Assembly (NCBI RefSeq): GCF_004335085.1 | Contig: NZ_RQRS01000008.1 | Span: 62,001-126,000 of the forward strand | Length of the DNA stretch: 64,000 bases | Direction of reading: 5' to 3' | Source: Pedobacter nototheniae | GTDB lineage: Bacteria > Bacteroidota > Bacteroidia > Sphingobacteriales > Sphingobacteriaceae | In this document: positions 1 through 64,000 of the stretch, piece by piece | How the letters are laid out: each line of letters begins with the position of its first letter | Numbering within the stretch: the first letter of the stretch is position 1 | Notes under the pieces: generated by a model | Told to the model about the DNA's origin: nothing | Seen by the model: only the letters and a program-made list of their open reading frames with translations | Database searches by the model: none | Made by a program: the position numbers and the translations under genes

Positions 1-35
1 TGGTTGATGTAGTTAAACGTAATGCAGAAGGATAA
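1..35 (+). CDS. C-terminal end of an upstream gene (partial)
   Basis: One forward frame is open from the window edge and ends in TAA at 33-35. It would encode a tail reading VDVVKRNAEG. A hydrophilic tail followed by a 226-base gap before the next gene fits the end of a real gene, but only ten residues are visible, so I cannot name the product. It could also be chance. Confidence 0.35.
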   Translation, partial: VDVVKRNAEG

Positions 36-261
36 GCAAGCAAATTCATAATCCTTTAAGCCATATAAAACTGTATACTTTGTACAATTTGGTTTATTTT
101 TTATCCTATTAAAAAATTATTAAAACCTATCGACTAAAATAATGTTAATAAATCAATAAGCTGATTCTAAATATTTTAGCTTTTTGTGTAATTAAATATA
201 GATGTTTTAATATTTATTACTAATAATTTTAGTAATTTTGAATTAATTAAAACGGTTCATT

Positions 262-1116
262 ATGGTACAGGTAAATGATTTTTTATATGGAAAAATGCAA
301 TTCCCACAGGTTATTGCTGATTTGTTTGAAACAGAAGCAATAAAACGTTTAGCCGGTGTACACCAAAGTGGAGCTATTTTTTTAGTTAACCCCGATATTT
401 GTCATTCACGCCTGGAGCATACTACTGGTGTAATGATGCTGATTAAAATGCTTGGAGGATCAACCTTGGAGCAAATTGCAGGTTTGCTTCATGATGTTTC
501 TCATACTGCCTTTTCTCACGTAGGAGATTATGTTTTTAATCATGAGAATGAAGATTATCATGAAACAATTTTTAAGCAGGTCATTTTAAGTTCAGATATT
601 CCAGCTGTTTTACTGAAGCATGGCTATCGTATAGATCAAATTTTTGACGGAGAATTCAATATTTTAGAACAGGAATTACCTTCACTCTGTGCTGATCGGT
701 TAGATTATACACTTCGTGACGCAATTTATGGAGGGATTATAAGCAGACAAAGAGCAAAAGAGTTTTTACAAGCTATTGTATTAAAAGATGGAAAAATTGC
801 TATAACAATTGAAAAAGAAGCAGTTTGGATTAATGAAATTTTTGATAAATTAAATAATGATGTGTTTAAATTGCCACTTCACTTGTATGCAAATGGTAAA
901 ATGGCCGAATTAATTAAAAGTTTTTTAAAAAGAGGGCTTTTAGTTAAAGATGATCTTTTTAAAACAGATACACTTCTTTTAAATAAAATTAGAAGCAACT
1001 TTGAAGGATATGAAGCTATAAAATCAATTAAGCAATTAAAAGGTTTCTCAGAATTTATTCGCCATGGGGCAGTTCCTAATATAAAGGTTAGAAGTTTAAA
1101 GGCCCTTTTAGCCTAA
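262..1116 (+). CDS. HD-domain phosphohydrolase
   Basis: This 284-residue protein belongs to the HD superfamily of metal-dependent phosphohydrolases, of the dGTPase/SAMHD1-like subgroup by motif pattern. The metal-binding set is visible: H48 and R50 with H53 in HSRLEH, the HD pair at 77-78 in GLLHDVSHTAFSH, and a later conserved Asp in DRLDY near 145-149. No signal peptide or membrane segment is present, so it is cytosolic. The substrate cannot be told from sequence; nucleotide triphosphates or cyclic nucleotides are possible. The ATG at 262 follows a 226-base intergenic region. It is followed by the small tatA gene on the same strand, 71 bases further on, but joint function is not implied. 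Confidence 0.85.
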   Translation: MVQVNDFLYGKMQFPQVIADLFETEAIKRLAGVHQSGAIFLVNPDICHSRLEHTTGVMMLIKMLGGSTLEQIAGLLHDVSHTAFSHVGDYVFNHENEDYHETIFKQVILSSDIPAVLLKHGYRIDQIFDGEFNILEQELPSLCADRLDYTLRDAIYGGIISRQRAKEFLQAIVLKDGKIAITIEKEAVWINEIFDKLNNDVFKLPLHLYANGKMAELIKSFLKRGLLVKDDLFKTDTLLLNKIRSNFEGYEAIKSIKQLKGFSEFIRHGAVPNIKVRSLKALLA

Positions 1117-1187
1117 ATAAATAAAGAATTTTAATTTTAAAAACGCTAATAGATTTTTTTAATGTACATTGTGAAAAATAGCTAAAT

Positions 1188-1328
1188 ATGTCAGCAGTAG
1201 AAATTATTTTAATTGGTGTTGTTATTCTTTTAATTTTTGGAGGTAAGAAATTGCCCGAATTAATGCGTGGAATCGGAAAGAGCGTTAAGGAATTTAAAAA
1301 TGCTAAAGATGAACCTCCTATAAGCTAG
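1188..1328 (+). CDS. tatA: Sec-independent translocase protein TatA/E
   Basis: A 46-residue protein. It begins MSAVEIILIGVVILLIFGGK, a single N-terminal membrane helix, followed by KKLPELMRGIGKSVKEFKNA, the amphipathic helix with the FGGKKLPELMRGIGK signature of TatA/TatE/Hcf106. TatA oligomers form the pore of the twin-arginine pathway, which exports folded proteins across the inner membrane. It is shorter than E. coli TatA because the acidic tail is cut to a few residues, which is common in Bacteroidota. tatC is not in the window. At least two proteins here, at 50.7 and 51.5 kb, carry twin-arginine N-termini and may be substrates. Confidence 0.93.
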   Translation: MSAVEIILIGVVILLIFGGKKLPELMRGIGKSVKEFKNAKDEPPIS

Positions 1329-1418
1329 TTTGTTGTATTAATTGCTTTAAAGCCTGCTTTTATACAGGCTAATAATATGAAAACTGAGGTAAATTTGGTT
1401 AGTAATTTATTTTAATTA

Positions 1419-1811
1419 TTAAGCAGATTTACTTAGAATTAAGTACTTCTTTTCGTTAAAAGTTAAATTATAAGCAGAAATAACGGTATTAATATAAGTT
1501 AAAATATTTTCTAGCTCCGTTATATCATAAAATGAATTAGTAAGTTTTTCTATACAATAACCTAATTGCTTTTTATCAAAATCATCCATTTGGCATTCCA
1601 ATATTCTGTAAGCATCATTAACGCAGTTGTTTACATGCTTTCTTAAAAAATAAAAGGCATTTCTAAACTCTAAATTTAACACCTCAAAATCGAGATTTGA
1701 GTTTTGAAGATTAAAGAATGCTTTTTCAGCATTAAAGTAAATTAATAAATCAGCTTGTTCTCCAATTCTGGCAGGATAAACCTTATTTAGCAAACATTTA
1801 TATGCATTCAT
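1419..1811 (-). CDS. Small hypothetical protein, four-helix-like
   Basis: I do not recognise this roughly 130-residue protein. The frame extends to a TTG at 1832, but the ATG at 1811 (MNAYKCLLNKVYPARIGEQA) is preferred because the extra residues come from AT-rich leader sequence. It is rich in Leu, Asn, Tyr and Phe and looks all-helical, with no signal peptide or membrane segment. The segment EFRNAFYFLRKHVNNCVND resembles a helical-bundle repeat of the kind seen in small Bacteroidota proteins such as the 23S rRNA-associated four-helix family, though that match is weak. It stands alone, convergent with tatA. Confidence 0.6.
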   Translation of the reverse strand: MNAYKCLLNKVYPARIGEQADLLIYFNAEKAFFNLQNSNLDFEVLNLEFRNAFYFLRKHVNNCVNDAYRILECQMDDFDKKQLGYCIEKLTNSFYDITELENILTYINTVISAYNLTFNEKKYLILSKSA

Positions 1812-2107
1812 AGAAAAATAATTTAAAATCAATAAACAAATGATTTTGTAATTTCTAAAATGAGATGTGTTTGTTTAATATGCTTAAAAGCATAAAAAAC
1901 CTAGCTATAGGAACATTACAAAATATGGTTATTGAAAAATAATTAAAGTCTTTTTTACACGAACACCTCACTTTATTACACGAAACCCGATAATCGTGAT
2001 GGAAAAATGTTAAATTTTAATTCTAAATGTTTTGATAACTATGTTTAATAGTATATTGCATAGATAATTATTGATGTAATGTGTTGTTTTTTAACTGCTA
2101 ATAATAA

Positions 2108-5100
2108 ATGAATAAAATTGTATTATTAGTTTTTTGCATTTTTTTCTTTCTGTCAACTCGTGTTCTCAGCCAAAATATTTCTAATGAAGGAACTGATTTT
2201 TGGGCGGTGTTTCCTACGCATGTTCCTAGTGGCACATTAGCTGAAATCGCCATTTTTGTAACTTCTAAAGCTAGTTCTGAAGCTACTGTTTCTTGTGGTA
2301 GCTATACGGAAACAAAACTTATTCCAGCAAATACAGCAGTTCAGTTTAATGTACCAAGAGCCAATGCTTATATAGATTTTACCCAGGCAAATAGCTTAAG
2401 CCCACTCGTAAATAGAGGTATCCACATAAAAGTAACTGATGGTAAACCCAAAGTTTCTGCGTATGCACATATTTATGGTAATAATAGATCTGCAGCCTCA
2501 TTAATTTTACCTTATGAAACTTTAGGCCAAACTTATTATTCCATGAATTATACTCAAGTTGATTTTGGAACTTCGTTTGGAAATAATTTTTTGGTACTTG
2601 TAGCTGCCGATGATAATATGGATTTGATTATACACGAAAAGAATGGTAATGCAAAATCAATTCATTTTAATAAAGCCGGTGATGCTTATGAATATATGTC
2701 TGGACAAACAGATTTTACAGGTTTATCTGTAAATACTGATCCTGCCACATCTTCTTGTAAAAAGTTCGCAGCTTTTTCTGGTAATTCCATGATTCGTATT
2801 GAGCCTTGTGGAATCAATGGTGGTTCTTCTTATGATCCTTTATATCAACAGCTTTATCCTACAGTAAGTTGGGGTAAAAACTATGGAGTAGTACCATTTA
2901 AAAATAGAACTTATATTTTAAGAATTATTGCGCAAGAAAATAATACTACAGTTAAATTTAATGGAGAAACATTTACGCTTAATAAAGGAGAATATAAAGA
3001 AAGTGCAACACTTTCTGAGCCTACTTTTGTAACGGGCGATAAGTTAATCTCTGTTGCACAGTTTTCGCTTAGTCAAAAATGTACCTCTGCCATCGGAGGA
3101 ACGTTAGTTGGTGATCCTGACATGGTTATATTAAATCCAATTGAATTTAATATTCAAGCTGTAACCGTATTTTCTTCAACTTTGCAAAACATAACAGAGC
3201 GTTATATTAATGTTATAATGGCTACAAATAAAACATCGACATTTAAAGTTGATGGTTTACCGCCGTCAAGCTCATGGAGTATCATGGCTAGTAATCCATT
3301 ATATTCCTATAATCAAATTCCTGTTGTAGGTACCAGTGGAAGCTCAACATTTAAAAGCTTAACACTAACGGCTGATGATGGCTTTAATGCAACTGCATAT
3401 GGTTTCGGTAATGCAGAATCTTACGCCTATTCAGCAGGAACTAATCTAGCGTCAAATAACTATCTTACATTAGTAAAAGAAACCAGCAACGAAGAAAGTT
3501 CTTATGGTTGTGTAAATTCGGCTACTAAATTTAAAATAAATTTACCTTACGAGCCAGATCAGATTTCGTGGAGTTTAGATGGTGGTACCCCAGTTTTATC
3601 GGAGCCAAATCCTGCACATGAAATTAAAGTAGTAAATGGACAAAATATTTATGTTTATACCTATCCAAATGTATTAACTTTTGCTGCCGCCGGGATACAT
3701 AATTTGGTTGTGCAGGCACATTTGGCACCAAATGCCTCTAATTGTCAGAGTGGCGATTTTACTATGCTTTATCCATTTAGTATTTATGATTTACCAAAAG
3801 CAAGCTTTGATCCAATTGCAACAACCTGTGCGAAAACAGAAATTAATTTTGTAGATAAAAGTATTTCTAATACTGCTAATTTCGGAATAGTAAGTTGGTT
3901 GTGGGATTTTGGAGATGGTACAACACCTTCAACAGATCAAAATCCTAAGCATACATATGCGCAAGAAGGTAAATATACAGTAACATTAACCGCTAAAGCA
4001 GGAACAAGTTGTGCCTCCAGTACTACGCAAGAAGTTATTATTAACCCTTTACCAGTTTCGTCTTTTGAAAGTTTAGCGAAAGCTTGTATCAATATAGATT
4101 ATTTAATTACAGATAAATCCACCATTAGCAGTGCAATAACTCCAAATAAAATTGTAAAATGGCATTGGGATTTTGGAGATGGATCTACGCCGATTGATAA
4201 GACCGATGGTATGCCATTTTATTATAAATACAATACATTAGGAGAAAAGCAGATTACATTAACAACGACTTCAGAAAATGGCTGTATAAATGTATCAACG
4301 CCAAAATTGATTACGGTTTATGCTTTACCGCAAGCCAATTTCACTTTGCCAGATGTATGCTCTTCTGATGATGTGGCAGTTTTCAATAATATTTCTACAG
4401 ATGCAACTAGCGGAGATGGCAATTTCAACTATAAATGGGATTTCGGCGATCCAACAAATACATCTTCAAGTAATAGCTCTACACAAAAGGACGGGAAACA
4501 CCAGTATATTAATCCTGGGCCGTATACAGTTACTTTAACTATAACAAATAGTAATGGTTGCGAATCTGTAAGTACTCAAAATTTTACCGTTAATGGTAGG
4601 GTAGATAAGGCTGAGGTTACTATTCATAATGCTGATAATTTATGTAGTAATAATGATGTTATAATTACGAATGGCTTTACCGCCTTAATTGGAAAAGTTG
4701 TAAGAATTGATATTTATAAAGATTACAAAACTGGTGCGCCAAGTACAATTACAAAAACAATTATGTATCCTAATAATACGGATGATATACACTTAACATA
4801 TGATTCATTTGGTGGCACAGAATCTAAAAAATATGTAATTAGGGTAGTGGGGTATACTGGTGATAATGACGTTTGTACGAAAGAATTTTTACAAGAAATT
4901 ACGCTGAAACCGACCCCGCAAATATCTTTTTCAGATATAACTTCGCTTTGTGATAACCAAGGCACAGTGATAATTACTGAAGCAGGCGAAACATCAGGCT
5001 TTCCTGGTCGTGGAGTTTTTACAAGTGACGGAAACGGAATGTCGGAAGATGGAACTTACAACCCTAAAATAGCGGGCGAGGGGATACATAATATTACCTA

Positions 5101-5662
5101 TACGTTTACAGGGGATAATCAATGCTCTTCTTCCATTACAAAAAGCGTGAAAGTTTATAAATCGCCAAGCGCAGATGCAGGAAGTGCACTTTATATTTTG
5201 GCTGGTGGAGAAATTCAAATACCAGCAACGGCAGAAGGCTCAAATTTAACCTATAAATGGACACCCTCTACTGGATTAAATAATGATGCCATTTTAAATC
5301 CAATGGCTGCTCCAACAAAAGATACAGATTATAAACTAGAAGTATTTGGTGATGGAGGATGCTCGGCTATTAGCTATGTAACTGTTAAAGTATTAGAAGC
5401 TTTAAATCCACCTAATTCATTTAGTCCAAATGGAGATAATATTAACGATGTTTGGGTAATAAAATATTTGGATAGTTATCCTAACGCTACCGTTGAAATT
5501 TTTAATAGAAATGGAAACAGAGTCTTCTTTAGCAATGGATATAAAGTGCCTTTTGATGGCAATTATCAAAATGAGCCACTTCCTGTGGGGGTTTATTATT
5601 ATGTTATAAGTCCAAAAAATGGAAGAAAAATTATTAGCGGATCTCTTACAATAATCAGATAA
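2108..5662 (+). CDS. PKD-repeat surface protein with T9SS type B sorting domain
   Basis: A 1184-residue secreted protein. Residues 1-21 form a signal peptide (VFCIFFFLSTRVLS, then Q). The N-terminal 450 residues resemble the IgGFc-binding-type beta domain found in gliding/adhesin proteins. Three PKD domains follow, marked by WLWDFGDGTTP near 597, WHWDFGDGSTP near 684 and YKWDFGDP near 775, then further Ig-like domains. The last 85 residues begin PNSFSPNGDNINDVW and contain FNRNGNRVF, the hallmark of the gliding-motility-associated (type B) C-terminal domain that directs export through the type IX system. The next gene, two bases downstream, encodes a PorP/SprF-like partner, the usual arrangement for type B cargo. 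The ligand is unknown; adhesion is inferred. Confidence 0.92.
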   Translation: MNKIVLLVFCIFFFLSTRVLSQNISNEGTDFWAVFPTHVPSGTLAEIAIFVTSKASSEATVSCGSYTETKLIPANTAVQFNVPRANAYIDFTQANSLSPLVNRGIHIKVTDGKPKVSAYAHIYGNNRSAASLILPYETLGQTYYSMNYTQVDFGTSFGNNFLVLVAADDNMDLIIHEKNGNAKSIHFNKAGDAYEYMSGQTDFTGLSVNTDPATSSCKKFAAFSGNSMIRIEPCGINGGSSYDPLYQQLYPTVSWGKNYGVVPFKNRTYILRIIAQENNTTVKFNGETFTLNKGEYKESATLSEPTFVTGDKLISVAQFSLSQKCTSAIGGTLVGDPDMVILNPIEFNIQAVTVFSSTLQNITERYINVIMATNKTSTFKVDGLPPSSSWSIMASNPLYSYNQIPVVGTSGSSTFKSLTLTADDGFNATAYGFGNAESYAYSAGTNLASNNYLTLVKETSNEESSYGCVNSATKFKINLPYEPDQISWSLDGGTPVLSEPNPAHEIKVVNGQNIYVYTYPNVLTFAAAGIHNLVVQAHLAPNASNCQSGDFTMLYPFSIYDLPKASFDPIATTCAKTEINFVDKSISNTANFGIVSWLWDFGDGTTPSTDQNPKHTYAQEGKYTVTLTAKAGTSCASSTTQEVIINPLPVSSFESLAKACINIDYLITDKSTISSAITPNKIVKWHWDFGDGSTPIDKTDGMPFYYKYNTLGEKQITLTTTSENGCINVSTPKLITVYALPQANFTLPDVCSSDDVAVFNNISTDATSGDGNFNYKWDFGDPTNTSSSNSSTQKDGKHQYINPGPYTVTLTITNSNGCESVSTQNFTVNGRVDKAEVTIHNADNLCSNNDVIITNGFTALIGKVVRIDIYKDYKTGAPSTITKTIMYPNNTDDIHLTYDSFGGTESKKYVIRVVGYTGDNDVCTKEFLQEITLKPTPQISFSDITSLCDNQGTVIITEAGETSGFPGRGVFTSDGNGMSEDGTYNPKIAGEGIHNITYTFTGDNQCSSSITKSVKVYKSPSADAGSALYILAGGEIQIPATAEGSNLTYKWTPSTGLNNDAILNPMAAPTKDTDYKLEVFGDGGCSAISYVTVKVLEALNPPNSFSPNGDNINDVWVIKYLDSYPNATVEIFNRNGNRVFFSNGYKVPFDGNYQNEPLPVGVYYYVISPKNGRKIISGSLTIIR

Positions 5663-5664
5663 AA

Positions 5665-6678
5665 TTGAAGAAATATCTATTCATATTTGCAATGTTTGCC
5701 ATTTGTTTTGCTGGTTTTGCGCAACAGAAGCCTCAATATACACAATACATTTTCAATCAATATTTGCTCAATCCTGCATTATCAGGAATTGAAAATTATA
5801 TTGATTTTAAAATGGGGTACCGTAAGCAATGGGCAGGAATAAATGATGCGCCTAGAACTTCATTTGCCTCAGCAAATTGGGCGTTGGGCGATAATCAGCT
5901 ATGGAGTAATGCCTTAACTTCTTTTCCTGAGCAAACAGGAAATCCGATGGATCGAAACTATACCCAAAATTATACTTCTTCTCCATCTCATCACGGTATG
6001 GGGGTAACGGCTGTATTGGATAAAACAGGGCCATTATCACGGTTGGATGCGAATGTTACCTATGCCTATCATATACAATTGAGCGATAAATTCAATTTGT
6101 CAGCAGGTGTTGCTGCAGGTATTTCGAGCATATCTCTTGATGTTAATGCCTTAACTTTTGATAATTCCAATGAACCTGCTCTATCAAGAGCCTTAGTAAA
6201 TCAAATAAAACCAGATTTAAGCATAGGTTTGTGGCTATATGGAGCAAGGATGTTTGCCGGACTTTCTGTACAACAAATTTTACCTCAAAAACTTAGCTTC
6301 TCTGCTGATAATGTTTATAATAAAGGAAAGGAAGTGCCGCACGTTTTTGGTACAGTTGGCTATAAATTTTTTATGGATGACGATATTGCTGCCATTCCAT
6401 CTGTTATGGTTAAGTATGCACAGCCTGCGCCTGTTTCAGTAGATTTAAATATTAAATTTGCATTTAAAGATAAAGTATGGCTAGGTGGAAGTTATCGTAA
6501 AGATGATTCCTTTTCTGCTATGGCAGGATTTAATATAGGAAAGATGGTTAACTTAACTTATTCCTACGATTTTACAACTTCAGAACTAAATCAGGTTAGT
6601 AATGGTAGCCATGAAATTGTTTTAGGATTATTGCTGAACAACATTTATAAGGTTCCTTCTTATATTAAAATGTGGTAG
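5665..6678 (+). CDS. PorP/SprF family type IX secretion-associated outer membrane protein
   Basis: A 337-residue protein with signal peptide ending FAGFAQQ, followed by QKPQYTQYIFNQYLLNPALSG, the conserved start of the PorP/SprF family. The rest has the alternating pattern of an outer-membrane beta barrel. SprF-like proteins help particular type B cargos (such as SprB in Flavobacterium) reach the surface. The start is a TTG at 5665, two bases after the cargo gene stop. It gives a Lys-Lys n-region before the hydrophobic core, whereas the next ATG, codon 10, lacks one. The tight spacing suggests translational coupling with the cargo gene. Confidence 0.92.
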   Translation: MKKYLFIFAMFAICFAGFAQQKPQYTQYIFNQYLLNPALSGIENYIDFKMGYRKQWAGINDAPRTSFASANWALGDNQLWSNALTSFPEQTGNPMDRNYTQNYTSSPSHHGMGVTAVLDKTGPLSRLDANVTYAYHIQLSDKFNLSAGVAAGISSISLDVNALTFDNSNEPALSRALVNQIKPDLSIGLWLYGARMFAGLSVQQILPQKLSFSADNVYNKGKEVPHVFGTVGYKFFMDDDIAAIPSVMVKYAQPAPVSVDLNIKFAFKDKVWLGGSYRKDDSFSAMAGFNIGKMVNLTYSYDFTTSELNQVSNGSHEIVLGLLLNNIYKVPSYIKMW

Positions 6679-6734
6679 TTCAGCCGCTGGCGCAAATTCA
6701 AAATCAGCTTGTGTTTATGAAATAAAAAATAAGC

Positions 6735-6768
6735 TTCAATTTACAATTTTATGTAACTGTAAATTGAA
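6735..6768. terminator. Hairpin between convergent porP-like gene and rpoN
   Basis: TTCAATTTACA at 6735-6745 is matched perfectly by its reverse complement at 6758-6768, giving an 11-bp stem with a 12-base loop. It lies between the stop codons of two convergent genes, so it may terminate both. It is AT-rich and has only weak T runs. Confidence 0.55.
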
Positions 6769-6777
6769 ACTGATTAA

Positions 6778-8250
6778 TTAAAGTTCTTTTCTTAATCTTG
6801 CAACAGGAATATTCATTTGTTCGCGGTATTTTGCAACCGTTCTTCTGGCAATATTATAACCTCTATCCTTTAAAATTTCTGTTAATTTCTCATCAGCAAG
6901 TGGTTTACGTTTATCTTCATTGCCAATACAATCTTCCAGAATTTTTTTAACCTCTTTATTAGAAACCTCTTCACCATTTTCTGTTTGAATGGCTTCAGAG
7001 AAGAACGATTTTAATAAAAACGTTCCAAATTCTGTTTGTACATATTTTGAATTAGCAACACGAGATACCGTAGAAATATCCATATCAATTTTATCTGCAA
7101 TATCTTTTAAAATCATTGGGCGCATTTTACGCTCATCTGCAGTTAAAAAATATTCATATTGATAGTGCATAATTGCATTCATTGTTTTAAGTAAAGTTTG
7201 CTGTCTTTGCTTAATTGCATCAATAAACCATTTAGCCGAATCTAACTTTTGCTTAACAAATTGTACTGCCTCTTTTAGTTTTTTGTCCTTAGAAGATGCT
7301 TTATCATAATGCTCAAACATTTCCTGGTAAGATCTACTTACTTTAAGTTCTGGTGCATTTTTTGAATTTAAGGTCAATATTAAAATGCCATCATTATTAC
7401 TGATGTGGAAATCAGGAATGATTTGCATTTGCTTGGTTGTTACCTGATTAGCATCTCCCGGTTTAGGGTTTAAACGCAAAATTTCATTTACAACTTCTTT
7501 TAATTCCTCGCTATCCAGGCCTAAGCTTTTTTCAAGCTTATCATAATGTTTACGTGTAAACTCATCAAGATAATTTTCTACAATATTTATTGCTTTAATA
7601 ATTATCGGATTTTGAATATCTTTTCTTTTTAACTGAATAAGTAAACACTCCTTTAAATCTCTGGCACCGATGCCTGGAGGATCAAAGCTTTGAATTAGCC
7701 TAAGCATTTCCAATACATCCTCTTCCTCAACCATAACATTTTGAGAAAATGCTAAATCATCAATCATGGAACTTAACGGACGGCGTAAATAACCATCATC
7801 ATCTAAGCTTCCAATAATTTGCTTACCTACTATAAAATCCTGATCGGATAGGGGAATTAGGTCTAATTGTTCCTGTAAACTTTCGAAAAATGTACTTTCA
7901 ATGGCAATTGGAGTTTCTTTTTTCTCCTCATCATCATCGCCATTATTATAATTAGTACTGTAATCGTTCGTACTGTCGTCTTGCAGGTAATCATCTACAT
8001 TAAACTCATCCATACTGGTATCTTCAGATGATTTTTCATAATCATCTGGACCATCATTTAAATCGTCATATTCGCCTTTTGGCTCATCCTGAGTCATTAA
8101 ACTTGGATCTTCGAGTGCAGGATTTTCTTCCAGTTCTTCTTTAACCCGGGTATCTAAAGCAACAGTTGGCACTTGCAGCAGCTTAATAAATTGTATTTGC
8201 TGAGGTGATAACTTCTGTAATAATTTTTGTTGTAGATGTTGCTTTAGCAT
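6778..8250 (-). CDS. rpoN: RNA polymerase sigma-54 factor
   Basis: A 490-residue sigma-54. Region I is the Gln/Leu-rich N-terminus (MLKQHLQQKLLQKLSPQQIQ), region II is a long acidic stretch rich in Asp/Glu at about 50-125, then the core-binding domain, a helix-turn-helix and the RpoN box ARRTVAKYRE close to the C-terminus. Sigma-54 directs polymerase to -24/-12 promoters and needs AAA+ activators, none of which is in the window. The frame extends eight codons upstream, but the ATG at 8250 fits the family start. The sequence TATTTTTGC (minus strand, 8271-8279) looks like a -7 box about 20 bases ahead of this ATG. Confidence 0.97.
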   Translation of the reverse strand: MLKQHLQQKLLQKLSPQQIQFIKLLQVPTVALDTRVKEELEENPALEDPSLMTQDEPKGEYDDLNDGPDDYEKSSEDTSMDEFNVDDYLQDDSTNDYSTNYNNGDDDEEKKETPIAIESTFFESLQEQLDLIPLSDQDFIVGKQIIGSLDDDGYLRRPLSSMIDDLAFSQNVMVEEEDVLEMLRLIQSFDPPGIGARDLKECLLIQLKRKDIQNPIIIKAINIVENYLDEFTRKHYDKLEKSLGLDSEELKEVVNEILRLNPKPGDANQVTTKQMQIIPDFHISNNDGILILTLNSKNAPELKVSRSYQEMFEHYDKASSKDKKLKEAVQFVKQKLDSAKWFIDAIKQRQQTLLKTMNAIMHYQYEYFLTADERKMRPMILKDIADKIDMDISTVSRVANSKYVQTEFGTFLLKSFFSEAIQTENGEEVSNKEVKKILEDCIGNEDKRKPLADEKLTEILKDRGYNIARRTVAKYREQMNIPVARLRKEL

Positions 8251-8411
8251 ATTTAATATTAAAGTATTTCGCAAAAATAAACAAATGATCTCAGATATTC
8301 CTCAGAAATCACCTAAATGCTTATGATAAGATTGCCTAAAATATTTTCTAAACATTTGTAATCAATTTTATGTTTGTTACTTTTAATGAATTATTGATTA
8401 AAACTAAAAAT

Positions 8412-8801
8412 ATGGGATTTGTAAAAGAATTTAAAGATTTTGCTGTAAAGGGCAATGTTATTGATTTGGCTGTCGGTGTAATTATTGGTGCTGCGTTTGG
8501 AAAAATCGTAAGCTCATTGGTTGAAGATATTATCACACCAGCTGTATTAGGACCTGCACTTAAAGCCGCAGGACTTGAAGATTTGAGTAAACTTACCATT
8601 GCGGGTACGGCAATTAAGTATGGTAACTTTTTATCGCAGGTAATATCATTTATTATTATTGCTTTAGTTTTGTTCATCATCATTAAAACAGTAAATAATA
8701 TTAAGAAGAAAGAAGTAGAAGCCCCTGCTGCAGCTCCTGTACCAACAAAAGAAGAAGTATTATTAACTGAGATTAGAGATTTGCTTAAAGCAAAAGCCTA
8801 A
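8412..8801 (+). CDS. mscL: Large-conductance mechanosensitive channel MscL
   Basis: A 129-residue inner-membrane channel that opens under membrane tension to release solutes during hypo-osmotic shock. The N-terminal amphipathic helix and first membrane helix read [20 protein letters not shown] then [13 protein letters not shown], which is the family signature. The second helix is near 66-90, and the C-terminal bundle is the usual acidic/Leu helix ([12 protein letters not shown]) after a Pro/Ala linker. The frame extends 14 codons upstream, but the ATG at 8412 gives the normal MscL N-terminus. The gene is divergent from rpoN. Confidence 0.97.
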
Positions 8802-8813
8802 TTAGTTATATCT

Positions 8814-8852
8814 AGTAACTATAAAGAAGTTCATCCCCTCTTTATAGTTACT
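8814..8852. terminator. Bidirectional terminator, mscL / chaN-like
   Basis: AGTAACTATAAAGA at 8814-8827 pairs perfectly with 8839-8852 across an 11-base loop, a 14-bp stem. It is followed by a T-rich stretch on the plus strand and sits between two convergent stop codons. Confidence 0.75.
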
Positions 8853-8857
8853 TTTAA

Positions 8858-9730
8858 TTAAAAACTTCTTTTTACTTCCGGATCGGTGATGATAATGTAA
8901 TCACCTAAATTTGAGAATTTATTCCAGTTGGGATCATTAAACCCTGCATCAGAAAATGAAGAGATGTTTAATATCCTTGCCTTTGGTGCGTATTTTTGAA
9001 GTTTTGCTGCAGTTCCAAGTTTTTCATCACTATGAAAACGCCCATTTAATTGCAAAACTTTAAAACCTTTATTTTCCTTTAAAAATTTAGCGATAGACCA
9101 TGCCATCGTTGCATCCCAAAGGTTTTGAGTTTGATAAATTTTCATAGGACCCATGCTATGCCCGCCTAAAGTTTCTGCAAATTTATCATTGTATCTTCCT
9201 ACGGCTGTATCAATTGGAAGAGGTGGTAGATATTGCATTGATGTTTTAGGGAAGTTTTTTAGTGCTTCCAAGCCGCCTTTTGTTACTGCATTACTGTATC
9301 GCGTTGCGGCATTGCCACCAATTACAATCAAATTATACTGCTTTGCATATTCTATCAAAGGTTTATAATCTTTATAATTTCCCCATGCTCTACTTTCCTT
9401 AATAAAGTTTTTTTCAGAAATTGATCCTACTAGATATTCATTCAAAATCGGTTGCACATCGGTATGAAACATTTCCATAGTTAAAGAGGTGCGTTTTGCG
9501 TACTTTTCATTTAACTTTTTGAATATTTCTGCTTCCAAATAATGTCCTATCGAATCATTATGCTCCTCTCCAAAAAATAAAACATCTGCGTTTTCCATGT
9601 CTGATACAATATTATCTATGGAAATAACCTGTTGCTTTTTTACATCGTATATTTTGTAGCGTGTATTAATATCCTGCGCATAAAGGTTACAAGGAACTAT
9701 AAAAGCAATTATTATTAAAAGAAATTTCAT
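8858..9730 (-). CDS. ChaN-like haem-binding family protein
   Basis: A 290-residue exported protein of the ChaN/DUF399 family. Residues 1-19 form a signal peptide ending NLYAQ; Cys14 has no proper lipobox around it, so I call signal peptidase I processing rather than a lipoprotein. The family motif VLFFGEEHNDSIGH is at about 50-63, and LTMEMFHTDVQP and LQLNGRFHSDEKLG follow in the positions expected of the fold shared with EreA/TraB-like domains. ChaN of Campylobacter binds haem; family members may serve iron uptake. No haem or iron gene lies next to it, so function here is inferred from family only. Confidence 0.82.
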   Translation of the reverse strand: MKFLLIIIAFIVPCNLYAQDINTRYKIYDVKKQQVISIDNIVSDMENADVLFFGEEHNDSIGHYLEAEIFKKLNEKYAKRTSLTMEMFHTDVQPILNEYLVGSISEKNFIKESRAWGNYKDYKPLIEYAKQYNLIVIGGNAATRYSNAVTKGGLEALKNFPKTSMQYLPPLPIDTAVGRYNDKFAETLGGHSMGPMKIYQTQNLWDATMAWSIAKFLKENKGFKVLQLNGRFHSDEKLGTAAKLQKYAPKARILNISSFSDAGFNDPNWNKFSNLGDYIIITDPEVKRSF

Positions 9731-9862
9731 GCCGTCAAAATAGCAAAATAAATTTCACCGATGAAATTATGTGCTTTACCGCTATTTGTTTAACACCTAC
9801 GGATTAACCTTCCAGTAATTTATAGTTTATAAATACATTTGAATATTAAATCAGTACACGAA

Positions 9863-10624
9863 ATGGAAAATTCAAATAATAATCGTTCAGGCAGAGCTTT
9901 AAGTGGTGTTATCATCATTTTCATCGGACTTGCTTTCCTGCTCGATAACGTAGGCTTGCGTATCCCACATTGGGTATTTAGCTGGCATACACTTTTAATG
10001 GTTATAGGTCTTTTTATAGGGATCAGACGTCATTTTAGAGGCGCAGGCTGGTTAATTATGGTTTTAATAGGCGGCTATTTTACCATCGACGATATGGTTG
10101 GCGTGGATTTCGATTTTTCTAAATATGCTTTAGGAATTGGTTTCTTAATTTTAGGTGCTTATCTAATTTTGAGACCTAAATACACTTATAGAGATAAAAA
10201 AAGATTTAGAGATCGTTTTAATCAAGAGTTTACTGCACCAGTAAACGATATGGGATCATTCGAAAATGCCGAAACAATTAACAATAATGATTTGATTGAT
10301 GTGATTTCTGTTTTTGGAGGAAGCCACCAAACTGTTTACTCTAAAAACTTTAAAGGAGGGGATGTTACTGTAGTTTTTGGAGGTGCAGATATTAATTTAA
10401 CACAAGCAGATTTTAATGAATCCGTTAAACTTGATGTAACCGCAATTTTTGGGGGAATAAAATTGATAGTTCCTCAAAACTGGGCGATTAAATCTAATGT
10501 AACTGCAATTTTTGGAAGTGTAGAAGATAAAAGATCACATGTGATGCCAAATGGAGAGATCCAAAAAACATTAGTATTGGATGGTACAGCCATGTTTGGT
10601 GGCATCGAAATAAAAAGCTTTTAA
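9863..10624 (+). CDS. LiaF-like membrane protein (LiaF transmembrane/C-terminal domains)
   Basis: A 253-residue protein with four predicted membrane helices in the first 105 residues, starting GVIIIFIGLAFLLDNVGL, followed by a C-terminal beta domain with repeating VFGG/IFGG turns (VVFGGADINL, AIFGGIKLIVP, AMFGGIEIKSF). This matches the LiaF/DUF5668 family, whose Firmicutes members inhibit a LiaRS envelope-stress system. Here the next-but-one genes encode a LytS-type kinase and LytTR regulator, so a role in modulating that pair is a reasonable inference. The ATG at 9863 is chosen over an upstream in-frame TTG at 9839. Confidence 0.85.
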   Translation: MENSNNNRSGRALSGVIIIFIGLAFLLDNVGLRIPHWVFSWHTLLMVIGLFIGIRRHFRGAGWLIMVLIGGYFTIDDMVGVDFDFSKYALGIGFLILGAYLILRPKYTYRDKKRFRDRFNQEFTAPVNDMGSFENAETINNNDLIDVISVFGGSHQTVYSKNFKGGDVTVVFGGADINLTQADFNESVKLDVTAIFGGIKLIVPQNWAIKSNVTAIFGSVEDKRSHVMPNGEIQKTLVLDGTAMFGGIEIKSF

Positions 10625-10631
10625 ACCTTAA

Positions 10632-10970
10632 ATGATGAAATGGTTCGCAGTAAATTATGTTTACCAAATTATATGTGGAGAGGGTAAGCATGCGCCTCAA
10701 TTTAATGAACAAGTACGGCTGATTAAAGAAACGGATATTAAATGCGCTTTTAAAAAAGCTCAAATATTGGCAAATGAATACAACAGCTCATTCAAAAACT
10801 TTTTCAATGAAAATGTAATCTGGAAATTTGTAGGTGTTGGCAGTATAGTTGAGATTGTTGAACCTGCAGAGGGCGTAGAAATAAGTTCGATAATTTTAGA
10901 ACCCCAGTCGGTTAAAGATTATCTAAAAAAAATAAAGCACAGAAATAAATTGTTAACACAAACTAACTAA
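10632..10970 (+). CDS. DUF4288 domain protein
   Basis: A 112-residue cytosolic protein beginning MMKWFAVNYVYQIICGEGKH. It has the DUF4288 pattern: a W-x-A-V start, a feature like QFNEQVRLIKETDIKCAFKKA, and a central VIWKFVGVGSIVEI strand ending with a GVEISS segment. Function of this family is unknown. It begins seven bases after the LiaF-like gene and is followed six bases later by the sensor kinase, so it is very likely co-transcribed with the two-component system. Confidence 0.8.
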   Translation: MMKWFAVNYVYQIICGEGKHAPQFNEQVRLIKETDIKCAFKKAQILANEYNSSFKNFFNENVIWKFVGVGSIVEIVEPAEGVEISSIILEPQSVKDYLKKIKHRNKLLTQTN

Positions 10971-10976
10971 ACCGCT

Positions 10977-12038
10977 TTGACAACTAGACCACTATCTGTA
11001 CCACAGATAAAAAAAATATCTTCGGCAATCGCTATTGCATGGATTGTTTTATGTGCAGTAGGATTGCATTATTATATTAATTTTTCGTGGTTAATTTCCT
11101 TTACCGATAGTTTTATAAGTAATTTTTTGTTGGCCATAGCTTGCATAAGCATTAGCAATATGTTAGGATATTATCAGCCTAAAAACGAAAGGATTTTATA
11201 TGTTTTAATTGTTACGCTGGCTTTAACATTTGTAATACTTTATATAGCAAAATATAGCTTGTTTTATGTTTTCGCTGATTTTAAAAATTACAAGGATTTT
11301 TATAATTTCTCTTTTCCGTTTAGAGGGTTAATTACGTTTATGTGCTTGGGATGGTGTGCCTTAGCTAATATTTTATGGTATAGGCTAGAGGAACAATCGG
11401 AAACTCAATCGCGTCTTTTATCTGCTCAAAACCTTGCCAAAGAAGCAGAATTAAACAAGCTAAGACATCAGCTACAACCACATTTTTTATTCAATAGTTT
11501 AAATTCAGTTTTTGCATTAACAATGGTTAATCCAAAAGAAGCAGGTGTAATGATTACTAAATTAGCATCTTTTTTAAGAGGGACGTTAAAACGTGATGAT
11601 GAATTATGGGTTTCGGTAGAGGAGGAGATGGAATACATTCAGCTTTACCTGGATATTGAAAAAGTAAGGTTTAGCCATCGATTAAATATAGAAGTTAATG
11701 TTGCTGATGACACTCTTAAGCTTTGTTTACCAGGAACATTGCTTCAGCCTATCGTAGAAAATGCCATAAAGTTTGGTTTATACAACACATCGGCAGGTAT
11801 AACTATAAAAATTGATGTTAGCGTACAGCAGCAAATTTTAAAGGTTAGGGTGCAAAATCCTTTCGATCCTGAAATGAAAGCTGCCGGAGGAACAGGTTTC
11901 GGCTTGACAGCGATAAAAAGAAGATTATATTTGCTTTTTGCTAACGCCGATTTATTGCAAACCGAAACTGAGGCAAATAATTTATATATTACCACCTTAA
12001 AAATTCCTCAAAAAAATGATCAGAACTATACTAATTGA
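10977..12038 (+). CDS. LytS-type sensor histidine kinase
   Basis: A 353-residue kinase of the LytS/YehU class (His_kinase, PF06580 type). Four hydrophobic segments occupy about 14-135, then the phosphoacceptor region LRHQLQPHFLFNSLNS with H169, and an N box LLQPIVENAIKFGLY near 250-262, followed by a GTGFGLTAIKRR G box. The frame opens directly after the DUF4288 stop and has no ATG before the first membrane helix, so a TTG at 10977 is the likely start. It overlaps the response regulator by 23 bases, so the pair is translated together. The signal is unknown; the LiaF-like neighbour hints at envelope state. Confidence 0.92.
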   Translation: MTTRPLSVPQIKKISSAIAIAWIVLCAVGLHYYINFSWLISFTDSFISNFLLAIACISISNMLGYYQPKNERILYVLIVTLALTFVILYIAKYSLFYVFADFKNYKDFYNFSFPFRGLITFMCLGWCALANILWYRLEEQSETQSRLLSAQNLAKEAELNKLRHQLQPHFLFNSLNSVFALTMVNPKEAGVMITKLASFLRGTLKRDDELWVSVEEEMEYIQLYLDIEKVRFSHRLNIEVNVADDTLKLCLPGTLLQPIVENAIKFGLYNTSAGITIKIDVSVQQQILKVRVQNPFDPEMKAAGGTGFGLTAIKRRLYLLFANADLLQTETEANNLYITTLKIPQKNDQNYTN

Positions 12039-12750
12039 TGATGAACCTCTAGCCAGGGATATTGTAAAACATTATCTTTCTGATTATAAAGACATAGAAA
12101 TTATAGCTGAATGTAATGATGGTTTTGAAGGCCTGAAAGCCATTAGTTCGCATAAGCCTGACCTTATTTTCTTGGATATCCAGATGCCGAAAATTAGCGG
12201 TTTCGAAATGCTCGAACTTGTTGAAAATAAGCCTGCCGTTATTTTTACTACCGCATTTGATGAGTTTGCAATAAAGGCTTTTGAGGTAAATGCCGTAGAT
12301 TACCTATTAAAACCTATAGATAAAACTCGTTTTGATCAGGCAATGCAGAAGTTACCTTCGCGTTTAAATCAGTCAGAAAATACCGAAGCAGTTTTAGATG
12401 CAGCAGCTTTAAGCCCTGCTCAAAATAATAGGGTAGTGGTGAAAAAGGATGGCGTAATTAAAATTATTCCTGTAGCTGATATAAATTATCTAGAAGCCGA
12501 TGATGATTACGTGAAATTAAGCACTGTTGATGGCTCATTTTATAAGAATAAAACCATGTCTTTCTTTGAGCAAACGCTCGACGCTACTCAATTTATAAGA
12601 ATCCATCGCTCTTACATTATTAACCTTGCACAAGTAACTAAAATTGAACTTAAGGAAAAAGATAGTTATGTAGTTCTTTTAAAATCAGATATCTGGTTGC
12701 CTGTGAGCAAAACTGGTTATGTTAAATTAAAGGCTGCACTTGGTATGTAA
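12016..12750 (+). CDS. LytTR-family response regulator
   Basis: A 244-residue regulator. The receiver domain spans about 1-120 with acidic pocket DDE at 8-10, phosphoacceptor D54 in FLDIQMP, T79/T80 and K99 in LLKP. A LytTR DNA-binding domain occupies about 140-244 (INYLEADDDYVKL, FIRIHRSYIINL). The partner kinase gene overlaps its start. Targets are not evident; LytTR proteins in this phylum often act on genes nearby. Confidence 0.94.
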   Translation: MIRTILIDDEPLARDIVKHYLSDYKDIEIIAECNDGFEGLKAISSHKPDLIFLDIQMPKISGFEMLELVENKPAVIFTTAFDEFAIKAFEVNAVDYLLKPIDKTRFDQAMQKLPSRLNQSENTEAVLDAAALSPAQNNRVVVKKDGVIKIIPVADINYLEADDDYVKLSTVDGSFYKNKTMSFFEQTLDATQFIRIHRSYIINLAQVTKIELKEKDSYVVLLKSDIWLPVSKTGYVKLKAALGM

Positions 12751-12875
12751 TGCATTTATAGAGATAAATAGATGGTTAATATCCAAAATTTACTCACATA
12801 GATTAAGGTTGGGCTGGGAGGTTCAATAATAATTGCTACATTTGCCATTCAATAAAAAATAAAAACAAAAGAGAC

Positions 12876-12907
12876 TTGCATTTATAAACGAATAATTTTA
12901 TATTTGC
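12876..12907 (+). promoter_or_regulatory. Promoter of rpmH-rnpA-yidD
   Basis: TTG at 12876-12878 and TATATTTGC at 12899-12907 are separated by 20 bases. This matches the Bacteroidota -33/-7 consensus (TTG, TAnnTTTG). The leader to the rpmH ATG at 12948 is about 35 bases. A second TACATTTGC box at 12837-12845 may be an additional upstream start but lacks a well-spaced TTG. Confidence 0.75.
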
Positions 12908-12947
12908 ACCTCTTAATTTTAAAAATTACAACAGATAATATACAGTC

Positions 12948-13106
12948 ATGAAAAGAACATTCCAACCTTCGCAAAGAAAGAGAAGAAACAAACACGGCTT
13001 CCGCGAAAGAATGGCAACAGCTAACGGCAGACGAGTATTAGCATCACGTCGTGCTAAAGGAAGAAAAAGATTAACAGTTTCTGACGAGCGCAAGCACAAA
13101 GCATAA
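12948..13106 (+). CDS. rpmH: 50S ribosomal protein L34
   Basis: A 52-residue, highly basic protein starting [20 protein letters not shown] and containing [20 protein letters not shown], which is diagnostic of L34. The length matches Bacteroidota L34. It is the first gene of a conserved run rpmH-rnpA-yidD. Neither dnaA nor yidC is next to it, unlike the arrangement in many other bacteria. Confidence 0.98.
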
Positions 13107-13174
13107 TTTTTGATTGCTTTTTCGGGCTAACCGAAATCGGCAGATCAAAATCTGCAATTATCAATCAAAAAAAT

Positions 13175-13573
13175 ATGTACACATTTCGAAAAGAAGAACG
13201 GTTATGCAGCAGAAAACATTTAGATCTGTTGTTTAAAAACGGTTCTTCTTTTTTATTATACCCATTTCGTATTTCCTATCTTTTTATTGATTATCAGGCT
13301 GATGTTCAGGCTCAAGTGGTAATTAATGTTCCTAAAAAAAGATATAAAAGGGCGGTAGATCGTAATCTACTAAAACGCCGTATTAGAGAAGTTTACCGTT
13401 TAAATAAGCAAGAAAATTTTTATAGCCAACTGCCTGAAGATAAAGGCCTGCTTTTATTTTCTATTCAATTTATTGGCAAAGAAAAATATAATTACGCCTT
13501 TTTAGAGAAAAAACTTCTGTCTACTTTTAAGCGATTTAAAACTCTGATTCAACCAAATGAAGATCATAAATAA
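13175..13573 (+). CDS. rnpA: Ribonuclease P protein component
   Basis: A 132-residue basic protein that assists the RNase P RNA in trimming tRNA 5' ends. The N-terminal [20 protein letters not shown] and the RNR-like signature in [22 protein letters not shown] are clear. It lies 68 bases after rpmH and overlaps yidD by 17 bases, the conserved arrangement. The RNase P RNA gene was not seen in the window. Confidence 0.96.
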
Positions 13574-13787
13574 AATTTTCGGCTGGTTTTTTTTAATGTT
13601 AATCAGAATTTACCAGTATGCCATTTCTCCAATGCTTGGTGCAAATTGTAGGTTTACACCAACATGTTCTCAATATGGAATGGAGGCCATCAAAAAACAT
13701 GGACCTTTTAAAGGGGGCTGGTTAACGATTAAAAGAATAGGGCGTTGTCATCCTTGGGGTAAACACGGGCACGATCCAGTTCCTTAA
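13557..13787 (+). CDS. yidD: Membrane protein insertion efficiency factor YidD
   Basis: A 76-residue protein with the YidD signature: an amphipathic N-terminal helix, then [20 protein letters not shown] followed by [11 protein letters not shown] and the C-terminal [15 protein letters not shown]. All conserved Cys residues (NCRF, PTCS, RCHP) are present. YidD supports YidC-dependent insertion of inner-membrane proteins. Translation is probably coupled to rnpA because the genes overlap by 17 bases. Confidence 0.96.
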
Positions 13788-13837
13788 ATTTTTTTTAGTT
13801 CTTAGCAATTTTCTATAATCCATTTTTCATTTATTAA

Positions 13838-13846
13838 TATCTTTGC
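13838..13846 (+). promoter_or_regulatory. -7 box of tsaB
   Basis: TATCTTTGC fits TAnnTTTGC and ends only three bases before the tsaB ATG at 13850. Transcription would therefore begin at or next to the start codon. No well-placed TTG is seen at -33, so this is a single-box call. Confidence 0.5.
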
Positions 13847-13849
13847 CTC

Positions 13850-14536
13850 ATGGCTAAAATACTTCAAATTGAAACAGCTACTCAAATTTGCTCTGTTGCA
13901 TTATCAATTGACGGAAAAACGGTTGCTTTAAAAGAAGAAAGTGGCCAAAATCTTCACGCCAGTAATTTAACCTTATTTATTGACGGTGTTATTAAGAGTG
14001 CTGGCTTAACTTATAAAGATTTAGATGCTGTTACAGTAAGTAAGGGCCCTGGTTCGTATACAGGTCTTCGTATTGGTGTTTCTACCGCTAAAGGATTGTG
14101 TTATGCCTTAGATATTCCATTAATTGCAATAGAAACTCTGGAAATGATGGCTGCTGGTTTTTTTTACGAAAATCCTGAGTACAACGGTCTAGTATGTCCA
14201 ATGATTGACGCCAGAAGAATGGAAGTTTATACCGCAATTTTTGATGCTGAATTAATGGTTTTAGAGCCAACTTCAGCAAAAATCATTGATGATACAAGTT
14301 TTAAATCCATTCTTGATAAAAATCAAATGGTTTTTTTGGGTGATGGTGCTGCAAAATGTGCTGAAACTTTATCACATCCAAATTCAGCTTTTAACGCAAT
14401 TAATTTTAATTCAGCTAGTTATATGTCTGCTTTAGCTTTTAACGCCTTTAAAGTAAATAACTTTGAAAATGTAGCTTACTTTGAACCTTTTTACCTGAAG
14501 GATTTTGTTTTAACTCAACCGAAAAAGAAAGTTTAA
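13850..14536 (+). CDS. tsaB: tRNA threonylcarbamoyladenosine biosynthesis protein TsaB
   Basis: A 228-residue ASKHA-fold protein starting MAKILQIETATQICSVALS, with the TsaB motif SKGPGSYTGLRIGVSTAKGL near 63-82. TsaB is the non-catalytic partner of TsaD in making t6A37 on ANN-decoding tRNAs. Its stop codon at 14534-14536 abuts the stop of the convergent gene that starts at 14537, leaving no room for a terminator. Confidence 0.95.
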   Translation: MAKILQIETATQICSVALSIDGKTVALKEESGQNLHASNLTLFIDGVIKSAGLTYKDLDAVTVSKGPGSYTGLRIGVSTAKGLCYALDIPLIAIETLEMMAAGFFYENPEYNGLVCPMIDARRMEVYTAIFDAELMVLEPTSAKIIDDTSFKSILDKNQMVFLGDGAAKCAETLSHPNSAFNAINFNSASYMSALAFNAFKVNNFENVAYFEPFYLKDFVLTQPKKKV

Positions 14537-15946
14537 CTATTTTCTTTTAAAAATTGAAAACAGATTTTTAAAGAAACTTCCACCTTCTTTGTCGTTAATG
14601 CCTGGCATTGTATCGCTAAACTGCGGATGGTTTACAATATTACCAAATTTAATCCCTACACCCATGTAGAACGATGCACCATTTGGACCACTGCCAATGC
14701 TTGCATCACTTTTTATAAGCCCATTAACTTGGCTTGCTGTCGATGTTAAATTATCCGTTCCTAAAAACAGTTCGAAATTTGGGGTTTGATATTTTCCCTG
14801 TAAACCAACCATGAAAATATTATTTAGGTTATACAGTGGCGTAACACTTGCCGAAAAATTATTGTAACTAAATGTATTAATCAAAGCAATATCTCCACCT
14901 TGATAAAACAAATTTTTAGATATCACTAACCCTGGTTTGTAAAAACCGTATACTTTAGAAATGTATACATCAGCTTTTGCATTTGTTGGACTTAAAAACT
15001 TTTTAGGTTGCTCTGAAAGTAAAAAGATGTCTTTAATTTCTTGATTTGTATTTGATTGATTAAAAGCTAAATCATCAATAATTTTATTTGTGTTGATTGA
15101 TGTTCTTTGAGAACTATTCCGCCACCAGATAAAGCCTAAATCCTTTATGTTAGCTATTAAAAACAAGCCTTTTTTAGTCGTGTAATTTGTTCCGAAACTA
15201 AAAGATAAGCCGGGGTTTTTAAAATCAGGGAAAAACGTTTTTTTATCAATATCCTTTGTATCCCTGAAGTTGCTTGAATAGGTTCCATTCAAACCAATTG
15301 CTAGTGCATTTTGTGCTTCGCTAATGTAAAGGCTAGAATTATAAATGTTAAGCTTGTTGTATAAAATACCGCTTAATAAACTGGCTTTCAATCCAAAAGC
15401 CAAGCGTTTATTGTAGTTCTCGCGATAGGTAAAACTAAATTGATGATAAGTTTGCTGATAGCCATTTGTGTTGAAAATATTATTGAGAGGGGTATTTGTT
15501 GGAAACCTTGTATAAGAATCAAAAATTGCCAAAGTTTCGTTTGTATAATCTATGTGAGAATCTGATCTGACTTGCCAGGCAAATCCCATTTCCTTTTGAT
15601 ACTTATAAGATTTGAAAATTCGAAATGTTGCAATGTAAACGTTACTGTTTTCGTAGAAATTGTTGAGTTTACCACTTCCAATATCCAGCGTTCTGGTGTC
15701 ATTTACACCTTCTTGTACATATTTTCTAATTACATATTCTGCAGGACCTTTATTTGCGCCATTTACACCAAAATATGGTAGGAAGAAATTAGATGAAAAT
15801 TTTCTTGAAGAATCTAAAGTGAATGACTTTTGTGATGGATTTTCAAAAGCATCAAACATGGTTTTCGTTCCAAATAAGGAATATTGCTGAGCACTTAATT
15901 TATTAAAACTAAGTATTATGGCTAGCACTAGTAAAAGTTTCTTCAT
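14537..15946 (-). CDS. DUF5723-like outer membrane beta-barrel protein
   Basis: A 469-residue exported protein. The signal peptide is MKKLLLVLAIILSFNKLSAQ. The mature part has the aromatic/glycine alternation of an outer-membrane barrel and resembles the DUF5723 family of Bacteroidota (early YSLFGTKTMFDAFENPSQKS; later NPGLSFSFGTNYTTKKGLFL). Function is unknown. It lies 28 bases downstream of the membrane-anchored protein at 15975-17546 and is probably co-transcribed with it. Confidence 0.72.
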   Translation of the reverse strand: MKKLLLVLAIILSFNKLSAQQYSLFGTKTMFDAFENPSQKSFTLDSSRKFSSNFFLPYFGVNGANKGPAEYVIRKYVQEGVNDTRTLDIGSGKLNNFYENSNVYIATFRIFKSYKYQKEMGFAWQVRSDSHIDYTNETLAIFDSYTRFPTNTPLNNIFNTNGYQQTYHQFSFTYRENYNKRLAFGLKASLLSGILYNKLNIYNSSLYISEAQNALAIGLNGTYSSNFRDTKDIDKKTFFPDFKNPGLSFSFGTNYTTKKGLFLIANIKDLGFIWWRNSSQRTSINTNKIIDDLAFNQSNTNQEIKDIFLLSEQPKKFLSPTNAKADVYISKVYGFYKPGLVISKNLFYQGGDIALINTFSYNNFSASVTPLYNLNNIFMVGLQGKYQTPNFELFLGTDNLTSTASQVNGLIKSDASIGSGPNGASFYMGVGIKFGNIVNHPQFSDTMPGINDKEGGSFFKNLFSIFKRK

Positions 15947-15974
15947 GTAGGCGAGAGTTACGGCTTATTTTGTA

Positions 15975-17546
15975 TTAACGGTTGCTGGTTGAATCTGGTA
16001 TTTCAGTTTTTAAATATTTGTTTAAAAGCATGTTAGTGATAAATTTATTTTTGTCGGCACTCATTTGGTAATAGAAAGTGTCAAAATTTTTCAATGCGCT
16101 ATCTGCTCTTAAATGTTTGTAAAATGGCAATAAAATATTGCTTCTAAAAATATCTGCCGAATTTTTAGTGTTAATGTAATAACTAATGTTAGAAACATTA
16201 GAAATTTGATTTAATGCATCCACATATTGTGGCGTTTGCATTAATAATTTATTGTTTTTGTAGTGACTAAGAAATGATTGAATTGTGCTTGCGTTATTAG
16301 CTACAACTAAATTGTTATCGATAATGGTATAGTATGGTCTGCCAAATTTTTTAAATGGTTCACCAAAAAATGGATATAAAATATCAGCCGATTTAAAAAG
16401 TTTAATATTTTCATCATAATCAGCACTTATATCCAACAGCAATTGTTTTACTTTTTCTCCATTGGTTAAAGAAATCGCACCTAATTTTTCTGCTGTGCTT
16501 AGTTGAAAAATAATAAATTGATTTTTTGCATAAACAGGAAAGATCGTATTTAAATCTGTTCTGTATTCCGTTTTTATATTCTTAATTATTTTTAATGCTT
16601 TCTCAGTTTCATTTTTTTCGGTTAACCAACCGTTTAACTTCTTAAGCCATTTTTTATAATCATCTGTAGCATACAAAGTATAGTTTGCAGTATTATCTGG
16701 AAGTAAATTGGTAATGGTGATATTTTGTGACGGTGTATTTTCAAAAAGTTTAAGATAGTTATCTGACGATTTTAACTCTGTACTGCCATTGAACAAAATT
16801 TTCTCTTTGCTGAAGTTATAATTAAGTGATGCAAAGCTATTTTGCTTATTAAACAAAGAAATTTCGCCATTAATATTTCCTGCTATTATGTTTTTAAGTA
16901 GCAAAGGTGCCTGATTAAAATTTATATAAATATGTGCTAATACATTTTTGTTAAAACGGTTATTCTCTTTTATATATTCCGTAAATGGATTTTCAGTTAA
17001 CCTGGTTTCGGCATCTTTTACCAACTTTATTGATGTAGAGGCTGTAATCACTTTGTTTTCTATTCCAATAAAAATTGAGGTGCTATCATTTAGCTTCAAC
17101 GTAAATATATTCTTTTCTCCTCCTTTAGAGATTGCGCCACTCACCTTAAGTTGATCGTAAAATTGCTTGATTTTTTTTTCAGTCTGAATTTGAACCGTTA
17201 ACAAGAAATTTAAGGTTTTATTCGAATCAGGTAAAACACTTAGGTAAATTTGTTGATCTTTAATAAAGTTGTTAAACGCAGGTTTGTTTATAATTGCTTC
17301 TTTTAAATCACTTAATAATTTAGTTTTTTCTTTTCCTAAAACCTGTTGTATAAGCCCTTGCCCGGCAATAATATCATAAAATCCCTTATCATTTTGGAAG
17401 GAAAATATTAGAGAGGCATTATTGGTAGCCGATTGTAATGCTAAATCTTTTGCATTATTATCTGTACTTAATTTTGTAAAATATAAATAAGCCATAAAGG
17501 CTACCCCAAGAAATAATGCGCTTAATAATATTATTATTTTTTTCAT
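15975..17546 (-). CDS. Membrane-anchored hypothetical envelope protein
   Basis: I do not recognise a named family in this 523-residue protein. It starts MKKIIILLSALFLGVAFMAY, one N-terminal membrane segment or uncleaved signal, and the remaining 500 residues look like an exported mixed alpha/beta domain with low sequence complexity in Lys, Asn and Leu. The overall plan recalls DUF3352-type proteins. The ATG at 17546 is chosen over an upstream in-frame TTG. It precedes the DUF5723-like gene by 28 bases, so the two probably act in the same envelope process. Confidence 0.7.
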   Translation of the reverse strand: MKKIIILLSALFLGVAFMAYLYFTKLSTDNNAKDLALQSATNNASLIFSFQNDKGFYDIIAGQGLIQQVLGKEKTKLLSDLKEAIINKPAFNNFIKDQQIYLSVLPDSNKTLNFLLTVQIQTEKKIKQFYDQLKVSGAISKGGEKNIFTLKLNDSTSIFIGIENKVITASTSIKLVKDAETRLTENPFTEYIKENNRFNKNVLAHIYINFNQAPLLLKNIIAGNINGEISLFNKQNSFASLNYNFSKEKILFNGSTELKSSDNYLKLFENTPSQNITITNLLPDNTANYTLYATDDYKKWLKKLNGWLTEKNETEKALKIIKNIKTEYRTDLNTIFPVYAKNQFIIFQLSTAEKLGAISLTNGEKVKQLLLDISADYDENIKLFKSADILYPFFGEPFKKFGRPYYTIIDNNLVVANNASTIQSFLSHYKNNKLLMQTPQYVDALNQISNVSNISYYINTKNSADIFRSNILLPFYKHLRADSALKNFDTFYYQMSADKNKFITNMLLNKYLKTEIPDSTSNR

Positions 17547-17637
17547 GTGTTTATGCAACAAATTTAATTTATTACATCGATTAGTAAGAAGTTCTTCGCC
17601 AATTTATTAATTTAGCGGCTGCTTTAAGCAAAGTTTT

Positions 17638-18024
17638 ATGAATAAACGAATTATCCTTACTGCTTCTTTTTTTGGTGCTGTTGCTGTATTATTAGGTGCT
17701 TTTGGTGCTCACGGCTTAAAAAATCTAATAGATGCACCGTCAATAGAAATTTGGCAGAAAGGTGTAGAATACCAGTTCTATCATACATTTGCACTTTTAT
17801 ACCTTTCTACATTTGCCCGTTATAGAAATAAACTAATAAATATTGCATATTTCTGTTTTACTTTTGGCATTATATTATTTTCCGGTTCTTTATATTTGCT
17901 TGCCACCCGTAGCATTTTAAATCTAAGTTTTACTAATTTAATAGGTCCTGTTACACCAATAGGAGGCTTATTGTTTGTTTTAGGTTGGATAATGCTATTT
18001 TTTGCGGCAATAAAAGATAAATAA
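17638..18024 (+). CDS. DUF423 family membrane protein
   Basis: A 128-residue inner-membrane protein with four hydrophobic segments. The N-terminus FGAVAVLLGAFGAHGLKN and the internal GVEYQFYHTFALLYL are diagnostic of DUF423 (YwdK/YgdD-like). Function is unknown. Its stop codon overlaps the priA start (TAATG at 18022-18026), so the two genes are translationally coupled. Confidence 0.9.
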   Translation: MNKRIILTASFFGAVAVLLGAFGAHGLKNLIDAPSIEIWQKGVEYQFYHTFALLYLSTFARYRNKLINIAYFCFTFGIILFSGSLYLLATRSILNLSFTNLIGPVTPIGGLLFVLGWIMLFFAAIKDK

Positions 18025-20504
18025 TGAACACATCCGAAACCGATTTTTTTTCAGAAAGAGAAACACTTTTTGTAGAAGTTATTTTGCCGTTATCTTTAGC
18101 AAAAAACTATACTTATCGTGTACCTTTTGATTTAAATCATCAAATAGAAATAGGGAAGCGAGTTGTAGTTCAGTTTGGTAAACATAAAATTTATACTGCA
18201 TTAATTAGTGGAGTAAGCACCAATCCACCAGTAGCTTACGAAGCCAAATATATTATTGATGTTATAGATGCAACGCCAGTAATTAATGCTAATCAGCTTA
18301 AATTTTGGAGCTGGATGACACAGTATTACATGTGCAATGAAGGTGATGTAATGGCCGCTGCACTCCCAGCAAGCTTAAAATTGGCTAGCGAAACCATTCT
18401 TATCCTTCGTGATGATTATAATGAAGATGCTACATTAACCGATAAGGAAGAATTGATTATTTCTACCTTAAAAAAACAGCAAAAACTAACAGTTAATGAC
18501 GTATCAAAGCTTCTTGGTCAAAAAACAATTTATCCAATTATAAATCATTTGCTTGATAAAGAGTTGATTTATGTGGCGGAAGAAGTTGTTCAGAAATATA
18601 AACCATTACTAAAATCTTTTATTCTATTAAATGATTTCTATGCTGAAGAGGAGAATTTAAAACAGCTTTTCGAAATTTTAGAACGTGCGCCAAAGCAGTT
18701 GGATGCATTGCTTACCTACCTCAAATTAAACAAAACAGGAATACCAATTTCTAAACAGCAGTTACTTGATGAAAGTAATTGCGGGACAGCTGCTTTAAAA
18801 GCCCTAACAGATAAAGATGTTTTTGTTGTGATGAAACGGCCAGTTAGTAGGCTTGCCGCTCATGATGAAGAGTTTAGCGTAAATTTCACTCTAAATGATG
18901 GTCAGCAAAAGGCTTTGGGAAGTATAAATCAATTTTTCCAAGAAAAAGATGTTGTGCTTTTGCACGGTGTTACGGCATCAGGTAAAACACAGGTTTATAT
19001 TAAACTTATTGAGAAAATTATACAGGAAAACGATGGACAGGTACTGTTTTTATTACCAGAAATTGCTTTAACTACTCAAATTGTTGAACGGATTAAACGC
19101 TATTTTGGAAATGCAATAGGTGTTTACCATTCTAAATTTAACAATAGTGAACGTGTAGAAATCTGGAATAAGGTTAGAAACGGTAACTATAAAGTGATTT
19201 TGGGTGCCCGCTCTGCTGTTTTTTTGCCTTTTCAGGATTTAAAATTAATTGTGGTAGATGAAGAGCATGAACCATCTTATAAGCAATATGATCCCGCACC
19301 ACGCTATCAAGCCAGAGATGCTGCAATTTATCTAGGTCATTTGCATCAGGCAAAGGTAATTTTAGGTTCTGCAACGCCATCACTGGAGAGTTATTTTAAT
19401 GCTTTAAATGGTAAATACGGGCTGGTAGAAATGAAAGAACGCTTTGGTGGAGTTCAACTTCCAAATCAGCAAATTGTTAGCATTTCTAAAGAAACCAAAG
19501 AAAAAAAAATGGTTTCTTATTTTACGAGTGTATTAATTAAAGACATTGATTTAGCGCTTGAAAAAAAAGAACAAATTGTTCTTTTTCAGAATAGAAGGGG
19601 ATATGCAACCATTTTAATTTGTGCAACCTGTGGGTATACCCCAAAATGCGTAAACTGCGATGTAAGCTTAACTTATCATAAAAGTAGCGGTAAATTACAT
19701 TGCCATTATTGTGGATATTACCAAAGTAGCGTAAATATTTGTCCAGCATGTGGATCGGTACATGTGGAGCAAAAAGGTTTTGGAACGGAGAGAATTGAAG
19801 AAGAACTTAAAATTCTTTATCCAGAGGTAACCATCGCCAGATTGGATATGGATAGTACAAGAACCAAAAATGGCTTACAACAAATTCTGAATGATTTTCA
19901 GGACAAAAAAACTGATATTTTAATTGGTACTCAAATGGTTGCCAAGGGTTTAGATTTTGATAATCTTAATCTAATTGGTGTTATCAATGCTGATACTTTA
20001 CTAGGTTATCCTGACTTTAGAGCTTATGAAAGAAGCTTTCAGTTACTTGCGCAGGTTGCTGGTAGGGCAGGAAGGAGGGCCGATCAAGGGAGCGTTTGCA
20101 TCCAAACTTACGATGCGGAGAATAGAATTATAAAGCAAGTAGTTAATAATGATTACTTGGGCATGTATAATGATGAAATTGCCGAAAGGGAGCGATTTTT
20201 ATATCCGCCTTTCTCCAGAATGATTTTCCTTTACATAAAGCATAAAGATTCGCATGTGTTGGATCGTGCAGCTACAACGCTTGCAAATACGCTTAAAAGT
20301 AAATTCGGGCAACGTGTATTAGGTCCCGAACAGCCATTGGTAAGTCGTGTAAGGAACTTTTACATTAAGCAAATAATTATTAAGGCCGATAAGCATACCG
20401 CAATTCAAAAGGTTAAAAATGCATTAAGAGAAACCTTAACAGAGTTTAATGCAACTAAAGAATTTAAAAGCGTGCTAATCCAAATTGACGTAGATCCTTA
20501 TTAA
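18024..20504 (+). CDS. priA: Primosomal protein N' (PriA replication restart helicase)
   Basis: An 826-residue helicase that recognises stalled or collapsed forks and reloads the replisome. The N-terminal DNA-binding domain has ETLFVEVILPLSLAKNYTY. The helicase core shows Walker A GVTASGKTQVY, the DEEH box in VVDEEHEPSYKQ, and GSATPSLES. The zinc-binding insert has eight Cys in CATCGYTPKCVNC and the later CHYC and CPACGS. The C-terminal RVRNFYIKQIIIKAD domain is present. The length is normal for Bacteroidota. Its stop overlaps the stop of the convergent barrel gene by four bases. Confidence 0.97.
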   Translation: MNTSETDFFSERETLFVEVILPLSLAKNYTYRVPFDLNHQIEIGKRVVVQFGKHKIYTALISGVSTNPPVAYEAKYIIDVIDATPVINANQLKFWSWMTQYYMCNEGDVMAAALPASLKLASETILILRDDYNEDATLTDKEELIISTLKKQQKLTVNDVSKLLGQKTIYPIINHLLDKELIYVAEEVVQKYKPLLKSFILLNDFYAEEENLKQLFEILERAPKQLDALLTYLKLNKTGIPISKQQLLDESNCGTAALKALTDKDVFVVMKRPVSRLAAHDEEFSVNFTLNDGQQKALGSINQFFQEKDVVLLHGVTASGKTQVYIKLIEKIIQENDGQVLFLLPEIALTTQIVERIKRYFGNAIGVYHSKFNNSERVEIWNKVRNGNYKVILGARSAVFLPFQDLKLIVVDEEHEPSYKQYDPAPRYQARDAAIYLGHLHQAKVILGSATPSLESYFNALNGKYGLVEMKERFGGVQLPNQQIVSISKETKEKKMVSYFTSVLIKDIDLALEKKEQIVLFQNRRGYATILICATCGYTPKCVNCDVSLTYHKSSGKLHCHYCGYYQSSVNICPACGSVHVEQKGFGTERIEEELKILYPEVTIARLDMDSTRTKNGLQQILNDFQDKKTDILIGTQMVAKGLDFDNLNLIGVINADTLLGYPDFRAYERSFQLLAQVAGRAGRRADQGSVCIQTYDAENRIIKQVVNNDYLGMYNDEIAERERFLYPPFSRMIFLYIKHKDSHVLDRAATTLANTLKSKFGQRVLGPEQPLVSRVRNFYIKQIIIKADKHTAIQKVKNALRETLTEFNATKEFKSVLIQIDVDPY

Positions 20505-21181
20505 TTTTTTCTGTTAAGGTTAAACTGAATCCCTGCAGATATTGGATTTAATAAAAATTCCCACTTTCTATACGTATTTACTGTTCTTGCCGCTCCATTT
20601 GGATCAGTGATATCTTGCTTCTCGTAAGAATAATAGAAATCTAGATTACTTTCTACAAAAACATTCAATTGCGAAACAACATTTACCTTTAACCCAATTG
20701 CTGGTGATAAAACTAAACCATTTTTGGTTGCATCTGCTGTTTGATTAACACTATTGATTGCTGCGTTTTTTGGAGAAACCGTTCCAGTAAAGCGGTTAGA
20801 ACGGTAACCTAAATCAAAAGCAAAATAAGGCTGTATTCGTGAGTAATTAAAGTTTTTTTCGAATCCGATTTTGAATGAATAATCTGTTGATTTTCCACTT
20901 CCGATTTCACATGTAGCACAAGTATTATCAAATTTAACGTTATTACGGAAGTAGCTTGCACTAATTCTATAACTTATTTGATTATCGTTAAATTTTAATA
21001 AAAGACCGTTTGCGTAAGCATTTGTGTAATCTTGTGTATTGGTTTGGTTTAAAATTTTTGGCAATTGCATTAAACTAAAAACTCTTAATCCTACTGAATA
21101 GTTATAATCGGCACTTGTAGATTGTGCAAAGGAGCTTAACGTTATAAGTGAAATAAATAAACTTAATAGAGTTCTTTTCAT
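20501..21181 (-). CDS. Outer membrane beta-barrel protein
   Basis: A 226-residue exported protein with signal peptide MKRTLLSLFISLITLSSFAQ. The mature part alternates polar and hydrophobic residues, has a pattern typical of OmpX/OmpA-like eight-stranded barrels, and ends NPISAGIQFNLNRKN. Two Cys in CATC near the middle could form a disulphide. The ligand is unknown. It is convergent with priA and shares a four-base overlap at the stop codons (TTAA). Confidence 0.75.
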   Translation of the reverse strand: MKRTLLSLFISLITLSSFAQSTSADYNYSVGLRVFSLMQLPKILNQTNTQDYTNAYANGLLLKFNDNQISYRISASYFRNNVKFDNTCATCEIGSGKSTDYSFKIGFEKNFNYSRIQPYFAFDLGYRSNRFTGTVSPKNAAINSVNQTADATKNGLVLSPAIGLKVNVVSQLNVFVESNLDFYYSYEKQDITDPNGAARTVNTYRKWEFLLNPISAGIQFNLNRKN

Positions 21182-21323
21182 GTAAAATGGTAGTTTTTTT
21201 TAAGATATCAAAAGTAAAAATAATTATTTACTAAACTTATAATTATTATTCTTATGGCTAAATTAAAGAAAATGTTTTTAGTTTTGATTTACTGTCACTT
21301 ATCATATTAGAATGATTTTAGCC

Positions 21324-21354
21324 TTGTTTCCCCATTTAAAAAAGCTAATTTTGG
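21324..21354 (+). promoter_or_regulatory. Promoter of pcm
   Basis: TTG at 21324-21326 is followed after 19 bases by TAATTTTGG at 21346-21354. The box ends only six bases before the pcm ATG at 21361, so the mRNA probably has almost no leader. Confidence 0.6.
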
Positions 21355-21360
21355 CATCAA

Positions 21361-22017
21361 ATGGCCTATAAATTTGTTGATAATTATCGTGAGCGTGGTG
21401 CAAGGAAGAAACTTGTAGAGTTATTAAAATCTCGAGGAATAGAAGATGAAAATGTACTAAAGGCAATTGGTAAAGTTCCACGTCATTTCTTTTTTGATGA
21501 AACCTTTTGGAATCAGGCTTATAAAGATATTGCCTTCCCAATAGGAGATGGACAAACCATTTCTCAACCTTATACTGTTGCTTATCAAAGTGAACTTTTG
21601 CACATTAAAAAAGGCGATAAAGTTTTAGAAATTGGAACAGGTTCAGGCTATCAAACTTGTATTTTAATGGAGCTGGGCGCAACAGTTTTTACTATCGAAA
21701 GGCAAGAAAATATCTTTAATAGAACAATTCAAGTGTTACCTGGAATGGGATATAAGCCAAGTTTTTATTGTGGCGATGGTTCTAAAGGTATTGCCGAGAA
21801 AGCGCCGTACGATAAAATTATTGTAACTGCTGGCGCACCTTTGGTTCCCGAAATATTATTGAAACAACTTAAAGTTGGTGGCATATTGGTGATCCCCGTG
21901 GGTGACGAAAATACCCAAAAAATGGTAACCGTAATTCGTGTAAGCGATACAGAATACGAAAAAATAGTTTTAGATACTTTTAGATTTGTGCCCTTAGTTG
22001 GCGATCAAGCTTGGTGA
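21361..22017 (+). CDS. pcm: Protein-L-isoaspartate(D-aspartate) O-methyltransferase
   Basis: A 218-residue SAM-dependent methyltransferase that repairs isoaspartyl damage in proteins. Motif I is VLEIGTGSGYQT, preceded by the family signature GDGQTISQPYTVAYQSELL and followed by PYDKIIVTAGAP (motif II). The N-terminus matches family length. The gene is divergent from the barrel gene and convergent with smpB. Confidence 0.96.
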   Translation: MAYKFVDNYRERGARKKLVELLKSRGIEDENVLKAIGKVPRHFFFDETFWNQAYKDIAFPIGDGQTISQPYTVAYQSELLHIKKGDKVLEIGTGSGYQTCILMELGATVFTIERQENIFNRTIQVLPGMGYKPSFYCGDGSKGIAEKAPYDKIIVTAGAPLVPEILLKQLKVGGILVIPVGDENTQKMVTVIRVSDTEYEKIVLDTFRFVPLVGDQAW

Positions 22018-22073
22018 GCATATGGATAGCAGTTTTCAGTTAGTTGCTTACCAACCGAAAACTGCTAATTAAT

Positions 22074-22523
22074 TTATCTTTTCATTGCACGGTCCAGTTC
22101 GCGTTTGCTGTCCCTATCCTTAATACTATCACGTTTATCAAACTCTTTCTTACCTTGAGCTAAAGCAATTTCCATTTTAGCGAAACCACGTTCGTTTATG
22201 AAAATGCGCAAAGGAACTATTGTATAACCTTTTTCTTCCCCTTTAACTCTTAACTTTTTAAGCTCCTTTTTTTGAAGCAACAGCGCCCGATCTCTTTTAA
22301 TATCGTGATGATAAAATGAGCTATGACTGTACTCCGAAATATGCAGATTTCTTACATATAAAATATCGCCAATAAACATGCAGAAAGCATCTGTCATGTT
22401 TGCCTTTCCCTGTCTTATAGCTTTAATTTCAGTTCCTAAAAGTGCAATTCCAGCTACATATTTATCAATTAAATTGTAATCAAAATACGCTCTCTTATTT
22501 TTTATATTAATATCGTTTTTCAA
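22074..22523 (-). CDS. smpB: SsrA-binding protein SmpB
   Basis: A 149-residue protein that binds tmRNA and delivers it to stalled ribosomes. It contains NKRAYFDYNLIDKYVAGIAL followed by LLGTEIKAIRQGKANMTDAF and the basic C-terminal tail KRDSIKDRDSKRELDRAMKR. The start is a TTG at 22523: an in-frame TAA lies two codons upstream and the conserved KNDINIKNKRAY segment begins immediately. The tmRNA gene itself was not found in the window. Confidence 0.96.
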   Translation of the reverse strand: MKNDINIKNKRAYFDYNLIDKYVAGIALLGTEIKAIRQGKANMTDAFCMFIGDILYVRNLHISEYSHSSFYHHDIKRDRALLLQKKELKKLRVKGEEKGYTIVPLRIFINERGFAKMEIALAQGKKEFDKRDSIKDRDSKRELDRAMKR

Positions 22524-22743
22524 AATTTATCTCTTTCTGTTAGCAGGTTTAAAGTTAACCGGCATTTAATACTAGCTAAAATAGCTGGGATGCAAATATC
22601 TTAAAAATTAATGTTATAACTATTTTTAATTAAATCATCTTGAAGATATTTAACAAGAATGTTGTTCATCTGTTTGTAAAACCTCAATTTTTATTGTTTT
22701 TTAAAGAATTAATTAAATATGTTTGAACGTAATCAATACTATA

Positions 22744-23223
22744 ATGAAATTAAAAAACCTTCTTTTCGTCTTTGTTTTATTTGCGGCTATTCAAACAAAT
22801 GCACAACAACCAGCTTTATTGCCTCAATTTTCGTTTTTTAAATTAGATGGTAAAACCTTCTCTAATAAAGATATGAAACAGGGTAAGCAAAATCTGTTTA
22901 TTCTTTTTGATTGTAGTTGCGAACATTGCCAAAGAGAAGCTTACCTTTTGAAAGATAACTATGCACAATTCAAAAATGTAAATATTTACATGATTACTCT
23001 TGATGAAGCTTATATTATTCCCCAGTTTTTTAAAACATACGCACCAGGATTAGATACAAAACCTAATGTTACGGTTCTTCAAGATAAAAATAAAACCTTT
23101 ATCCCAGCGTTTTTGCCCTCTAAATATCCAGCTATGTATCTTTATTCCGCAACCGGGAAACTAGTAAAATATAACAGCGGCGAAGGCGGAATTAAAACCA
23201 TAATTAAGGCTATTAAAAAGTAA
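22744..23223 (+). CDS. Secreted thioredoxin-like (TlpA/redoxin) protein
   Basis: A 159-residue exported protein with signal peptide MKLKNLLFVFVLFAAIQTNA. The thioredoxin-like domain carries FILFDCSCEHCQREAYLLKD, where CEHC is the CxxC redox pair, and a cis-Pro-like segment KYPAMYLY later. Such proteins usually reduce or isomerise disulphides in the periplasm. The ATG at 22744 is chosen over an in-frame TTG at 22723 because it starts the signal peptide. The gap from its stop to the convergent mntH stop is only four bases. Confidence 0.82.
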   Translation: MKLKNLLFVFVLFAAIQTNAQQPALLPQFSFFKLDGKTFSNKDMKQGKQNLFILFDCSCEHCQREAYLLKDNYAQFKNVNIYMITLDEAYIIPQFFKTYAPGLDTKPNVTVLQDKNKTFIPAFLPSKYPAMYLYSATGKLVKYNSGEGGIKTIIKAIKK

Positions 23224-23227
23224 GTTG

Positions 23228-25090
23228 CTATCTGATAATAAGCACTGGAATAGTAACTTTATGTCTTACAGAATCTACTGTAGTGCCAAAAATTAAGTCT
23301 TTTAAGCCTTTATGACCATGTGCACCCATTACTAAAAGCTCCAATTCATTTTTGTTACTGATATCTGCAATGGCTTTTGCCGTACTTCCGAAACCAATAA
23401 AAGTGCTTGAATCATAGCCTAAATCTGCAAGATTACTTTTGTATTTTTCCAGATTTTCTGCGTCGCTTTGTGTTTCATGATCCATAACTTTATCTCCATG
23501 ATAACGTGCAGCAGCAGTTTCTACCACATGCATTAAGTAATAGTGTGCATCTTTGCCACCCTGAATTAGGGCATGCCTAATGGTATTACGATCGTTTTTA
23601 GAAAAATCAATTGCGATACCAATTCTTTCATATTTAATTTTTTCAATATTACCAATTGACAAAGCATTGCCGTGTGGCACCATTTGTTTTTCCAGGTTTC
23701 TTTTATCCAAAATGGGATGCAAAAAAACATAAATAAGGAAAAGAACCGTTAAAATTACCGCCGGAAAAATAATTACATAAATCCACCAACCACCAGAGTT
23801 TTTTGTCCAAGTACTAATTTCTTCAATAACCAGTTTAACATTTAAGGCTATAATTCCGATAGCACTTGCCCATGCTAAAACTTTAACCCAAGTTTTAATA
23901 GCGAAATCCTTCATTAATTTCCTGTCGGAAGTAAAGTGTATTAAAGGAATAATAGCAAAACCTAATTGTAAGCTTAAAACAACCTGACTAAGCACTAATA
24001 AGCCACCCAGGGCGTCATCTCCGTAATGTAGAATTGTAAAAAATGCAGGAATAATTGCCAATAAACGGGTAATTAAACGCCTTAACCAAGGTTGGATTCT
24101 TAAACTAATATGACCTTCCATTACAATTTGCCCAGCAAGGGTACCTGTTACGGTAGAGCTTTGCCCTGCTGCAATTAAAGCAATCGCAAATAAAGTTGGG
24201 GCAATATTTCCGAATATGTTTGATAGTAATTTATGTGCATCCTGAATCTCCGCCACTTCATGCAATCCATTTTTATAAAATGCAGCTGCAGCAAGAATCA
24301 AAATGGCGGCATTAACAAAAAAAGCTAAGTTTAGGGCAACGGTTGTATCAATCAAATTAAATTTTAAAGCTTCTTTTATACCTTTATTTGTACGCTCTAT
24401 TTTTCTAGTTTGCACCAAAGATGAATGCAAATAAAGATTGTGGGGCATTACCGTTGCACCAATAATTCCAATGGCGATGTATAAAGCATCTCCACTTAAA
24501 AGAGAAGGTTCAAAACCTTTAACTACCTCTTTTATGGAAGGTTCTACAATAAACATTTCAGCCAAAAAGGAAAGCCCAACAATAAAAACCATTGATACAA
24601 TAAAGCCTTCCATAGCCCTCATGCCTTTATTTAAAAGAAATAATAGAAGAATGGTATCAAAAATGGTAATAGAAATTCCCCAAATTAAGGGTAAGCCAAA
24701 GAGCAGTTGTAAACCAATTGCCATTCCTATAATTTCAGCTAAATCGCAAGCAATAATTGCTGTTTGTGCTAATCCAAATAAAGGAATGTTTGCCCAGCGA
24801 GGATAAGCATGTTTTGATGCCTGAGCTAAATCCAATCCGCGTACAATGCCCAAACGGGCGCTTAAAGATTGAAGTAATAATGCAATGAGGTTGGACATTA
24901 ATAAAATCCAAATAAGCTGATAACCAAACTTACTTCCTCCAGCTAAATCGGTTGCCCAGTTGCCTGGATCCATATAGCCAACGCTAATTAAATAAGCAGG
25001 CCCAATAAATGCCAATATTCTGCGCCATCCTTTTCTCTTATCCGTGGCTACGCTTTGATGGACTTCACTTAGTGATTCAGATTTTGCCAT
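23228..25090 (-). CDS. mntH: NRAMP divalent metal transporter fused to a universal stress domain
   Basis: A 620-residue fusion. The first 460 residues are an Nramp/MntH proton-coupled Mn(II)/Fe(II) transporter: DPGNWATDLAGG at 41-52 supplies the metal ligands of helix 1, and MPHN at 215-218 those of helix 6. From about 485 onward there is a UspA domain (IGIAIDFSKNDRNTIRHAL) ending LLVMGAHGHKGLKDLIFGTT, which keeps the G-2x-G-9x-G-T ATP-binding pattern. The Usp domain faces the cytoplasm, so it could sense nucleotide or stress. It overlaps the mntR gene by 14 bases, so the two are co-transcribed and metal-regulated. Confidence 0.95.
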   Translation of the reverse strand: MAKSESLSEVHQSVATDKRKGWRRILAFIGPAYLISVGYMDPGNWATDLAGGSKFGYQLIWILLMSNLIALLLQSLSARLGIVRGLDLAQASKHAYPRWANIPLFGLAQTAIIACDLAEIIGMAIGLQLLFGLPLIWGISITIFDTILLLFLLNKGMRAMEGFIVSMVFIVGLSFLAEMFIVEPSIKEVVKGFEPSLLSGDALYIAIGIIGATVMPHNLYLHSSLVQTRKIERTNKGIKEALKFNLIDTTVALNLAFFVNAAILILAAAAFYKNGLHEVAEIQDAHKLLSNIFGNIAPTLFAIALIAAGQSSTVTGTLAGQIVMEGHISLRIQPWLRRLITRLLAIIPAFFTILHYGDDALGGLLVLSQVVLSLQLGFAIIPLIHFTSDRKLMKDFAIKTWVKVLAWASAIGIIALNVKLVIEEISTWTKNSGGWWIYVIIFPAVILTVLFLIYVFLHPILDKRNLEKQMVPHGNALSIGNIEKIKYERIGIAIDFSKNDRNTIRHALIQGGKDAHYYLMHVVETAAARYHGDKVMDHETQSDAENLEKYKSNLADLGYDSSTFIGFGSTAKAIADISNKNELELLVMGAHGHKGLKDLIFGTTVDSVRHKVTIPVLIIR

Positions 25091-25739
25091 TTCCTGTTGT
25101 TAATATGTGTTTCGCCACTTCTCTGCTAATATTAATTTGTTTTTCTTCAACTATGATTTCTACAGAACCATCGAAATCCGTAACATCAGAAATTTTAATT
25201 TGTTTGCCAAGTGTTAAGCCTAGTTTTTCTAAATGCTTTAAAAATGCTGAACTATGCTGACTTACGCCTGTTATAGTGCCGCTTTCGCCAATCTTTAATT
25301 CAATCAGTTTAACAAACTGTGTTTTCGCAAAACGACCATCTTTATCTGGAATAGGATCACCATGAGGATCTGATTTTGGAAAACCTAAAAATTCATCTAA
25401 GCGCTCAATTAAACTTTCCGACTTAATGTGTTCGAGTTCTTCGGCAACATCATGCACTTCATCCCATTTGAAATTAAGCTTATCAACCAAAAAAACTTCC
25501 CACAAACGGTGTTTACGTACTATATTTATGGCTGCTTGTTTGCCTTTATCAGTTAAAGTAACGCCTTGATATTTAATGTAGTCAACTAAGCCTTTTTCTG
25601 CTAGTTTCTTAATCATATCCGTTACAGATGCGGGTTTAGTTTGAATTTGCTCTGCAATAGCGTTGGTTTGAACCGCATTTGCGCCTTCTGATAAATGATA
25701 AATTACTTTTAAATAATTCTCTTCGGTGAAGCTTTGCAT
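25077..25739 (-). CDS. mntR: DtxR/MntR-family metal-dependent repressor
   Basis: A 220-residue regulator starting MQSFTEENYLKVIYHLSEGA. It has the DtxR winged helix at about 1-70 (IAEQIQTKPASVTDMIKKLA), the dimerisation/metal domain (LWEVFLVDKLNFKWDEVHD, AEELEHIKSESLIERLD), and a C-terminal FeoA/SH3-like domain. It represses in the presence of Mn or Fe. It sits immediately upstream of mntH and overlaps it by 14 bases, which favours a manganese role. An imperfect dyad ahead of the gene is a likely autoregulatory operator. Confidence 0.9.
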   Translation of the reverse strand: MQSFTEENYLKVIYHLSEGANAVQTNAIAEQIQTKPASVTDMIKKLAEKGLVDYIKYQGVTLTDKGKQAAINIVRKHRLWEVFLVDKLNFKWDEVHDVAEELEHIKSESLIERLDEFLGFPKSDPHGDPIPDKDGRFAKTQFVKLIELKIGESGTITGVSQHSSAFLKHLEKLGLTLGKQIKISDVTDFDGSVEIIVEEKQINISREVAKHILTTGNGKI

Positions 25740-25760
25740 TTATATGTGTCTAATTTTATT

Positions 25761-25776
25761 TTTAGGTAAATCTAAA
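25761..25776. promoter_or_regulatory. Candidate MntR/DtxR operator
   Basis: TTTAGGTAAATCTAAA is an imperfect dyad with arms TTTAG and CTAAA, of the form seen at IdeR/SirR/MntR sites (TTTAGG...CCTAAA). It lies 22 bases upstream of the mntR start, where it would block transcription of mntR-mntH. This is inferred from similarity to known DtxR-family operators. Confidence 0.55.
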
Positions 25777-25828
25777 AAAATAAAATTAAAATATATAAGA
25801 TAAATTATGTTAAAATTTAGAATATAAT

Positions 25829-25859
25829 TTGGTTATGTTTGTATTCTCAATACCTTTGA
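25829..25859 (+). promoter_or_regulatory. Promoter of Lrp-family gene
   Basis: TTG at 25829-25831 and TACCTTTGA at 25851-25859 are 19 bases apart. The box ends six bases before the ATG at 25866, so the transcript is predicted to be leaderless or nearly so. Confidence 0.65.
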
Positions 25860-25865
25860 AACTAT

Positions 25866-26336
25866 ATGGCATCAGAATTAGATAAAATTGATTTTAAAAT
25901 CTTAAGAATTCTTCAGGAAAACGGAAGAATTACCAACCTGCTTTTATCTCAGGAAATCGGTTTATCACCCGCTCCAACATTAGAACGTGTACGCAAGCTT
26001 GAAATGGCAGGCTACATTAAAAGTTATCACGCGTTAGTAGATGAAGAAAAACTTGGATTAGGTATAAAAACCTTTATTCAGATTCAGCTTGATTTTCATA
26101 AAAATAATACCATCCAAATTTTTCTGGATGAAGTAAATCAAATTAAGGAAATAACTGAATGTCATCACGTTACGGGTCAGGCAGATTTTTTATTAAAGGT
26201 GTATGTTAAGGATATTAAAGCCTACGAACGTTTAATTATGGATAAAATTAGTAAAATATCTGTGGTTAAAACTTTCCAAACGATGATGATTATGTCAACA
26301 ACTAAGAAAGAACCAATTGTGCCTTTAGAGTATTAA
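25866..26336 (+). CDS. Lrp/AsnC-family transcriptional regulator
   Basis: A 156-residue regulator with an N-terminal helix-turn-helix (KIDFKILRILQENGRITNLL, QEIGLSPAPTLERVRKLE) and a C-terminal RAM ligand-binding domain (IKEITECHHVTGQADFLLKV). The size and domain order are typical. Lrp proteins sense amino acids and regulate their metabolism or transport; the effector here cannot be told. Divergent from mntR and convergent with the hydrolase, it overlaps the hydrolase stop by four bases. Confidence 0.94.
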   Translation: MASELDKIDFKILRILQENGRITNLLLSQEIGLSPAPTLERVRKLEMAGYIKSYHALVDEEKLGLGIKTFIQIQLDFHKNNTIQIFLDEVNQIKEITECHHVTGQADFLLKVYVKDIKAYERLIMDKISKISVVKTFQTMMIMSTTKKEPIVPLEY

Positions 26337-26992
26337 TTAATGGCTTTATAGATTAAATTATTTAGTAATGCTGAGATTTCTTCAGCATTTTGATAAACCA
26401 TAAAGTGGGTTCCGTTTTTTATTTCAAAATCGGGTTCCACTTTTTTTATTGGAAATATCCTATCATTTGATCCATGGATTTGATAAAGATTTTTCGGTTT
26501 TATTTGATTCTTCCAGGGGAGAATAATACCAATTGCCCATTTTAAAAATTTTGAGTTGGTATCATCTATAATTTTATTCAATAAGTCTTTTTCTTCTTCC
26601 GTTTTAATGCCGAAATAATAATTTTGTGTTAGCTTATTTGAAGCTTTTAGAAGCGTGTGAGGGATAACATTTATTAGACCTAATTTTCCTGAAAACTTAT
26701 AAAGCCACGGTAATTGAGTTTCTTTTATAACACTTGAAATAACGATTGTAACCTTTGGGTCTAAAATTTTAGCAATCTCTGTTGCAATCATTCCTCCAAA
26801 AGAAACTCCAACTATACAAAATGGATTTGCACAATCTATTTCTCTGCTCAATCTTGCCGCATAACTGTTTAAATCATCCTCTTTTAGATATTCTATCCAG
26901 TCTAAATGAATAATTTCAAATTGCTCATCCAACTTAATTTTAGAAAATATCCGTTTATCGGCACCAAGACCACTTATAAAGTAAACTTTCAT
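26333..26992 (-). CDS. Alpha/beta hydrolase family protein
   Basis: A 219-residue alpha/beta hydrolase. It begins [19 protein letters not shown], contains the nucleophile elbow FCIVGVSFGGMIATEIAK (GVSFGG, so Ser is the nucleophile), an Asp in IHGSNDRIFP and a C-terminal His in KNGTHFMVYQNA, which complete a triad. The substrate is unknown. The start at 26992 is supported by the TAATG overlap with the ung stop, so ung and this gene are translationally coupled. Confidence 0.82.
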   Translation of the reverse strand: MKVYFISGLGADKRIFSKIKLDEQFEIIHLDWIEYLKEDDLNSYAARLSREIDCANPFCIVGVSFGGMIATEIAKILDPKVTIVISSVIKETQLPWLYKFSGKLGLINVIPHTLLKASNKLTQNYYFGIKTEEEKDLLNKIIDDTNSKFLKWAIGIILPWKNQIKPKNLYQIHGSNDRIFPIKKVEPDFEIKNGTHFMVYQNAEEISALLNNLIYKAIN

Positions 26993-27672
26993 TAAGCCGG
27001 TAATTGCCAATCTATAGGTGTTATGTTATTTTGAATTAACAACTGATTTGTTTTAGAGAAGTGTTTACTTCCAAAAAAACCATTATAAGCAGAAAATGGT
27101 GAAGGGTGTGCAGCCGTTAAAACGTAATGTTTTTTTTCATCAATTAAGGCTGCTTTTTGCTGTGCATATTTGCCCCAAAGTAAGAAAACCAAATGTTCCC
27201 TCTTTTGGGAAAGTGCCTTAATAATTTCGTCCGTAAAAATTTCCCAGCCCTGATTTTGATGTGATCCAGCTTCGGATGCACGCACTGTTAATGTTGCATT
27301 TAAAAGCAATACACCTTGCTCTGCCCAATGCGTTAAATTGCCATGGTTTGGCGTTTTAAAGCCTTCTATGTCAGTTTGTAACTCTTTATAAATGTTTTTC
27401 AATGAAGGTGGAACAGTCATTCCTCTTTGTACAGAAAATGATAACCCATGTGCTTGTCCCACACCATGGTAAGGATCTTGTCCCAATATTACAACCTTAA
27501 CTTCATCAAATGGAGTGGTATTTAAGGCATTAAAAATGTCTGCTCCTTTCGGATAAATAACTTTATTATTTTGCTTTTCATCTTGTAAAAATGCTTTGAG
27601 CTTAATCATATAGTCTTTTTCAAACTCCTGATTTAAAACAGCTAACCAACCTGGCTCCAACGATGCAGACAT
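26992..27672 (-). CDS. ung: Uracil-DNA glycosylase (family 1)
   Basis: A 226-residue enzyme that removes uracil from DNA to start base-excision repair. The catalytic motif [20 protein letters not shown], the FLLWGKYAQ strand and the leucine-loop region [13 protein letters not shown] are all present. The length matches the family. It is the first gene of a two-gene unit with the hydrolase. Confidence 0.98.
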
Positions 27673-27770
27673 ATTTTTAAATGTAATTATAATAAAGTAA
27701 ATGATAGTTTACAAAACTCGGTTAATGCGTCCAAATTTCATAAACTATCAAATTAAATAATCATTAATGA

Positions 27771-28289
27771 TTATTGCTTCTTTTGTAATATTGCTAACAA
27801 ATCTCCCTCAAGAGTTGTTTTAGGATGCTCAACAATTCTGCCTATTTCTTTTCCATGTTTATCGTAAACAATAAAAGTAGGTACGCTAACAATATTGAGT
27901 CCGTCTATAATTCCATTTTCAGCTTTTTTATGACCATCAACGGCTACAATATCAACGTTCTTTTCTTTGAATTGGAGACCGTCCAAAACTTTAAAGAAAT
28001 TGGGTACATTAACTTTACTATCACCACACCATGTGCCTAAAACAATTTTGATTCTTTCTTTTTTAATTAACTTCTTAAGTTCAATCATGGTATTAGCTTC
28101 AGGAACATAAGCTTCGTAAAGTGGATCGTACATTTCCTTAAATTCAGGAAAAGTTGTAATTCCTTCACGAGTACAATTATTAATTAAAATATCTTTATTA
28201 TGAGCTTGGTCGTGGATTTTTTTATTTACTTCTTGAGCAGAAACATTCATGGCAAGTATGATTAGGGTAATGGAGAAGAAGGTTTTCAT
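27771..28289 (-). CDS. Secreted thioredoxin-fold protein with a non-canonical active site
   Basis: A 172-residue exported protein with signal peptide MKTFFSITLIILAMNVSAQE. The thioredoxin-like region reads IKIVLGTWCGDSKVNVPNFF followed by VDIVAVDGH and the cis-Pro strand VSVPTFIVYDKHGKEIGRIV. The active site is WCGDS, so the second Cys of CxxC is replaced by Ser and dithiol oxidoreductase activity is unlikely unless another thiol helps. WCGDS-type proteins are frequent in Bacteroidota. The gene stands alone, divergent from the next gene. Confidence 0.8.
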   Translation of the reverse strand: MKTFFSITLIILAMNVSAQEVNKKIHDQAHNKDILINNCTREGITTFPEFKEMYDPLYEAYVPEANTMIELKKLIKKERIKIVLGTWCGDSKVNVPNFFKVLDGLQFKEKNVDIVAVDGHKKAENGIIDGLNIVSVPTFIVYDKHGKEIGRIVEHPKTTLEGDLLAILQKKQ

Positions 28290-28384
28290 GATTTTGAAAT
28301 TTTTAATGAAATTATTGTTTTAAAATCTAATTTCTGCTATTTAAACACGATATTTGCAAAAAAAAAATAATTAGAATAAAATTT

Positions 28385-28924
28385 ATGCCAAATATTATCA
28401 GATTAATTGCGGGGTTTGCATTATTGGGTGGCGCAGTAGCTTTATTTATTTTTGGTTTCTGGCCATGGGGTATAGTTGCCATCTTATTAGGAATAATTGT
28501 ACTGGTAACTTATTTCTTTAATGAAAATATGCTTTTAGCACAATGGTTTTTACGTAAAGACAATATGCCTAAAGCAGAAATGTTTTTAAAACGCATAACC
28601 AATTACGAAACTCAGTTAATTAAAGTTCAACACGGATATTATAATTTATTAATAGGCTTAATTGAAAGCAGAAGAGCACCGATGCAAAGTGAAAAATATT
28701 TCAAAAAATCACTTGCGTTAGGTATGCATATGGATCATAATGTTGCCTTAGCAAAGTTAAGTTTAGCTGGTATTGCAATGGCTAAAAGGAATAAGAGAGA
28801 AGCAACAATGTATCTTGCAGAAGCTAAAAAAGCAGATAAAAATAAATTATTAGCAGATCAGATCAAACAAATGAAAGATCAGATGGGCATGATGGATAAG
28901 CAACAACAAGTGCGTTACCGCTAA
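28385..28924 (+). CDS. Membrane protein with TPR-like C-terminal region
   Basis: A 179-residue protein. Two hydrophobic helices fill residues 5-42 (IIRLIAGFALLGGAVALFIF; VAILLGIIVLVTYFF). The cytosolic remainder is helical and resembles two or three tetratricopeptide-like repeats (AQWFLRKDNMPKAEMFLKR, SEKYFKKSLALGM, AGIAMAKRNKREATMYLAEA). Function is unknown. A clear terminator follows its stop. Confidence 0.7.
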   Translation: MPNIIRLIAGFALLGGAVALFIFGFWPWGIVAILLGIIVLVTYFFNENMLLAQWFLRKDNMPKAEMFLKRITNYETQLIKVQHGYYNLLIGLIESRRAPMQSEKYFKKSLALGMHMDHNVALAKLSLAGIAMAKRNKREATMYLAEAKKADKNKLLADQIKQMKDQMGMMDKQQQVRYR

Positions 28925-28942
28925 AATATTCAAATTTTAATG

Positions 28943-28973
28943 AAGCCATTTCTTAATTGAAATGGCTTTTTTT
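28943..28973 (+). terminator. Intrinsic terminator of the TPR-like gene
   Basis: AAGCCATTTC at 28943-28952 pairs perfectly with 28959-28968 across a six-base loop, and a run of T follows. It also overlaps the 3' end of the convergent gene at 28972, so it may serve that gene too. Confidence 0.8.
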
Positions 28974-29469
28974 ATGGCCTGTCTCTGCCAATAAATCTTT
29001 CATTTCCCAAAAGAAACTGAATAGCCTTAATCACATTTCGATTTATGGATTCTTCTGTTTTTAAATTGTTAATGTATCTTATAATTTCCTTTCGAAGATA
29101 GGGGGCAAGCTGATTAAAAACTTCTTTAGCTTTTTTATTCTTACGCAAAGCCTCAACCAATTGAGGATGCATCTCGATTTCTCTTGGTTTTGGATCAAAT
29201 TCTAATTCAAAGATTGCTGTGTCGCCAACATCTTTACCAACAGCCTTTCTCATTGGAGTATTGAGATATAAACGCCATTTACCAGAATATTTTATTAGCG
29301 TTTGTTGAAATGATAGACCATCTATTTTTATTACTACTGGAATTTTACCATTTTCCTTCTTTGCCTGTTTAAAAAGATACTTTAAATAAGCATCAGGAAT
29401 AAAAACATACGGATTTATTCCTATAATAAATATTTCTGTACTAAATGGTTCTGGTTTTACGTGCGTCAT
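28972..29469 (-). CDS. YdeI/OmpD-associated family protein (DUF1905)
   Basis: A 165-residue cytosolic protein. The N-terminal half fits DUF1905 (NGKIPVVIKIDGLSFQQTLI, RLYLNTPMRKAVGKDVGD), a barrel-like domain, and the C-terminal half fits the bacteriocin-protection YdeI/OmpD-associated motif (LVEALRKNKKAKEVFNQLAP, then RKEIIRYINNLKTEESINRN). Function of the family is unclear. It is convergent with the preceding gene. Confidence 0.8.
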   Translation of the reverse strand: MTHVKPEPFSTEIFIIGINPYVFIPDAYLKYLFKQAKKENGKIPVVIKIDGLSFQQTLIKYSGKWRLYLNTPMRKAVGKDVGDTAIFELEFDPKPREIEMHPQLVEALRKNKKAKEVFNQLAPYLRKEIIRYINNLKTEESINRNVIKAIQFLLGNERFIGRDRP

Positions 29470-29621
29470 AGTAAGAAGGTTATATTAAAGATAATCTTTT
29501 TCGTTTGAAGCTGAAAGTTGCCTATAACCATTACAAGAACAAGGTTTTATTTGCAGCTGCTTTTCAAAAAAATAAAACCAAATCTATTTTTTGAGTGTAG
29601 TGTATATAAAATCTTATACTT

Positions 29622-30173
29622 ATGGAAACATCACAAGAAGGAAGTACAAATAATACTCAAGAAGAAAATATTAAAGATTTAGGCGGAAAAGAAGCTATTG
29701 AAAAGTTAAAAAGCTTAGCAGAAAAGGCTGAGAGTTGTTTCTTTTGTACCAATATTAAAACTGGTGTGCCTTTATCCGTAAGACCAATGGCTATCCAGGA
29801 AGTGGATGAAGATGGTAATATTTGGTTTATGAGTATGAAGGATAGCACAAAGAACGATGAAATTGCTGCTGATCCATTTACGCATTTATTGTTTCAGGCT
29901 GGAGCGCATTCTGGCTTTGTAAATATATATGGTATAGCAGAAATTAGCAGAGACCAAGCGAAGATAGATGAGTTGTGGAGCCCTTTTATTAAAACATGGT
30001 TTCAGGGTGGAAAAGATGATCCAAATATCACCTTAATTAAGGTAATTCCTTCTGAAGGCTACTATTGGGATACCAAACACGGTACTGCTGTTGCATTTTT
30101 AAAAATTGCAGCTTCAGTTATAACCGGTAAAACAATGGATGATTCTGTTGAAGGGATGTTGGATATTGATTAA
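29622..30173 (+). CDS. Pyridoxamine 5'-phosphate oxidase-like (general stress protein 26) family
   Basis: A 183-residue flavin-binding split-barrel protein of the general stress protein 26 type. The core includes ESCFFCTNIKTGVPLSVRPM, a NIWFMSMKDSTKNDEI segment that contacts the flavin phosphate in relatives, then VNIYGIAEISRD and the W-containing IKTWFQGGKDDPNI. Members bind FMN or FAD and may reduce small molecules; the physiological substrate is unknown. It stands as a single gene. Confidence 0.85.
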   Translation: METSQEGSTNNTQEENIKDLGGKEAIEKLKSLAEKAESCFFCTNIKTGVPLSVRPMAIQEVDEDGNIWFMSMKDSTKNDEIAADPFTHLLFQAGAHSGFVNIYGIAEISRDQAKIDELWSPFIKTWFQGGKDDPNITLIKVIPSEGYYWDTKHGTAVAFLKIAASVITGKTMDDSVEGMLDID

Positions 30174-30191
30174 TTGTATGAGCGTATTTGA

Positions 30192-30398
30192 TTATTTATC
30201 GCCTAAATAATCAAATCCCTCAAACTCTTCTCTTTTTGCCCTGCGACTAATAATGTCATCTTCATCATTGGCTTTCTTAAAGAAAAAGGCTTCGGCCTGA
30301 ATTCTTTTAATTAACTGATGTACTAAAGAAAGGTCAAAAGTATCCTTGCTTAATTTAATGCAGTATTCGCTTTCTGTAATTTCTAAACTAGAGTTCAT
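30192..30398 (-). CDS. Small hypothetical protein
   Basis: An unrecognised 68-residue protein starting MNSSLEITESEYCIKLSKDT. The N-terminal half looks like a short beta-hairpin plus helix (FDLSLVHQLIKRIQAEAFFF), and the tail is charged with a patch ISRRAKREEFEGFDYLG. Its domain layout is like that of small antitoxin-like or accessory proteins, but no partner toxin lies beside it. It has a proper ATG start and a compact distance to its neighbours, so I consider it a real gene. Confidence 0.55.
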   Translation of the reverse strand: MNSSLEITESEYCIKLSKDTFDLSLVHQLIKRIQAEAFFFKKANDEDDIISRRAKREEFEGFDYLGDK

Positions 30399-30435
30399 AG
30401 CAGATGTATTTTGTTAACTACTGCTGTAAATATAG

Positions 30436-30470
30436 AAAAGGCTTGCTAATTGTTTATTAGCAAGCCTTTT
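30436..30470. terminator. Terminator downstream of lysS
   Basis: AAAAGGCTTGCTAAT at 30436-30450 pairs perfectly with 30456-30470 over a five-base loop, a 15-bp stem. It lies 66 bases beyond the lysS stop on the minus strand. Confidence 0.8.
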
Positions 30471-30535
30471 AAGTTTGTGTTATGTTTTTGTTAAGATGAA
30501 ACTCCTTTTATTTCAAAATTAGGAGTGTACCTTAA

Positions 30536-32245
30536 TTATTTATGAGATAAAAATAAACCGTCATCAGTTTTTGTAACCTTTAAGATCCCTTTTGATGTTA
30601 AAGCCTTTAAAGTAGTATCCCATTTTTTGTTACTCCAATCAGCCAGTTTTGCTTTTACATCTGATAAAAGATCTTGCGATCCTTCAGAAATTAGTGAAAA
30701 TAATTCTGTTTCTTCAGCTGTCATTTCAATTTTCTTTTTCTCAGGGCGCATCTGCGGGAAGAATAAAACTTCCTGAATAGTGCTTTGATTGGTCATTAGC
30801 ATCACTATACGATCGATACCGAAACCTAAACCAGAAGTAGGAGGCATACCATATTCTAAAGCACGAACAAAATCATCATCCATTGCCATTGCTTCAGCAT
30901 CACCACGATCAGCTAATTTCAATTGATCTTCAAAGCGTTCTTTTTGGTCAATTGGATCGTTCAATTCAGAATAAGCATTTCCAATTTCTTTACCATTAAC
31001 AAATATTTCAAAACGCTCAACCAATCCTTCTGCCGAACGGTGTTTCTTGGCAAGCGGAGTCATTTCTATTGGATAATCTGTAATAAAAGTTGGCTGAATT
31101 AAATTCGCTTCAACTTTAGCACTAAATATTTCATCAACTAATTTACCACGCCCCATGGTAGAATCGGTTTCAATATCTAAACTTTTGCACGTTTGCGTTA
31201 ACTCATCCTCAGTCATTGCAGAAACATCAATTCCAGTATATTTCTGGATTGACTCATACATGGTTAATTTCTCGTAAGGACCTTCAAAATTAATATTGTT
31301 TTCACCAACTTTAACAACTGCAGAACCATTGGTTGCTATTGCAACTTTTTCCAAGCACTCTTCAACCATAGCCATCATCCAGATATAATCTTTATAGGCT
31401 ACGTAAATTTCCATTGAAGTATATTCTGGGTTATGCGTACGGTCCATACCCTCGTTACGGAACATTTTACCGAATTCATAAACGCCATCAAAGCCTGCAA
31501 CAATTAATCTTTTTAAATACAACTCATTCGCAATACGTAAATAAAGCGGCATATCTAAAGTATTATGGTGCGTTGCAAAAGGCCTTGCGGCAGCACCACC
31601 GTGGATAGGCTGAAGAATTGGAGTTTCCACTTCCATCCATCCTTGTTCATCAAAATAATTACGCATGCTATTAATAACCTTGCTGCGTTTGATGAAAATT
31701 TGTTTATAATCAGGGTTAACCGTTAAATCTACATAACGCATACGGTAGCGCAACTCCGGATTTGTAAAACCATCGTATACATTACCTTCATCATCACGTT
31801 TTACAATAGGTAAAGGGCGTAAAGATTTAGCTAATACCTTAAATTCGGTAACGTGAATAGAAATTTCTCCAGTTTGGGTTGTAAAAACATAACCTTTAAC
31901 ACCGATAAAATCACCAATATCTAAAAGTTTTTTAAATACAGTATTATATAAGGTTTTATCTTCTCCAGGGCAAAGTTCATCTCTTTTTAAATAAACTTGA
32001 ATGCGACCTGTAGAATCCTGGATTTCAGCAAAAGAGGCAGCCCCCATAATGTTACGACCCATAATACGACCAGCTAAACTAACTGTCTTATAAGCCGTTT
32101 TATCCTTTTCGTAATTTGCTAAAATATCTGCAGCACTTACATTAATCTCATAAGATTCTGCTGGGTATGGCTCTATGCCTAATTGGCGTAGTTGTTTTAG
32201 CGACTCGCGTCGTAATATTTCTTGTTCTGATAATCCTATACTCAT
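30536..32245 (-). CDS. lysS: Lysine--tRNA ligase (class II)
   Basis: A 569-residue class II synthetase. The OB-fold anticodon-binding domain comes first (VSLAGRIMGRNIMGAASFAEI), followed by class II motif 1, motif 2 FRNEGMDRTHNPEYTSMEIY and motif 3 GLGFGIDRIVMLMTN. The last 60 residues form an extra C-terminal extension common in Bacteroidota. The frame could start at a TTG at 32263, but the -7 box at 32260-32268 overlaps that codon, so the ATG at 32245 is the start. Confidence 0.98.
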   Translation of the reverse strand: MSIGLSEQEILRRESLKQLRQLGIEPYPAESYEINVSAADILANYEKDKTAYKTVSLAGRIMGRNIMGAASFAEIQDSTGRIQVYLKRDELCPGEDKTLYNTVFKKLLDIGDFIGVKGYVFTTQTGEISIHVTEFKVLAKSLRPLPIVKRDDEGNVYDGFTNPELRYRMRYVDLTVNPDYKQIFIKRSKVINSMRNYFDEQGWMEVETPILQPIHGGAAARPFATHHNTLDMPLYLRIANELYLKRLIVAGFDGVYEFGKMFRNEGMDRTHNPEYTSMEIYVAYKDYIWMMAMVEECLEKVAIATNGSAVVKVGENNINFEGPYEKLTMYESIQKYTGIDVSAMTEDELTQTCKSLDIETDSTMGRGKLVDEIFSAKVEANLIQPTFITDYPIEMTPLAKKHRSAEGLVERFEIFVNGKEIGNAYSELNDPIDQKERFEDQLKLADRGDAEAMAMDDDFVRALEYGMPPTSGLGFGIDRIVMLMTNQSTIQEVLFFPQMRPEKKKIEMTAEETELFSLISEGSQDLLSDVKAKLADWSNKKWDTTLKALTSKGILKVTKTDDGLFLSHK

Positions 32246-32259
32246 TTCGGGTATTTTTT

Positions 32260-32268
32260 GCAAAAGTA
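32260..32268 (-). promoter_or_regulatory. -7 box of lysS
   Basis: On the minus strand TACTTTTGC fits TAnnTTTGC. It ends 14 bases upstream of the lysS ATG at 32245, giving a leader of about ten bases. No TTG is seen at the usual -33 spacing. Confidence 0.5.
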
Positions 32269-32483
32269 ATGATTTTGCAATTCGTTATGTAATTATATTA
32301 ACAGCAATAATTGTTTAAATGCTGATGGCTACAAAGATAAGAAAGGAAAGGGAATTACTAAATGCTTTGGTTGATATAGCAGAAAAATTTTAACTGTGTA
32401 TTTGATTAAAATTGAAGTTTAATTTTTTTCAGATGGTATATTTGTTTTCAAATGAGGATAACCTCTAATTAATAAGTTTGCAT

Positions 32484-33173
32484 ATGTCTGATATAAATAA
32501 AATACAACTTTCCAGCTTTAGTTTTTTGAATTTGTTAAAGAAGAACAATGAAAGGGAATGGTTTAATGAACATAAGGCTGAATTTCAAAATGAACAAGTG
32601 CTTATAGAATCTTTTGCTCAAGCATTGTTAGATTTAATGAATACCCATGATGTAATTGAAACTTTATCAGGAAAGAAAAGCTTGTACAGGATTTATCGTG
32701 ATACACGTTTTTCAAACGATAAAACACCTTATAAAACGCATTGGAGTGGAAGTTTTAAGCGTGCCAGCAAACAGAGAAGAGGTGGCTATTACTTTCATCT
32801 CGAGCCTGGAAATAGTTTTGTTGCCGGTGGCTTTTTCGGTCCATCTCCACAGGATTTAAAATTAATAAGAGAAAATATTGCTTTTGATGCTAAACCACTA
32901 AGAGATATTTTAAAGAATAAAACTTTTATAGAATCTTTTGAAACTTTAAAAGGCGAACAGTTAAAAACAACTCCAAAAGGTTTCGATGCCGATGATGAAG
33001 CTATCGATTTACTTCGTTACAAACAGTTTTTGCTGATTAAGAAATTTACAGATGAAGAAGTATTAGGCAGCGATTTCTTGAATAAATGTAATCAGGCATT
33101 TAAGAATATGCGTCCGTTCTTTGATTATATGAGCGAAATTTTAACTACTGATGCTAATGGATTAGACTTATAA
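32484..33173 (+). CDS. DUF2461 domain protein
   Basis: A 229-residue cytosolic protein of the DUF2461 family, with FSFLNLLKKNNEREWFNEHK at the N-terminus, the signature SLYRIYRDTRFSNDKTPYKT in the middle, and YYFHLEPGNSFVAGGFFGP. The family is widespread and of unknown function. The ATG at 32484 is chosen over an in-frame TTG two codons upstream. It is convergent with the acyl-CoA synthetase through a strong shared terminator. Confidence 0.9.
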   Translation: MSDINKIQLSSFSFLNLLKKNNEREWFNEHKAEFQNEQVLIESFAQALLDLMNTHDVIETLSGKKSLYRIYRDTRFSNDKTPYKTHWSGSFKRASKQRRGGYYFHLEPGNSFVAGGFFGPSPQDLKLIRENIAFDAKPLRDILKNKTFIESFETLKGEQLKTTPKGFDADDEAIDLLRYKQFLLIKKFTDEEVLGSDFLNKCNQAFKNMRPFFDYMSEILTTDANGLDL

Positions 33174-33195
33174 TCGAGTCGAAATTTATTTTATT

Positions 33196-33234
33196 AAAAA
33201 AGGGTCTTCACTAATGTAGTAAAGACCCTTTTTT
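33196..33234. terminator. Bidirectional terminator, DUF2461 gene / acyl-CoA synthetase
   Basis: AAAAAAGGGTCTT at 33196-33208 pairs perfectly with 33222-33234 over a 13-base loop. The stem base is A-rich on one side and T-rich on the other, so it can terminate both convergent genes. It ends two bases before the synthetase stop codon. Confidence 0.85.
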
Positions 33235-33235
33235 A

Positions 33236-35152
33236 TTATGATTCGGCTTCTATACCTTCTTCATACATATTGTTAATGGCTTCAGCATATTTCTTTTCGA
33301 CTATGCGGCGCTTTACTTTCATTGTCGGAGTAATTTCACCTTCATCAATATTAAAAGGATTGCGTTTTATTTTGAAGTTTTTGATACGTTCAAATTTAGC
33401 CAGTTCGTTCGAAATCTTTTTAATGTCTTGTTCAATCCAATCTATAATTTCTTTATTTTGAATAAATGGATCGGCTTCCTCAAAGAAAGAAGGTTTTAAA
33501 TTGAATGTTTCTTCCATAGTTTCCCTATTTGGGATAATAATGGCAGTAATAAATTCGCGTTTATCGCCGATTAAAAATAACTGATCTATTTTAGGGCTTT
33601 TTAAATAGATGTTTTCGACAGGAGTAGGGTAAACATTTTTACCATAAGCATTAACGATCATGTTTTTTAAACGATCTGTAATTTGGAGGTTGCCTTTATA
33701 AAAGCGACCAATATCACCGGTATGAAACCACATATCCTTGTCAATCGCTTCAGCAGTTTCAGCAGGCTTATTAAAATAACCCTTCATTACGCAATGGCCA
33801 CGAACTATAATTTCACCTTCAGCACATTCAAAATCTTCCTTAAAGGTGTCGTGCGTTTGTATATTTATAATGGCTTTACTTTCTACATCCTGAATGCCGA
33901 CTTCTATTCCGGGAATAACTCGGCCAACCGTTCCATAAACTTGTCTGTGGTATTCGGTTACAGACATTACCGGCGAAGTTTCTGTTAAACCAAAACCTTC
34001 TAATATTTTAATGCCTAAATCACCAAAAAACTCACCAACGTTTTTAGGAAGCGCAGCACCGCCAGAAATCATAAACTTTAAGCGCCCACCGGTTTTTTCT
34101 TTTATTTTACTGAAAACTAATTTTTCCGCAATTCCTTTTTTTGCTGATAGAATCAATCCTGGATTTTTACCAGCTTCTTTTAATACTCTGTAATTTTTAC
34201 CAGTTTCTAAAGCCCATGTAAATATTTTCGCCTTAGTTCCTCCAGCCGCAGTTCCAGATTTTATTGCCTTGTCGTGGATGCGTTCTAGCAAACGTGGCAC
34301 ACAACTCATTACCGTAGGACGGACTTCGCCCATATTTTTTGCCAATAATTCTAAACTTTGAGCAAAAGCTATTTTACAACCTTGCGCACAGCATACATGA
34401 TAGGTTGCAGTACGTTCAAATACATGAGAAAGTGGTAAGAAAGATAAAAAGGTTTCGGTTTGGTCAATTACAGGGATTTGCTGCAAGCATACTTTTACAT
34501 TTTCTACAAAATTACTATGAGTAAGCATTACGCCTTTTGGCGTACCTGTAGTGCCCGAAGTATAAATTAGAGATGAAACATCGCTTGGTAAAACTAAGTT
34601 TCTGGCTTCATCTATTGCTGCTTTCTCCGCTACTGTAACCTGGTGTTTTAAAGCTAAAATATCCGAAAAACTGATTACCTCAACTTTTACATCCTCTGGT
34701 ATAACAACTTTTTCGTAATCCTTAAATGCAGGAATAATATATTTTAGTTCTTTACAATTTGCCGCAACTTTTAACACTTTACGATATAAAAAGTTATTGC
34801 CAACTAAAATGGATTTAATCCCTGAGTCATTTATAATATAAGCAACTTCCTGTTCGGATAATGTTGGATATATGGAAACGTTAATGGCGCCAATTTGTTG
34901 AATTCCTTGATCGTAGTAAACATATTCAGGAGAGTTTTCGATCATTAAACCTAATCTATCGCCCTTTTTAATGTCCTTTTCAAGAAAAAATGCAGAAACT
35001 GCATCTGCTCTTTTCAAAGTATCCTCAAAAGAAATTTCAGTCCAATCGGCACCTTGTTTATGTATTAAAAAGGTTTCTTCCGGTTTATGAATGTTTTTTA
35101 CAACATTGCGTAAAAGGGTAGGTACAGTTGAAAACTCGTTTATTAATGGCAT
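33236..35152 (-). CDS. Long-chain fatty acid--CoA ligase (AMP-binding)
   Basis: A 638-residue adenylate-forming enzyme of the long-chain acyl-CoA synthetase (FadD/FAA) type. The phosphate-binding loop SLIYTSGTTGTPKGVMLTH, the A5 region GFGLTETSPVMS, and the A7-A8 hinge HTGDIGRFYKGNLQITDRLK are intact. It activates fatty acids with ATP and CoA, probably at the membrane, for lipid synthesis or degradation. No beta-oxidation gene is adjacent. A GCAAAGTA sequence at 35210-35217, read as TACTTTGC on the minus strand, may be the -7 box. Confidence 0.93.
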   Translation of the reverse strand: MPLINEFSTVPTLLRNVVKNIHKPEETFLIHKQGADWTEISFEDTLKRADAVSAFFLEKDIKKGDRLGLMIENSPEYVYYDQGIQQIGAINVSIYPTLSEQEVAYIINDSGIKSILVGNNFLYRKVLKVAANCKELKYIIPAFKDYEKVVIPEDVKVEVISFSDILALKHQVTVAEKAAIDEARNLVLPSDVSSLIYTSGTTGTPKGVMLTHSNFVENVKVCLQQIPVIDQTETFLSFLPLSHVFERTATYHVCCAQGCKIAFAQSLELLAKNMGEVRPTVMSCVPRLLERIHDKAIKSGTAAGGTKAKIFTWALETGKNYRVLKEAGKNPGLILSAKKGIAEKLVFSKIKEKTGGRLKFMISGGAALPKNVGEFFGDLGIKILEGFGLTETSPVMSVTEYHRQVYGTVGRVIPGIEVGIQDVESKAIINIQTHDTFKEDFECAEGEIIVRGHCVMKGYFNKPAETAEAIDKDMWFHTGDIGRFYKGNLQITDRLKNMIVNAYGKNVYPTPVENIYLKSPKIDQLFLIGDKREFITAIIIPNRETMEETFNLKPSFFEEADPFIQNKEIIDWIEQDIKKISNELAKFERIKNFKIKRNPFNIDEGEITPTMKVKRRIVEKKYAEAINNMYEEGIEAES

Positions 35153-35468
35153 GCTCGTAATAGTGTGTTCGTTATAATTAACAATTATAATGCTTTTTGG
35201 TTTAATAATGCAAAGTAGTGTAAATCATAAATTTAATTTGGTCATGATTTCATCGCATTAATCTTTATGGGAATGCTTTTAATTAATCTTTTGAATAAAA
35301 CTTAGGGATGAATAGCTTTTGGAAATTATTACGATTTATAACTGTAGCGTAATTATTCGACGGGCTTGGAATGACAATTTTTGAGATTTATAATTTTCTT
35401 ATTTATAAATCCCATTTAACGCAAAAAGGTTCCATAAAGATGGAACCTTTTCTATTTTGTAAAATATT
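35153..35468. other. Intergenic region between acyl-CoA synthetase and iscA-like gene
   Basis: This 316-base AT-rich stretch has no convincing coding frame. It holds the likely upstream promoter of the synthetase (minus strand -7 box at 35210-35217) and, at the far end, the terminator of the Fe-S unit. I see no tRNA, sRNA-like stem or repeat in the remaining sequence. Confidence 0.6.
35424..35451. terminator. Terminator of the iscS-iscU-iscA unit
   Basis: AAAAGGTTCCA at 35424-35434 pairs perfectly with 35441-35451 over a six-base loop, giving a T-rich exit on the minus strand 18 bases after the iscA-like stop. Confidence 0.8.
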
Positions 35469-35795
35469 TTATACAGAGAAGCTTTCGCCGCAACCGCAAC
35501 TACGGCTTGCATTTGGATTAATGAAGTTAAATCCTTTTCCATTTAAGCCATCAGAGAAATCTAATTCTGTTCCAGCCAAATAAAGGAAAGATTTCATGTC
35601 AAGTGCAATTTTAATGCCTCTATCTTCGAAAAACTGATCGCCTGTTTTAGATTCGTTATCAAAATCTAAATTGTATGATAAACCTGAACAGCCTCCTCCC
35701 TTTACGGAAACACGTAAAAAATAATCAGAACCTAATTCAGAATCCTGCATTAAGTGATCAATTTTATCTTTTGCTTTATCGGTTATAGTAATCAT
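35469..35795 (-). CDS. HesB/IscA-type iron-sulfur carrier
   Basis: A 108-residue A-type Fe-S carrier. The three invariant cysteines are present: one in KGGGCSGLSYNLDFD and two in SRSCGCGESF at the C-terminus. It receives clusters from the IscU scaffold and passes them to target proteins. It is the third gene of a unit with iscS and iscU; ferredoxin and HscBA are not here. Confidence 0.93.
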   Translation of the reverse strand: MITITDKAKDKIDHLMQDSELGSDYFLRVSVKGGGCSGLSYNLDFDNESKTGDQFFEDRGIKIALDMKSFLYLAGTELDFSDGLNGKGFNFINPNASRSCGCGESFSV

Positions 35796-35882
35796 AATAA
35801 TATCAATATATTAGTATTAAGTATTAAATTTTACCAAGCCAGAGTTAATCTAATTCGGTAATTTTTATACTTGTTACTGTTA

Positions 35883-36296
35883 TTAGTGGTGTGATTTTTC
35901 TAATACTAATGCATCTAAACCATTTTTAACGCGGTAGTCGTTAATTGCTGATTTAATTGCATCTTCTGCTAATACAGAACAGTGAATTTTAACTGGAGGT
36001 AAAGCTAATTCCTCAACTATGTCCATATTGTCGATAGCTAAAGCCTCATCAATAGTTTTTCCTTTTAACCACTCAGTAGCTAAAGATGATGATGCAATTG
36101 CAGAACCACAACCAAATGTTTTAAATTTAGCATCTGTGATTACATTATCTGCACCAACTTCAATTTGTAAGCGCATTACGTCGCCACACTCAGGTGCGCC
36201 AACTAAACCAGTACCTACATTTTTTTCGTCCTTATTTAAAGTACCCACATTACGAGGGTTATTATAATGATCAATTACTTTTTCTGAATATGCCAT
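35883..36296 (-). CDS. iscU: Fe-S cluster assembly scaffold IscU
   Basis: A 137-residue scaffold. It begins MAYSEKVIDHYNNPRNVGTL, the classical IscU start, with the three cluster-binding Cys in GAPECGDVM, FKTFGCGSAIASSS and KIHCSVLAEDAI. It assembles [2Fe-2S] using sulfur from IscS. Spacing is 113 bases to iscS and 87 bases to the carrier gene. Confidence 0.97.
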   Translation of the reverse strand: MAYSEKVIDHYNNPRNVGTLNKDEKNVGTGLVGAPECGDVMRLQIEVGADNVITDAKFKTFGCGSAIASSSLATEWLKGKTIDEALAIDNMDIVEELALPPVKIHCSVLAEDAIKSAINDYRVKNGLDALVLEKSHH

Positions 36297-36409
36297 GTTT
36301 TCTATTTCTTAAATCTCTTTTCGGAGATGATTTGTTCATTAATTACTACTTGCCAGTTTTTAATTATCAGTTAGCAACTCAAAACTGTCTAATGTTAAAT
36401 GCAAACTGA

Positions 36410-37621
36410 CTAGTGTTCAGCCCACTCAATTTTGCTCAAATCAATTCCTTCTTTAAACATTTCCCAAAGTGGAGAAAGCTCTCTTAAGTGATTAACTGCT
36501 TTTTGAGTAATTTCAATTGCATGATCGATATCTTCATCAGTTGTAAAGCGACCTAATCCATAACGGATAGAAGAGTGTGCTAAATCATCTGATAAACCTA
36601 AGCTTTTTAATACATAAGATGGCTCTAAAGATGCTGATGTACAAGCAGAACCCGAAGATACCGCTAAATCACTCATTGCCATCATTAAACCTTCACCTTC
36701 AACATATTTGAAAGAGATATTTGCTACGTGAGGCAAACGGTGTTGTGTATTACCATTAACATAACTTTCTTCCATTTTGTTTAAAGTAGATTCTAATCTA
36801 TCTCTCAAGGCTGATAAACGAGCAGATTCACTTTCCATTTCTAAACGACAAAGTTCGCAAGCTTTACCTAAACCTACAATACCTGGAACGTTTAATGTAC
36901 CAGAACGCATTCCACGCTCGTGGCCACCGCCATCCATTTGTGCTGTAACTTTAACTCTTGGGTTTTTACGACGAACGTAAAGAACGCCAACACCTTTCGG
37001 ACCGTACATTTTGTGTGCTGAGAAAGCCATTAAATCAATACCGTCAGTATTTACGTTAACAGGAATTTTTCCTACTGCCTGCGTAGCATCAGTCATAAAC
37101 AAAGCACCATGTTTGTGTGCAATGTCTGAAATTTCTTTAATCGGTTGGATTACACCAATTTCGTTATTGCCATACATGATAGAAACCAAAATAGTTTCTG
37201 GAGTCATGGCAGCTTCTAATTCAGCTAAATCTATTAAACCATCTTCTTTAACGCCTAAATAGGTTACTCTTGCGCCGTTTTTTTCAAGGTGCTTACAAGT
37301 ATCTAAAACAGCTTTGTGCTCAGTAACCGCAGTAATAATGTGGTTACCTTTTTCTTTATACATTTCAAAAACACCTTTAATTGCAAGGTTATCTGCTTCT
37401 GTAGCACCAGATGTGAAAATAATTTCTTTTTCAGTACAGCCGATTAATTTGGCTACCTGCTCACGAGCATAATCCACTCCCTCTTCTGCCACCCAGCCAA
37501 AAGCGTGATTACGGCTTGCGGCGTTTCCAAATTTCTCGGTAAAGTAAGGTAGCATTGCTTCCAGCACCCTTGGATCAAGTGGAGTAGTAGCATTATTATC
37601 TAAATATATCGGCTGTTTCAT
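36410..37621 (-). CDS. iscS: Cysteine desulfurase IscS
   Basis: A 403-residue PLP-dependent class V aminotransferase-like enzyme that removes sulfur from cysteine for Fe-S clusters and thiolated tRNA. It starts [20 protein letters not shown]. The PLP Lys is in [13 protein letters not shown] and the reactive Cys in [20 protein letters not shown], the group I loop. The frame runs upstream to a codon at 37672, but that lies in the -33 element, so the ATG at 37621 is used. It leads a unit with iscU and the A-type carrier. Confidence 0.98.
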
Positions 37622-37644
37622 TTCAGTTACTATTATTTGTAGTA

Positions 37645-37672
37645 CAAAGATACAAAAAAAGTTTTCTAACAA
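37645..37672 (-). promoter_or_regulatory. Promoter of iscS-iscU-iscA
   Basis: On the minus strand TTG (37670-37672) is followed after 17 bases by TATCTTTG (37645-37652). It lies 23 bases ahead of the iscS ATG. No IscR-type dyad is obvious here. Confidence 0.65.
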
Positions 37673-37740
37673 TTATAAATAATAGCTATGAGGTTATAGT
37701 TAAAACCTGCATTTTTACATTCAACAAACCTTTTAAAACG

Positions 37741-38148
37741 ATGAACAAGATAGAACATATTGGAATAGCCGTAAAAGACCTTGATAAGGCGGTTTCTATT
37801 TACGAACAATTGTTAAATACTTCTTGCTATAAAACCGAAATGGTGGCATCAGAATATGTAAATACAGCTTTTTTTAAAACTGGTGAAAACAAAGTAGAAT
37901 TGCTTCAGGCTACTTCTGAGGAGAGTGCTATTGCCAAGTTTCTGGAGAAAAAAGGAGAGGGCATTCATCATATTGCCTTTGCCGTTGATGATATTTTAGC
38001 AGAAATGGAACGTTTAAAAGCTAATGGATTTGTTTTGCTCAACGAAGTACCCAAAAAAGGCGCAGATAATAAAATGGTTTGTTTCGTTCATCCTAAAAAT
38101 ACAAACGGTGTGTTAATTGAACTTTGCCAGGAAATAAAATGGACATAA
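37741..38148 (+). CDS. mce: Methylmalonyl-CoA epimerase
   Basis: A 135-residue glyoxalase/VOC-fold enzyme, starting MNKIEHIGIAVKDLDKAVSI. The metal ligands are seen as His in EHIGIAV, His-His in GIHHIAFAVDDI and Glu in GVLIELCQ near the end. It epimerises (2S)/(2R)-methylmalonyl-CoA in propionate or succinate metabolism. The mutase genes are not here. A small unknown gene follows, 34 bases downstream. Confidence 0.93.
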   Translation: MNKIEHIGIAVKDLDKAVSIYEQLLNTSCYKTEMVASEYVNTAFFKTGENKVELLQATSEESAIAKFLEKKGEGIHHIAFAVDDILAEMERLKANGFVLLNEVPKKGADNKMVCFVHPKNTNGVLIELCQEIKWT

Positions 38149-38182
38149 TCTAATAAGAGCTAATAAAAGTATTTTAATAAAA

Positions 38183-38476
38183 ATGAGTAATATTCAATCT
38201 TTAATCAAAATTATAAGTAAAGACTTTGATTTAGAACAAAATTTGTCAGAAAATCAATTGCAGCAAGCAATGGTTGATGCTTTTGCCTATTTGATTGATA
38301 ATGATTTCCCTAAACTGATTCAAATTTTATATAAAGCAGATGTGGATCAGTACAAATTGAAGGAGCTATTGGAGAATACCGAAGGTTTAAGCTCTGCCGA
38401 GGTGATTGCTAACGCGTATATTAATCGCCAGTTGGCTAAAATAGAAACTTGGAAAAAATATAGTAAACCAGCGTAA
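38183..38476 (+). CDS. Small hypothetical protein downstream of mce
   Basis: A 97-residue, all-helical cytosolic protein that I do not recognise. It begins MSNIQSLIKIISKDFDLEQN and contains DFPKLIQILYKADVDQYKLK. Placement 34 bases after mce with a terminator overlapping its stop suggests it is the last gene of that transcript. No catalytic motif is visible. Confidence 0.7.
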   Translation: MSNIQSLIKIISKDFDLEQNLSENQLQQAMVDAFAYLIDNDFPKLIQILYKADVDQYKLKELLENTEGLSSAEVIANAYINRQLAKIETWKKYSKPA

Positions 38477-38505
38477 GCAGTTTCTCAGTTTACGCTGGTT
38501 TTTAT
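38467..38505 (+). terminator. Terminator of mce operon
   Basis: ACCAGCGTAA at 38467-38476 pairs perfectly with 38490-38499, followed by T-rich sequence. The left arm includes the stop codon of the small gene. Confidence 0.8.
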
Positions 38506-38508
38506 TGT

Positions 38509-39216
38509 TTATTTGTCCAATGGAGCCATTCCAAACATCAATACTAACTTATTGTCTTTATAAAAGTTTAGTGTTTGATCGGCAACATCGAATTTAAAGT
38601 TATTGTTCGTTAATAGTTTTACAAATTCCCCTTCAAGTTTATTTTTCTCGTTATCTGGGCAAGCCATCATAGTACTGGCTATGTTTTTAAAAGAAATTTG
38701 ATTTCCGTTTAGTTCAAAAGCACCAAAAATTCGATTGCAACCACCAGATCCACTCATTGAATTTTTATCGTTTTTAAAGGTTAAGTATGCTGTAGAGTTG
38801 TTTTGCGTAACGCCATTCATTTGAATTAGTTTCCAATTATGTTTAGTTACAAAAGTCCAGATATCAGGCTGTTTGATGAAAATTTGCGTTTTGCTAACTA
38901 CCCTTTTTAATTTATATGTGTACGCAGAAGCATCAGCAGGAACATTTTTTCTTTTTGTTCTAATTACATCAATAATATATCTAAAGCCTGGTTTGTAATC
39001 AAAGCCTGTAATCTGACTATAAAAAAACTCCCAGTCTTTACTGTTTTTATACTTTACTTGATAACACGTTTGTGGAGCAACGCCGGTACAGTTGGCTAAA
39101 TCCTCTTTTATTGTTAACCGGATGGTATCTGCTTTTGCAGCAATTGATATGGTTAAAAATCCAACTATCAAAAAGCCTAATTTGTACATTGATTTTAAAT
39201 TTAATAATGATTTCAT
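38509..39216 (-). CDS. Exported DUF4377/META domain protein
   Basis: A 235-residue exported protein. Residues 1-29 include a signal segment ending SIAAKA. Next comes a DUF4377-like domain (SKDWEFFYSQITGFDYKPGF and the following strands), then a META domain (HslJ type): WKLIQMNGVTQNNSTAYLTF, MSGSGGCNRIFGAFEL and ASTMMACPDNEKNKLEGEF, with its conserved Cys pair (GGCN and MACP). HslJ relatives have been linked to antibiotic resistance and heat shock, but the biochemical role is unknown. It is divergent from rpmE2. Confidence 0.85.
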   Translation of the reverse strand: MKSLLNLKSMYKLGFLIVGFLTISIAAKADTIRLTIKEDLANCTGVAPQTCYQVKYKNSKDWEFFYSQITGFDYKPGFRYIIDVIRTKRKNVPADASAYTYKLKRVVSKTQIFIKQPDIWTFVTKHNWKLIQMNGVTQNNSTAYLTFKNDKNSMSGSGGCNRIFGAFELNGNQISFKNIASTMMACPDNEKNKLEGEFVKLLTNNNFKFDVADQTLNFYKDNKLVLMFGMAPLDK

Positions 39217-39322
39217 TTTCTTTGTGTTTTAATAAAGATGCCTAACGGATCGTTTTTCCATAACATAATCTATGCCCGATGCGCCCGTGTAGTAAATATT
39301 TTTTATTAAAAGTTGTTGATAC

Positions 39323-39354
39323 TTGATTTTTATAAAATATTTCAATACATTTGC
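39323..39354 (+). promoter_or_regulatory. Promoter of rpmE2
   Basis: TTG at 39323-39325 is followed after 20 bases by TACATTTGC at 39346-39354, matching the rpmH promoter layout exactly. The leader to the rpmE2 ATG at 39468 is about 108 bases, long for this window, so a structured leader or autoregulatory site is possible. Confidence 0.7.
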
Positions 39355-39467
39355 ATCCTCTAAAATAGAGGTAGAAAGATTAATAGGAAATGTCATAAGC
39401 ATTGTTGCCAGCAAATTGCAAGAATGTTCTTGATGCTTTCACATAAATAACTAAAATAATATTTCAA

Positions 39468-39716
39468 ATGAAAAAAGATTTGCACCCAACAAGCTACAGA
39501 CCAGTTGTTTTCAAAGATATGTCTAACGAATATGCTTTTTTAACAAAATCTTGTGTAGAAACTAAAGAAACTATCAAATGGGAAGATGGTAACGAGTATC
39601 CTCTTTATAAATTAGAGATCTCTCACATGTCTCACCCTTTTTATACTGGTAAAATGAAATTGGTTGATACTGCAGGACGTATCGATAAATTCAAAAACCG
39701 TTACGCTAAGAAATAA
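39468..39716 (+). CDS. rpmE2: 50S ribosomal protein L31 type B
   Basis: An 82-residue L31 of the Cys-lacking (zinc-independent) type. It starts [20 protein letters not shown] and ends [14 protein letters not shown]; the zinc-binding Cys of type A L31 are absent. Its own promoter and terminator flank it, so it is a single-gene unit. Confidence 0.97.
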
Positions 39717-39741
39717 TTTTAGCTACAAAAAGCATTTTTTG

Positions 39742-39776
39742 AAGTCCCTTTGCCAAAAGCATCGGGACTTTTTTTA
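39742..39776 (+). terminator. Terminator of rpmE2
   Basis: AAGTCCC at 39742-39748 pairs with GGGACTT at 39764-39770 and is followed by a long T run. It precedes the ATG of the next gene by 13 bases. Confidence 0.75.
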
Positions 39777-39788
39777 TTTTTGTGGCTT

Positions 39789-40964
39789 ATGACAATCAAT
39801 CTGTTTGATGATTCCAGTTGGGAATCATTACGTCCACTTACTTTTACCAGACCGGTAGCCGATTTACGAATCGGTATTTTAACCATAGCCGAGAAGTGGA
39901 GCAAATATTTAACTGCCAGTTTTGGCTTTGTTACCCAAGATTATCTTACCACAAAATATCCATCGGCAACCTCACCTGATTTTTTTATTAATGGTTCTGT
40001 TTGTCCTGATGAAGGCTTACTGGAAGCTATAACTGGATTGAAAAGTGGAGAAGCTTTAGTGCAGAAAGATTTGGTTTTGGCATATAAAACAGATTCTTCA
40101 ACGGAGCATAGTTTAAACCTTGCAAAATCCCTAAAACAGATAGAATATAAATCTAAATTTGTTCGTATCGTTTATCCTGATAATATTTTTAGTTTTAATG
40201 GTGAAGAGTTGAAAAAAGACTTCGCTTTGCTTACTAAAGGGCGTATTTCAGCTAAATTGAGCGAAACTAATACCTTTTTGGGTGACGATATTTTTGTTGA
40301 GGAAGGTGTTGAAGCAGAATGCTCCATTTTTAATAGTAAGCAAGGACCAATTTATTTAGGTAAAAATAGTCAGGTTTGGGAGGGAAGCATTATTAGAGGT
40401 TCGTTTGCACTTTGCGAAGGTTCTTCTGTGAAAATGGGAGGGAAAATCTATCCAAATACAACTATCGGTCCTTTTAGTCGCGTGGGTGGCGAAATTAATA
40501 ATGCTGTAATCTGGGGATATTCCTCAAAAGGACATGAAGGTTATTTAGGTAATGCCGTATTAGGTCAATGGTGTAATATTGGCGCTGATAGTAATAATTC
40601 TAACCTTAAAAATAACTATGCAGAAGTTAAGCTGTGGGATTACGAGGAACAAAGTTTCCGTAAAACAGGATTACAATTTTGTGGGTTAATTATGGCGGAT
40701 CATGCTAAATGTGGCATTAATACCATGTTTAATACTGGAACTGTTGCCGGAGTAAGTGCTAATGTTTTTGGTGCAGGATTTCCTCGTAACTTTATTCCTG
40801 ATTTTGCCTGGGGCGGGGCGCATGGATTTGATGTATATAGCCTCGATAAAATGTTCGAAACGGCAGAGAAAGTTTATGAAAGGCGTAATTTGCAATTCGA
40901 CAAAATAGAAAGAGATATTTTAAATAAAGTATTTGAAATGACAGCAATATACCGTCATTTTTAG
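39789..40964 (+). CDS. GlmU-like putative sugar nucleotidyltransferase/acetyltransferase
   Basis: A 391-residue protein. Residues 1-190 resemble a divergent nucleotidyltransferase domain (SLRPLTFTRPVADLRIGILT), and the C-terminal part is a left-handed beta-helix of hexapeptide repeats (VKMGGKIYPNTTIGPFSRVG, NAVLGQWCNIGADSNNSNL, CGINTMFNTGTVAGVSANVF). This matches the GlmU-family proteins of Bacteroidota whose substrate has not been defined. The N-terminal domain lacks the classical GlmU LAAGxGTRM loop. The frame could begin earlier, but the ATG at 39789 gives the normal start after the rpmE2 terminator. Confidence 0.85.
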   Translation: MTINLFDDSSWESLRPLTFTRPVADLRIGILTIAEKWSKYLTASFGFVTQDYLTTKYPSATSPDFFINGSVCPDEGLLEAITGLKSGEALVQKDLVLAYKTDSSTEHSLNLAKSLKQIEYKSKFVRIVYPDNIFSFNGEELKKDFALLTKGRISAKLSETNTFLGDDIFVEEGVEAECSIFNSKQGPIYLGKNSQVWEGSIIRGSFALCEGSSVKMGGKIYPNTTIGPFSRVGGEINNAVIWGYSSKGHEGYLGNAVLGQWCNIGADSNNSNLKNNYAEVKLWDYEEQSFRKTGLQFCGLIMADHAKCGINTMFNTGTVAGVSANVFGAGFPRNFIPDFAWGGAHGFDVYSLDKMFETAEKVYERRNLQFDKIERDILNKVFEMTAIYRHF

Positions 40965-41010
40965 TTTAAATAGTAATTAAAGATTAAATAAGTAACCATA
41001 AATCATAATC

Positions 41011-41772
41011 ATGAGAAAAAAAATAGTAGCCGGTAACTGGAAAATGAATTTAGATTATAACGAAGGTATTTCGTTATTCAGTGAAATTGTAAATATGGTT
41101 AAAGATGAACGCAAAGGCGATCAATTGGCTATTATTTGCTCACCATTTATACATTTAAACAGTTTAGTGAAATTGGGTGGTAACGATGTTAAAATTGGTG
41201 CACAAAATATTCATGATAAGGAAAGTGGTGCTTACACTGGCGAAATTTCTGCTAAAATGGTAAAATCAGTTGGTGCTGAATATGTAATTTTAGGTCACTC
41301 AGAGCGTAGACAATATTTTGCAGAAAGTAATGAATTGCTTGCAGAGAAAACGAAAATAGCTTTGGCACACGGTTTAACGCCAATTTTTTGTATTGGCGAA
41401 ACTTTAGATGAACGTAACAACGGTAGTTACTACGAAGTGCTTAAAAAACAACTTGTTGAAGGTGTTTTTAGCTTAAGTGATGCAGATTTTTCTAAAATTG
41501 TAATTGCTTACGAGCCTGTTTGGGCAATTGGAACTGGTTTAACAGCTTCACCAGAGCAAGCACAAGATATTCACGCTTTTATCCGTTCGGAAATTGAAGC
41601 CAACTATGGTTTCAATATTGCAGATGATACCACTATTTTATACGGCGGAAGCTGTAATCCTGGAAATGCTGCAAGCTTATTTGCGCAAAAAGATATTGAT
41701 GGTGGTTTAATTGGTGGTGCATCATTAAAATCACGTGATTTTACAGACATTATTAAAGCTTTTAACAGCTAA
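41011..41772 (+). CDS. tpiA: Triosephosphate isomerase
   Basis: A 253-residue TIM barrel of glycolysis. It starts [20 protein letters not shown] (Lys in NWKMN), with the catalytic His in [14 protein letters not shown], the catalytic Glu in [12 protein letters not shown] and the phosphate-binding YGGSCNPGN. The gene overlaps prmA by one base (TAATG), so the two are co-translated. Confidence 0.98.
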
Positions 41773-42611
41773 TGCAATATATTAAAGCAATATTTACTTT
41801 CGATAATATTGAAGAATATCAGCAAGATTTGCTTATTGCAGATCTTGCTGATTTAGGTTTTGATACTTTCGAAGACAGCGATAATGGCTTTACGGCCTTT
41901 GTAATTAAGGATAATTTTGAAGAAGCTGCGTTAAAAGATGTTTTATCCGGTTATGCGGAAGATTTTAAGACAGAATATAAATTAGAAAACGTAGCCGATG
42001 AAAACTGGAATGCCGAATGGGAAAAAAACTTTAGTCCATTAATTATTGATGATGTGTGTTATGTAAGGGCAACTTTTCATGAACCACAAACATCGTATCC
42101 TTACGAGATTGTAATTGATCCTAAAATGTCCTTCGGTACAGGTCATCATCAAACCACAACCATGATGATGCAGTACATTCTTTCTGCTGATATTAAAAAT
42201 AGAGTTATCCTTGATATGGGCTGCGGAACGGCGATACTAGCTATTCTTGCAGCTAAATTAGGTGCTAAAAGTTTGGTTGCTATTGATTATGATGAAGTTT
42301 GCTATGATAGTACTTTAGAAAATGCAGCACTAAATCATATTGATAATTTAACAGCGCTTTGCGGAAGTAAAGAGGTGATTCCGAATGAACTTTTCGATGT
42401 TATTTTTGCAAATATTAACCGCAATATCCTTTTAGATCAGATTCATCGTTATGCAGAAGTTCTAAAATCTGAAGGGAAAATTTTCTTTAGCGGATTTTAT
42501 CTTGAACCAGATTTACAAATGATTAAAGATGAATGTGCTAAATTTAATATTGAATACATCGATCATAAACAAAATGGAGATTGGATAGCCGCTCAGTTTG
42601 AGAAGAAATAA
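41772..42611 (+). CDS. prmA: Ribosomal protein L11 methyltransferase
   Basis: A 279-residue SAM-dependent enzyme that trimethylates ribosomal protein L11. The N-terminal substrate domain leads to YEIVIDPKMSFGTGHHQTT, then the SAM motif ILDMGCGTAILAILAAKLGA and the post-motif FANINRNILLDQI. It starts at the last base of the tpiA stop, a conserved coupling in many Bacteroidota. Confidence 0.96.
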   Translation: MQYIKAIFTFDNIEEYQQDLLIADLADLGFDTFEDSDNGFTAFVIKDNFEEAALKDVLSGYAEDFKTEYKLENVADENWNAEWEKNFSPLIIDDVCYVRATFHEPQTSYPYEIVIDPKMSFGTGHHQTTTMMMQYILSADIKNRVILDMGCGTAILAILAAKLGAKSLVAIDYDEVCYDSTLENAALNHIDNLTALCGSKEVIPNELFDVIFANINRNILLDQIHRYAEVLKSEGKIFFSGFYLEPDLQMIKDECAKFNIEYIDHKQNGDWIAAQFEKK

Positions 42612-42631
42612 TGATTGAATTTTGAATGACT

Positions 42632-42686
42632 GAATGATTGAGTTTTGAAGCTACATCCATTCTCTCCTTCAAACCTTCTCTCATTC
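42632..42686. repeat. Imperfect hairpin between prmA and mpl
   Basis: GAATGATTGAGTTTTGAAG (42632-42650) pairs imperfectly with the reverse complement of 42667-42686. Just upstream the word TGAATGA/TGAATGATTGA recurs. It could act as a weak terminator or be a remnant of a dispersed repeat. Confidence 0.4.
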
Positions 42687-42700
42687 AATAATTAATTTAT

Positions 42701-44053
42701 ATGAGTGTACATTTTATTGCAATTGCCGGTAGTGCGATGCACAATTTAGCTATTGCCTTACATAAAAAAGGATTTCAGGTTACAGGTTCTGACGATGTAA
42801 TTTTTGAACCAGCAAAATCCAGATTGGATAAATACGGTATTCTTCCTGCTGAGCTTGGCTGGAACGAAAGCAGAATTACAACAGATATTGATGTTATTAT
42901 TTTGGGTATGCATGCCCGAATTGATAATCCTGAGTTATTAAAAGCACAAGAACTGGGCTTAAAAATTTATTCTTATCCTGAATATATTTATGAGCAAAGT
43001 AAAGATAAACTTCGCGTAGTAATAGGCGGTAGTCATGGTAAAACGACTATTACCAGCATGATTTTACATGTATTGAATTTTTATAGCCGAGATTTTGATT
43101 ATTTAGTAGGTGCCCAGCTTGCGGGTTTCGAAACCATGGTTAAAGTAACAAACGAAGCACCAGTAATGATTATTGAGGGCGATGAATATTTAGCTTCGCC
43201 GATAGATAGAAGACCGAAATTTCATTTATATAAAGCTAATGTTGCTGTAATTAGTGGCATTGCCTGGGATCATATCAATGTTTTTCCAACTTATGCAGAT
43301 TATACCAGTCAGTTTGATCAATTTATTAATACAATTGAGCCAAATGGGAAATTAATTTATTGCCAAGCAGACGCTGATTTAAATGAAATTGTAACGAAAT
43401 CAGAAGCGCAAGTTGAAAAAATTGGTTACGCCATTCCAGAGCATGAAATTAAAAATGGAATAACCTATTTACTTCCAGACCATACTTCATTGAAAATTTT
43501 TGGCGATCATAATCTTATGAATTTAAATGCGGCTAAATTAGTTTGTGCTCAGCTTAATATTTCTGGAGTTGAATTTAATGAAGCCATTTCTTCATTTACT
43601 GGCGCAGCTAAACGTTTAGAGGTAATTTCTGCGGATGAATTTACTAATGTTTACAAAGATTTCGCACATTCTCCATCAAAGCTTAAAGCCACAATAGAAG
43701 CTGTAAAATCACAATTTACAGATCGTAAGTTGATTGCCTGTATTGAGTTGCATACTTTTAGTAGTTTAAATAAAGATTTTTTACAAGAGTATGCCGGAAG
43801 CATGGATATGGCTGATGAGGCGATCGTATTTATAGATTTGAAAAGCTTTGAGCAGAAAAGAATGGAGCCTTTTACCGAAGATGACGTGCAAAAAGCATTC
43901 TCAAATCCAAATTTGAAATTCTTTAATGATGCATCAAAACTTAAGGCTTATTTATTAGCTATAAATTATAAAAATGCTAATTTATTGATGATGAGCTCTG
44001 GTAATTATGCCGGCTTTGATTTGCCAGAATTAGCTGCAGAATTAAAAAGATAA
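42701..44053 (+). CDS. mpl: UDP-N-acetylmuramate:L-alanyl-gamma-D-glutamyl-meso-diaminopimelate ligase (Mpl-like)
   Basis: A 450-residue Mur-type ligase. It begins MSVHFIAIAGSAMHNLAIAL with the Rossmann-like N domain, then the ATP-binding GGSHGKTTITSMIL, the IEGDEY strand and the C domain segment DFAHSPSKLKATIEAVK. Mpl reuses tripeptide from old cell wall. The spread of motifs matches Mpl rather than MurC, as expected from the short C domain. Confidence 0.92.
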   Translation: MSVHFIAIAGSAMHNLAIALHKKGFQVTGSDDVIFEPAKSRLDKYGILPAELGWNESRITTDIDVIILGMHARIDNPELLKAQELGLKIYSYPEYIYEQSKDKLRVVIGGSHGKTTITSMILHVLNFYSRDFDYLVGAQLAGFETMVKVTNEAPVMIIEGDEYLASPIDRRPKFHLYKANVAVISGIAWDHINVFPTYADYTSQFDQFINTIEPNGKLIYCQADADLNEIVTKSEAQVEKIGYAIPEHEIKNGITYLLPDHTSLKIFGDHNLMNLNAAKLVCAQLNISGVEFNEAISSFTGAAKRLEVISADEFTNVYKDFAHSPSKLKATIEAVKSQFTDRKLIACIELHTFSSLNKDFLQEYAGSMDMADEAIVFIDLKSFEQKRMEPFTEDDVQKAFSNPNLKFFNDASKLKAYLLAINYKNANLLMMSSGNYAGFDLPELAAELKR

Positions 44054-44067
44054 TCTGAAGTTTTAAA

Positions 44068-44391
44068 ATGAATAGCATTGGAGAAAATATTAAGCAAAGC
44101 AGAATTGCACTTGGATTAAGCCAGGCTGATGCTGCAAAACAGCTTAATATTTCTACACCAGGTTTTTGTAAAATCGAAACCGGTCAAACCGATTTAAATG
44201 TTTCCAGATTACTTCAAATTTCTAAAACATTTAAGGTTTCCGTTGGAGAATTGCTTTCTGGTAAACAGGAAGAATCAGATTCATTTTCAGAAGAAATTAG
44301 TGCTTTAAAAGCGGCACTTCTTGCAAAAGAAGAAGAGATCAATAAACTCAGAAAAAAGGTTATTGATCTCTATGATAAATTAGGGATTTAA
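44068..44391 (+). CDS. XRE-family helix-turn-helix protein with coiled-coil tail
   Basis: A 107-residue regulator. Residues 1-65 form the XRE helix-turn-helix (IGENIKQSRIALGLSQADAA, followed by STPGFCKIETGQTDLNVSRL), and the C-terminal 40 residues form a coiled-coil (EEISALKAALLAKEEEINKL) that probably drives oligomerisation. It lies 14 bases after mpl, so the two may be co-transcribed. No toxin partner is present, so antitoxin function is not supported. Confidence 0.88.
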   Translation: MNSIGENIKQSRIALGLSQADAAKQLNISTPGFCKIETGQTDLNVSRLLQISKTFKVSVGELLSGKQEESDSFSEEISALKAALLAKEEEINKLRKKVIDLYDKLGI

Positions 44392-44440
44392 ATTTTTCGT
44401 TATCCTAAATATAAGTCATGATTTTCTATTCGAAATGGGT

Positions 44441-45559
44441 TTAAAAAACCTTTCTCATGGTTAAATGTTTTTTGCCAAATGTTGCACCAGTTGCTTTATG
44501 GATGGCAATCATTTGCTCATTAAAATCACCAACCCAGCTTAATTCAAGCTCTTTATATTGATTTTTAGGCAGTACATATTCTCCTAATTGGATAAACAAA
44601 ACAGATTCTAAACCATGTTTCTGAAATTTTGGTTTAGTACCCATAACAATTGCCCGCATTCTGGTTACGCCAACCCAGCGTCTGTAAGCAAATTTTAACT
44701 TTTCTACAAGACCGAGCTTACCATTAAAACCTTTAATCATTTGATTGGCATCAGGAATAAGGACCACAAATGAAGCTGGTTCGCCATTAAAATAGGCAAA
44801 TTGAATTAAATGTTCATCCATAATAGGCTCCATGCTTTTAAAGCTTTCTTGCAATGTTTCCTTTTTTATAGGAACGAAATTTTCAAAATCTTGCCAGCCA
44901 TCATTATATATTTCCATTAGATCGGAAATATACTTGTCAGCATTTTTCTTGTTAAAATATTCAAAAGTATAACCTGGTTTTTTTCTTACCCAATTGGCAA
45001 TTTTTGTAAAACGCTCCGGAAAAGGAATCGTTAGATTAATGTGATTGGTAAGCTGTTCATATTCTGTTTTAAAGCCATAATTTTCGAATAGATTTCGGTA
45101 ATAAGGAAAATTATAGTTCATTCCGAAAGATGGCGGTGTAAAACCTTCTACCAGCAAACCCCAAAAGCTATCATTCTCTCCAAAGTTAATTGGGCCATCC
45201 ATAGCTTTCATTCCGTTTTCTATTAACCAAGCTTTTGCTGTATCAAAAAGTAGGGTAGAAGCCTTTAAATCATTTATACATTCAAAAAAACCAATACCAC
45301 CAGTTGGCTGCTCATAGTTAAAAGCCTTTTTCTCGTTAATAAATGCAGCAATTCGCCCAATTAAGTTTCCTGAATCGTCCTTTAAAACCCATCTGGTACA
45401 TTTGCCGTATTTAAAAAACGGATTTTTATCTGGGTTAAAAACGTTTTCAATTTCAGAATCCAAAGGACAAATCCAGTTCTTATCGTTTTTATAAAGTATT
45501 TTGGCAGTATTTAGAAAGTCTTTTTTTAAAGAAGGGGAAGTTACAGATATAATTTGCAT
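44441..45559 (-). CDS. GNAT-like N-acetyltransferase family protein
   Basis: A 372-residue protein with an N-acetyltransferase-like fold, beginning MQIISVTSPSLKKDFLNTAK. Indicators are NLIGRIAAFINEKKAFNYEQ, GGIGFFECINDLKASTLLFD, a central MDGPINFGENDSFWGLLVEG and a C-terminal QKHGLESVLFIQLGEYVLPK. It belongs to a Bacteroidota family whose substrate is unknown. It is convergent with the XRE gene. Confidence 0.75.
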   Translation of the reverse strand: MQIISVTSPSLKKDFLNTAKILYKNDKNWICPLDSEIENVFNPDKNPFFKYGKCTRWVLKDDSGNLIGRIAAFINEKKAFNYEQPTGGIGFFECINDLKASTLLFDTAKAWLIENGMKAMDGPINFGENDSFWGLLVEGFTPPSFGMNYNFPYYRNLFENYGFKTEYEQLTNHINLTIPFPERFTKIANWVRKKPGYTFEYFNKKNADKYISDLMEIYNDGWQDFENFVPIKKETLQESFKSMEPIMDEHLIQFAYFNGEPASFVVLIPDANQMIKGFNGKLGLVEKLKFAYRRWVGVTRMRAIVMGTKPKFQKHGLESVLFIQLGEYVLPKNQYKELELSWVGDFNEQMIAIHKATGATFGKKHLTMRKVF

Positions 45560-45577
45560 GGGCAGATTTAAAAAATA

Positions 45578-45608
45578 AAAAGCATCCTGCCTTTTGGCGG
45601 ATGCTTTT
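45578..45608 (-). terminator. Terminator downstream of acidic mini-protein gene
   Basis: AAAAGCATCC at 45578-45587 pairs with 45599-45608; an inner GCC/GGC pair lengthens the stem. It lies 20 bases past the mini-protein stop on the minus strand. Confidence 0.75.
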
Positions 45609-45628
45609 CAAATATATATTTTTAAATA

Positions 45629-45823
45629 TTAATAATCGTCGTCGTCGTCATCAAAATTGTCGAAGTTATCAAGATCGTCCAATGGAAGATCAAAATCGTC
45701 TTCATCATCGTCCTGAGGTTTCTTTTTCGTTGTTTGAACCTCATCATCATCTTCTAATTCATCTTGATCATCTACCTGTTTTTTGGTAGTTGGTTTTGCC
45801 GGGGATTTCTTTGGGGTTTTCAT
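45629..45823 (-). CDS. Short Lys/Pro then Asp-rich protein
   Basis: A 64-residue protein of two halves: a basic start (MKTPKKSPAKPTTKKQ) and an extremely acidic tail (DDDEDDFDLPLDDLDNFDNF, then six Asp and Tyr). It has a clear ATG and its own terminator. No globular fold is expected. It may be an assembly or nucleic-acid mimic; no function is known to me. Similar Asp-rich small proteins seem common in Sphingobacteriaceae, but I cannot verify this here. Confidence 0.65.
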   Translation of the reverse strand: MKTPKKSPAKPTTKKQVDDQDELEDDDEVQTTKKKPQDDDEDDFDLPLDDLDNFDNFDDDDDDY

Positions 45824-45911
45824 TACACAAAAATAAAAATTGCTTTTATAGTTTAAAAATACAAAAAAACTTTTTTTAATAACAATCTGTATGCAAACAA
45901 ATTAAAATATT

Positions 45912-46478
45912 TTATTCAATTGTTTCTCCAACTGTATTTTCCTCTTTTGAGATATCTTTTAGCTGTGGTAGTTGAGTTAAATTGTTTAATCCAAAATAAT
46001 CCATAAATAAAGTACTGGTGCTGTATAATATCGGGCGACCAGGAGTTTCGGCCTTGCCATTAATGCTAATCAACTCTTTTTCCAATAATCTTTGAACGGA
46101 GTAGTCAGAATTTACACCTCTTATTTGTTCAATTTCTAGTTTTGTAATGGGTTGGCGGTAAGCAATTATGGCTAATGTTTCCATTGCAGCCTGACTTAAT
46201 TTTTTCTTTGAACGGTGGAGTTGAAGTTGGTTTACTGTTTCGTGGTAGATTTTTTTCGTTAAAAACTGATAACCGTTATTAAGATGGATAAGTTCCATAG
46301 CATAATCATCCTGTGCATAACGATCTTTGATGACTTGTAAATTTTCTTCAATTATTTTTTCATCAAAAGATTGTTCGAATACGGCGCTAAGGGCAGCGGC
46401 AATTTCTTGTACACTAATACTTTGTACGGATGAAAAAATAAGGGCTTCGATGTGCCTGATGAGGTTGGTTTGGGGCAT
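45912..46478 (-). CDS. scpB: Segregation and condensation protein B
   Basis: A 188-residue protein with two winged-helix domains. It begins MPQTNLIRHIEALIFSSVQS and contains KKLSQAAMETLAIIAYRQPI followed by TKLEIEQIRGVNSDYSVQRL, the ScpB signature. It binds ScpA and SMC to build the condensin complex. scpA is not in the window. The ATG at 46478 is chosen over a TTG two codons upstream. Confidence 0.95.
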   Translation of the reverse strand: MPQTNLIRHIEALIFSSVQSISVQEIAAALSAVFEQSFDEKIIEENLQVIKDRYAQDDYAMELIHLNNGYQFLTKKIYHETVNQLQLHRSKKKLSQAAMETLAIIAYRQPITKLEIEQIRGVNSDYSVQRLLEKELISINGKAETPGRPILYSTSTLFMDYFGLNNLTQLPQLKDISKEENTVGETIE

Positions 46479-46507
46479 ATACAAAAATATAATTTTTGGG
46501 CATAAAA

Positions 46508-46542
46508 AAAGCGGTCTCGCTTTTTAAAAACAAGACCGCTTT
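46508..46542. terminator. Hairpin downstream of the sensor kinase
   Basis: AGCGGTCT at 46510-46517 pairs perfectly with 46533-46540; the arms are flanked by A and T runs. It lies upstream of scpB and about 190 bases after the large kinase gene, so it most probably ends the kinase transcript. Confidence 0.6.
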
Positions 46543-46729
46543 CAACACACAAATGAAACCTGAATTAAGATATAGTTTTAGGTTAGGTTGTTAAATATCT
46601 ATATCAATTCTATAAGAACGTTTTGATAAACACTATCGTTTATTTCTAAGACAAGTTTAAGGCTAAAGCTTCAATCTTTAAGCTTCTATTTAGTGAGTGG
46701 TATTAATAATTGAGTAAACGGTAAAAAAT

Positions 46730-49714
46730 CTATTTTAACGGTATAGAAATGAATACGGTTGTACCATTTACTGCATTTTGCTTAACAGTTAAGTGTATAG
46801 GTTTTGCTCCAATCTGACCTAAAAGGTTTAATCTTTCTTGAGTTAGCTGCATTCCTTTACTAATGTGAGATTCTTTTTTACTTTTTAAGGAGTTATCTAT
46901 TCCAATTCCATCATCAATAATTTCAATATTTAAATGTGTTTCGTTTTCAAGCTGCATTTTAATATGAATTTTACCTCCGGTTTCCTTTGGCATAATACCA
47001 TGCCATATTGCATTTTCTACATATGGTTGTAAAAGCATGGAGGGAACAAAAGTTTCTTCCAGTTCAATTTCTGGATCAATAATAAAAGCGTATTGCAATT
47101 TATCACCAAAACGATTTTTCTCCAACTTTAGGTATAAATTTAAGTATTCTAGCTCTTCCTCTAACGAAATATAGCTTTTTGTACAAATCTCCAGGTTCTT
47201 TCTAATTAAGCGGGCAAATCCAGTTAAAACCTTGTTAGCCGACGCGGTATTCTGTGTATTGATATAATGCTGAATGGAATTCATCACATTAAATACAAAA
47301 TGCGGATTCATCATGGCTTGTAATGCTTGCTGCTCGAGCATTAAAATTTTGTTTTTTAACCGCAATTGCTCTTGTTCCTTATCTTTTTGCTTACGTGTAA
47401 TGTAAACGGCAATTTTGTAAAAAATATAGCCCACCAGGAGAATTAAAAGGGATAAAAACCAAAGGCTTTGCCAAAAGTGTTTTTTAATGCTGAAGGCGAT
47501 TTTTGCTGATGGACCCCAGTTGCTGTTCTGGCTTTTTGCACTTACTTCAAAAACGTAATCGCCGGGTTGTAATGAAGAAAAATCAAGCCGCCTGATTCTA
47601 GTCTCCACCCAATTTGAATTTTCATTAAGTCTGTAGCGATAAGTAATGTCACTCGTTGTAAAATCAACGGCGCTGAAAGTAAAAAGAATCGTATTGTTTC
47701 CGGTTTCAAAAGTGAAATTGGTTTTATTCAGCGGTAATCGCTCTTTATCTTTAATAATAGAAGTTACATAAACCTTTGGCAAATTGCGGCTAATGCTGCT
47801 ATTGTTGTATTTAAACAAGATTAAACCTCGGTTTGTACCAAAGTAAGCCGTGCTATCATCAATATATAAACTGTTGATATCATCGCTTAATAAATCCTTT
47901 CCATAATCGAAATTAAGTACTGTAGGTTCGTTTGGATAATTTGCTATTTTATTAACTCCTTTGCTGGTAAGTACCCAAATTTCGTTGTTTTTTACGAAAA
48001 CCTTTTTACATACATTACTAGTTAAACCATCATTTTGGGTAATTAAACGTGTTATTTTATTGTTTTTATAAAAAATTAATCCGTAACCATCTGTCGCCAA
48101 AATAAGGCTACCATCCTCCAGCTGCTGTATGTCATTTATTCGCTTGGTTAACAGTAGATTCTTTTCATAATGTTTAATTAACTTTCCGTTAGAAAACTGG
48201 GATAATCCGCTAATATTTGAAAACCATAAATTACCTTCTCTATCATAAAATGCGTGATAGGAGCGATCTTTAAAAAAATCTTCCTTCTCTTTATATTTTA
48301 AGGAGTTAAATTCAAGTTTCTTAATTCTATCAGATAAAAATACTACACCAGAAGATAGTGCCAATGCCAAATGATTATCTTTTTCGCTTAAACTAAAGTG
48401 TTTAACCACAAACATGGAGTTGTTTACTTCCTTTAAATAACTTACATCATCATAGGTATTGTAAATGTTCTTAAAAACACCCATGCCGTAATCAGAAGCG
48501 AAATAAATAGATTGATTTTTAGGATCGTATGTGATCTGTTTAACCACCCGATACTTTTTGAAATCAGTTAATCCAATTTCCTGAACGTTATAATTGCTAA
48601 TATTTAAAACATCTACAACGGCATCATCGGTACCTAGCCAAAGTCTATTTTTAGCATCTTTGGTAATACTTTTAATTACGTTGCTACTGAGGCCAGATTC
48701 TGCATCAATAATAGATAAGCGAGCGTTTGCATTAGGCAACATATAAATGCCCTGATTAGTAGCAAACCACATATTTTGGTTGCTATCCTTTATAGCTTGG
48801 TTAACCGAAATATCCTGTAAATACTGAATTGTTTTCCCACTTTGGTTCATTGCGAGTACGCCGTTGGCATTGGCCAACCAAACCTCTTTAGCAATTCTAT
48901 CGTAGTAAAAGTAGCCGGATACATTCTTAATCAAGTTTTGGGGTACATTAATTAAGGATTGCACATTTCCGTTTTTAAGCTCCTTTACACCGCCCTGATC
49001 TAAATAAACCAATGTTTGCCCAGGCATATTGCAGGCACTCATATAGGAAAGTGGCTGAACGCTGGAGTTAATCAGATTAAAGTTTTTGCCATCAAATTTT
49101 TGAACATTTAAATCACTGTAGGAAAAAATATTTCCCTTTTCATCTTCGTGTATAAATGTATTGGTAAACTGATTGTTGGCATGGGGTGAAACAAATTTTT
49201 TTATGGATTTACCGTCCCAAAGGGCAATTAAATTGGAGTTTGTACCCAGCCATATCCGACCGAGTTTATCTTCTAAAAAGGAAACAACAACTGTATTAAA
49301 GCTAAGTTCTTTTAGTAGTTTATTGTTATCTCTATTATAAAATTTACCATCCTGAAAGTAACTCAATTGGCCATTTAAAGCTAAAAACCAAAGTCTACCT
49401 TCTCTGTCTTCCCTAATTTGAAGAATCTGAGTATCAGGCAGGCCATCTTCAATAGTAAAATTTTGAAAATTGGTACCGTCAAAGCGGCTCAATCCACCGT
49501 CGGTAGCAATCCATATAAAGCCTTTTTTATCTTGTAAAATATAGTAGCAATTGTTGCTTGCTAAACCATTTTTAGAAGTATAATGTGGTAAGTAAGTGGT
49601 TTGGGCAAAGGTTTTTGAAGAATAAAAAACAATAGAAATTAATATCCAGCAAAAGAGTATGGCAATTTTGAATCCCGTATTAACTTTAATATTTAACGGT
49701 AAAATACTAGCCAT
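46730..49714 (-). CDS. Beta-propeller sensor histidine kinase (Reg_prop, Y_Y_Y, LytS-type kinase)
   Basis: A 994-residue membrane sensor. A signal/membrane segment covers about 10-38 (ILFCWILISIVFYSSKTFAQ), then a long periplasmic region of two-component propeller repeats (ILQDKKGFIWIATDGGLSRF type) and a Y_Y_Y-like Ig domain (YRYRLNENSNWVETRI). A membrane helix (LWFLSLLILLVGYIFYKIAV) leads to a PF06580-type kinase with MMNPHFVFNVMNS, its H-box, and LLQPYVENAIWHG. The paired LytTR regulator lies 10 bases upstream in the operon. The ATG at 49714 is used because the longer frame overlaps the regulator gene. The ligand is unknown, although close relatives sense glycans. Confidence 0.92.
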   Translation of the reverse strand: MASILPLNIKVNTGFKIAILFCWILISIVFYSSKTFAQTTYLPHYTSKNGLASNNCYYILQDKKGFIWIATDGGLSRFDGTNFQNFTIEDGLPDTQILQIREDREGRLWFLALNGQLSYFQDGKFYNRDNNKLLKELSFNTVVVSFLEDKLGRIWLGTNSNLIALWDGKSIKKFVSPHANNQFTNTFIHEDEKGNIFSYSDLNVQKFDGKNFNLINSSVQPLSYMSACNMPGQTLVYLDQGGVKELKNGNVQSLINVPQNLIKNVSGYFYYDRIAKEVWLANANGVLAMNQSGKTIQYLQDISVNQAIKDSNQNMWFATNQGIYMLPNANARLSIIDAESGLSSNVIKSITKDAKNRLWLGTDDAVVDVLNISNYNVQEIGLTDFKKYRVVKQITYDPKNQSIYFASDYGMGVFKNIYNTYDDVSYLKEVNNSMFVVKHFSLSEKDNHLALALSSGVVFLSDRIKKLEFNSLKYKEKEDFFKDRSYHAFYDREGNLWFSNISGLSQFSNGKLIKHYEKNLLLTKRINDIQQLEDGSLILATDGYGLIFYKNNKITRLITQNDGLTSNVCKKVFVKNNEIWVLTSKGVNKIANYPNEPTVLNFDYGKDLLSDDINSLYIDDSTAYFGTNRGLILFKYNNSSISRNLPKVYVTSIIKDKERLPLNKTNFTFETGNNTILFTFSAVDFTTSDITYRYRLNENSNWVETRIRRLDFSSLQPGDYVFEVSAKSQNSNWGPSAKIAFSIKKHFWQSLWFLSLLILLVGYIFYKIAVYITRKQKDKEQEQLRLKNKILMLEQQALQAMMNPHFVFNVMNSIQHYINTQNTASANKVLTGFARLIRKNLEICTKSYISLEEELEYLNLYLKLEKNRFGDKLQYAFIIDPEIELEETFVPSMLLQPYVENAIWHGIMPKETGGKIHIKMQLENETHLNIEIIDDGIGIDNSLKSKKESHISKGMQLTQERLNLLGQIGAKPIHLTVKQNAVNGTTVFISIPLK

Positions 49715-49724
49715 TTTTATTGGA

Positions 49725-50507
49725 TTAATGATCGTTATTGGATTTTGTAAAGAGCTTAATTTTTTCAAAGAAATCGCTCGCCCTTCTTCGGGAAACATTT
49801 ATACTATCACCATTTTTTAAAAAAGCCTGCAAGCCATTTTTAGAATTATATTCTTTTAGGTGATTTAAGTTTATAATGCTTGATTTATGGATTCGCACAA
49901 ATTGATCGGAGGGAAGTAACTCTTCAAACTCTCGTAACACTTTTGAAACCGCGATTTTATCGTGATTATTTAAATGAAAAACAGAATAATTACTATCGGC
50001 TTCAATATAAATAATATCATCAATATCAATCATTTTAAAGCCTTGACCGTGAGGTAAAGTCAGTTTTCTTATTTCTGATTTGCTATTTAAACTGGAAGCA
50101 AGATTACTAATTCTTTCGTCTGTATCGTTATTCTGATACAATTTTAAGTGTTGAGCAACCTTATCAACGGCAATCTTAAGCTCATCAATATCAATAGGTT
50201 TTAAAAGGTAATCCAATGCATTGGCTTTTATTGCTTTAAGCGCATATTGATCGTATGCGGTTGTAAAAATAACGGCAGCATTATGTTTTTGCGCATCAGG
50301 AATCAATTCAAATCCATTACCCCCTGGCATTGCAATATCCAAAAAAATTAAGTTAATAGGATGATGCGCCAAAATTTCTTTTGCTTCGGCTACAGAGCGA
50401 GCAATGCCAGTAATTTCTACATCAGGGCAATTTTGTTGAAGTAAGAAAAAAAGTGATGATCGGGCAAACTCCTCATCATCAACAATAATGGCTTTTAATA
50501 CGGTCAT
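49725..50507 (-). CDS. LytTR-family response regulator
   Basis: A 260-residue regulator with a receiver domain (DDE at 10-12, D57 in FLDIAMP, K103 in LLKP) and a C-terminal LytTR DNA-binding domain (IIYIEADSNYSVFHLNNHDK, FVRIHKSSIINLNHLKEYNS). It is the first gene of an operon with the large propeller kinase and is divergent from the ferritin-like genes. The intergenic region of 206 bases has the short palindrome CATATGGTATATG at 50621-50633, a possible operator. Confidence 0.94.
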   Translation of the reverse strand: MTVLKAIIVDDEEFARSSLFFLLQQNCPDVEITGIARSVAEAKEILAHHPINLIFLDIAMPGGNGFELIPDAQKHNAAVIFTTAYDQYALKAIKANALDYLLKPIDIDELKIAVDKVAQHLKLYQNNDTDERISNLASSLNSKSEIRKLTLPHGQGFKMIDIDDIIYIEADSNYSVFHLNNHDKIAVSKVLREFEELLPSDQFVRIHKSSIINLNHLKEYNSKNGLQAFLKNGDSINVSRRRASDFFEKIKLFTKSNNDH

Positions 50508-50713
50508 AATTCAAGGTTTGTGAATGTATTAAAATCGATTTATAAAAAAAAATGTAATTATAGAAAACTGACGGCAGAAATGTCACGTATATATCACCAA
50601 ACGAAATCAAAAACTCTAAACATATGGTATATGAAACTATCGTGCAGCAAGTTACAGAAATACAAAGTGTTTGCTCATTATAAATTCATAACCGCTAAAA
50701 ACAATTAAGACTT
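50508..50713. promoter_or_regulatory. Divergent control region, LytTR regulator / ferritin-like genes
   Basis: This 206-base non-coding region separates the regulator-kinase operon from the ferritin-like genes. It contains the short dyad CATATGGTATATG at 50621-50633. No textbook TAnnTTTG box was confirmed. The layout suggests that the regulator may control both sides; this is inference. Confidence 0.4.
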
Positions 50714-51439
50714 ATGAAAAACAATGAACTAGAAACACAGAATGAACTTCAAGACGAAAGTTTATTTAAAGCTAGACTTGGTCGTAGATCATTTCTTCAG
50801 TTTGCAGGTGCTGGCGCTGCAGGTATTGCATTAGTTGCCGCTGGTTGCCGTAAAGATAGGATGACTACTATTGCACCTGGTACGGGAGCCACATTAGATT
50901 TTAAAGATGATGTTGGTGTTTTAAATTACGCTTATGCATTGGAGCAATTAGAGGCTGCATTTTACATTCAGGTAGCATCAAACCCACCTTCAACATTTAG
51001 TGCAGCAGAAAAAGCTTACTTCCAGGATATTCAATTCCATGAGATTGCACACAGAGAATTATTTAAAAATGCTTTAGGACCTAATGCAATTGGAAGTTTA
51101 GAAGTAGATTTTTCGAGTATTACTTTTTCTGATAGAACAAGTGTTTTAGGTGCTGCCAAAGCTTTTGAAGATTTGGGTGTTGCAGCTTACAATGGGGCAG
51201 GTGTTCGTATTAAAACGGATGCATATTTGGTTTTAGCGGGTAAAATTGTTTCGGTGGAGGCTCGTCATGCCGCCTATATCCGCGATTTAATTTCTAACGG
51301 TAGTTTTGCTGATTTAAATGATCTTTCAGCTTTGGGATCTAACCCGGCAGGAGGATTGGACGGCGCTTTGTCACCTGATAAAGTATTAAATATTGCTGGT
51401 AAGTATGTGAAAACCAAAATTAACCTAATTAATTTATAA
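50714..51439 (+). CDS. Ferritin-like domain protein, Tat-exported lipoprotein
   Basis: A 241-residue ferritin-like protein. Its N-terminus carries a twin-arginine signal (RLGRRSFLQFAGAGAAG, R24-R25) followed by the lipobox LVAAGC with C45, so it is probably a Tat-exported lipoprotein. The ferritin_2-like four-helix region shows ALEQLEAAFY, FHEIAHRELF and EARHAAYIRDL, which supply Glu/His ligands for a di-iron site. A role in iron or oxidative stress is plausible, but activity is unproven. It lies 20 bases before a second gene of the same family. Confidence 0.88.
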   Translation: MKNNELETQNELQDESLFKARLGRRSFLQFAGAGAAGIALVAAGCRKDRMTTIAPGTGATLDFKDDVGVLNYAYALEQLEAAFYIQVASNPPSTFSAAEKAYFQDIQFHEIAHRELFKNALGPNAIGSLEVDFSSITFSDRTSVLGAAKAFEDLGVAAYNGAGVRIKTDAYLVLAGKIVSVEARHAAYIRDLISNGSFADLNDLSALGSNPAGGLDGALSPDKVLNIAGKYVKTKINLINL

Positions 51440-51459
51440 CCCTCCTAAAATCAGAAAAC

Positions 51460-52320
51460 ATGAATATCTTAAATATAATTGAAGAAATTGAAAAAGTAGA
51501 TGGTGAAATCTACGAAAGATTAAGCCCAAGAAGATCCGCAATGAAGGATTTTTATAACATGGGAAAAAAAATAACGCTTGCTGCTTTACCATTGGCTTTA
51601 GGCTCAATGTTTCAAAAAGCATACGGACAAACAAATCCTAGTAGCGTAAATGATGTATTAAATTTCGCCTTGGCTTTAGAATATTTAGAGTGGAACTATT
51701 ATAACCACGCTTTAACGCTTGCCAATGCCACTTATATTCCAGCTGGTGCACCAAGAACGGCTATTACAACCATTCGCGACCATGAGCGTGCACACGTTGA
51801 TTTGTTAAAGGGTGCTTTAAATATTACCGGAGCTGATGCTTATGTGTATGCAGATTTCGATTTTAAAGCGGGTGGTACATTTGCTGATGTTGATACCAAT
51901 TACCAAACTTTTTTAAAGGTTGCAACTGCTTTTGAAGATACTGGGGTTAGAGCTTATAAAGGACAAGCACCAATTTTAAAAGGTATGCCTGTTTTAACTA
52001 CAGCTTTGCAAATTCATTCGGTAGAGGCTCGTCATGCTTCACACTTACGCCAAATGGTAGCTGCTAACGTTACGGGCGCAAGTGGATTAAAACCTTGGAT
52101 TGCTTACACCGCTAATGGAAATGATACTGGCGTAACTGCAGCAGATGGGGTTTATGCAGGAGAGCAAAATACAGTACAAGCCAATATCCAAATTACAGGT
52201 ATTAACGGCACTTCGGTTACGCAATCGCAAGCGGCAGAATCTTTCGATGAATTTTTGACTGGTTCTGATGTTAAAAAGATCGCAAACTTATTTATTGTTG
52301 CTGGCAAGAAATTAACATAG
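51460..52320 (+). CDS. Ferritin-like domain protein, Tat-type signal
   Basis: A 286-residue paralogue of the upstream protein. The N-terminus has an RR motif (SPRRSAMKDFYNMGKKITLA) and a hydrophobic stretch ending KAYGQ, a Tat-type signal with no lipobox. Ferritin-like helices are visible in FALALEYLEWNYYNHAL, IRDHERAHVDLLKGAL and SVEARHASHLRQM. The C-terminal 80 residues look like an additional domain. It is co-transcribed with the first gene. The substrate or metal load cannot be told. Confidence 0.85.
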   Translation: MNILNIIEEIEKVDGEIYERLSPRRSAMKDFYNMGKKITLAALPLALGSMFQKAYGQTNPSSVNDVLNFALALEYLEWNYYNHALTLANATYIPAGAPRTAITTIRDHERAHVDLLKGALNITGADAYVYADFDFKAGGTFADVDTNYQTFLKVATAFEDTGVRAYKGQAPILKGMPVLTTALQIHSVEARHASHLRQMVAANVTGASGLKPWIAYTANGNDTGVTAADGVYAGEQNTVQANIQITGINGTSVTQSQAAESFDEFLTGSDVKKIANLFIVAGKKLT

Positions 52321-52533
52321 TAATTGTAGTTAATTACGATTGATTTAGTAATGTTTGTTTAAGGTAGGGAGGCAGAATTTAGGTTCTGTTTCCCTTTTTT
52401 TATAAACTATTTTCGTTTGTACATTTTATAATCGCCCTTCAAAAGTATCGTTATCATTTTGGGTTTATTAAACTTCTATATTTTTTAAAACGGAGATTTT
52501 AAATAGAAAATTTTGTGAAGTGAAGTAGGTAAT

Positions 52534-52567
52534 AAAAAAGGGTTCTGTTAAAATAGAACCCTTTTTG
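52534..52567. terminator. Bidirectional terminator, ferritin-like gene / mqnC
   Basis: AAAAAAGGGTTCT at 52534-52546 pairs with 52555-52567 over an eight-base loop, with A and T runs on either side. It lies between convergent stop codons. Confidence 0.8.
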
Positions 52568-52572
52568 TTTTT

Positions 52573-53697
52573 TTAGTATGTAATTACCTGTTCTTCTAAA
52601 TGCTCAGGCAAATCTCTATAATTATATTTTTGTCCGCGTAATTGGGGCTCAAAACCAGCTTGCTTAATAGATTGTTGAATACCGTTAGCTGTAAAACGGT
52701 GAGGTGCACCTGCGGCAGAAACTACATTTTCTTCAATCATAATTGAACCAAAATCGTTGGCACCTGCGTGTAAACATAATTGTGCAGTTGCTTTTCCAAC
52801 CGTTAACCAACTGGCTTGGATATTTTTTACGTTTGGCAACATGATACGGCTTAAAGCAATCATACGGATATATTCATCGGCCGTAACGTTATTGCTTATA
52901 CCTCTTAATCTTTTTAATAAAGTGCCGTCATCCTGAAAAGGCCATGGAATAAAGGCTAAAAATCCGTTTGCATCAGCTGGCTTTTCACTTTGTACTTGCC
53001 TAATCCAAACTAAGTGCTCAAAACGCTCTTCAATGGTTTCTACGTGGCCAAACATCATCGTTGCTGATGTGGTAATATCTAATTGGTGGGCAGCTCTCAT
53101 AACATCAAGCCATTCTTGCCCGCCACATTTACCTTTGGAAATTAAACGACGAACACGATCATTTAAAATTTCTGCGCCAGCACCGGGTAAAGAATCCATT
53201 CCAGCTTCTTTTAATGCTTTTAAAACCTCTGTATGGCTTAATCCTTCTAGTTTTGCAACGTGTGCAATTTCTGGTGGGCCTAAGGCGTGTAATTTTAAAT
53301 CAGGATATAATTCTTTAAGTTTTTTGAAAAGATCAGCGTAAAAAGCCAATCCTAAATCGGGGTGGTGGCCTCCTTGTAGTAAAAGTTGATCGCCGCCTAA
53401 ACGGAAAGTTTCTTCAATCTTTACTTTATAAGTTTCAATATCAGTAATATAACTCTCATCGTGACCAGGTCTGCGAAAGAAATTACAGAATTTACAGTTG
53501 GCAATACAAACATTTGTGGTGTTTACATTTCTATCAATTTGCCAGGTTACTTTACCACTCGGTACTTGAATTTTTCTAAGTTCGTTAGCTACAAACATAA
53601 GCGATGCAGTATCGGCATTATGGTATAGATGCACACCTTCTTCAAGACTTAAAAACTCAAAATGTAATGCCCGTTGCAGTAAATCGGCTGTATTCAT
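52573..53697 (-). CDS. mqnC: Cyclic dehypoxanthinyl futalosine synthase
   Basis: A 374-residue radical SAM enzyme of the futalosine route to menaquinone. The 4Fe-4S cluster ligands are C64, C68 and C71 in CIANCKFC. MqnC-type motifs LLQGGHHPDLGLAFYADLFK, SLPGAGAEILNDRVRRLISK and MMFGHVETIEERFEHLVWIR are all present. The full set (mqnA, B, D, E) is not in the window. This pathway replaces the classical MenFDHCEBA route. Confidence 0.93.
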   Translation of the reverse strand: MNTADLLQRALHFEFLSLEEGVHLYHNADTASLMFVANELRKIQVPSGKVTWQIDRNVNTTNVCIANCKFCNFFRRPGHDESYITDIETYKVKIEETFRLGGDQLLLQGGHHPDLGLAFYADLFKKLKELYPDLKLHALGPPEIAHVAKLEGLSHTEVLKALKEAGMDSLPGAGAEILNDRVRRLISKGKCGGQEWLDVMRAAHQLDITTSATMMFGHVETIEERFEHLVWIRQVQSEKPADANGFLAFIPWPFQDDGTLLKRLRGISNNVTADEYIRMIALSRIMLPNVKNIQASWLTVGKATAQLCLHAGANDFGSIMIEENVVSAAGAPHRFTANGIQQSIKQAGFEPQLRGQKYNYRDLPEHLEEQVITY

Positions 53698-53767
53698 ATT
53701 GCAAAAATACTAAATTGTTTATACAACAATGCTTAGTTATTATGGCAGAAAAGTAAATTTTTAACAT

Positions 53768-53803
53768 AAAAAAGAGCGGCTGTAATTAAACAGTCGCTCT
53801 TTA
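53768..53803. terminator. Terminator between ASKHA gene and mqnC
   Basis: AAAGAGCGGCTG at 53771-53782 pairs with 53791-53802 with a single G-T mismatch over an eight-base loop. It lies 18 bases after the ASKHA gene stop, and would end the three-gene cassette. Confidence 0.7.
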
Positions 53804-53820
53804 ACTTTATATTTTTGATT

Positions 53821-54816
53821 TTATTTTAAAGCTAATAAGAAACCAATGGTAAAGTTAGCATCCCAATCAAATACAAAAGTATCGCAGTTGGTTGCATCCT
53901 TTATAGCTTTATAGATATTTACACCACTTTTAATCTTTATTTTATCGGTATTGTATTTATCTGGATTATTTAAAACGGTAAATCTTTCTTCTCCTGTTCT
54001 AGTCTGTTTAGCAAGCTCAAAAGGCACACCACCGATGATGAAGCAAACTTCGCGTTTTCCTGATGGAATTTTTGAAGAAATAGATTTTACAACATTATAA
54101 ACGGCATCGTCTTTTAAGTTTTTCTCGTAATATTTTGCACCTGGAGCTTCAGCAGATTTAATGTCACCATCCATCCAAGAAACTTTTGTATTACCAGAAC
54201 CTATATCTACAACAAAAGAATTATCGTAGTATGAAGGAGGTAAAACGCACTTTAAAGCCAATTTGCCTTCTTGCTCTGCTGTAACCAAGTTAACAACAAA
54301 GCCCATTTTCTTTAATTCGGAAACGATAGCTGCTGTTTTAGGTTCTTTTTGTGCACCTGAACTAATTACAAAGTGAATATTTTTTGATTTAACGCCTTTA
54401 TCAAACATGGCGCCTATATAATCTTTTAGGCCAGTTCTAATATCAGCTGTGCTAGCCATACCTTCGTAAACAAAAGATTTACCGAAATCTTTAGAAATAA
54501 TTTCCCAACGTTTTTCTTTATCAATATTTACTACGAAAGAGTTAAAGCCTGATGCACCAACTTCAACAACACCTTTATATTCGCCATTTACAGGTTTTTC
54601 TGGTATGTAGTTAAAACTTCTTTTATCATCATTTTTGGCTGCAACAGGGGATGAGGATGATTGTTCAGTGCTGTCTTTTTTACCTCCGCCAACATTTGAT
54701 ACAGCATCAATTTTTCCTGATTCAAAAGCCCAGTAGCCTAAGCCAATAATTGGTATTGCAATAATAATTGCCTTTATAGGCCAGCGTAATCTTGCCCAGA
54801 TTGATTTTTCTTCCAT
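53821..54816 (-). CDS. Membrane-anchored ASKHA-fold protein, Ppx/GppA-like
   Basis: A 331-residue protein. A single membrane helix at about 13-31 (PIKAIIIAIPIIGLGYWAF) is followed by a Ser/Lys-rich linker to about 72, then an ASKHA domain. Phosphate loops are VVEVGASG at 83-90 and VVDIGSGNTKVSW at 202-214, with a Ppx-like VTAEQEGKLALKCVL at 178-191. Compared with Ppx/GppA the first loop has Glu85 instead of Asp. This suggests a nucleotide-binding or polyphosphate/ppGpp-related role, or a degenerate one. It is the third gene of a tight operon with two coiled-coil proteins. The side of the membrane that the domain faces is unclear. Confidence 0.7.
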   Translation of the reverse strand: MEEKSIWARLRWPIKAIIIAIPIIGLGYWAFESGKIDAVSNVGGGKKDSTEQSSSSPVAAKNDDKRSFNYIPEKPVNGEYKGVVEVGASGFNSFVVNIDKEKRWEIISKDFGKSFVYEGMASTADIRTGLKDYIGAMFDKGVKSKNIHFVISSGAQKEPKTAAIVSELKKMGFVVNLVTAEQEGKLALKCVLPPSYYDNSFVVDIGSGNTKVSWMDGDIKSAEAPGAKYYEKNLKDDAVYNVVKSISSKIPSGKREVCFIIGGVPFELAKQTRTGEERFTVLNNPDKYNTDKIKIKSGVNIYKAIKDATNCDTFVFDWDANFTIGFLLALK

Positions 54817-54844
54817 TGTGGTAAGTGTTTAATTTAAATATTGA

Positions 54845-55954
54845 TTAGTCTAATAATGAAAATCCTTTATCTACTTTTTCTTCAGGTTTAAGCTCATAAG
54901 AAGCATCAGCCATTCTGCTTACATTAAGCATTTTAAGGTTGCGATCGTCTACTTTTTTGATAAACTCTTCTAATTCACTTTGTGATGGCGCACCGCCAAC
55001 GGTAATGTTATTGTTTTGATCTAAGAAATCAAGATTTGAACGAATAGATGCTATGTTTTGGCTAATGGCACCCGTGGCTGCATTCATAGCTTCCTGGAAA
55101 GCCCATCCATCTTTAATGTTGAATACTTCTGCAAGACCTTCAGTAGCATTTTTCATTTTTTGAGTTGCTTCCAATTTTTTAGAAATGATGGAAATACTGC
55201 TATCCAATGTACTTACATAAATACGAGCAGCACTTTCATTATCTTTCAAAACCTCTAAAACCTTAGCAAACTGATTGGCATATTGTACATAGCTGCGGGC
55301 ATTTTGCTCTTCAGCTTCGCCTTCCTTACCTAATAAAAATGCCTTCGTACGGGTTTCTTTGGCATCTCTGTTTAAATCGTTGGCTTTTTCGATATTATTG
55401 TTTGTGGTTTCCTGTTTTGCTTTCTCATCTAAACTTGCTGCCTCAACGGTGAAACGTTTGGCATAAGTATATTTTTCTTCAGCAGTTTTTTGTGCTGTTT
55501 CTCCGCTTTGAACCATATCAATACGAACGCCATCAACATTTGCAATTTTATCTTTTACTCTTTTTAAAGTGTCTTTTGCATCTTTTGATAATAGTTGAAG
55601 CGTTTCGATAGGGTTGCCTCTAATGATTGCTTTTTCGCCTTTAAAAATTAAAATTGTACCTAAACGGTTTAATAATGCAATAATTTTTGGCGCCAATAAA
55701 AGCAAAACAATAAGTATAATACTAAAAATAACTAATAGAATACTTTTAGCTGCATAAACCAGCATGATTGGTAAAAATTTAAAAAATGCAAATGCACCTC
55801 CTAAAATAAGCGCCCAAAAAAAGATACTTGAAATTACCTTTTTTCCTTCAGGAGTTTGTACCTGACTGGGAAGATGATCGCCCAAGACCTGAAATATAGG
55901 CAGCTGACTCTTAATTTCAGCTGGAATATTTACATACTGATTTTTGTTTTCCAT
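54845..55954 (-). CDS. Two-helix membrane protein with long coiled coil
   Basis: A 369-residue protein I do not recognise by name. Two adjacent hydrophobic segments occupy about 41-88 (SSIFFWALILGGAFAFFKF and the following SILLVIFSIILIVLLLLAP). The remainder is a long helical coiled coil (TAEEKYTYAKRFTVEAASLD, then ARSYVQYANQFAKVLEVLKD), with a C-terminal ordered segment (ELEEFIKKVDDRNLKMLNVS). The pattern is reminiscent of PspA/TerB-associated membrane scaffolds. It sits 28 bases before the ASKHA gene and 24 bases after the coiled-coil gene. Confidence 0.65.
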   Translation of the reverse strand: MENKNQYVNIPAEIKSQLPIFQVLGDHLPSQVQTPEGKKVISSIFFWALILGGAFAFFKFLPIMLVYAAKSILLVIFSIILIVLLLLAPKIIALLNRLGTILIFKGEKAIIRGNPIETLQLLSKDAKDTLKRVKDKIANVDGVRIDMVQSGETAQKTAEEKYTYAKRFTVEAASLDEKAKQETTNNNIEKANDLNRDAKETRTKAFLLGKEGEAEEQNARSYVQYANQFAKVLEVLKDNESAARIYVSTLDSSISIISKKLEATQKMKNATEGLAEVFNIKDGWAFQEAMNAATGAISQNIASIRSNLDFLDQNNNITVGGAPSQSELEEFIKKVDDRNLKMLNVSRMADASYELKPEEKVDKGFSLLD

Positions 55955-55978
55955 TACTTGTCGTTAATTTTTAATCGT

Positions 55979-56689
55979 TTAATTTATGTTTGTTTCAATA
56001 ATGTTTAATGCTTTTTCAATATCTGCAATTACCTCATTAACCGCTGCATTGCCTAATGCAATTTTTTGATCAATATCTTTCAGTTGCGGATCGTATTTGG
56101 CGTTTATACTTTTTAAATCTTGTTCTTTTGCTTGTAGTTTAGCTTTAAGGTCGGCAATGTTTTGTTCAATAGATTTAATTTCGTTTACCAAGCTATCTTT
56201 TTCATCAACCAAATTATTTTCTATAGTTTGCTTTTGCTGTTGTTTCTGGCTACTTTCCTGGTCTATAACCTTCTTTAATTCGGTAGCATAATTTCTACCT
56301 GTAGTAAGTAGCTTTTGTTTATTTAAATCTTTCTCTACATATTTTAATGATGTAAAAGCAGCTTTTATAGTTGTAGCATCAATACTTCCCATTTCTGCTG
56401 CAGCATTCCAAACTTCAAAAAAATCAAGTCCTGGTTCGTTCATTCTTTCTAGCATGCCCAAAACTTTTACTTTCATTTGCTTAACATCGGTAACGCCTAT
56501 TACAGTAACATTTTCTTTTAGATTAACCTGTGGCTGGTTAGTTACAGGTTCGGGCGCTTTTGCATTTTCTTGAACAGGGTTTTGCCCCTTATCTTGCATG
56601 TTATCAGTTGTTTCTGCACTATCTTCGAATATTAGTTTTTTTAAGCTATTTAAAATTCCAAAAGAACTTTTTGCTGTTTCCTCGCCCAT
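55979..56689 (-). CDS. Soluble coiled-coil protein, first gene of the cassette
   Basis: A 236-residue cytosolic protein I do not recognise. Residues 1-55 are flexible and acidic/Gln-rich, then a helical domain (VTDVKQMKVKVLGMLERMNE), and a long coiled coil (ENNLVDEKDSLVNEIKSIEQ, then DLKAKLQAKEQDLKSINAKY) to the end. No catalytic motif is visible. It leads an operon with the membrane coiled-coil and ASKHA proteins, which suggests the three form one assembly. Confidence 0.65.
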   Translation of the reverse strand: MGEETAKSSFGILNSLKKLIFEDSAETTDNMQDKGQNPVQENAKAPEPVTNQPQVNLKENVTVIGVTDVKQMKVKVLGMLERMNEPGLDFFEVWNAAAEMGSIDATTIKAAFTSLKYVEKDLNKQKLLTTGRNYATELKKVIDQESSQKQQQKQTIENNLVDEKDSLVNEIKSIEQNIADLKAKLQAKEQDLKSINAKYDPQLKDIDQKIALGNAAVNEVIADIEKALNIIETNIN

Positions 56690-56867
56690 GATTAATGATT
56701 ATCTGTTGCTAAAATAATAAAAATTGAATTGGTTAAGTGACAAAAACATGTTTTAATAACTTTCCATTTAAAAGAATTTAAAAAATATATGGAGAAGCCG
56801 TCATAATTTTGAAACGCTTTTTGCTAAATGAATTATTAAATTATCTTTACCACACTAAAAATAGATA

Positions 56868-58112
56868 ATGGTAGATTTTAATCGTTTTACGCTAGCCAAT
56901 GGTTTAAAGGTTTTGGTACATGAAGACCCAACCACCCCTATGGCAGTTTTAAATATTTTATATGATGTTGGCGCTCGCGATGAGGACGCTGATAAAACTG
57001 GTTTTGCACACCTATTTGAGCATTTAATGTTTGGTGGCTCGGTAAATATTCCAAGTTACGATGAGCCTTTACAAAGGGTAGGAGGCGAAAATAATGCTTT
57101 TACAAGCAATGATATTACCAATTACTACATAACGCTGCCTGCAGAAAACATTGAAACTGCTTTTTGGTTGGAAAGCGATCGTATGCTTAGTTTAGCTTTT
57201 TCCGAAAAAAGTTTAGAAACGCAAAGAAATGTAGTGAGTGAGGAGTTTAAACAACGTTATTTAAATCAGCCATATGGCGATGTTTGGTTAAAACTGCGTC
57301 CGCTTGCCTATAAAAAACATGCATACCAATGGGCAACCATTGGAAAAGAGCTCTCTCATATTGAAGATGCTACAATGGGCGATGTTAAGGCCTTTTTTAA
57401 GAAACATTATACACCGCAAAATGCAATTTTAGTGGTTGGTGGAAATGTAAAAACAGAGGATGTTAAAAAATTAGCTGAAAAATGGTTTGAACCTATCCCG
57501 GCAGGAGATAAATACGTTAGAAACTTGCCTCAAGAAGAACCGCAAACAGAAGCTCGTGAAGAAACCGTTAAAGCTAATGTTCCTTTAAATGCTATATACA
57601 TCGCTTTTAAAATGCCTGGTCGTTTAAGTGATGATTATTACGCTTATGATCTACTATCTGATATTCTGTCTCGTGGTCAATCTTCTCGTTTATACAATAG
57701 CTTACTGAAAGAGCAACAGCTTTTTAGTGATATAAACGCTTATATTTCTAGTAGTTTGGATCCTGGATTGTTTATTGTTGAAGGTAAATTAATTGAAGGC
57801 ATAACAATAGAAACGGCTGAAAAGGCAATTTGGGTAGAACTAGAAAAGATTAAAGCAGAGTTGGTTTCTAAAGATGAGCTAACTAAAGTGAAAAATAAGG
57901 TAGAATCTGTTTTAGTGTTTTCTGAAATGAGTTTGCTGGATAAAGCCATGAATTTGGCTTATTACGAATTGCTTGGTGATGCGGACTTGTTAAATCAGGA
58001 AACCGCTCAATTTTTGAAAGTTACTGCTGATGATATCAAAAGAATATCTAACGAAACCTTCAATAAAAATTCATCCTCTACTTTGTACTACTTAACAGAA
58101 GAAAATGCTTAA
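56868..58112 (+). CDS. M16 metallopeptidase, catalytic subunit
   Basis: A 414-residue zinc peptidase of the M16B (insulinase/MPP-like) family. The inverted zinc motif HLFEH is at 48-52 in FAHLFEHLMFGG, with the third-ligand Glu further on in VVSEEFKQRYLN. The partner subunit gene follows with an eight-base overlap. The protein lacks a signal peptide, so it should be cytosolic or periplasmic only if exported by another route. Substrates are probably small peptides; no specific substrate is predictable. A promoter-like TTG at 56821-56823 with TATCTTTAC at 56842-56850 precedes it. Confidence 0.93.
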   Translation: MVDFNRFTLANGLKVLVHEDPTTPMAVLNILYDVGARDEDADKTGFAHLFEHLMFGGSVNIPSYDEPLQRVGGENNAFTSNDITNYYITLPAENIETAFWLESDRMLSLAFSEKSLETQRNVVSEEFKQRYLNQPYGDVWLKLRPLAYKKHAYQWATIGKELSHIEDATMGDVKAFFKKHYTPQNAILVVGGNVKTEDVKKLAEKWFEPIPAGDKYVRNLPQEEPQTEAREETVKANVPLNAIYIAFKMPGRLSDDYYAYDLLSDILSRGQSSRLYNSLLKEQQLFSDINAYISSSLDPGLFIVEGKLIEGITIETAEKAIWVELEKIKAELVSKDELTKVKNKVESVLVFSEMSLLDKAMNLAYYELLGDADLLNQETAQFLKVTADDIKRISNETFNKNSSSTLYYLTEENA

Positions 58113-59376
58113 CAGACAACAGGCGCCTGATTTTAAACAGGTTTCCACTATAAATTTTATACATCCAAAAAAGGCAGAACTGGATAATGGTATCCCTGTT
58201 TTCACAATTTATTCGGGAGAGCAAGATTTAGTACGTATTGAATTTATTTTTAATAACGTAAACTGGAATCAGGATAAACCTTTGCAGGCCATTGCTACCA
58301 GTACCTTGCTTAATAATGGAACTAAAAAGTTTTCGGCTAAAGAAATTGCCGAGCAAATTGATTTTTATGGTGCATTTTTTCAAACGGAATATGCTCAAGA
58401 TCAATCTTCAGTAACATTATACACTTTAAATAAACATTTGGCATCGGTTTTACCAATAGTTAAAGATATTCTTTCAAATAGTGAGTTTCCACAGGCAGAA
58501 TTAGATCTTTATATCCAAAACCAGAAGCAAAAACTAATGGTTAATTTGCAGAAGAACGATATTCTGGTAAGAAAAGAATTTGCACATGCCTTATTTGGTG
58601 ATACTGCTTATGGGGTAGATATTCAACTCCACCACTATGATGCTTTAAAACGTGATGATCTTATAGCTTATTTTAAGGCCGCCTACGTACCAAATAACTG
58701 TATAATTGTGGTATCTGGTAAGTTTGAAGAAAATAGCTATAGCCTACTAAACGCTGTGATGGGCAATAAGTGGGAGAAAAGTAATTCTACCATAAATAGT
58801 TTCAATTTTACTACAGGTTCAAAACAATCTATTTATAAAGAAAAGCCAGAAGCCATTCAATCAGCTATTAGAATAGGTGGCCTCGCGGTAAACCGTAAGC
58901 ATCAGGATTTTCCTGGATTACAGATTTTGAACTGCGTTTTGGGTGGTTATTTTGGTTCACGTTTAATGGCAAATATTCGCGAAGATAAAGGTTACACTTA
59001 TGGCATTGGTTCAGGGATATCTTCTTTAAAAGATGCTGGTTATTTCTTTATTTCAACAGAAGTTGGAGCTGATGTTTGCAGCAATGCCCTTGCAGAAATT
59101 TATAAGGAAATTGATATTCTTAAAAATGATTTGGTAGGTGAAGAAGAGTTAAATTTAGTTAGAAACTATATGTTAGGCTCTATGTTGGGTAGCCTTGAAA
59201 ATGTTTTTTCTCACGCTGATAAATTTAAAAATATCTACTTTTCTGGCTTAGATTATGATTATTACGATAATTACATTCGTACCGTAAAAAATATTACAGC
59301 CGAAGAAATTAAAGCAATGGCGAATAAATATTTAACAACAGAAACGTTTACAGAAGTTATAGTAGGGAAAAAATAA
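58105..59376 (+). CDS. M16 peptidase-like non-catalytic subunit
   Basis: A 423-residue M16 homologue without the HxxEH zinc motif. It retains the glycine-rich R/Y segment GGYFGSRLMANIREDKGYTY, which positions substrate in the catalytic half of the heterodimer. It starts eight bases inside the first gene, indicating coupled translation and a 1:1 complex, as in known bacterial M16 pairs. A 21-bp repeat array starts ten bases after its stop. Confidence 0.93.
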   Translation: MLNRQQAPDFKQVSTINFIHPKKAELDNGIPVFTIYSGEQDLVRIEFIFNNVNWNQDKPLQAIATSTLLNNGTKKFSAKEIAEQIDFYGAFFQTEYAQDQSSVTLYTLNKHLASVLPIVKDILSNSEFPQAELDLYIQNQKQKLMVNLQKNDILVRKEFAHALFGDTAYGVDIQLHHYDALKRDDLIAYFKAAYVPNNCIIVVSGKFEENSYSLLNAVMGNKWEKSNSTINSFNFTTGSKQSIYKEKPEAIQSAIRIGGLAVNRKHQDFPGLQILNCVLGGYFGSRLMANIREDKGYTYGIGSGISSLKDAGYFFISTEVGADVCSNALAEIYKEIDILKNDLVGEEELNLVRNYMLGSMLGSLENVFSHADKFKNIYFSGLDYDYYDNYIRTVKNITAEEIKAMANKYLTTETFTEVIVGKK

Positions 59377-59385
59377 CCAGAATTG

Positions 59386-59688
59386 CTTGGTAATGCTCGC
59401 ATATGGCTTGGTAACGGTCGCATGAGACTTGGTAATGCTCGCATGAGACTTGGTAACGGTCGCATGAGACTTGGTAACGGTCGCATGAGACTTGGTAACG
59501 GTCGCATGAGACTTGGTAACGGTCGCATGAGACTTGGTAATGCTCGCATGAGACTTGGTAACGGTTGCATATGACTTGGTAACGGTTGCATATGACTTGG
59601 TAACAGTCTCGAATGACTTGGTAACTGTCGCATATGGCTTGGTAATGGTTGAATATGGCTTGGTAATGGTTGAATATGGCTTGGTAAG
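59386..59688. repeat. 21-bp tandem repeat array
   Basis: Fourteen complete units of exactly 21 bases, starting CTTGG, run from 59386 to 59679, plus a nine-base partial unit. The central core unit is CTTGGTAACGGTCGCATGAG plus A; two-base TGC variants (TAATGCTCGC) interrupt it, and outer units are more diverged (TTGCATATGA, TTGAATATGG). Because the unit is a multiple of three, several frames stay open through it; the frames are not taken as genes. It lies between the M16 operon and ppnP, and could be a VNTR. Confidence 0.92.
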
Positions 59689-59769
59689 CCTATTTACCTC
59701 ATTTCTTACTTCTGTTTACAGAAATAATTGCATTAAAGGAGCGAAGCAAATAATTACAGAACACAATTC

Positions 59770-59842
59770 ATTGCGAGGTACGAAACAATCTTACGATTAG
59801 CTTTTAATAAATAGCACTTAAGATTGTTTCGTTCCTTACAAT
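59770..59842. repeat. REP-like palindromic element
   Basis: The arms 59770-59793 (ATTGCGAGGTACGAAACAAT plus CTTA) and 59819-59842 are inverted copies that differ at only three of 24 positions. The left arm resembles the widely scattered bacterial element ATTGCGAGGAACGAAGCAATC. A related fragment (AGGAGCGAAGCAA) lies just upstream at 59739-59751. A dispersed REP/BIME-type element is the likely explanation. Confidence 0.7.
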
Positions 59843-59877
59843 TTTGACCATGGAAAATGGTATTGTTGTTATTTTTC

Positions 59878-60162
59878 TTAATTTCTATATTGACACAGGT
59901 ATGCCGTTTGTACAGCAGCCTTTACTTTAAAAGAAGTATTTGCTGGTACCTCAAAAGAGCTTCCGGCAGGAATAATTTCCCACTCGGTTTTTTTTGGTAG
60001 CAGAACAGACAAAGTGCCTTCTATTACGTGCATAATTTCTTTAAGTGCAGTTCCAAATTCATATTCGCCTGCATTAATTACACCAACAGTGGATTTTCCC
60101 TCTGAAGTTTCATAACCCAGTGATTTTACATTTCCATCAAAATATTGGTTTTCTGTTATCAT
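59878..60162 (-). CDS. ppnP: Pyrimidine/purine nucleoside phosphorylase PpnP
   Basis: A 94-residue cupin enzyme (DUF1255/YaiE). Indicators are YFDGNVKSLGYETSEGKSTV, GVINAGEYEFGTALKEIMHV, EGTLSVLLPKKTEWEIIPAG and the C-terminal YLCQYRN. It cleaves nucleosides to base and ribose-1-phosphate. It stands 20 bases downstream of the DUF3857 genes on the same strand and could share their transcript, without any functional link apparent. Confidence 0.93.
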   Translation of the reverse strand: MITENQYFDGNVKSLGYETSEGKSTVGVINAGEYEFGTALKEIMHVIEGTLSVLLPKKTEWEIIPAGSSFEVPANTSFKVKAAVQTAYLCQYRN

Positions 60163-60182
60163 ACTTTTGAATGTTTAATAAT

Positions 60183-62078
60183 TTATAATGCTTTTGCAAG
60201 TACCGCTTTTTGTTTATCGGCCTGATAAATTTTCTTGCAAAAATCTACATATTCATTATACTTTTCTGGCGGATATTTTTTATCGTTTATAACTTGAGTA
60301 CGAATATAAGTGATGGTATTCTCTTTAGTAATAAATTTTGCAGTATAAGTTCCAAATTCAGAAGTGATGCTGATGTCTTTAGGAATAAATTCAACTGTAT
60401 AACCTTTTGGTAAGGTATAATTAATTTCATCTTCATCATTATAACTAAAAGGAACAGCAAAATAGGTTTTTCTATTTTCTACTTTAAGCGGAACACTTTC
60501 TTGTCTGTTGGTTTGGTTTAAAGTTAAAAATGCTTTATTGCCACCATTTGTAAGTAATTGACTCGTTTTAAAATTTAATTCATCAGTCATTACTGGAAGG
60601 CTTTTATTAGCCTGTTCAAATTTATAATTAACCAATTCGGCACCAGGAATGTTGTTATCTTCAATTACTTTTTTGCGTTGCTCCGAAGGTTCTTTCAGTA
60701 GCATTGAAAAATTGTTTTCGAACTGCGCATTTCCGTAGGTTGATTTAATTACAATATTGGCCACTCCATCTTCGCTTAGTGTTATTTTTGCTTTTCTTAG
60801 CTGGTAATTATCCTTTGCATTATAAGCTGGTGTATGCACAATTTCTCCACCTGCATCGGTAACCATTAAAACATTTCTATCTGCGTTGCTATAGCCAATA
60901 AAGCCTATTGGTTTATATTGACTTGTACACTCTAAAAAAGTAGTGTCTTTAGCCATAGGTACACATAAAATCATGTGGTTTGCTTGCCCAATGCTTGAAT
61001 AAGATGGATTTAAACTTGGTAAATCATTTCCTATAACAATCAAATTAGATTTAATTCCTGCCTCATTAAGCAAAGCTTTCATGTAATTTGATAAAGCCTT
61101 GCAATCTCCATAATTTACCTGCGCAACTTTTTCTGCAAGAATTGGTCTAAAACCTCCAACACCTAGCTGAACGCTAACATAACGTGTGTTTTGCTGCAAA
61201 AAAGAATATAAAATAGCTATTTTTTCCTTTTGAGTTTTTGCATCCTTTATTAAATTCTGTACCTGAGCTTTAGTTGCTTCAGGCAACTTGTTTCCACCTT
61301 CATTTAAATTATACAACCATAGTCCAAAATTTTTCCAGTTGTTAAAATTACCCGTTGTTCCATCATATTCAAACTGATTTGGCGATGCTTTTACCCATGC
61401 ACTAACATTATCAACGCCTAAACTTAAAGGCTCTCGTACTAATGCTGCAACATTTGAACTACTCCATTTGTACTGAATTTTTTCACCTACAACAACAGAA
61501 TCGGTCTTTAAATTTTGACTGGTTAAATATCTAAGTTGATAACCTTTATTTTTTTGAATAGTATAAGTAGATTTCTCAACAGAAACTGCAAATCCTTTTA
61601 AATCTCTCCACGATGGAAAATAAAGTAAACCCTTAAAATCCTGACTGTAGCTATATTCAATGGTATATGGATAGGTTAGATTAACAAATTTTAATCCTTT
61701 TAACCTGTTATCATCAAATATTGAAAAATCAGATACCAAGCTTTGATCTCTTATATCAGATGATTTATAATCCTTAATCTTTTTTCCTGAAGCATCGTAC
61801 AAGGTAGCTTTTATGTTAGAAATGGTCGAAAACTTATCATACACTTCCGCCATTTCACTGTAACCATCACCAGCTTTATTTAAAATGGTAACAGCCACTT
61901 TATAATCGTAATGGGCAGAACCTAATGATTTAACATCAAAAAACTGTTCTTCATTACGAATCACCACATTAGCATTTGCTTTAAGCTCTTCAGTAAGTTT
62001 GGCAACATCATAAATGCCTTGTCCATAGCTGTTAACAATGGCGCAGAATATTAAAATTATACTTAAATAGTACTTCAT
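60183..62078 (-). CDS. DUF3857/transglutaminase-like protein with intact Cys
   Basis: A 631-residue exported protein with signal peptide MKYYLSIILIFCAIVNSYGQ. A DUF3857 beta domain leads to a transglutaminase-like core that has GDCKALSNYMKALLNEAGIK, the nucleophile Cys, NHMILCVPM with His, and LECTSQYKPIGF as the third acidic element. A C-terminal Ig-like region follows. It probably acts on cell-envelope or extracellular substrates. It overlaps the upstream paralogue by TAATG at 62076-62080, so both are one unit. Confidence 0.88.
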   Translation of the reverse strand: MKYYLSIILIFCAIVNSYGQGIYDVAKLTEELKANANVVIRNEEQFFDVKSLGSAHYDYKVAVTILNKAGDGYSEMAEVYDKFSTISNIKATLYDASGKKIKDYKSSDIRDQSLVSDFSIFDDNRLKGLKFVNLTYPYTIEYSYSQDFKGLLYFPSWRDLKGFAVSVEKSTYTIQKNKGYQLRYLTSQNLKTDSVVVGEKIQYKWSSSNVAALVREPLSLGVDNVSAWVKASPNQFEYDGTTGNFNNWKNFGLWLYNLNEGGNKLPEATKAQVQNLIKDAKTQKEKIAILYSFLQQNTRYVSVQLGVGGFRPILAEKVAQVNYGDCKALSNYMKALLNEAGIKSNLIVIGNDLPSLNPSYSSIGQANHMILCVPMAKDTTFLECTSQYKPIGFIGYSNADRNVLMVTDAGGEIVHTPAYNAKDNYQLRKAKITLSEDGVANIVIKSTYGNAQFENNFSMLLKEPSEQRKKVIEDNNIPGAELVNYKFEQANKSLPVMTDELNFKTSQLLTNGGNKAFLTLNQTNRQESVPLKVENRKTYFAVPFSYNDEDEINYTLPKGYTVEFIPKDISITSEFGTYTAKFITKENTITYIRTQVINDKKYPPEKYNEYVDFCKKIYQADKQKAVLAKAL

Positions 62079-64000
62079 TAGGATTTCTTTTTAAATACGA
62101 TTTGTTCTGCTTGTTTTTCTACAATTGTTTTAAAAAGCTCTTTTAAATCAAAATATTCTTCTGGAGAGTATAGAGATTTATTTACGTTGATTACACTTTT
62201 TACCATCAGCGCTTTACCTTCACTAACATAGTTGATGCTGAAAGTTCCTTTATCATCCGATAGTTTATAGATGCCGCTTTTAGGCAGTTTATCAATTTCA
62301 TATTCCTCAGGGAAATTTAAGGATATTCTATAAGTTTCTTTAAAAGGATAAGCAAAATCAACAGGGAACTTGCGTTCTTCCAGTTTGAAAAGATTTTCTT
62401 TAGTTCTTTCGAAAAGAAGTGGCGTAAAGTAAACCAAATTGCCAGCTTCTTCCACATTATCCTCAATTACAACATCCATTGATTCGGTAAGCAACTCATC
62501 CAAATCATTAAGAGCGCTAATTTTATAGTTGGAAATTTCAAGTCCAGTTTTGTTTTTCTTAAAGTTTTTTAAAAACTCTGCTTCATTAGTTTTTCTATAT
62601 TTCTCGCGAAGGTTTAAAGCAGAATAACCCATCGAATACTGATTAATTTGCCCCACTAATTTGTTTTCTTTGTTTAGTGTTAGGGTATATGCAAATGTTT
62701 TTTCAGTTTTAATACTTGGCTCTGTAGAAAGCCATTGTCCATTTTTTTCGGTTAAATTAATGTAAAACCCTTGATGACTTAAATTTTCATAATCTAGCAT
62801 GCCCAACGGTAAATCGCGGTCGGTAGCATCCATATAATATAAAGTTTCGCCAATTTGAGTTACAGCTACAACATTATTAAAAGCAGAAATTACTGGATAA
62901 CCAGGATGTTCTCCATTTTCTCTGGTGCTAATTAATACAGGGTAAGCTAAAATTTTTGCTTCTTTCAATAAGCTTAGTAGAGCGAGATTAATATCAGCAG
63001 ATGAACCCGTCTTTTTTTCGAAGATAGTTTTAGGGTTACTTTCTGATGAATATTTCGAATACTTATTATTCCACTTCAGGTTATTTTTAACGTAACTAAA
63101 AATAAGTTTAGTAATGGCTAAAGAATCTTTTTCGCCCTTTAATATGCCTGGTAAAACCGATTTTGCATAGCTATTTTTGTTGATGTAAGAGCCAAAGTTT
63201 TCTTCATCAGCTAGCCCAGCAATAATTTTATTCCATGATCCATTATAATCTTTGTACAACTCGCCAGGGAAATTAGAAGCCTTTAATTCAAATTCTATTT
63301 TTGGCGTATAATCATCCATTGTAGTTACATAGGGCTCATCTTTCAATGCAGGCAAATTTTCTGCACAGTATTTATCGTATAAAGCATTAGAATTTAGCCC
63401 CGTTACGTATGATGCATTTGTGGTTTCGTGGATAGGATGATCTATTTTGAAATAACCACCTAAGTTATTTTTATAAGTTAAGTATTCAGGAATTTTAACA
63501 TTATATTCAGACCATAGGGTAGGTACACCAGTTTGAAATCTCCATCCTCTTAAAGTAAAAATAAAGTCGGATTTAATTCTGTATTTAAACTCTATAATAG
63601 AACCTTCTTTGATGTTGGGTAATGCAAATTTTTTGATAATATTATTTTTATCAAACGCCTCAGTAAATTTGGCATCTTTATTTAGCTTGCTTACAACCAT
63701 TTTACCATCAACCATATTATAGGTTGCGGCATCCATAAAATTTAGTTCTTCTTTGGCTGTACTATTGCTTTTATATAATTCTATGCTAAAATTACCAAGA
63801 TCGTATCCACTCTTTTTTAGGATTTTGTAACGAACATGTCTTTCGTAAACATAAATAAAACTTTGAGTTGATGAACTTATTTCGAAATAGCAATCGCCAA
63901 CATCGAATAATTTAACTGCTGCGGCGGCAGAATCTACTCCTGTAGCTTTTACATCAAATTCTGAAGGTAATATTTTACCGAATTTAAATTCTCTTTTTAC
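62078..64000 (-). CDS. DUF3857/transglutaminase-like protein, N-terminus beyond window (partial)
   Basis: The frame is fully open from the stop at 62078-62080 to the window edge at 64000, giving 640 residues, so the true start lies outside. An internal ATG at 63736 should not be used as the start. The N-terminal visible part is the DUF3857 domain (EISSSTQSFIYVYERHVRYK), followed by a transglutaminase-like core reading KTGSSADINLALLSLLKEA and AFNNVVAVTQIG, where Ser replaces Cys and Asn replaces His, and an Asp in YYMDATDRDLPLG remains. The core therefore looks non-catalytic. Its stop overlaps the start of the intact paralogue. Confidence 0.88.
   Translation of the reverse strand, partial: VKREFKFGKILPSEFDVKATGVDSAAAAVKLFDVGDCYFEISSSTQSFIYVYERHVRYKILKKSGYDLGNFSIELYKSNSTAKEELNFMDAATYNMVDGKMVVSKLNKDAKFTEAFDKNNIIKKFALPNIKEGSIIEFKYRIKSDFIFTLRGWRFQTGVPTLWSEYNVKIPEYLTYKNNLGGYFKIDHPIHETTNASYVTGLNSNALYDKYCAENLPALKDEPYVTTMDDYTPKIEFELKASNFPGELYKDYNGSWNKIIAGLADEENFGSYINKNSYAKSVLPGILKGEKDSLAITKLIFSYVKNNLKWNNKYSKYSSESNPKTIFEKKTGSSADINLALLSLLKEAKILAYPVLISTRENGEHPGYPVISAFNNVVAVTQIGETLYYMDATDRDLPLGMLDYENLSHQGFYINLTEKNGQWLSTEPSIKTEKTFAYTLTLNKENKLVGQINQYSMGYSALNLREKYRKTNEAEFLKNFKKNKTGLEISNYKISALNDLDELLTESMDVVIEDNVEEAGNLVYFTPLLFERTKENLFKLEERKFPVDFAYPFKETYRISLNFPEEYEIDKLPKSGIYKLSDDKGTFSINYVSEGKALMVKSVINVNKSLYSPEEYFDLKELFKTIVEKQAEQIVFKKKS

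Follow-up and report, generated by a model that had tools for sequence, protein, structure and literature searches.

What function is served by three adjacent genes in Pedobacter nototheniae that encode a soluble coiled-coil protein (P3), a membrane coiled-coil protein (P2) and an anchored protein with a Ppx/GppA-like domain (P1)? The genes are found on the minus strand of the window, which is the entire 64,000-nucleotide stretch of DNA analysed. There is no description of this gene combination among the matches listed by our literature searches. The observations below suggest that the trio, which pairs a relative of enzymes that cleave polyphosphate with coiled-coil proteins of a membrane-protecting type, is an envelope-stress sensor without an earlier description.

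Organization and conservation of the trio

The features of the locus are as follows.

55979..56689, minus strand: P3, a 236 amino acid ORF, first gene of the trio
54845..55954, minus strand: P2, a 369 amino acid ORF, second gene of the trio
53821..54816, minus strand: P1, a 331 amino acid ORF, third gene of the trio
54721..54783, minus strand: P1 anchor helix, residues 12-32, from the secondary structure of the model and hydropathy
53824..54582, minus strand: P1 Ppx-like domain, residues 79-331, the range of its VIA-align alignment to 6pc1_A
53771..53802, no strand assigned: palindromic hairpin with a 13-pair stem and then a T-run in the minus-strand reading, probable trio terminator

The three genes run in the same direction, are separated by gaps of only 24 and 28 bases, and end at the hairpin, just as an earlier note made from the letters of this DNA had described. 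The minus-strand reading of the hairpin continues into TTTTTTATG. This element sits between the trio and the next gene on the same strand, a 374 amino acid ORF that we take to encode a radical SAM MqnC-like protein. The hairpin is the probable terminator of the trio, a judgement that rests on its stem length and position and not on the scan count, as there are four terminator-like sites in positions 52000-58500 versus 5.0 expected by chance. A promoter scan gave 24 sites versus 23.7 expected, and thus there is no promoter signal above chance.

Relatives of the trio were collected by a scan of genome contigs seeded on exact short peptides, wherein the best 80 of 114 were kept, so close relatives are favoured. 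Among these 80 loci, the order P3-P2-P1 is found in 47, which provides the conserved neighbourhood beyond the source genome whose absence would have counted against the earlier proposal. In addition, dN/dS of the three genes is low, with values of 0.025-0.093 versus genome G136 and 0.028-0.061 versus genome G104, the two pairs on which these estimates rest, more distant pairs being mostly saturated. The shared order and the low dN/dS indicate that the trio is more than a chance arrangement.

P1 resembles Ppx/GppA but carries an altered pocket

An AlphaFold2 model of P1 computed with a 48-sequence alignment has a pLDDT of 84.1 and a pTM of 0.74; an earlier 12-row alignment had yielded a poor model (pLDDT 48.1). 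The best VIA-align match is the H. pylori PPX/GppA structure 6pc1_A (Z 23.4, rmsd 3.0, 245 aligned residues within 79..331), and Ppx/GppA entries fill rows 1-35 of the Foldseek search and rows 1-23 of the VIA-align search. Judging from this model, P1 folds as a Ppx/GppA-type ASKHA protein, which agrees with the ASKHA assignment proposed before, and there is no confident match to a fold of another kind. A T4P PilM-like or MreB-like identity was also considered and was dropped on the strength of the Foldseek rows.

Sequence searches point to the same family from a greater distance. The Pfam model Ppx-GppA (PF02541) gives P1 14 bits, under the gathering cut-off of 27, and a phmmer search of the PDB with P1 as a single sequence found no match. 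A P1 profile places an Aquifex Ppx/GppA structure first in the PDB (E 0.0021), 40 of the 48 members of the P1-family alignment A2 match PF02541 at E up to 0.1 (best 1.7e-4), and L225, a distant secreted relative of P1, clears the Pfam cut-off (57.5 versus 27 bits).

The characteristic motifs are VEVGASG from residue 84 (loop 1 comprises residues 84-93), VTAEQEGKL at 178 and VDIGSGNTKVSW at 203, and therefore both phosphate loops and the intervening motif noticed earlier are indeed present. The residue register was taken from an alignment to Aquifex Ppx/GppA, with counts made over 61 sequences. Glu183, which we take to be the catalytic Glu in Ppx numbering, and the loop-2 residue Asp204 are kept in all 61. 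Where Ppx has its loop-1 Asp, a residue whose functional role we assume from Ppx, 60 sequences carry Glu and one carries Asp, and so the substitution to which the earlier note drew attention is nearly fixed. At position 211 in the second loop, opposite a Glu of 1t6d that corresponds to the metal-ligand Glu of the GGGSTE loop in Ppx, all 61 sequences carry Lys. We judge this loop-2 change to be the more telling of the two. Thus P1 shares with Ppx/GppA the two-domain ASKHA fold of residues 79-331, both glycine loops, the catalytic-type Glu and the loop-2 Asp, but differs in the Asp-to-Glu and Glu-to-Lys changes of loops 1 and 2, in its sub-cut-off Pfam score, and in its membrane anchor, linker and probably extracytoplasmic site.

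The second-best fold family for P1 is that of the NTPDases or apyrases (GDA1_CD39), which are largely extracytoplasmic enzymes. Their VIA-align Z scores reach 18.8, about 5 Z units below Ppx/GppA, and they show no sequence match to P1. Perhaps, then, P1 is an active extracytoplasmic phosphohydrolase, such as a periplasmic Ppx or apyrase, that cuts polyphosphate or nucleotides while P2 and P3 position the enzyme in the envelope. The rank of the NTPDases, the invariant Glu183 and Asp204, and the match of a secreted relative to the NCBI exopolyphosphatase model (E 2.9e-20, but with 72.7 bits below the cut-off of 307) are all compatible with such an enzyme. However, Lys replaces the metal-binding Glu in every sequence and Glu replaces the loop-1 Asp in nearly every one, and a simple scavenging enzyme has no need of conserved coiled-coil partners or of kinase and phosphatase neighbours. 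We therefore consider catalysis of this kind unlikely.

Predicted location of the P1 domain

There is a single, weaker hydrophobic stretch in P1 (19-residue windows starting at 6-16), which coincides with the model helix at residues 12-32 and bears out the proposal of a single-pass protein anchored near its N-terminus. Four distant P1 relatives in two genomes begin with lipoprotein-type signals (three recognized by pattern and the fourth by eye), and the relatives L225, L226 and L233, whose C-terminal parts do not align with P1, begin with Sec-type signals recognized by eye. At locus L228b, an internal ATG was taken as the start. By a crude charge rule, the anchor has its more positive flank on the N-terminal side in 52 of 61 P1-family sequences. 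Given the signals of these relatives, and given that a protein with an OmpA domain takes the same operon slot elsewhere (see below), the Ppx-like domain of P1 is probably extracytoplasmic, a location that is based on analogy, on signals recognized partly by eye and on the crude charge rule.

Such a location makes the sensing of cytoplasmic ATP by P1 unlikely. It also bears on the idea put forward in the earlier note, namely that the trio is a membrane-tethered scaffold with a cytoplasmic Ppx-like domain sensing nucleotides or polyphosphate. This idea is in keeping with the retention of both phosphate loops and with the expected presence in the cytoplasm of P3 and, where it occurs, of the associated kinase described below, but the secretion signals of the relatives render it quite unlikely, as does the OmpA-domain protein that takes the P1 slot.

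Probable relationship of P2 and P3 to components of PspA-like operons

P2 has two hydrophobic helices close to its N-terminus and a long coiled coil. Its hydropathy profile fits this description, as the 19-residue windows that start at 39-86 form one long hydrophobic stretch with a dip at 52-54. The earlier account of a two-helix membrane coiled-coil protein thus holds, but its treatment of P2 as anonymous does not, as P2 appears through intermediates to be a member of a PspA-like family. Searches with P2 against Pfam, NCBIfam, PADLOC and PHROGs gave nothing useful, and Pfam PspA_IM30 was unmatched at E up to 1. An hhalign comparison of P2 with a two-member alignment of L282/L283 gives E 8.1e-18 over residues 18-366, the L282/L283 alignment in turn matches the broad P2 family (E 2.1e-17), and the broad family matches PspA (E 2.6e-7). 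When the window's P2 was set directly against PspA, the result was negative (E 0.26), so the link rests on the intermediates. Chance likeness between coiled coils was considered as an explanation for this link; a control comparison of the broad P2 family with the P3 coiled coil gave E 1.1e-3 versus 2.6e-7 for PspA.

Profile A5, made from an alignment of diverged P2 sequences, picks up proteins assigned to PspA_IM30 by Pfam (E 5.8e-16 and 2.8e-20), and two of seven A5 members match that Pfam model, with 31 bits versus a cut-off of 33.9 where shown. There is no PspA or Vipp1 chain among its PDB matches at E up to 1, and P2 itself was missed when A5 was run on the window's own genome. These comparisons suggest that P2 is a distant member of a membrane family whose coiled coil is PspA-like, by way of few and similar intermediate sequences.

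Three parts make up P3: an amphipathic segment at the N-terminus, a small domain that is conserved, and a coiled coil at the C-terminus. It has no transmembrane helix (maximum 19-residue hydropathy 0.88), in line with its previous designation as a soluble coiled-coil protein. The mean best N-terminal hydrophobic moment of 75 P3-family members is 0.61 versus 0.45 for one shuffle of each sequence. Pfam, NCBIfam, PADLOC and PHROGs return only generic coiled-coil matches for P3.

Operons of PspA/IM30 and TM-Snf7 proteins occur with an ABC transporter and an OmpA-domain binding protein (Ravi et al. 2024, PMC11237479). At loci L200, L272 and L282, P2 is followed by a gene for an anchored protein with a C-terminal OmpA domain (E 1.4e-19, 2.2e-23 and 1.1e-20, respectively), which is adjoined in L200 and L282 by genes for an ABC permease, with Pfam scores below cut-off, and an ATPase. 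For the solute-binding portion of this OmpA-domain protein, the sole sign is an NMT1 match below threshold, seen in one protein (17.1 versus 20.5 bits). Sequence comparison makes the window's P2 a homologue of the coiled-coil membrane protein encoded in the L282-type operon, and homologues of P3 are located 5' of P2 in L200, L270, L271, L272 and L282 as well. The trio differs in that its third gene is Ppx-like and not an OmpA-domain gene, and in that it lacks an ABC transporter.

Gene order and distribution

Among the best 80 of 114 relatives, a further four loci have the trio order with a diverged P2, 22 have P1 and P3 directly behind the TerY-P triad discussed below, and 74 have a P3 homologue. 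Genomes G712 and G831 add two more trios in which P2 is strongly diverged. Five loci have P1 only, one of which (L107) belongs to a genome with a P3-P2 pair elsewhere (L198). Locus L092 was entered as P2 only, though tblastn matched P1 there, and no P3 ORF was called at L199. P3-P2 pairs found elsewhere have other partners or none, and P1-P3 pairs occur behind triads; the trio is thus one version of a wider operon theme. P2 is missing from all five Pedobacter genomes with a lone P1 and from 12 of the 14 triad-type genomes tested, which suggests that P1 can work without P2.

The distribution in Pedobacter is patchy, with presence in 29 of the 145 genomes. The phylum scans each sampled 395 genomes; of the 18 genomes that matched P1, 8 gave weak matches only (E 1e-10 to 1e-3), and some of these may represent ordinary Ppx. 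The match to G417 in the order scan spans residues 1-52 only.

Association with the TerY-P triad

The TerY-P triad comprises genes for a vWA protein, a PP2C phosphatase and a Ser/Thr kinase with a zinc ribbon (PMC11090510, PMC4978471). The triad at locus L105 matches the Pfam models VWA (7.5e-15), PP2C_2 (5.8e-31) and Pkinase (3.9e-10). The C-terminus of the L105 kinase reads CxxxxC...CPFCG, which by eye has a zinc-ribbon look. In Runella, a second P1 comes after PP2C and Ser/Thr kinase genes, and two Segetibacter genomes have vWA-PP2C-STK-P3 at one place and P3-P2'-P1 at another.

No vWA/PP2C/Ser/Thr kinase set is found among the ORFs around the window's trio, and the triad PP2C has no match in the window's genome. 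The latter is present in 1 of 14 type-A, 2 of 4 A'-type, none of 3 other and 5 of 5 triad-type genomes, and it coincides with P1 in 5 of 145 Pedobacter genomes versus approximately 3.4 expected. A genome-wide dependence of P1 on TerY-P is unsupported by these type-A and Pedobacter counts. The Pedobacter Ter operons listed contain vWA, PP2C, kinase, TerD-like and in some cases TerC-like genes (TerD and TerC named by eye), and none of those listed was marked as containing P1-P3.

The triad also raises the possibility that the trio is an anti-phage defence module that is patchy, moves as a unit and has TerY-P partners, as TerY-P-like modules are reported to be active in phage defence (PMC11090510). 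The presence in only a fifth of Pedobacter genomes would suit such a role, as would a copy located on a plasmid (a second plasmid match, H2, is without the triad) and signs of exchange as a unit, wherein pS is 0.33-0.36 for the trio versus 0.65-0.68 for its flanks in one comparison. However, the comparison with G104 gives no sign of exchange, and the 10 copies with listed flanks sit among ordinary genes. Moreover, at E up to 1 PADLOC matches neither P1 nor P2, and its two coiled-coil matches to P3 are weak (0.13 and 0.23), the triad kinase matches generic kinase models only, and there are zero matches in 50,697 phage records. A defence function is therefore quite unlikely.

A possible envelope sensor

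We see about an even chance that the trio is a PSP-like envelope module of the inner membrane in which the tethered Ppx-like domain is an extracytoplasmic sensor. This reading builds on the conservation, gene order, modelled fold and residue pattern described above and on the homology of P2 to the membrane protein of OmpA-containing operons, and it adds a location, a ligand, a signalling route and a membrane effect that we infer. P2 would be a two-helix membrane protein with its PspA-like coiled coil on the cytoplasmic side, P3 a cytoplasmic coiled-coil partner whose N-terminal amphipathic helix may contact the membrane, and P1 a signal-anchor protein with its Ppx/GppA-like domain toward the periplasm. 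Perhaps the ligand of this domain is an anion of the phosphoanhydride type (polyphosphate, pyrophosphate or a nucleotide that has been released) or an oxyanion resembling these. The bound state might then travel via the P1 anchor to P2 and P3, which would stabilise or remodel the inner membrane. The position of P1-P3 behind the TerY-P kinase, phosphatase and vWA genes in a sister lineage suggests a phosphorylation output there.

A broader and more tentative possibility is that, in Bacteroidota, a Ppx-like ASKHA domain was moved outside the cytoplasm, came to have an invariant Lys in place of its metal-binding Glu, and became a periplasmic sensor for both PspA-like modules and TerY-P kinase systems. 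Extracytoplasmic phosphate-anion receptors would then trade places with ABC-type binding proteins in a common operon plan.

Little is known of envelope-stress signalling in Bacteroidota, and what triggers TerY-P kinase systems has long been a question. The occurrence of a Ppx-like domain in operons with PspA-like membrane proteins and with the kinase-phosphatase triad joins these two fields, and P1 offers a specific candidate receptor whose pocket is defined. If its predicted location is true, P1 would also be an uncommon case of a bacterial ASKHA sensor that lies outside the inner membrane, and its Glu-to-Lys change can be put to the test.

Occurrence and gene order of the trio

The trio in the window comprises three open reading frames (ORFs):

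55979-56689, minus strand: P3, coiled coil
54845-55954, minus strand: P2, membrane coiled coil
53821-54816, minus strand: P1, Ppx-like

Everything that the earlier note had read from the sequence here (three ORFs, gaps of 24 and 28 bases, motifs and a hairpin) was re-found in the window as stated. A scan of approximately 85,000 species genomes yielded 114 loci encoding relatives, and the gene-order counts are drawn from the best 80 of these 114. The proposed co-occurrence of the three genes extends beyond the window's genome, as 47 of these 80 loci have the order P3-P2-P1 (one with an additional P1 fragment), with median gaps of 10 between P3 and P2 and 31 between P2 and P1 (n = 47). Another 22 encode vWA, PP2C, Ser/Thr kinase (STK), P1 and P3 in that order, with a median P1-to-P3 gap of 9 (n = 22), and four have P3-P2'-P1, where P2' is a diverged P2. 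The remainder carry P1 alone (5), P3 and P1 (1), or only P2 among the called ORFs (1). The best 80 of 114 loci come from Pedobacter, Sphingobacterium, Chitinophaga, Niabella, Taibaiella, Segetibacter, Hymenobacter, Rufibacter, Telluribacter, Runella and others.

Within the genus, 29 of 145 genomes have P1; the figures are 55 of 400 for the order (one a short match) and 18 of 395 for the phylum (eight of them weak). P1 and P2 are held by the same six genomes among 59 relatives. Changes in all three trio genes are mostly synonymous (dN/dS 0.025-0.093 and 0.028-0.061 for P1, P2 and P3 in the two closest comparisons). Between the window and the related locus L037 (genome G136), pS is 0.33-0.36 in the trio and 0.65-0.68 in the adjoining mqnC-like and M16 peptidase-like genes, and this lower value suggests that the trio was exchanged between the two species. 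The same comparison with L042 (genome G104) gave no difference between trio and flanks. Elsewhere in the window, at positions 59386-59687, a 21-base unit is repeated in tandem 14.4 times (89% matches), and both strands have open frames there.

Matches occur in 2 of 72,556 plasmid records, both from Hymenobacter, and in none of 50,697 phage records. The Hymenobacter volaticus plasmid copy (L129:4782-10522) has recognisable vWA, PP2C, STK, P1 and P3, but three of these (PP2C, STK and P1) are broken into two ORFs apiece, so the copy looks decayed or affected by sequencing errors. A typical Bacteroidota P1 also appears in a record labelled Williamsia (Actinomycetota; L107), a bin that is probably mislabelled.

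Fold, active site and location of P1

An AlphaFold2 model of P1 with 48 family members (pLDDT 84.1, pTM 0.74) retrieved only Ppx/GppA structures in Foldseek rows 1-35, with E from 1.3e-13. As had been proposed, the ASKHA domain superposes on Ppx (VIA-align Z 23.4, with 245 residues aligned to H. pylori PPX/GppA, 6pc1_A, at rmsd 3.0); other Ppx/GppA proteins follow through row 23, and NTPDases come next, from Z 18.8. Sequence profiles agree weakly with this fold, wherein Pfam Ppx-GppA is matched by 40 of 48 P1-family members at E up to 0.1 and the top PDB match is Aquifex Ppx/GppA (E 0.0021). One distant secreted relative, L225, lies above the Pfam Ppx-GppA cut-off, at 57.5 bits.

In the profile alignment, P1 residues Glu183, Asp204 and Lys211, each present in 61 of 61 family sequences, lie opposite the Glu, Asp and Glu of Aquifex Ppx/GppA that we take to be the catalytic base and metal ligands. 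Glu85 of the first loop is Glu in 60 of the 61 and Asp in one. These counts and the Aquifex register indicate that the family retains the base and has lost one metal ligand to a fixed Lys. That P1 acts as a periplasmic hydrolase is a rival reading, and we regard it as unlikely.

Positive charge flanking the P1 anchor is greater on the N-terminal than on the C-terminal side in 52 of 61 sequences, equal in three and less in six. A P1 domain that faces the cytoplasm as a sensor is distinctly improbable in our estimation. On inspection by eye, P1 relatives have anchors similar to those of OmpA-domain proteins in the same slot, such as those starting KLKPAGK (L272) and NKLTT (L282). Four relatives in two genomes (L227 and L228) start with lipoprotein-type signals, three by pattern and one by eye. 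These are paired, diverged copies some 5 kb apart in related genomes (L227:5386-6342 and 11116-12024; L228:5535-6476 and 11204-12166). Sec-type signals, judged by eye, start three others:

L225:6790-7866, Sec-type P1 relative
L226:7379-8437, Sec-type P1 relative
L233:6210-7664, Sec-type P1 relative

These three suggest a broader family of exported Ppx-like proteins. The loop of exported relatives reads DIG[SG]GNTK or DVGSGNTK, and the L233 protein has an additional TPR-like part (sub-threshold in Pfam).

P2 and the OmpA-domain operons

In hhalign, P2' matches the membrane region of P2 (E 5.6e-7). Two Cytophagales genomes (G712 and G831) have a P3-P2-P1 trio whose P2 is about 20% identical to P2' and 31-33% identical to the P2 of a Hymenobacter locus, L200. 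In L200, the product of the next gene after P2 is anchored and combines an OmpA domain (1.4e-19) with an NMT1-like part below threshold; ABC permease-like and ABC ATPase genes come next. L272 and L282 share this plan (OmpA 2.2e-23 and 1.1e-20), and six loci (L274, L276 and L278-L281) have the P3-P2 pair without P1 or an OmpA-domain partner among the genes listed. Residues 18-366 of the window P2 align with the pair L282/L283 at hhalign E 8.1e-18, which makes P2 homologous to the membrane protein of this OmpA-domain/ABC operon type.

The diverged P2 family reaches proteins that Pfam names PspA_IM30, and it matches PspA at hhalign 2.6e-7 (P3 control, 1.1e-3). Because direct comparison of the window P2 with PspA fails (E 0.26), and a profile of seven diverged P2 members detects neither the window P2 nor PspA in the PDB, P2 is best described as putatively PspA-like via intermediates, outside PspA membership. 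PspA or TM-Snf7 genes accompanied by ABC genes and an OmpA-domain binding protein are reported by Ravi et al. 2024 (PMC11237479); the terms 'exopolyphosphatase', 'ASKHA', 'vWA' and 'tellur' are absent from the main text of that paper.

The TerY-P triad

The triad beside P1-P3 in L105 (VWA 7.5e-15, PP2C_2 5.8e-31, Pkinase 3.9e-10 by Pfam) has the same composition, vWA, PP2C and Ser/Thr kinase, that passages of the CoCoNuT paper give for TerY-P (PMC11090510). In the P1 tree, the 18 triad-type rows cluster together in a single group (support 93/99). Its members belong to Hymenobacteraceae, Chitinophagaceae, Sphingobacteriaceae, Spirosomataceae and Rhodocytophagaceae, a spread that points to transfer across families. 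In two Segetibacter genomes, vWA-PP2C-STK-P3 and P3-P2'-P1 lie at separate sites. A second P1 copy in Runella lies after PP2C and Ser/Thr kinase genes, in a same-strand row with three small proteins that have signal-like starts (L202:5787-13137).

However, the triad PP2C has no match anywhere in the window's genome (5.26 million bases) and is present in only one of 14 type-A genomes, one class of P1 genomes. In Pedobacter, such a PP2C occurs in 17 of 145 genomes, five of which also have P1 (3.4 expected). Both the absence and the near-chance co-occurrence count against a strict TerY-P link. We give little credence to the trio serving in phage defence. Among the matches listed are Pedobacter Ter operons (L143-L148, L151 and L153) with multiple TerD-like and vWA genes plus PP2C and kinase, some also with a TerC-like gene (names by eye).

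Interpretation

The simplest account, which we consider about evenly poised, is a PSP-like inner-membrane module with an exchangeable, tethered periplasmic binding domain. In some genomes this domain would be an OmpA-domain binding protein paired with an ABC transporter, and in others it would be Ppx-like; in a third set, the kinase triad would stand in place of P2. We infer any ligand of P1 from its predicted fold alone. No description of Ppx-like, PspA-like and TerY-P parts in combination was found in the literature searched, whose coverage leaves out most subscription journals. The Ppx/GppA fold, the PspA-like coiled coil and the TerY-P triad are each of known kinds, and it is their combination that appears to be new.
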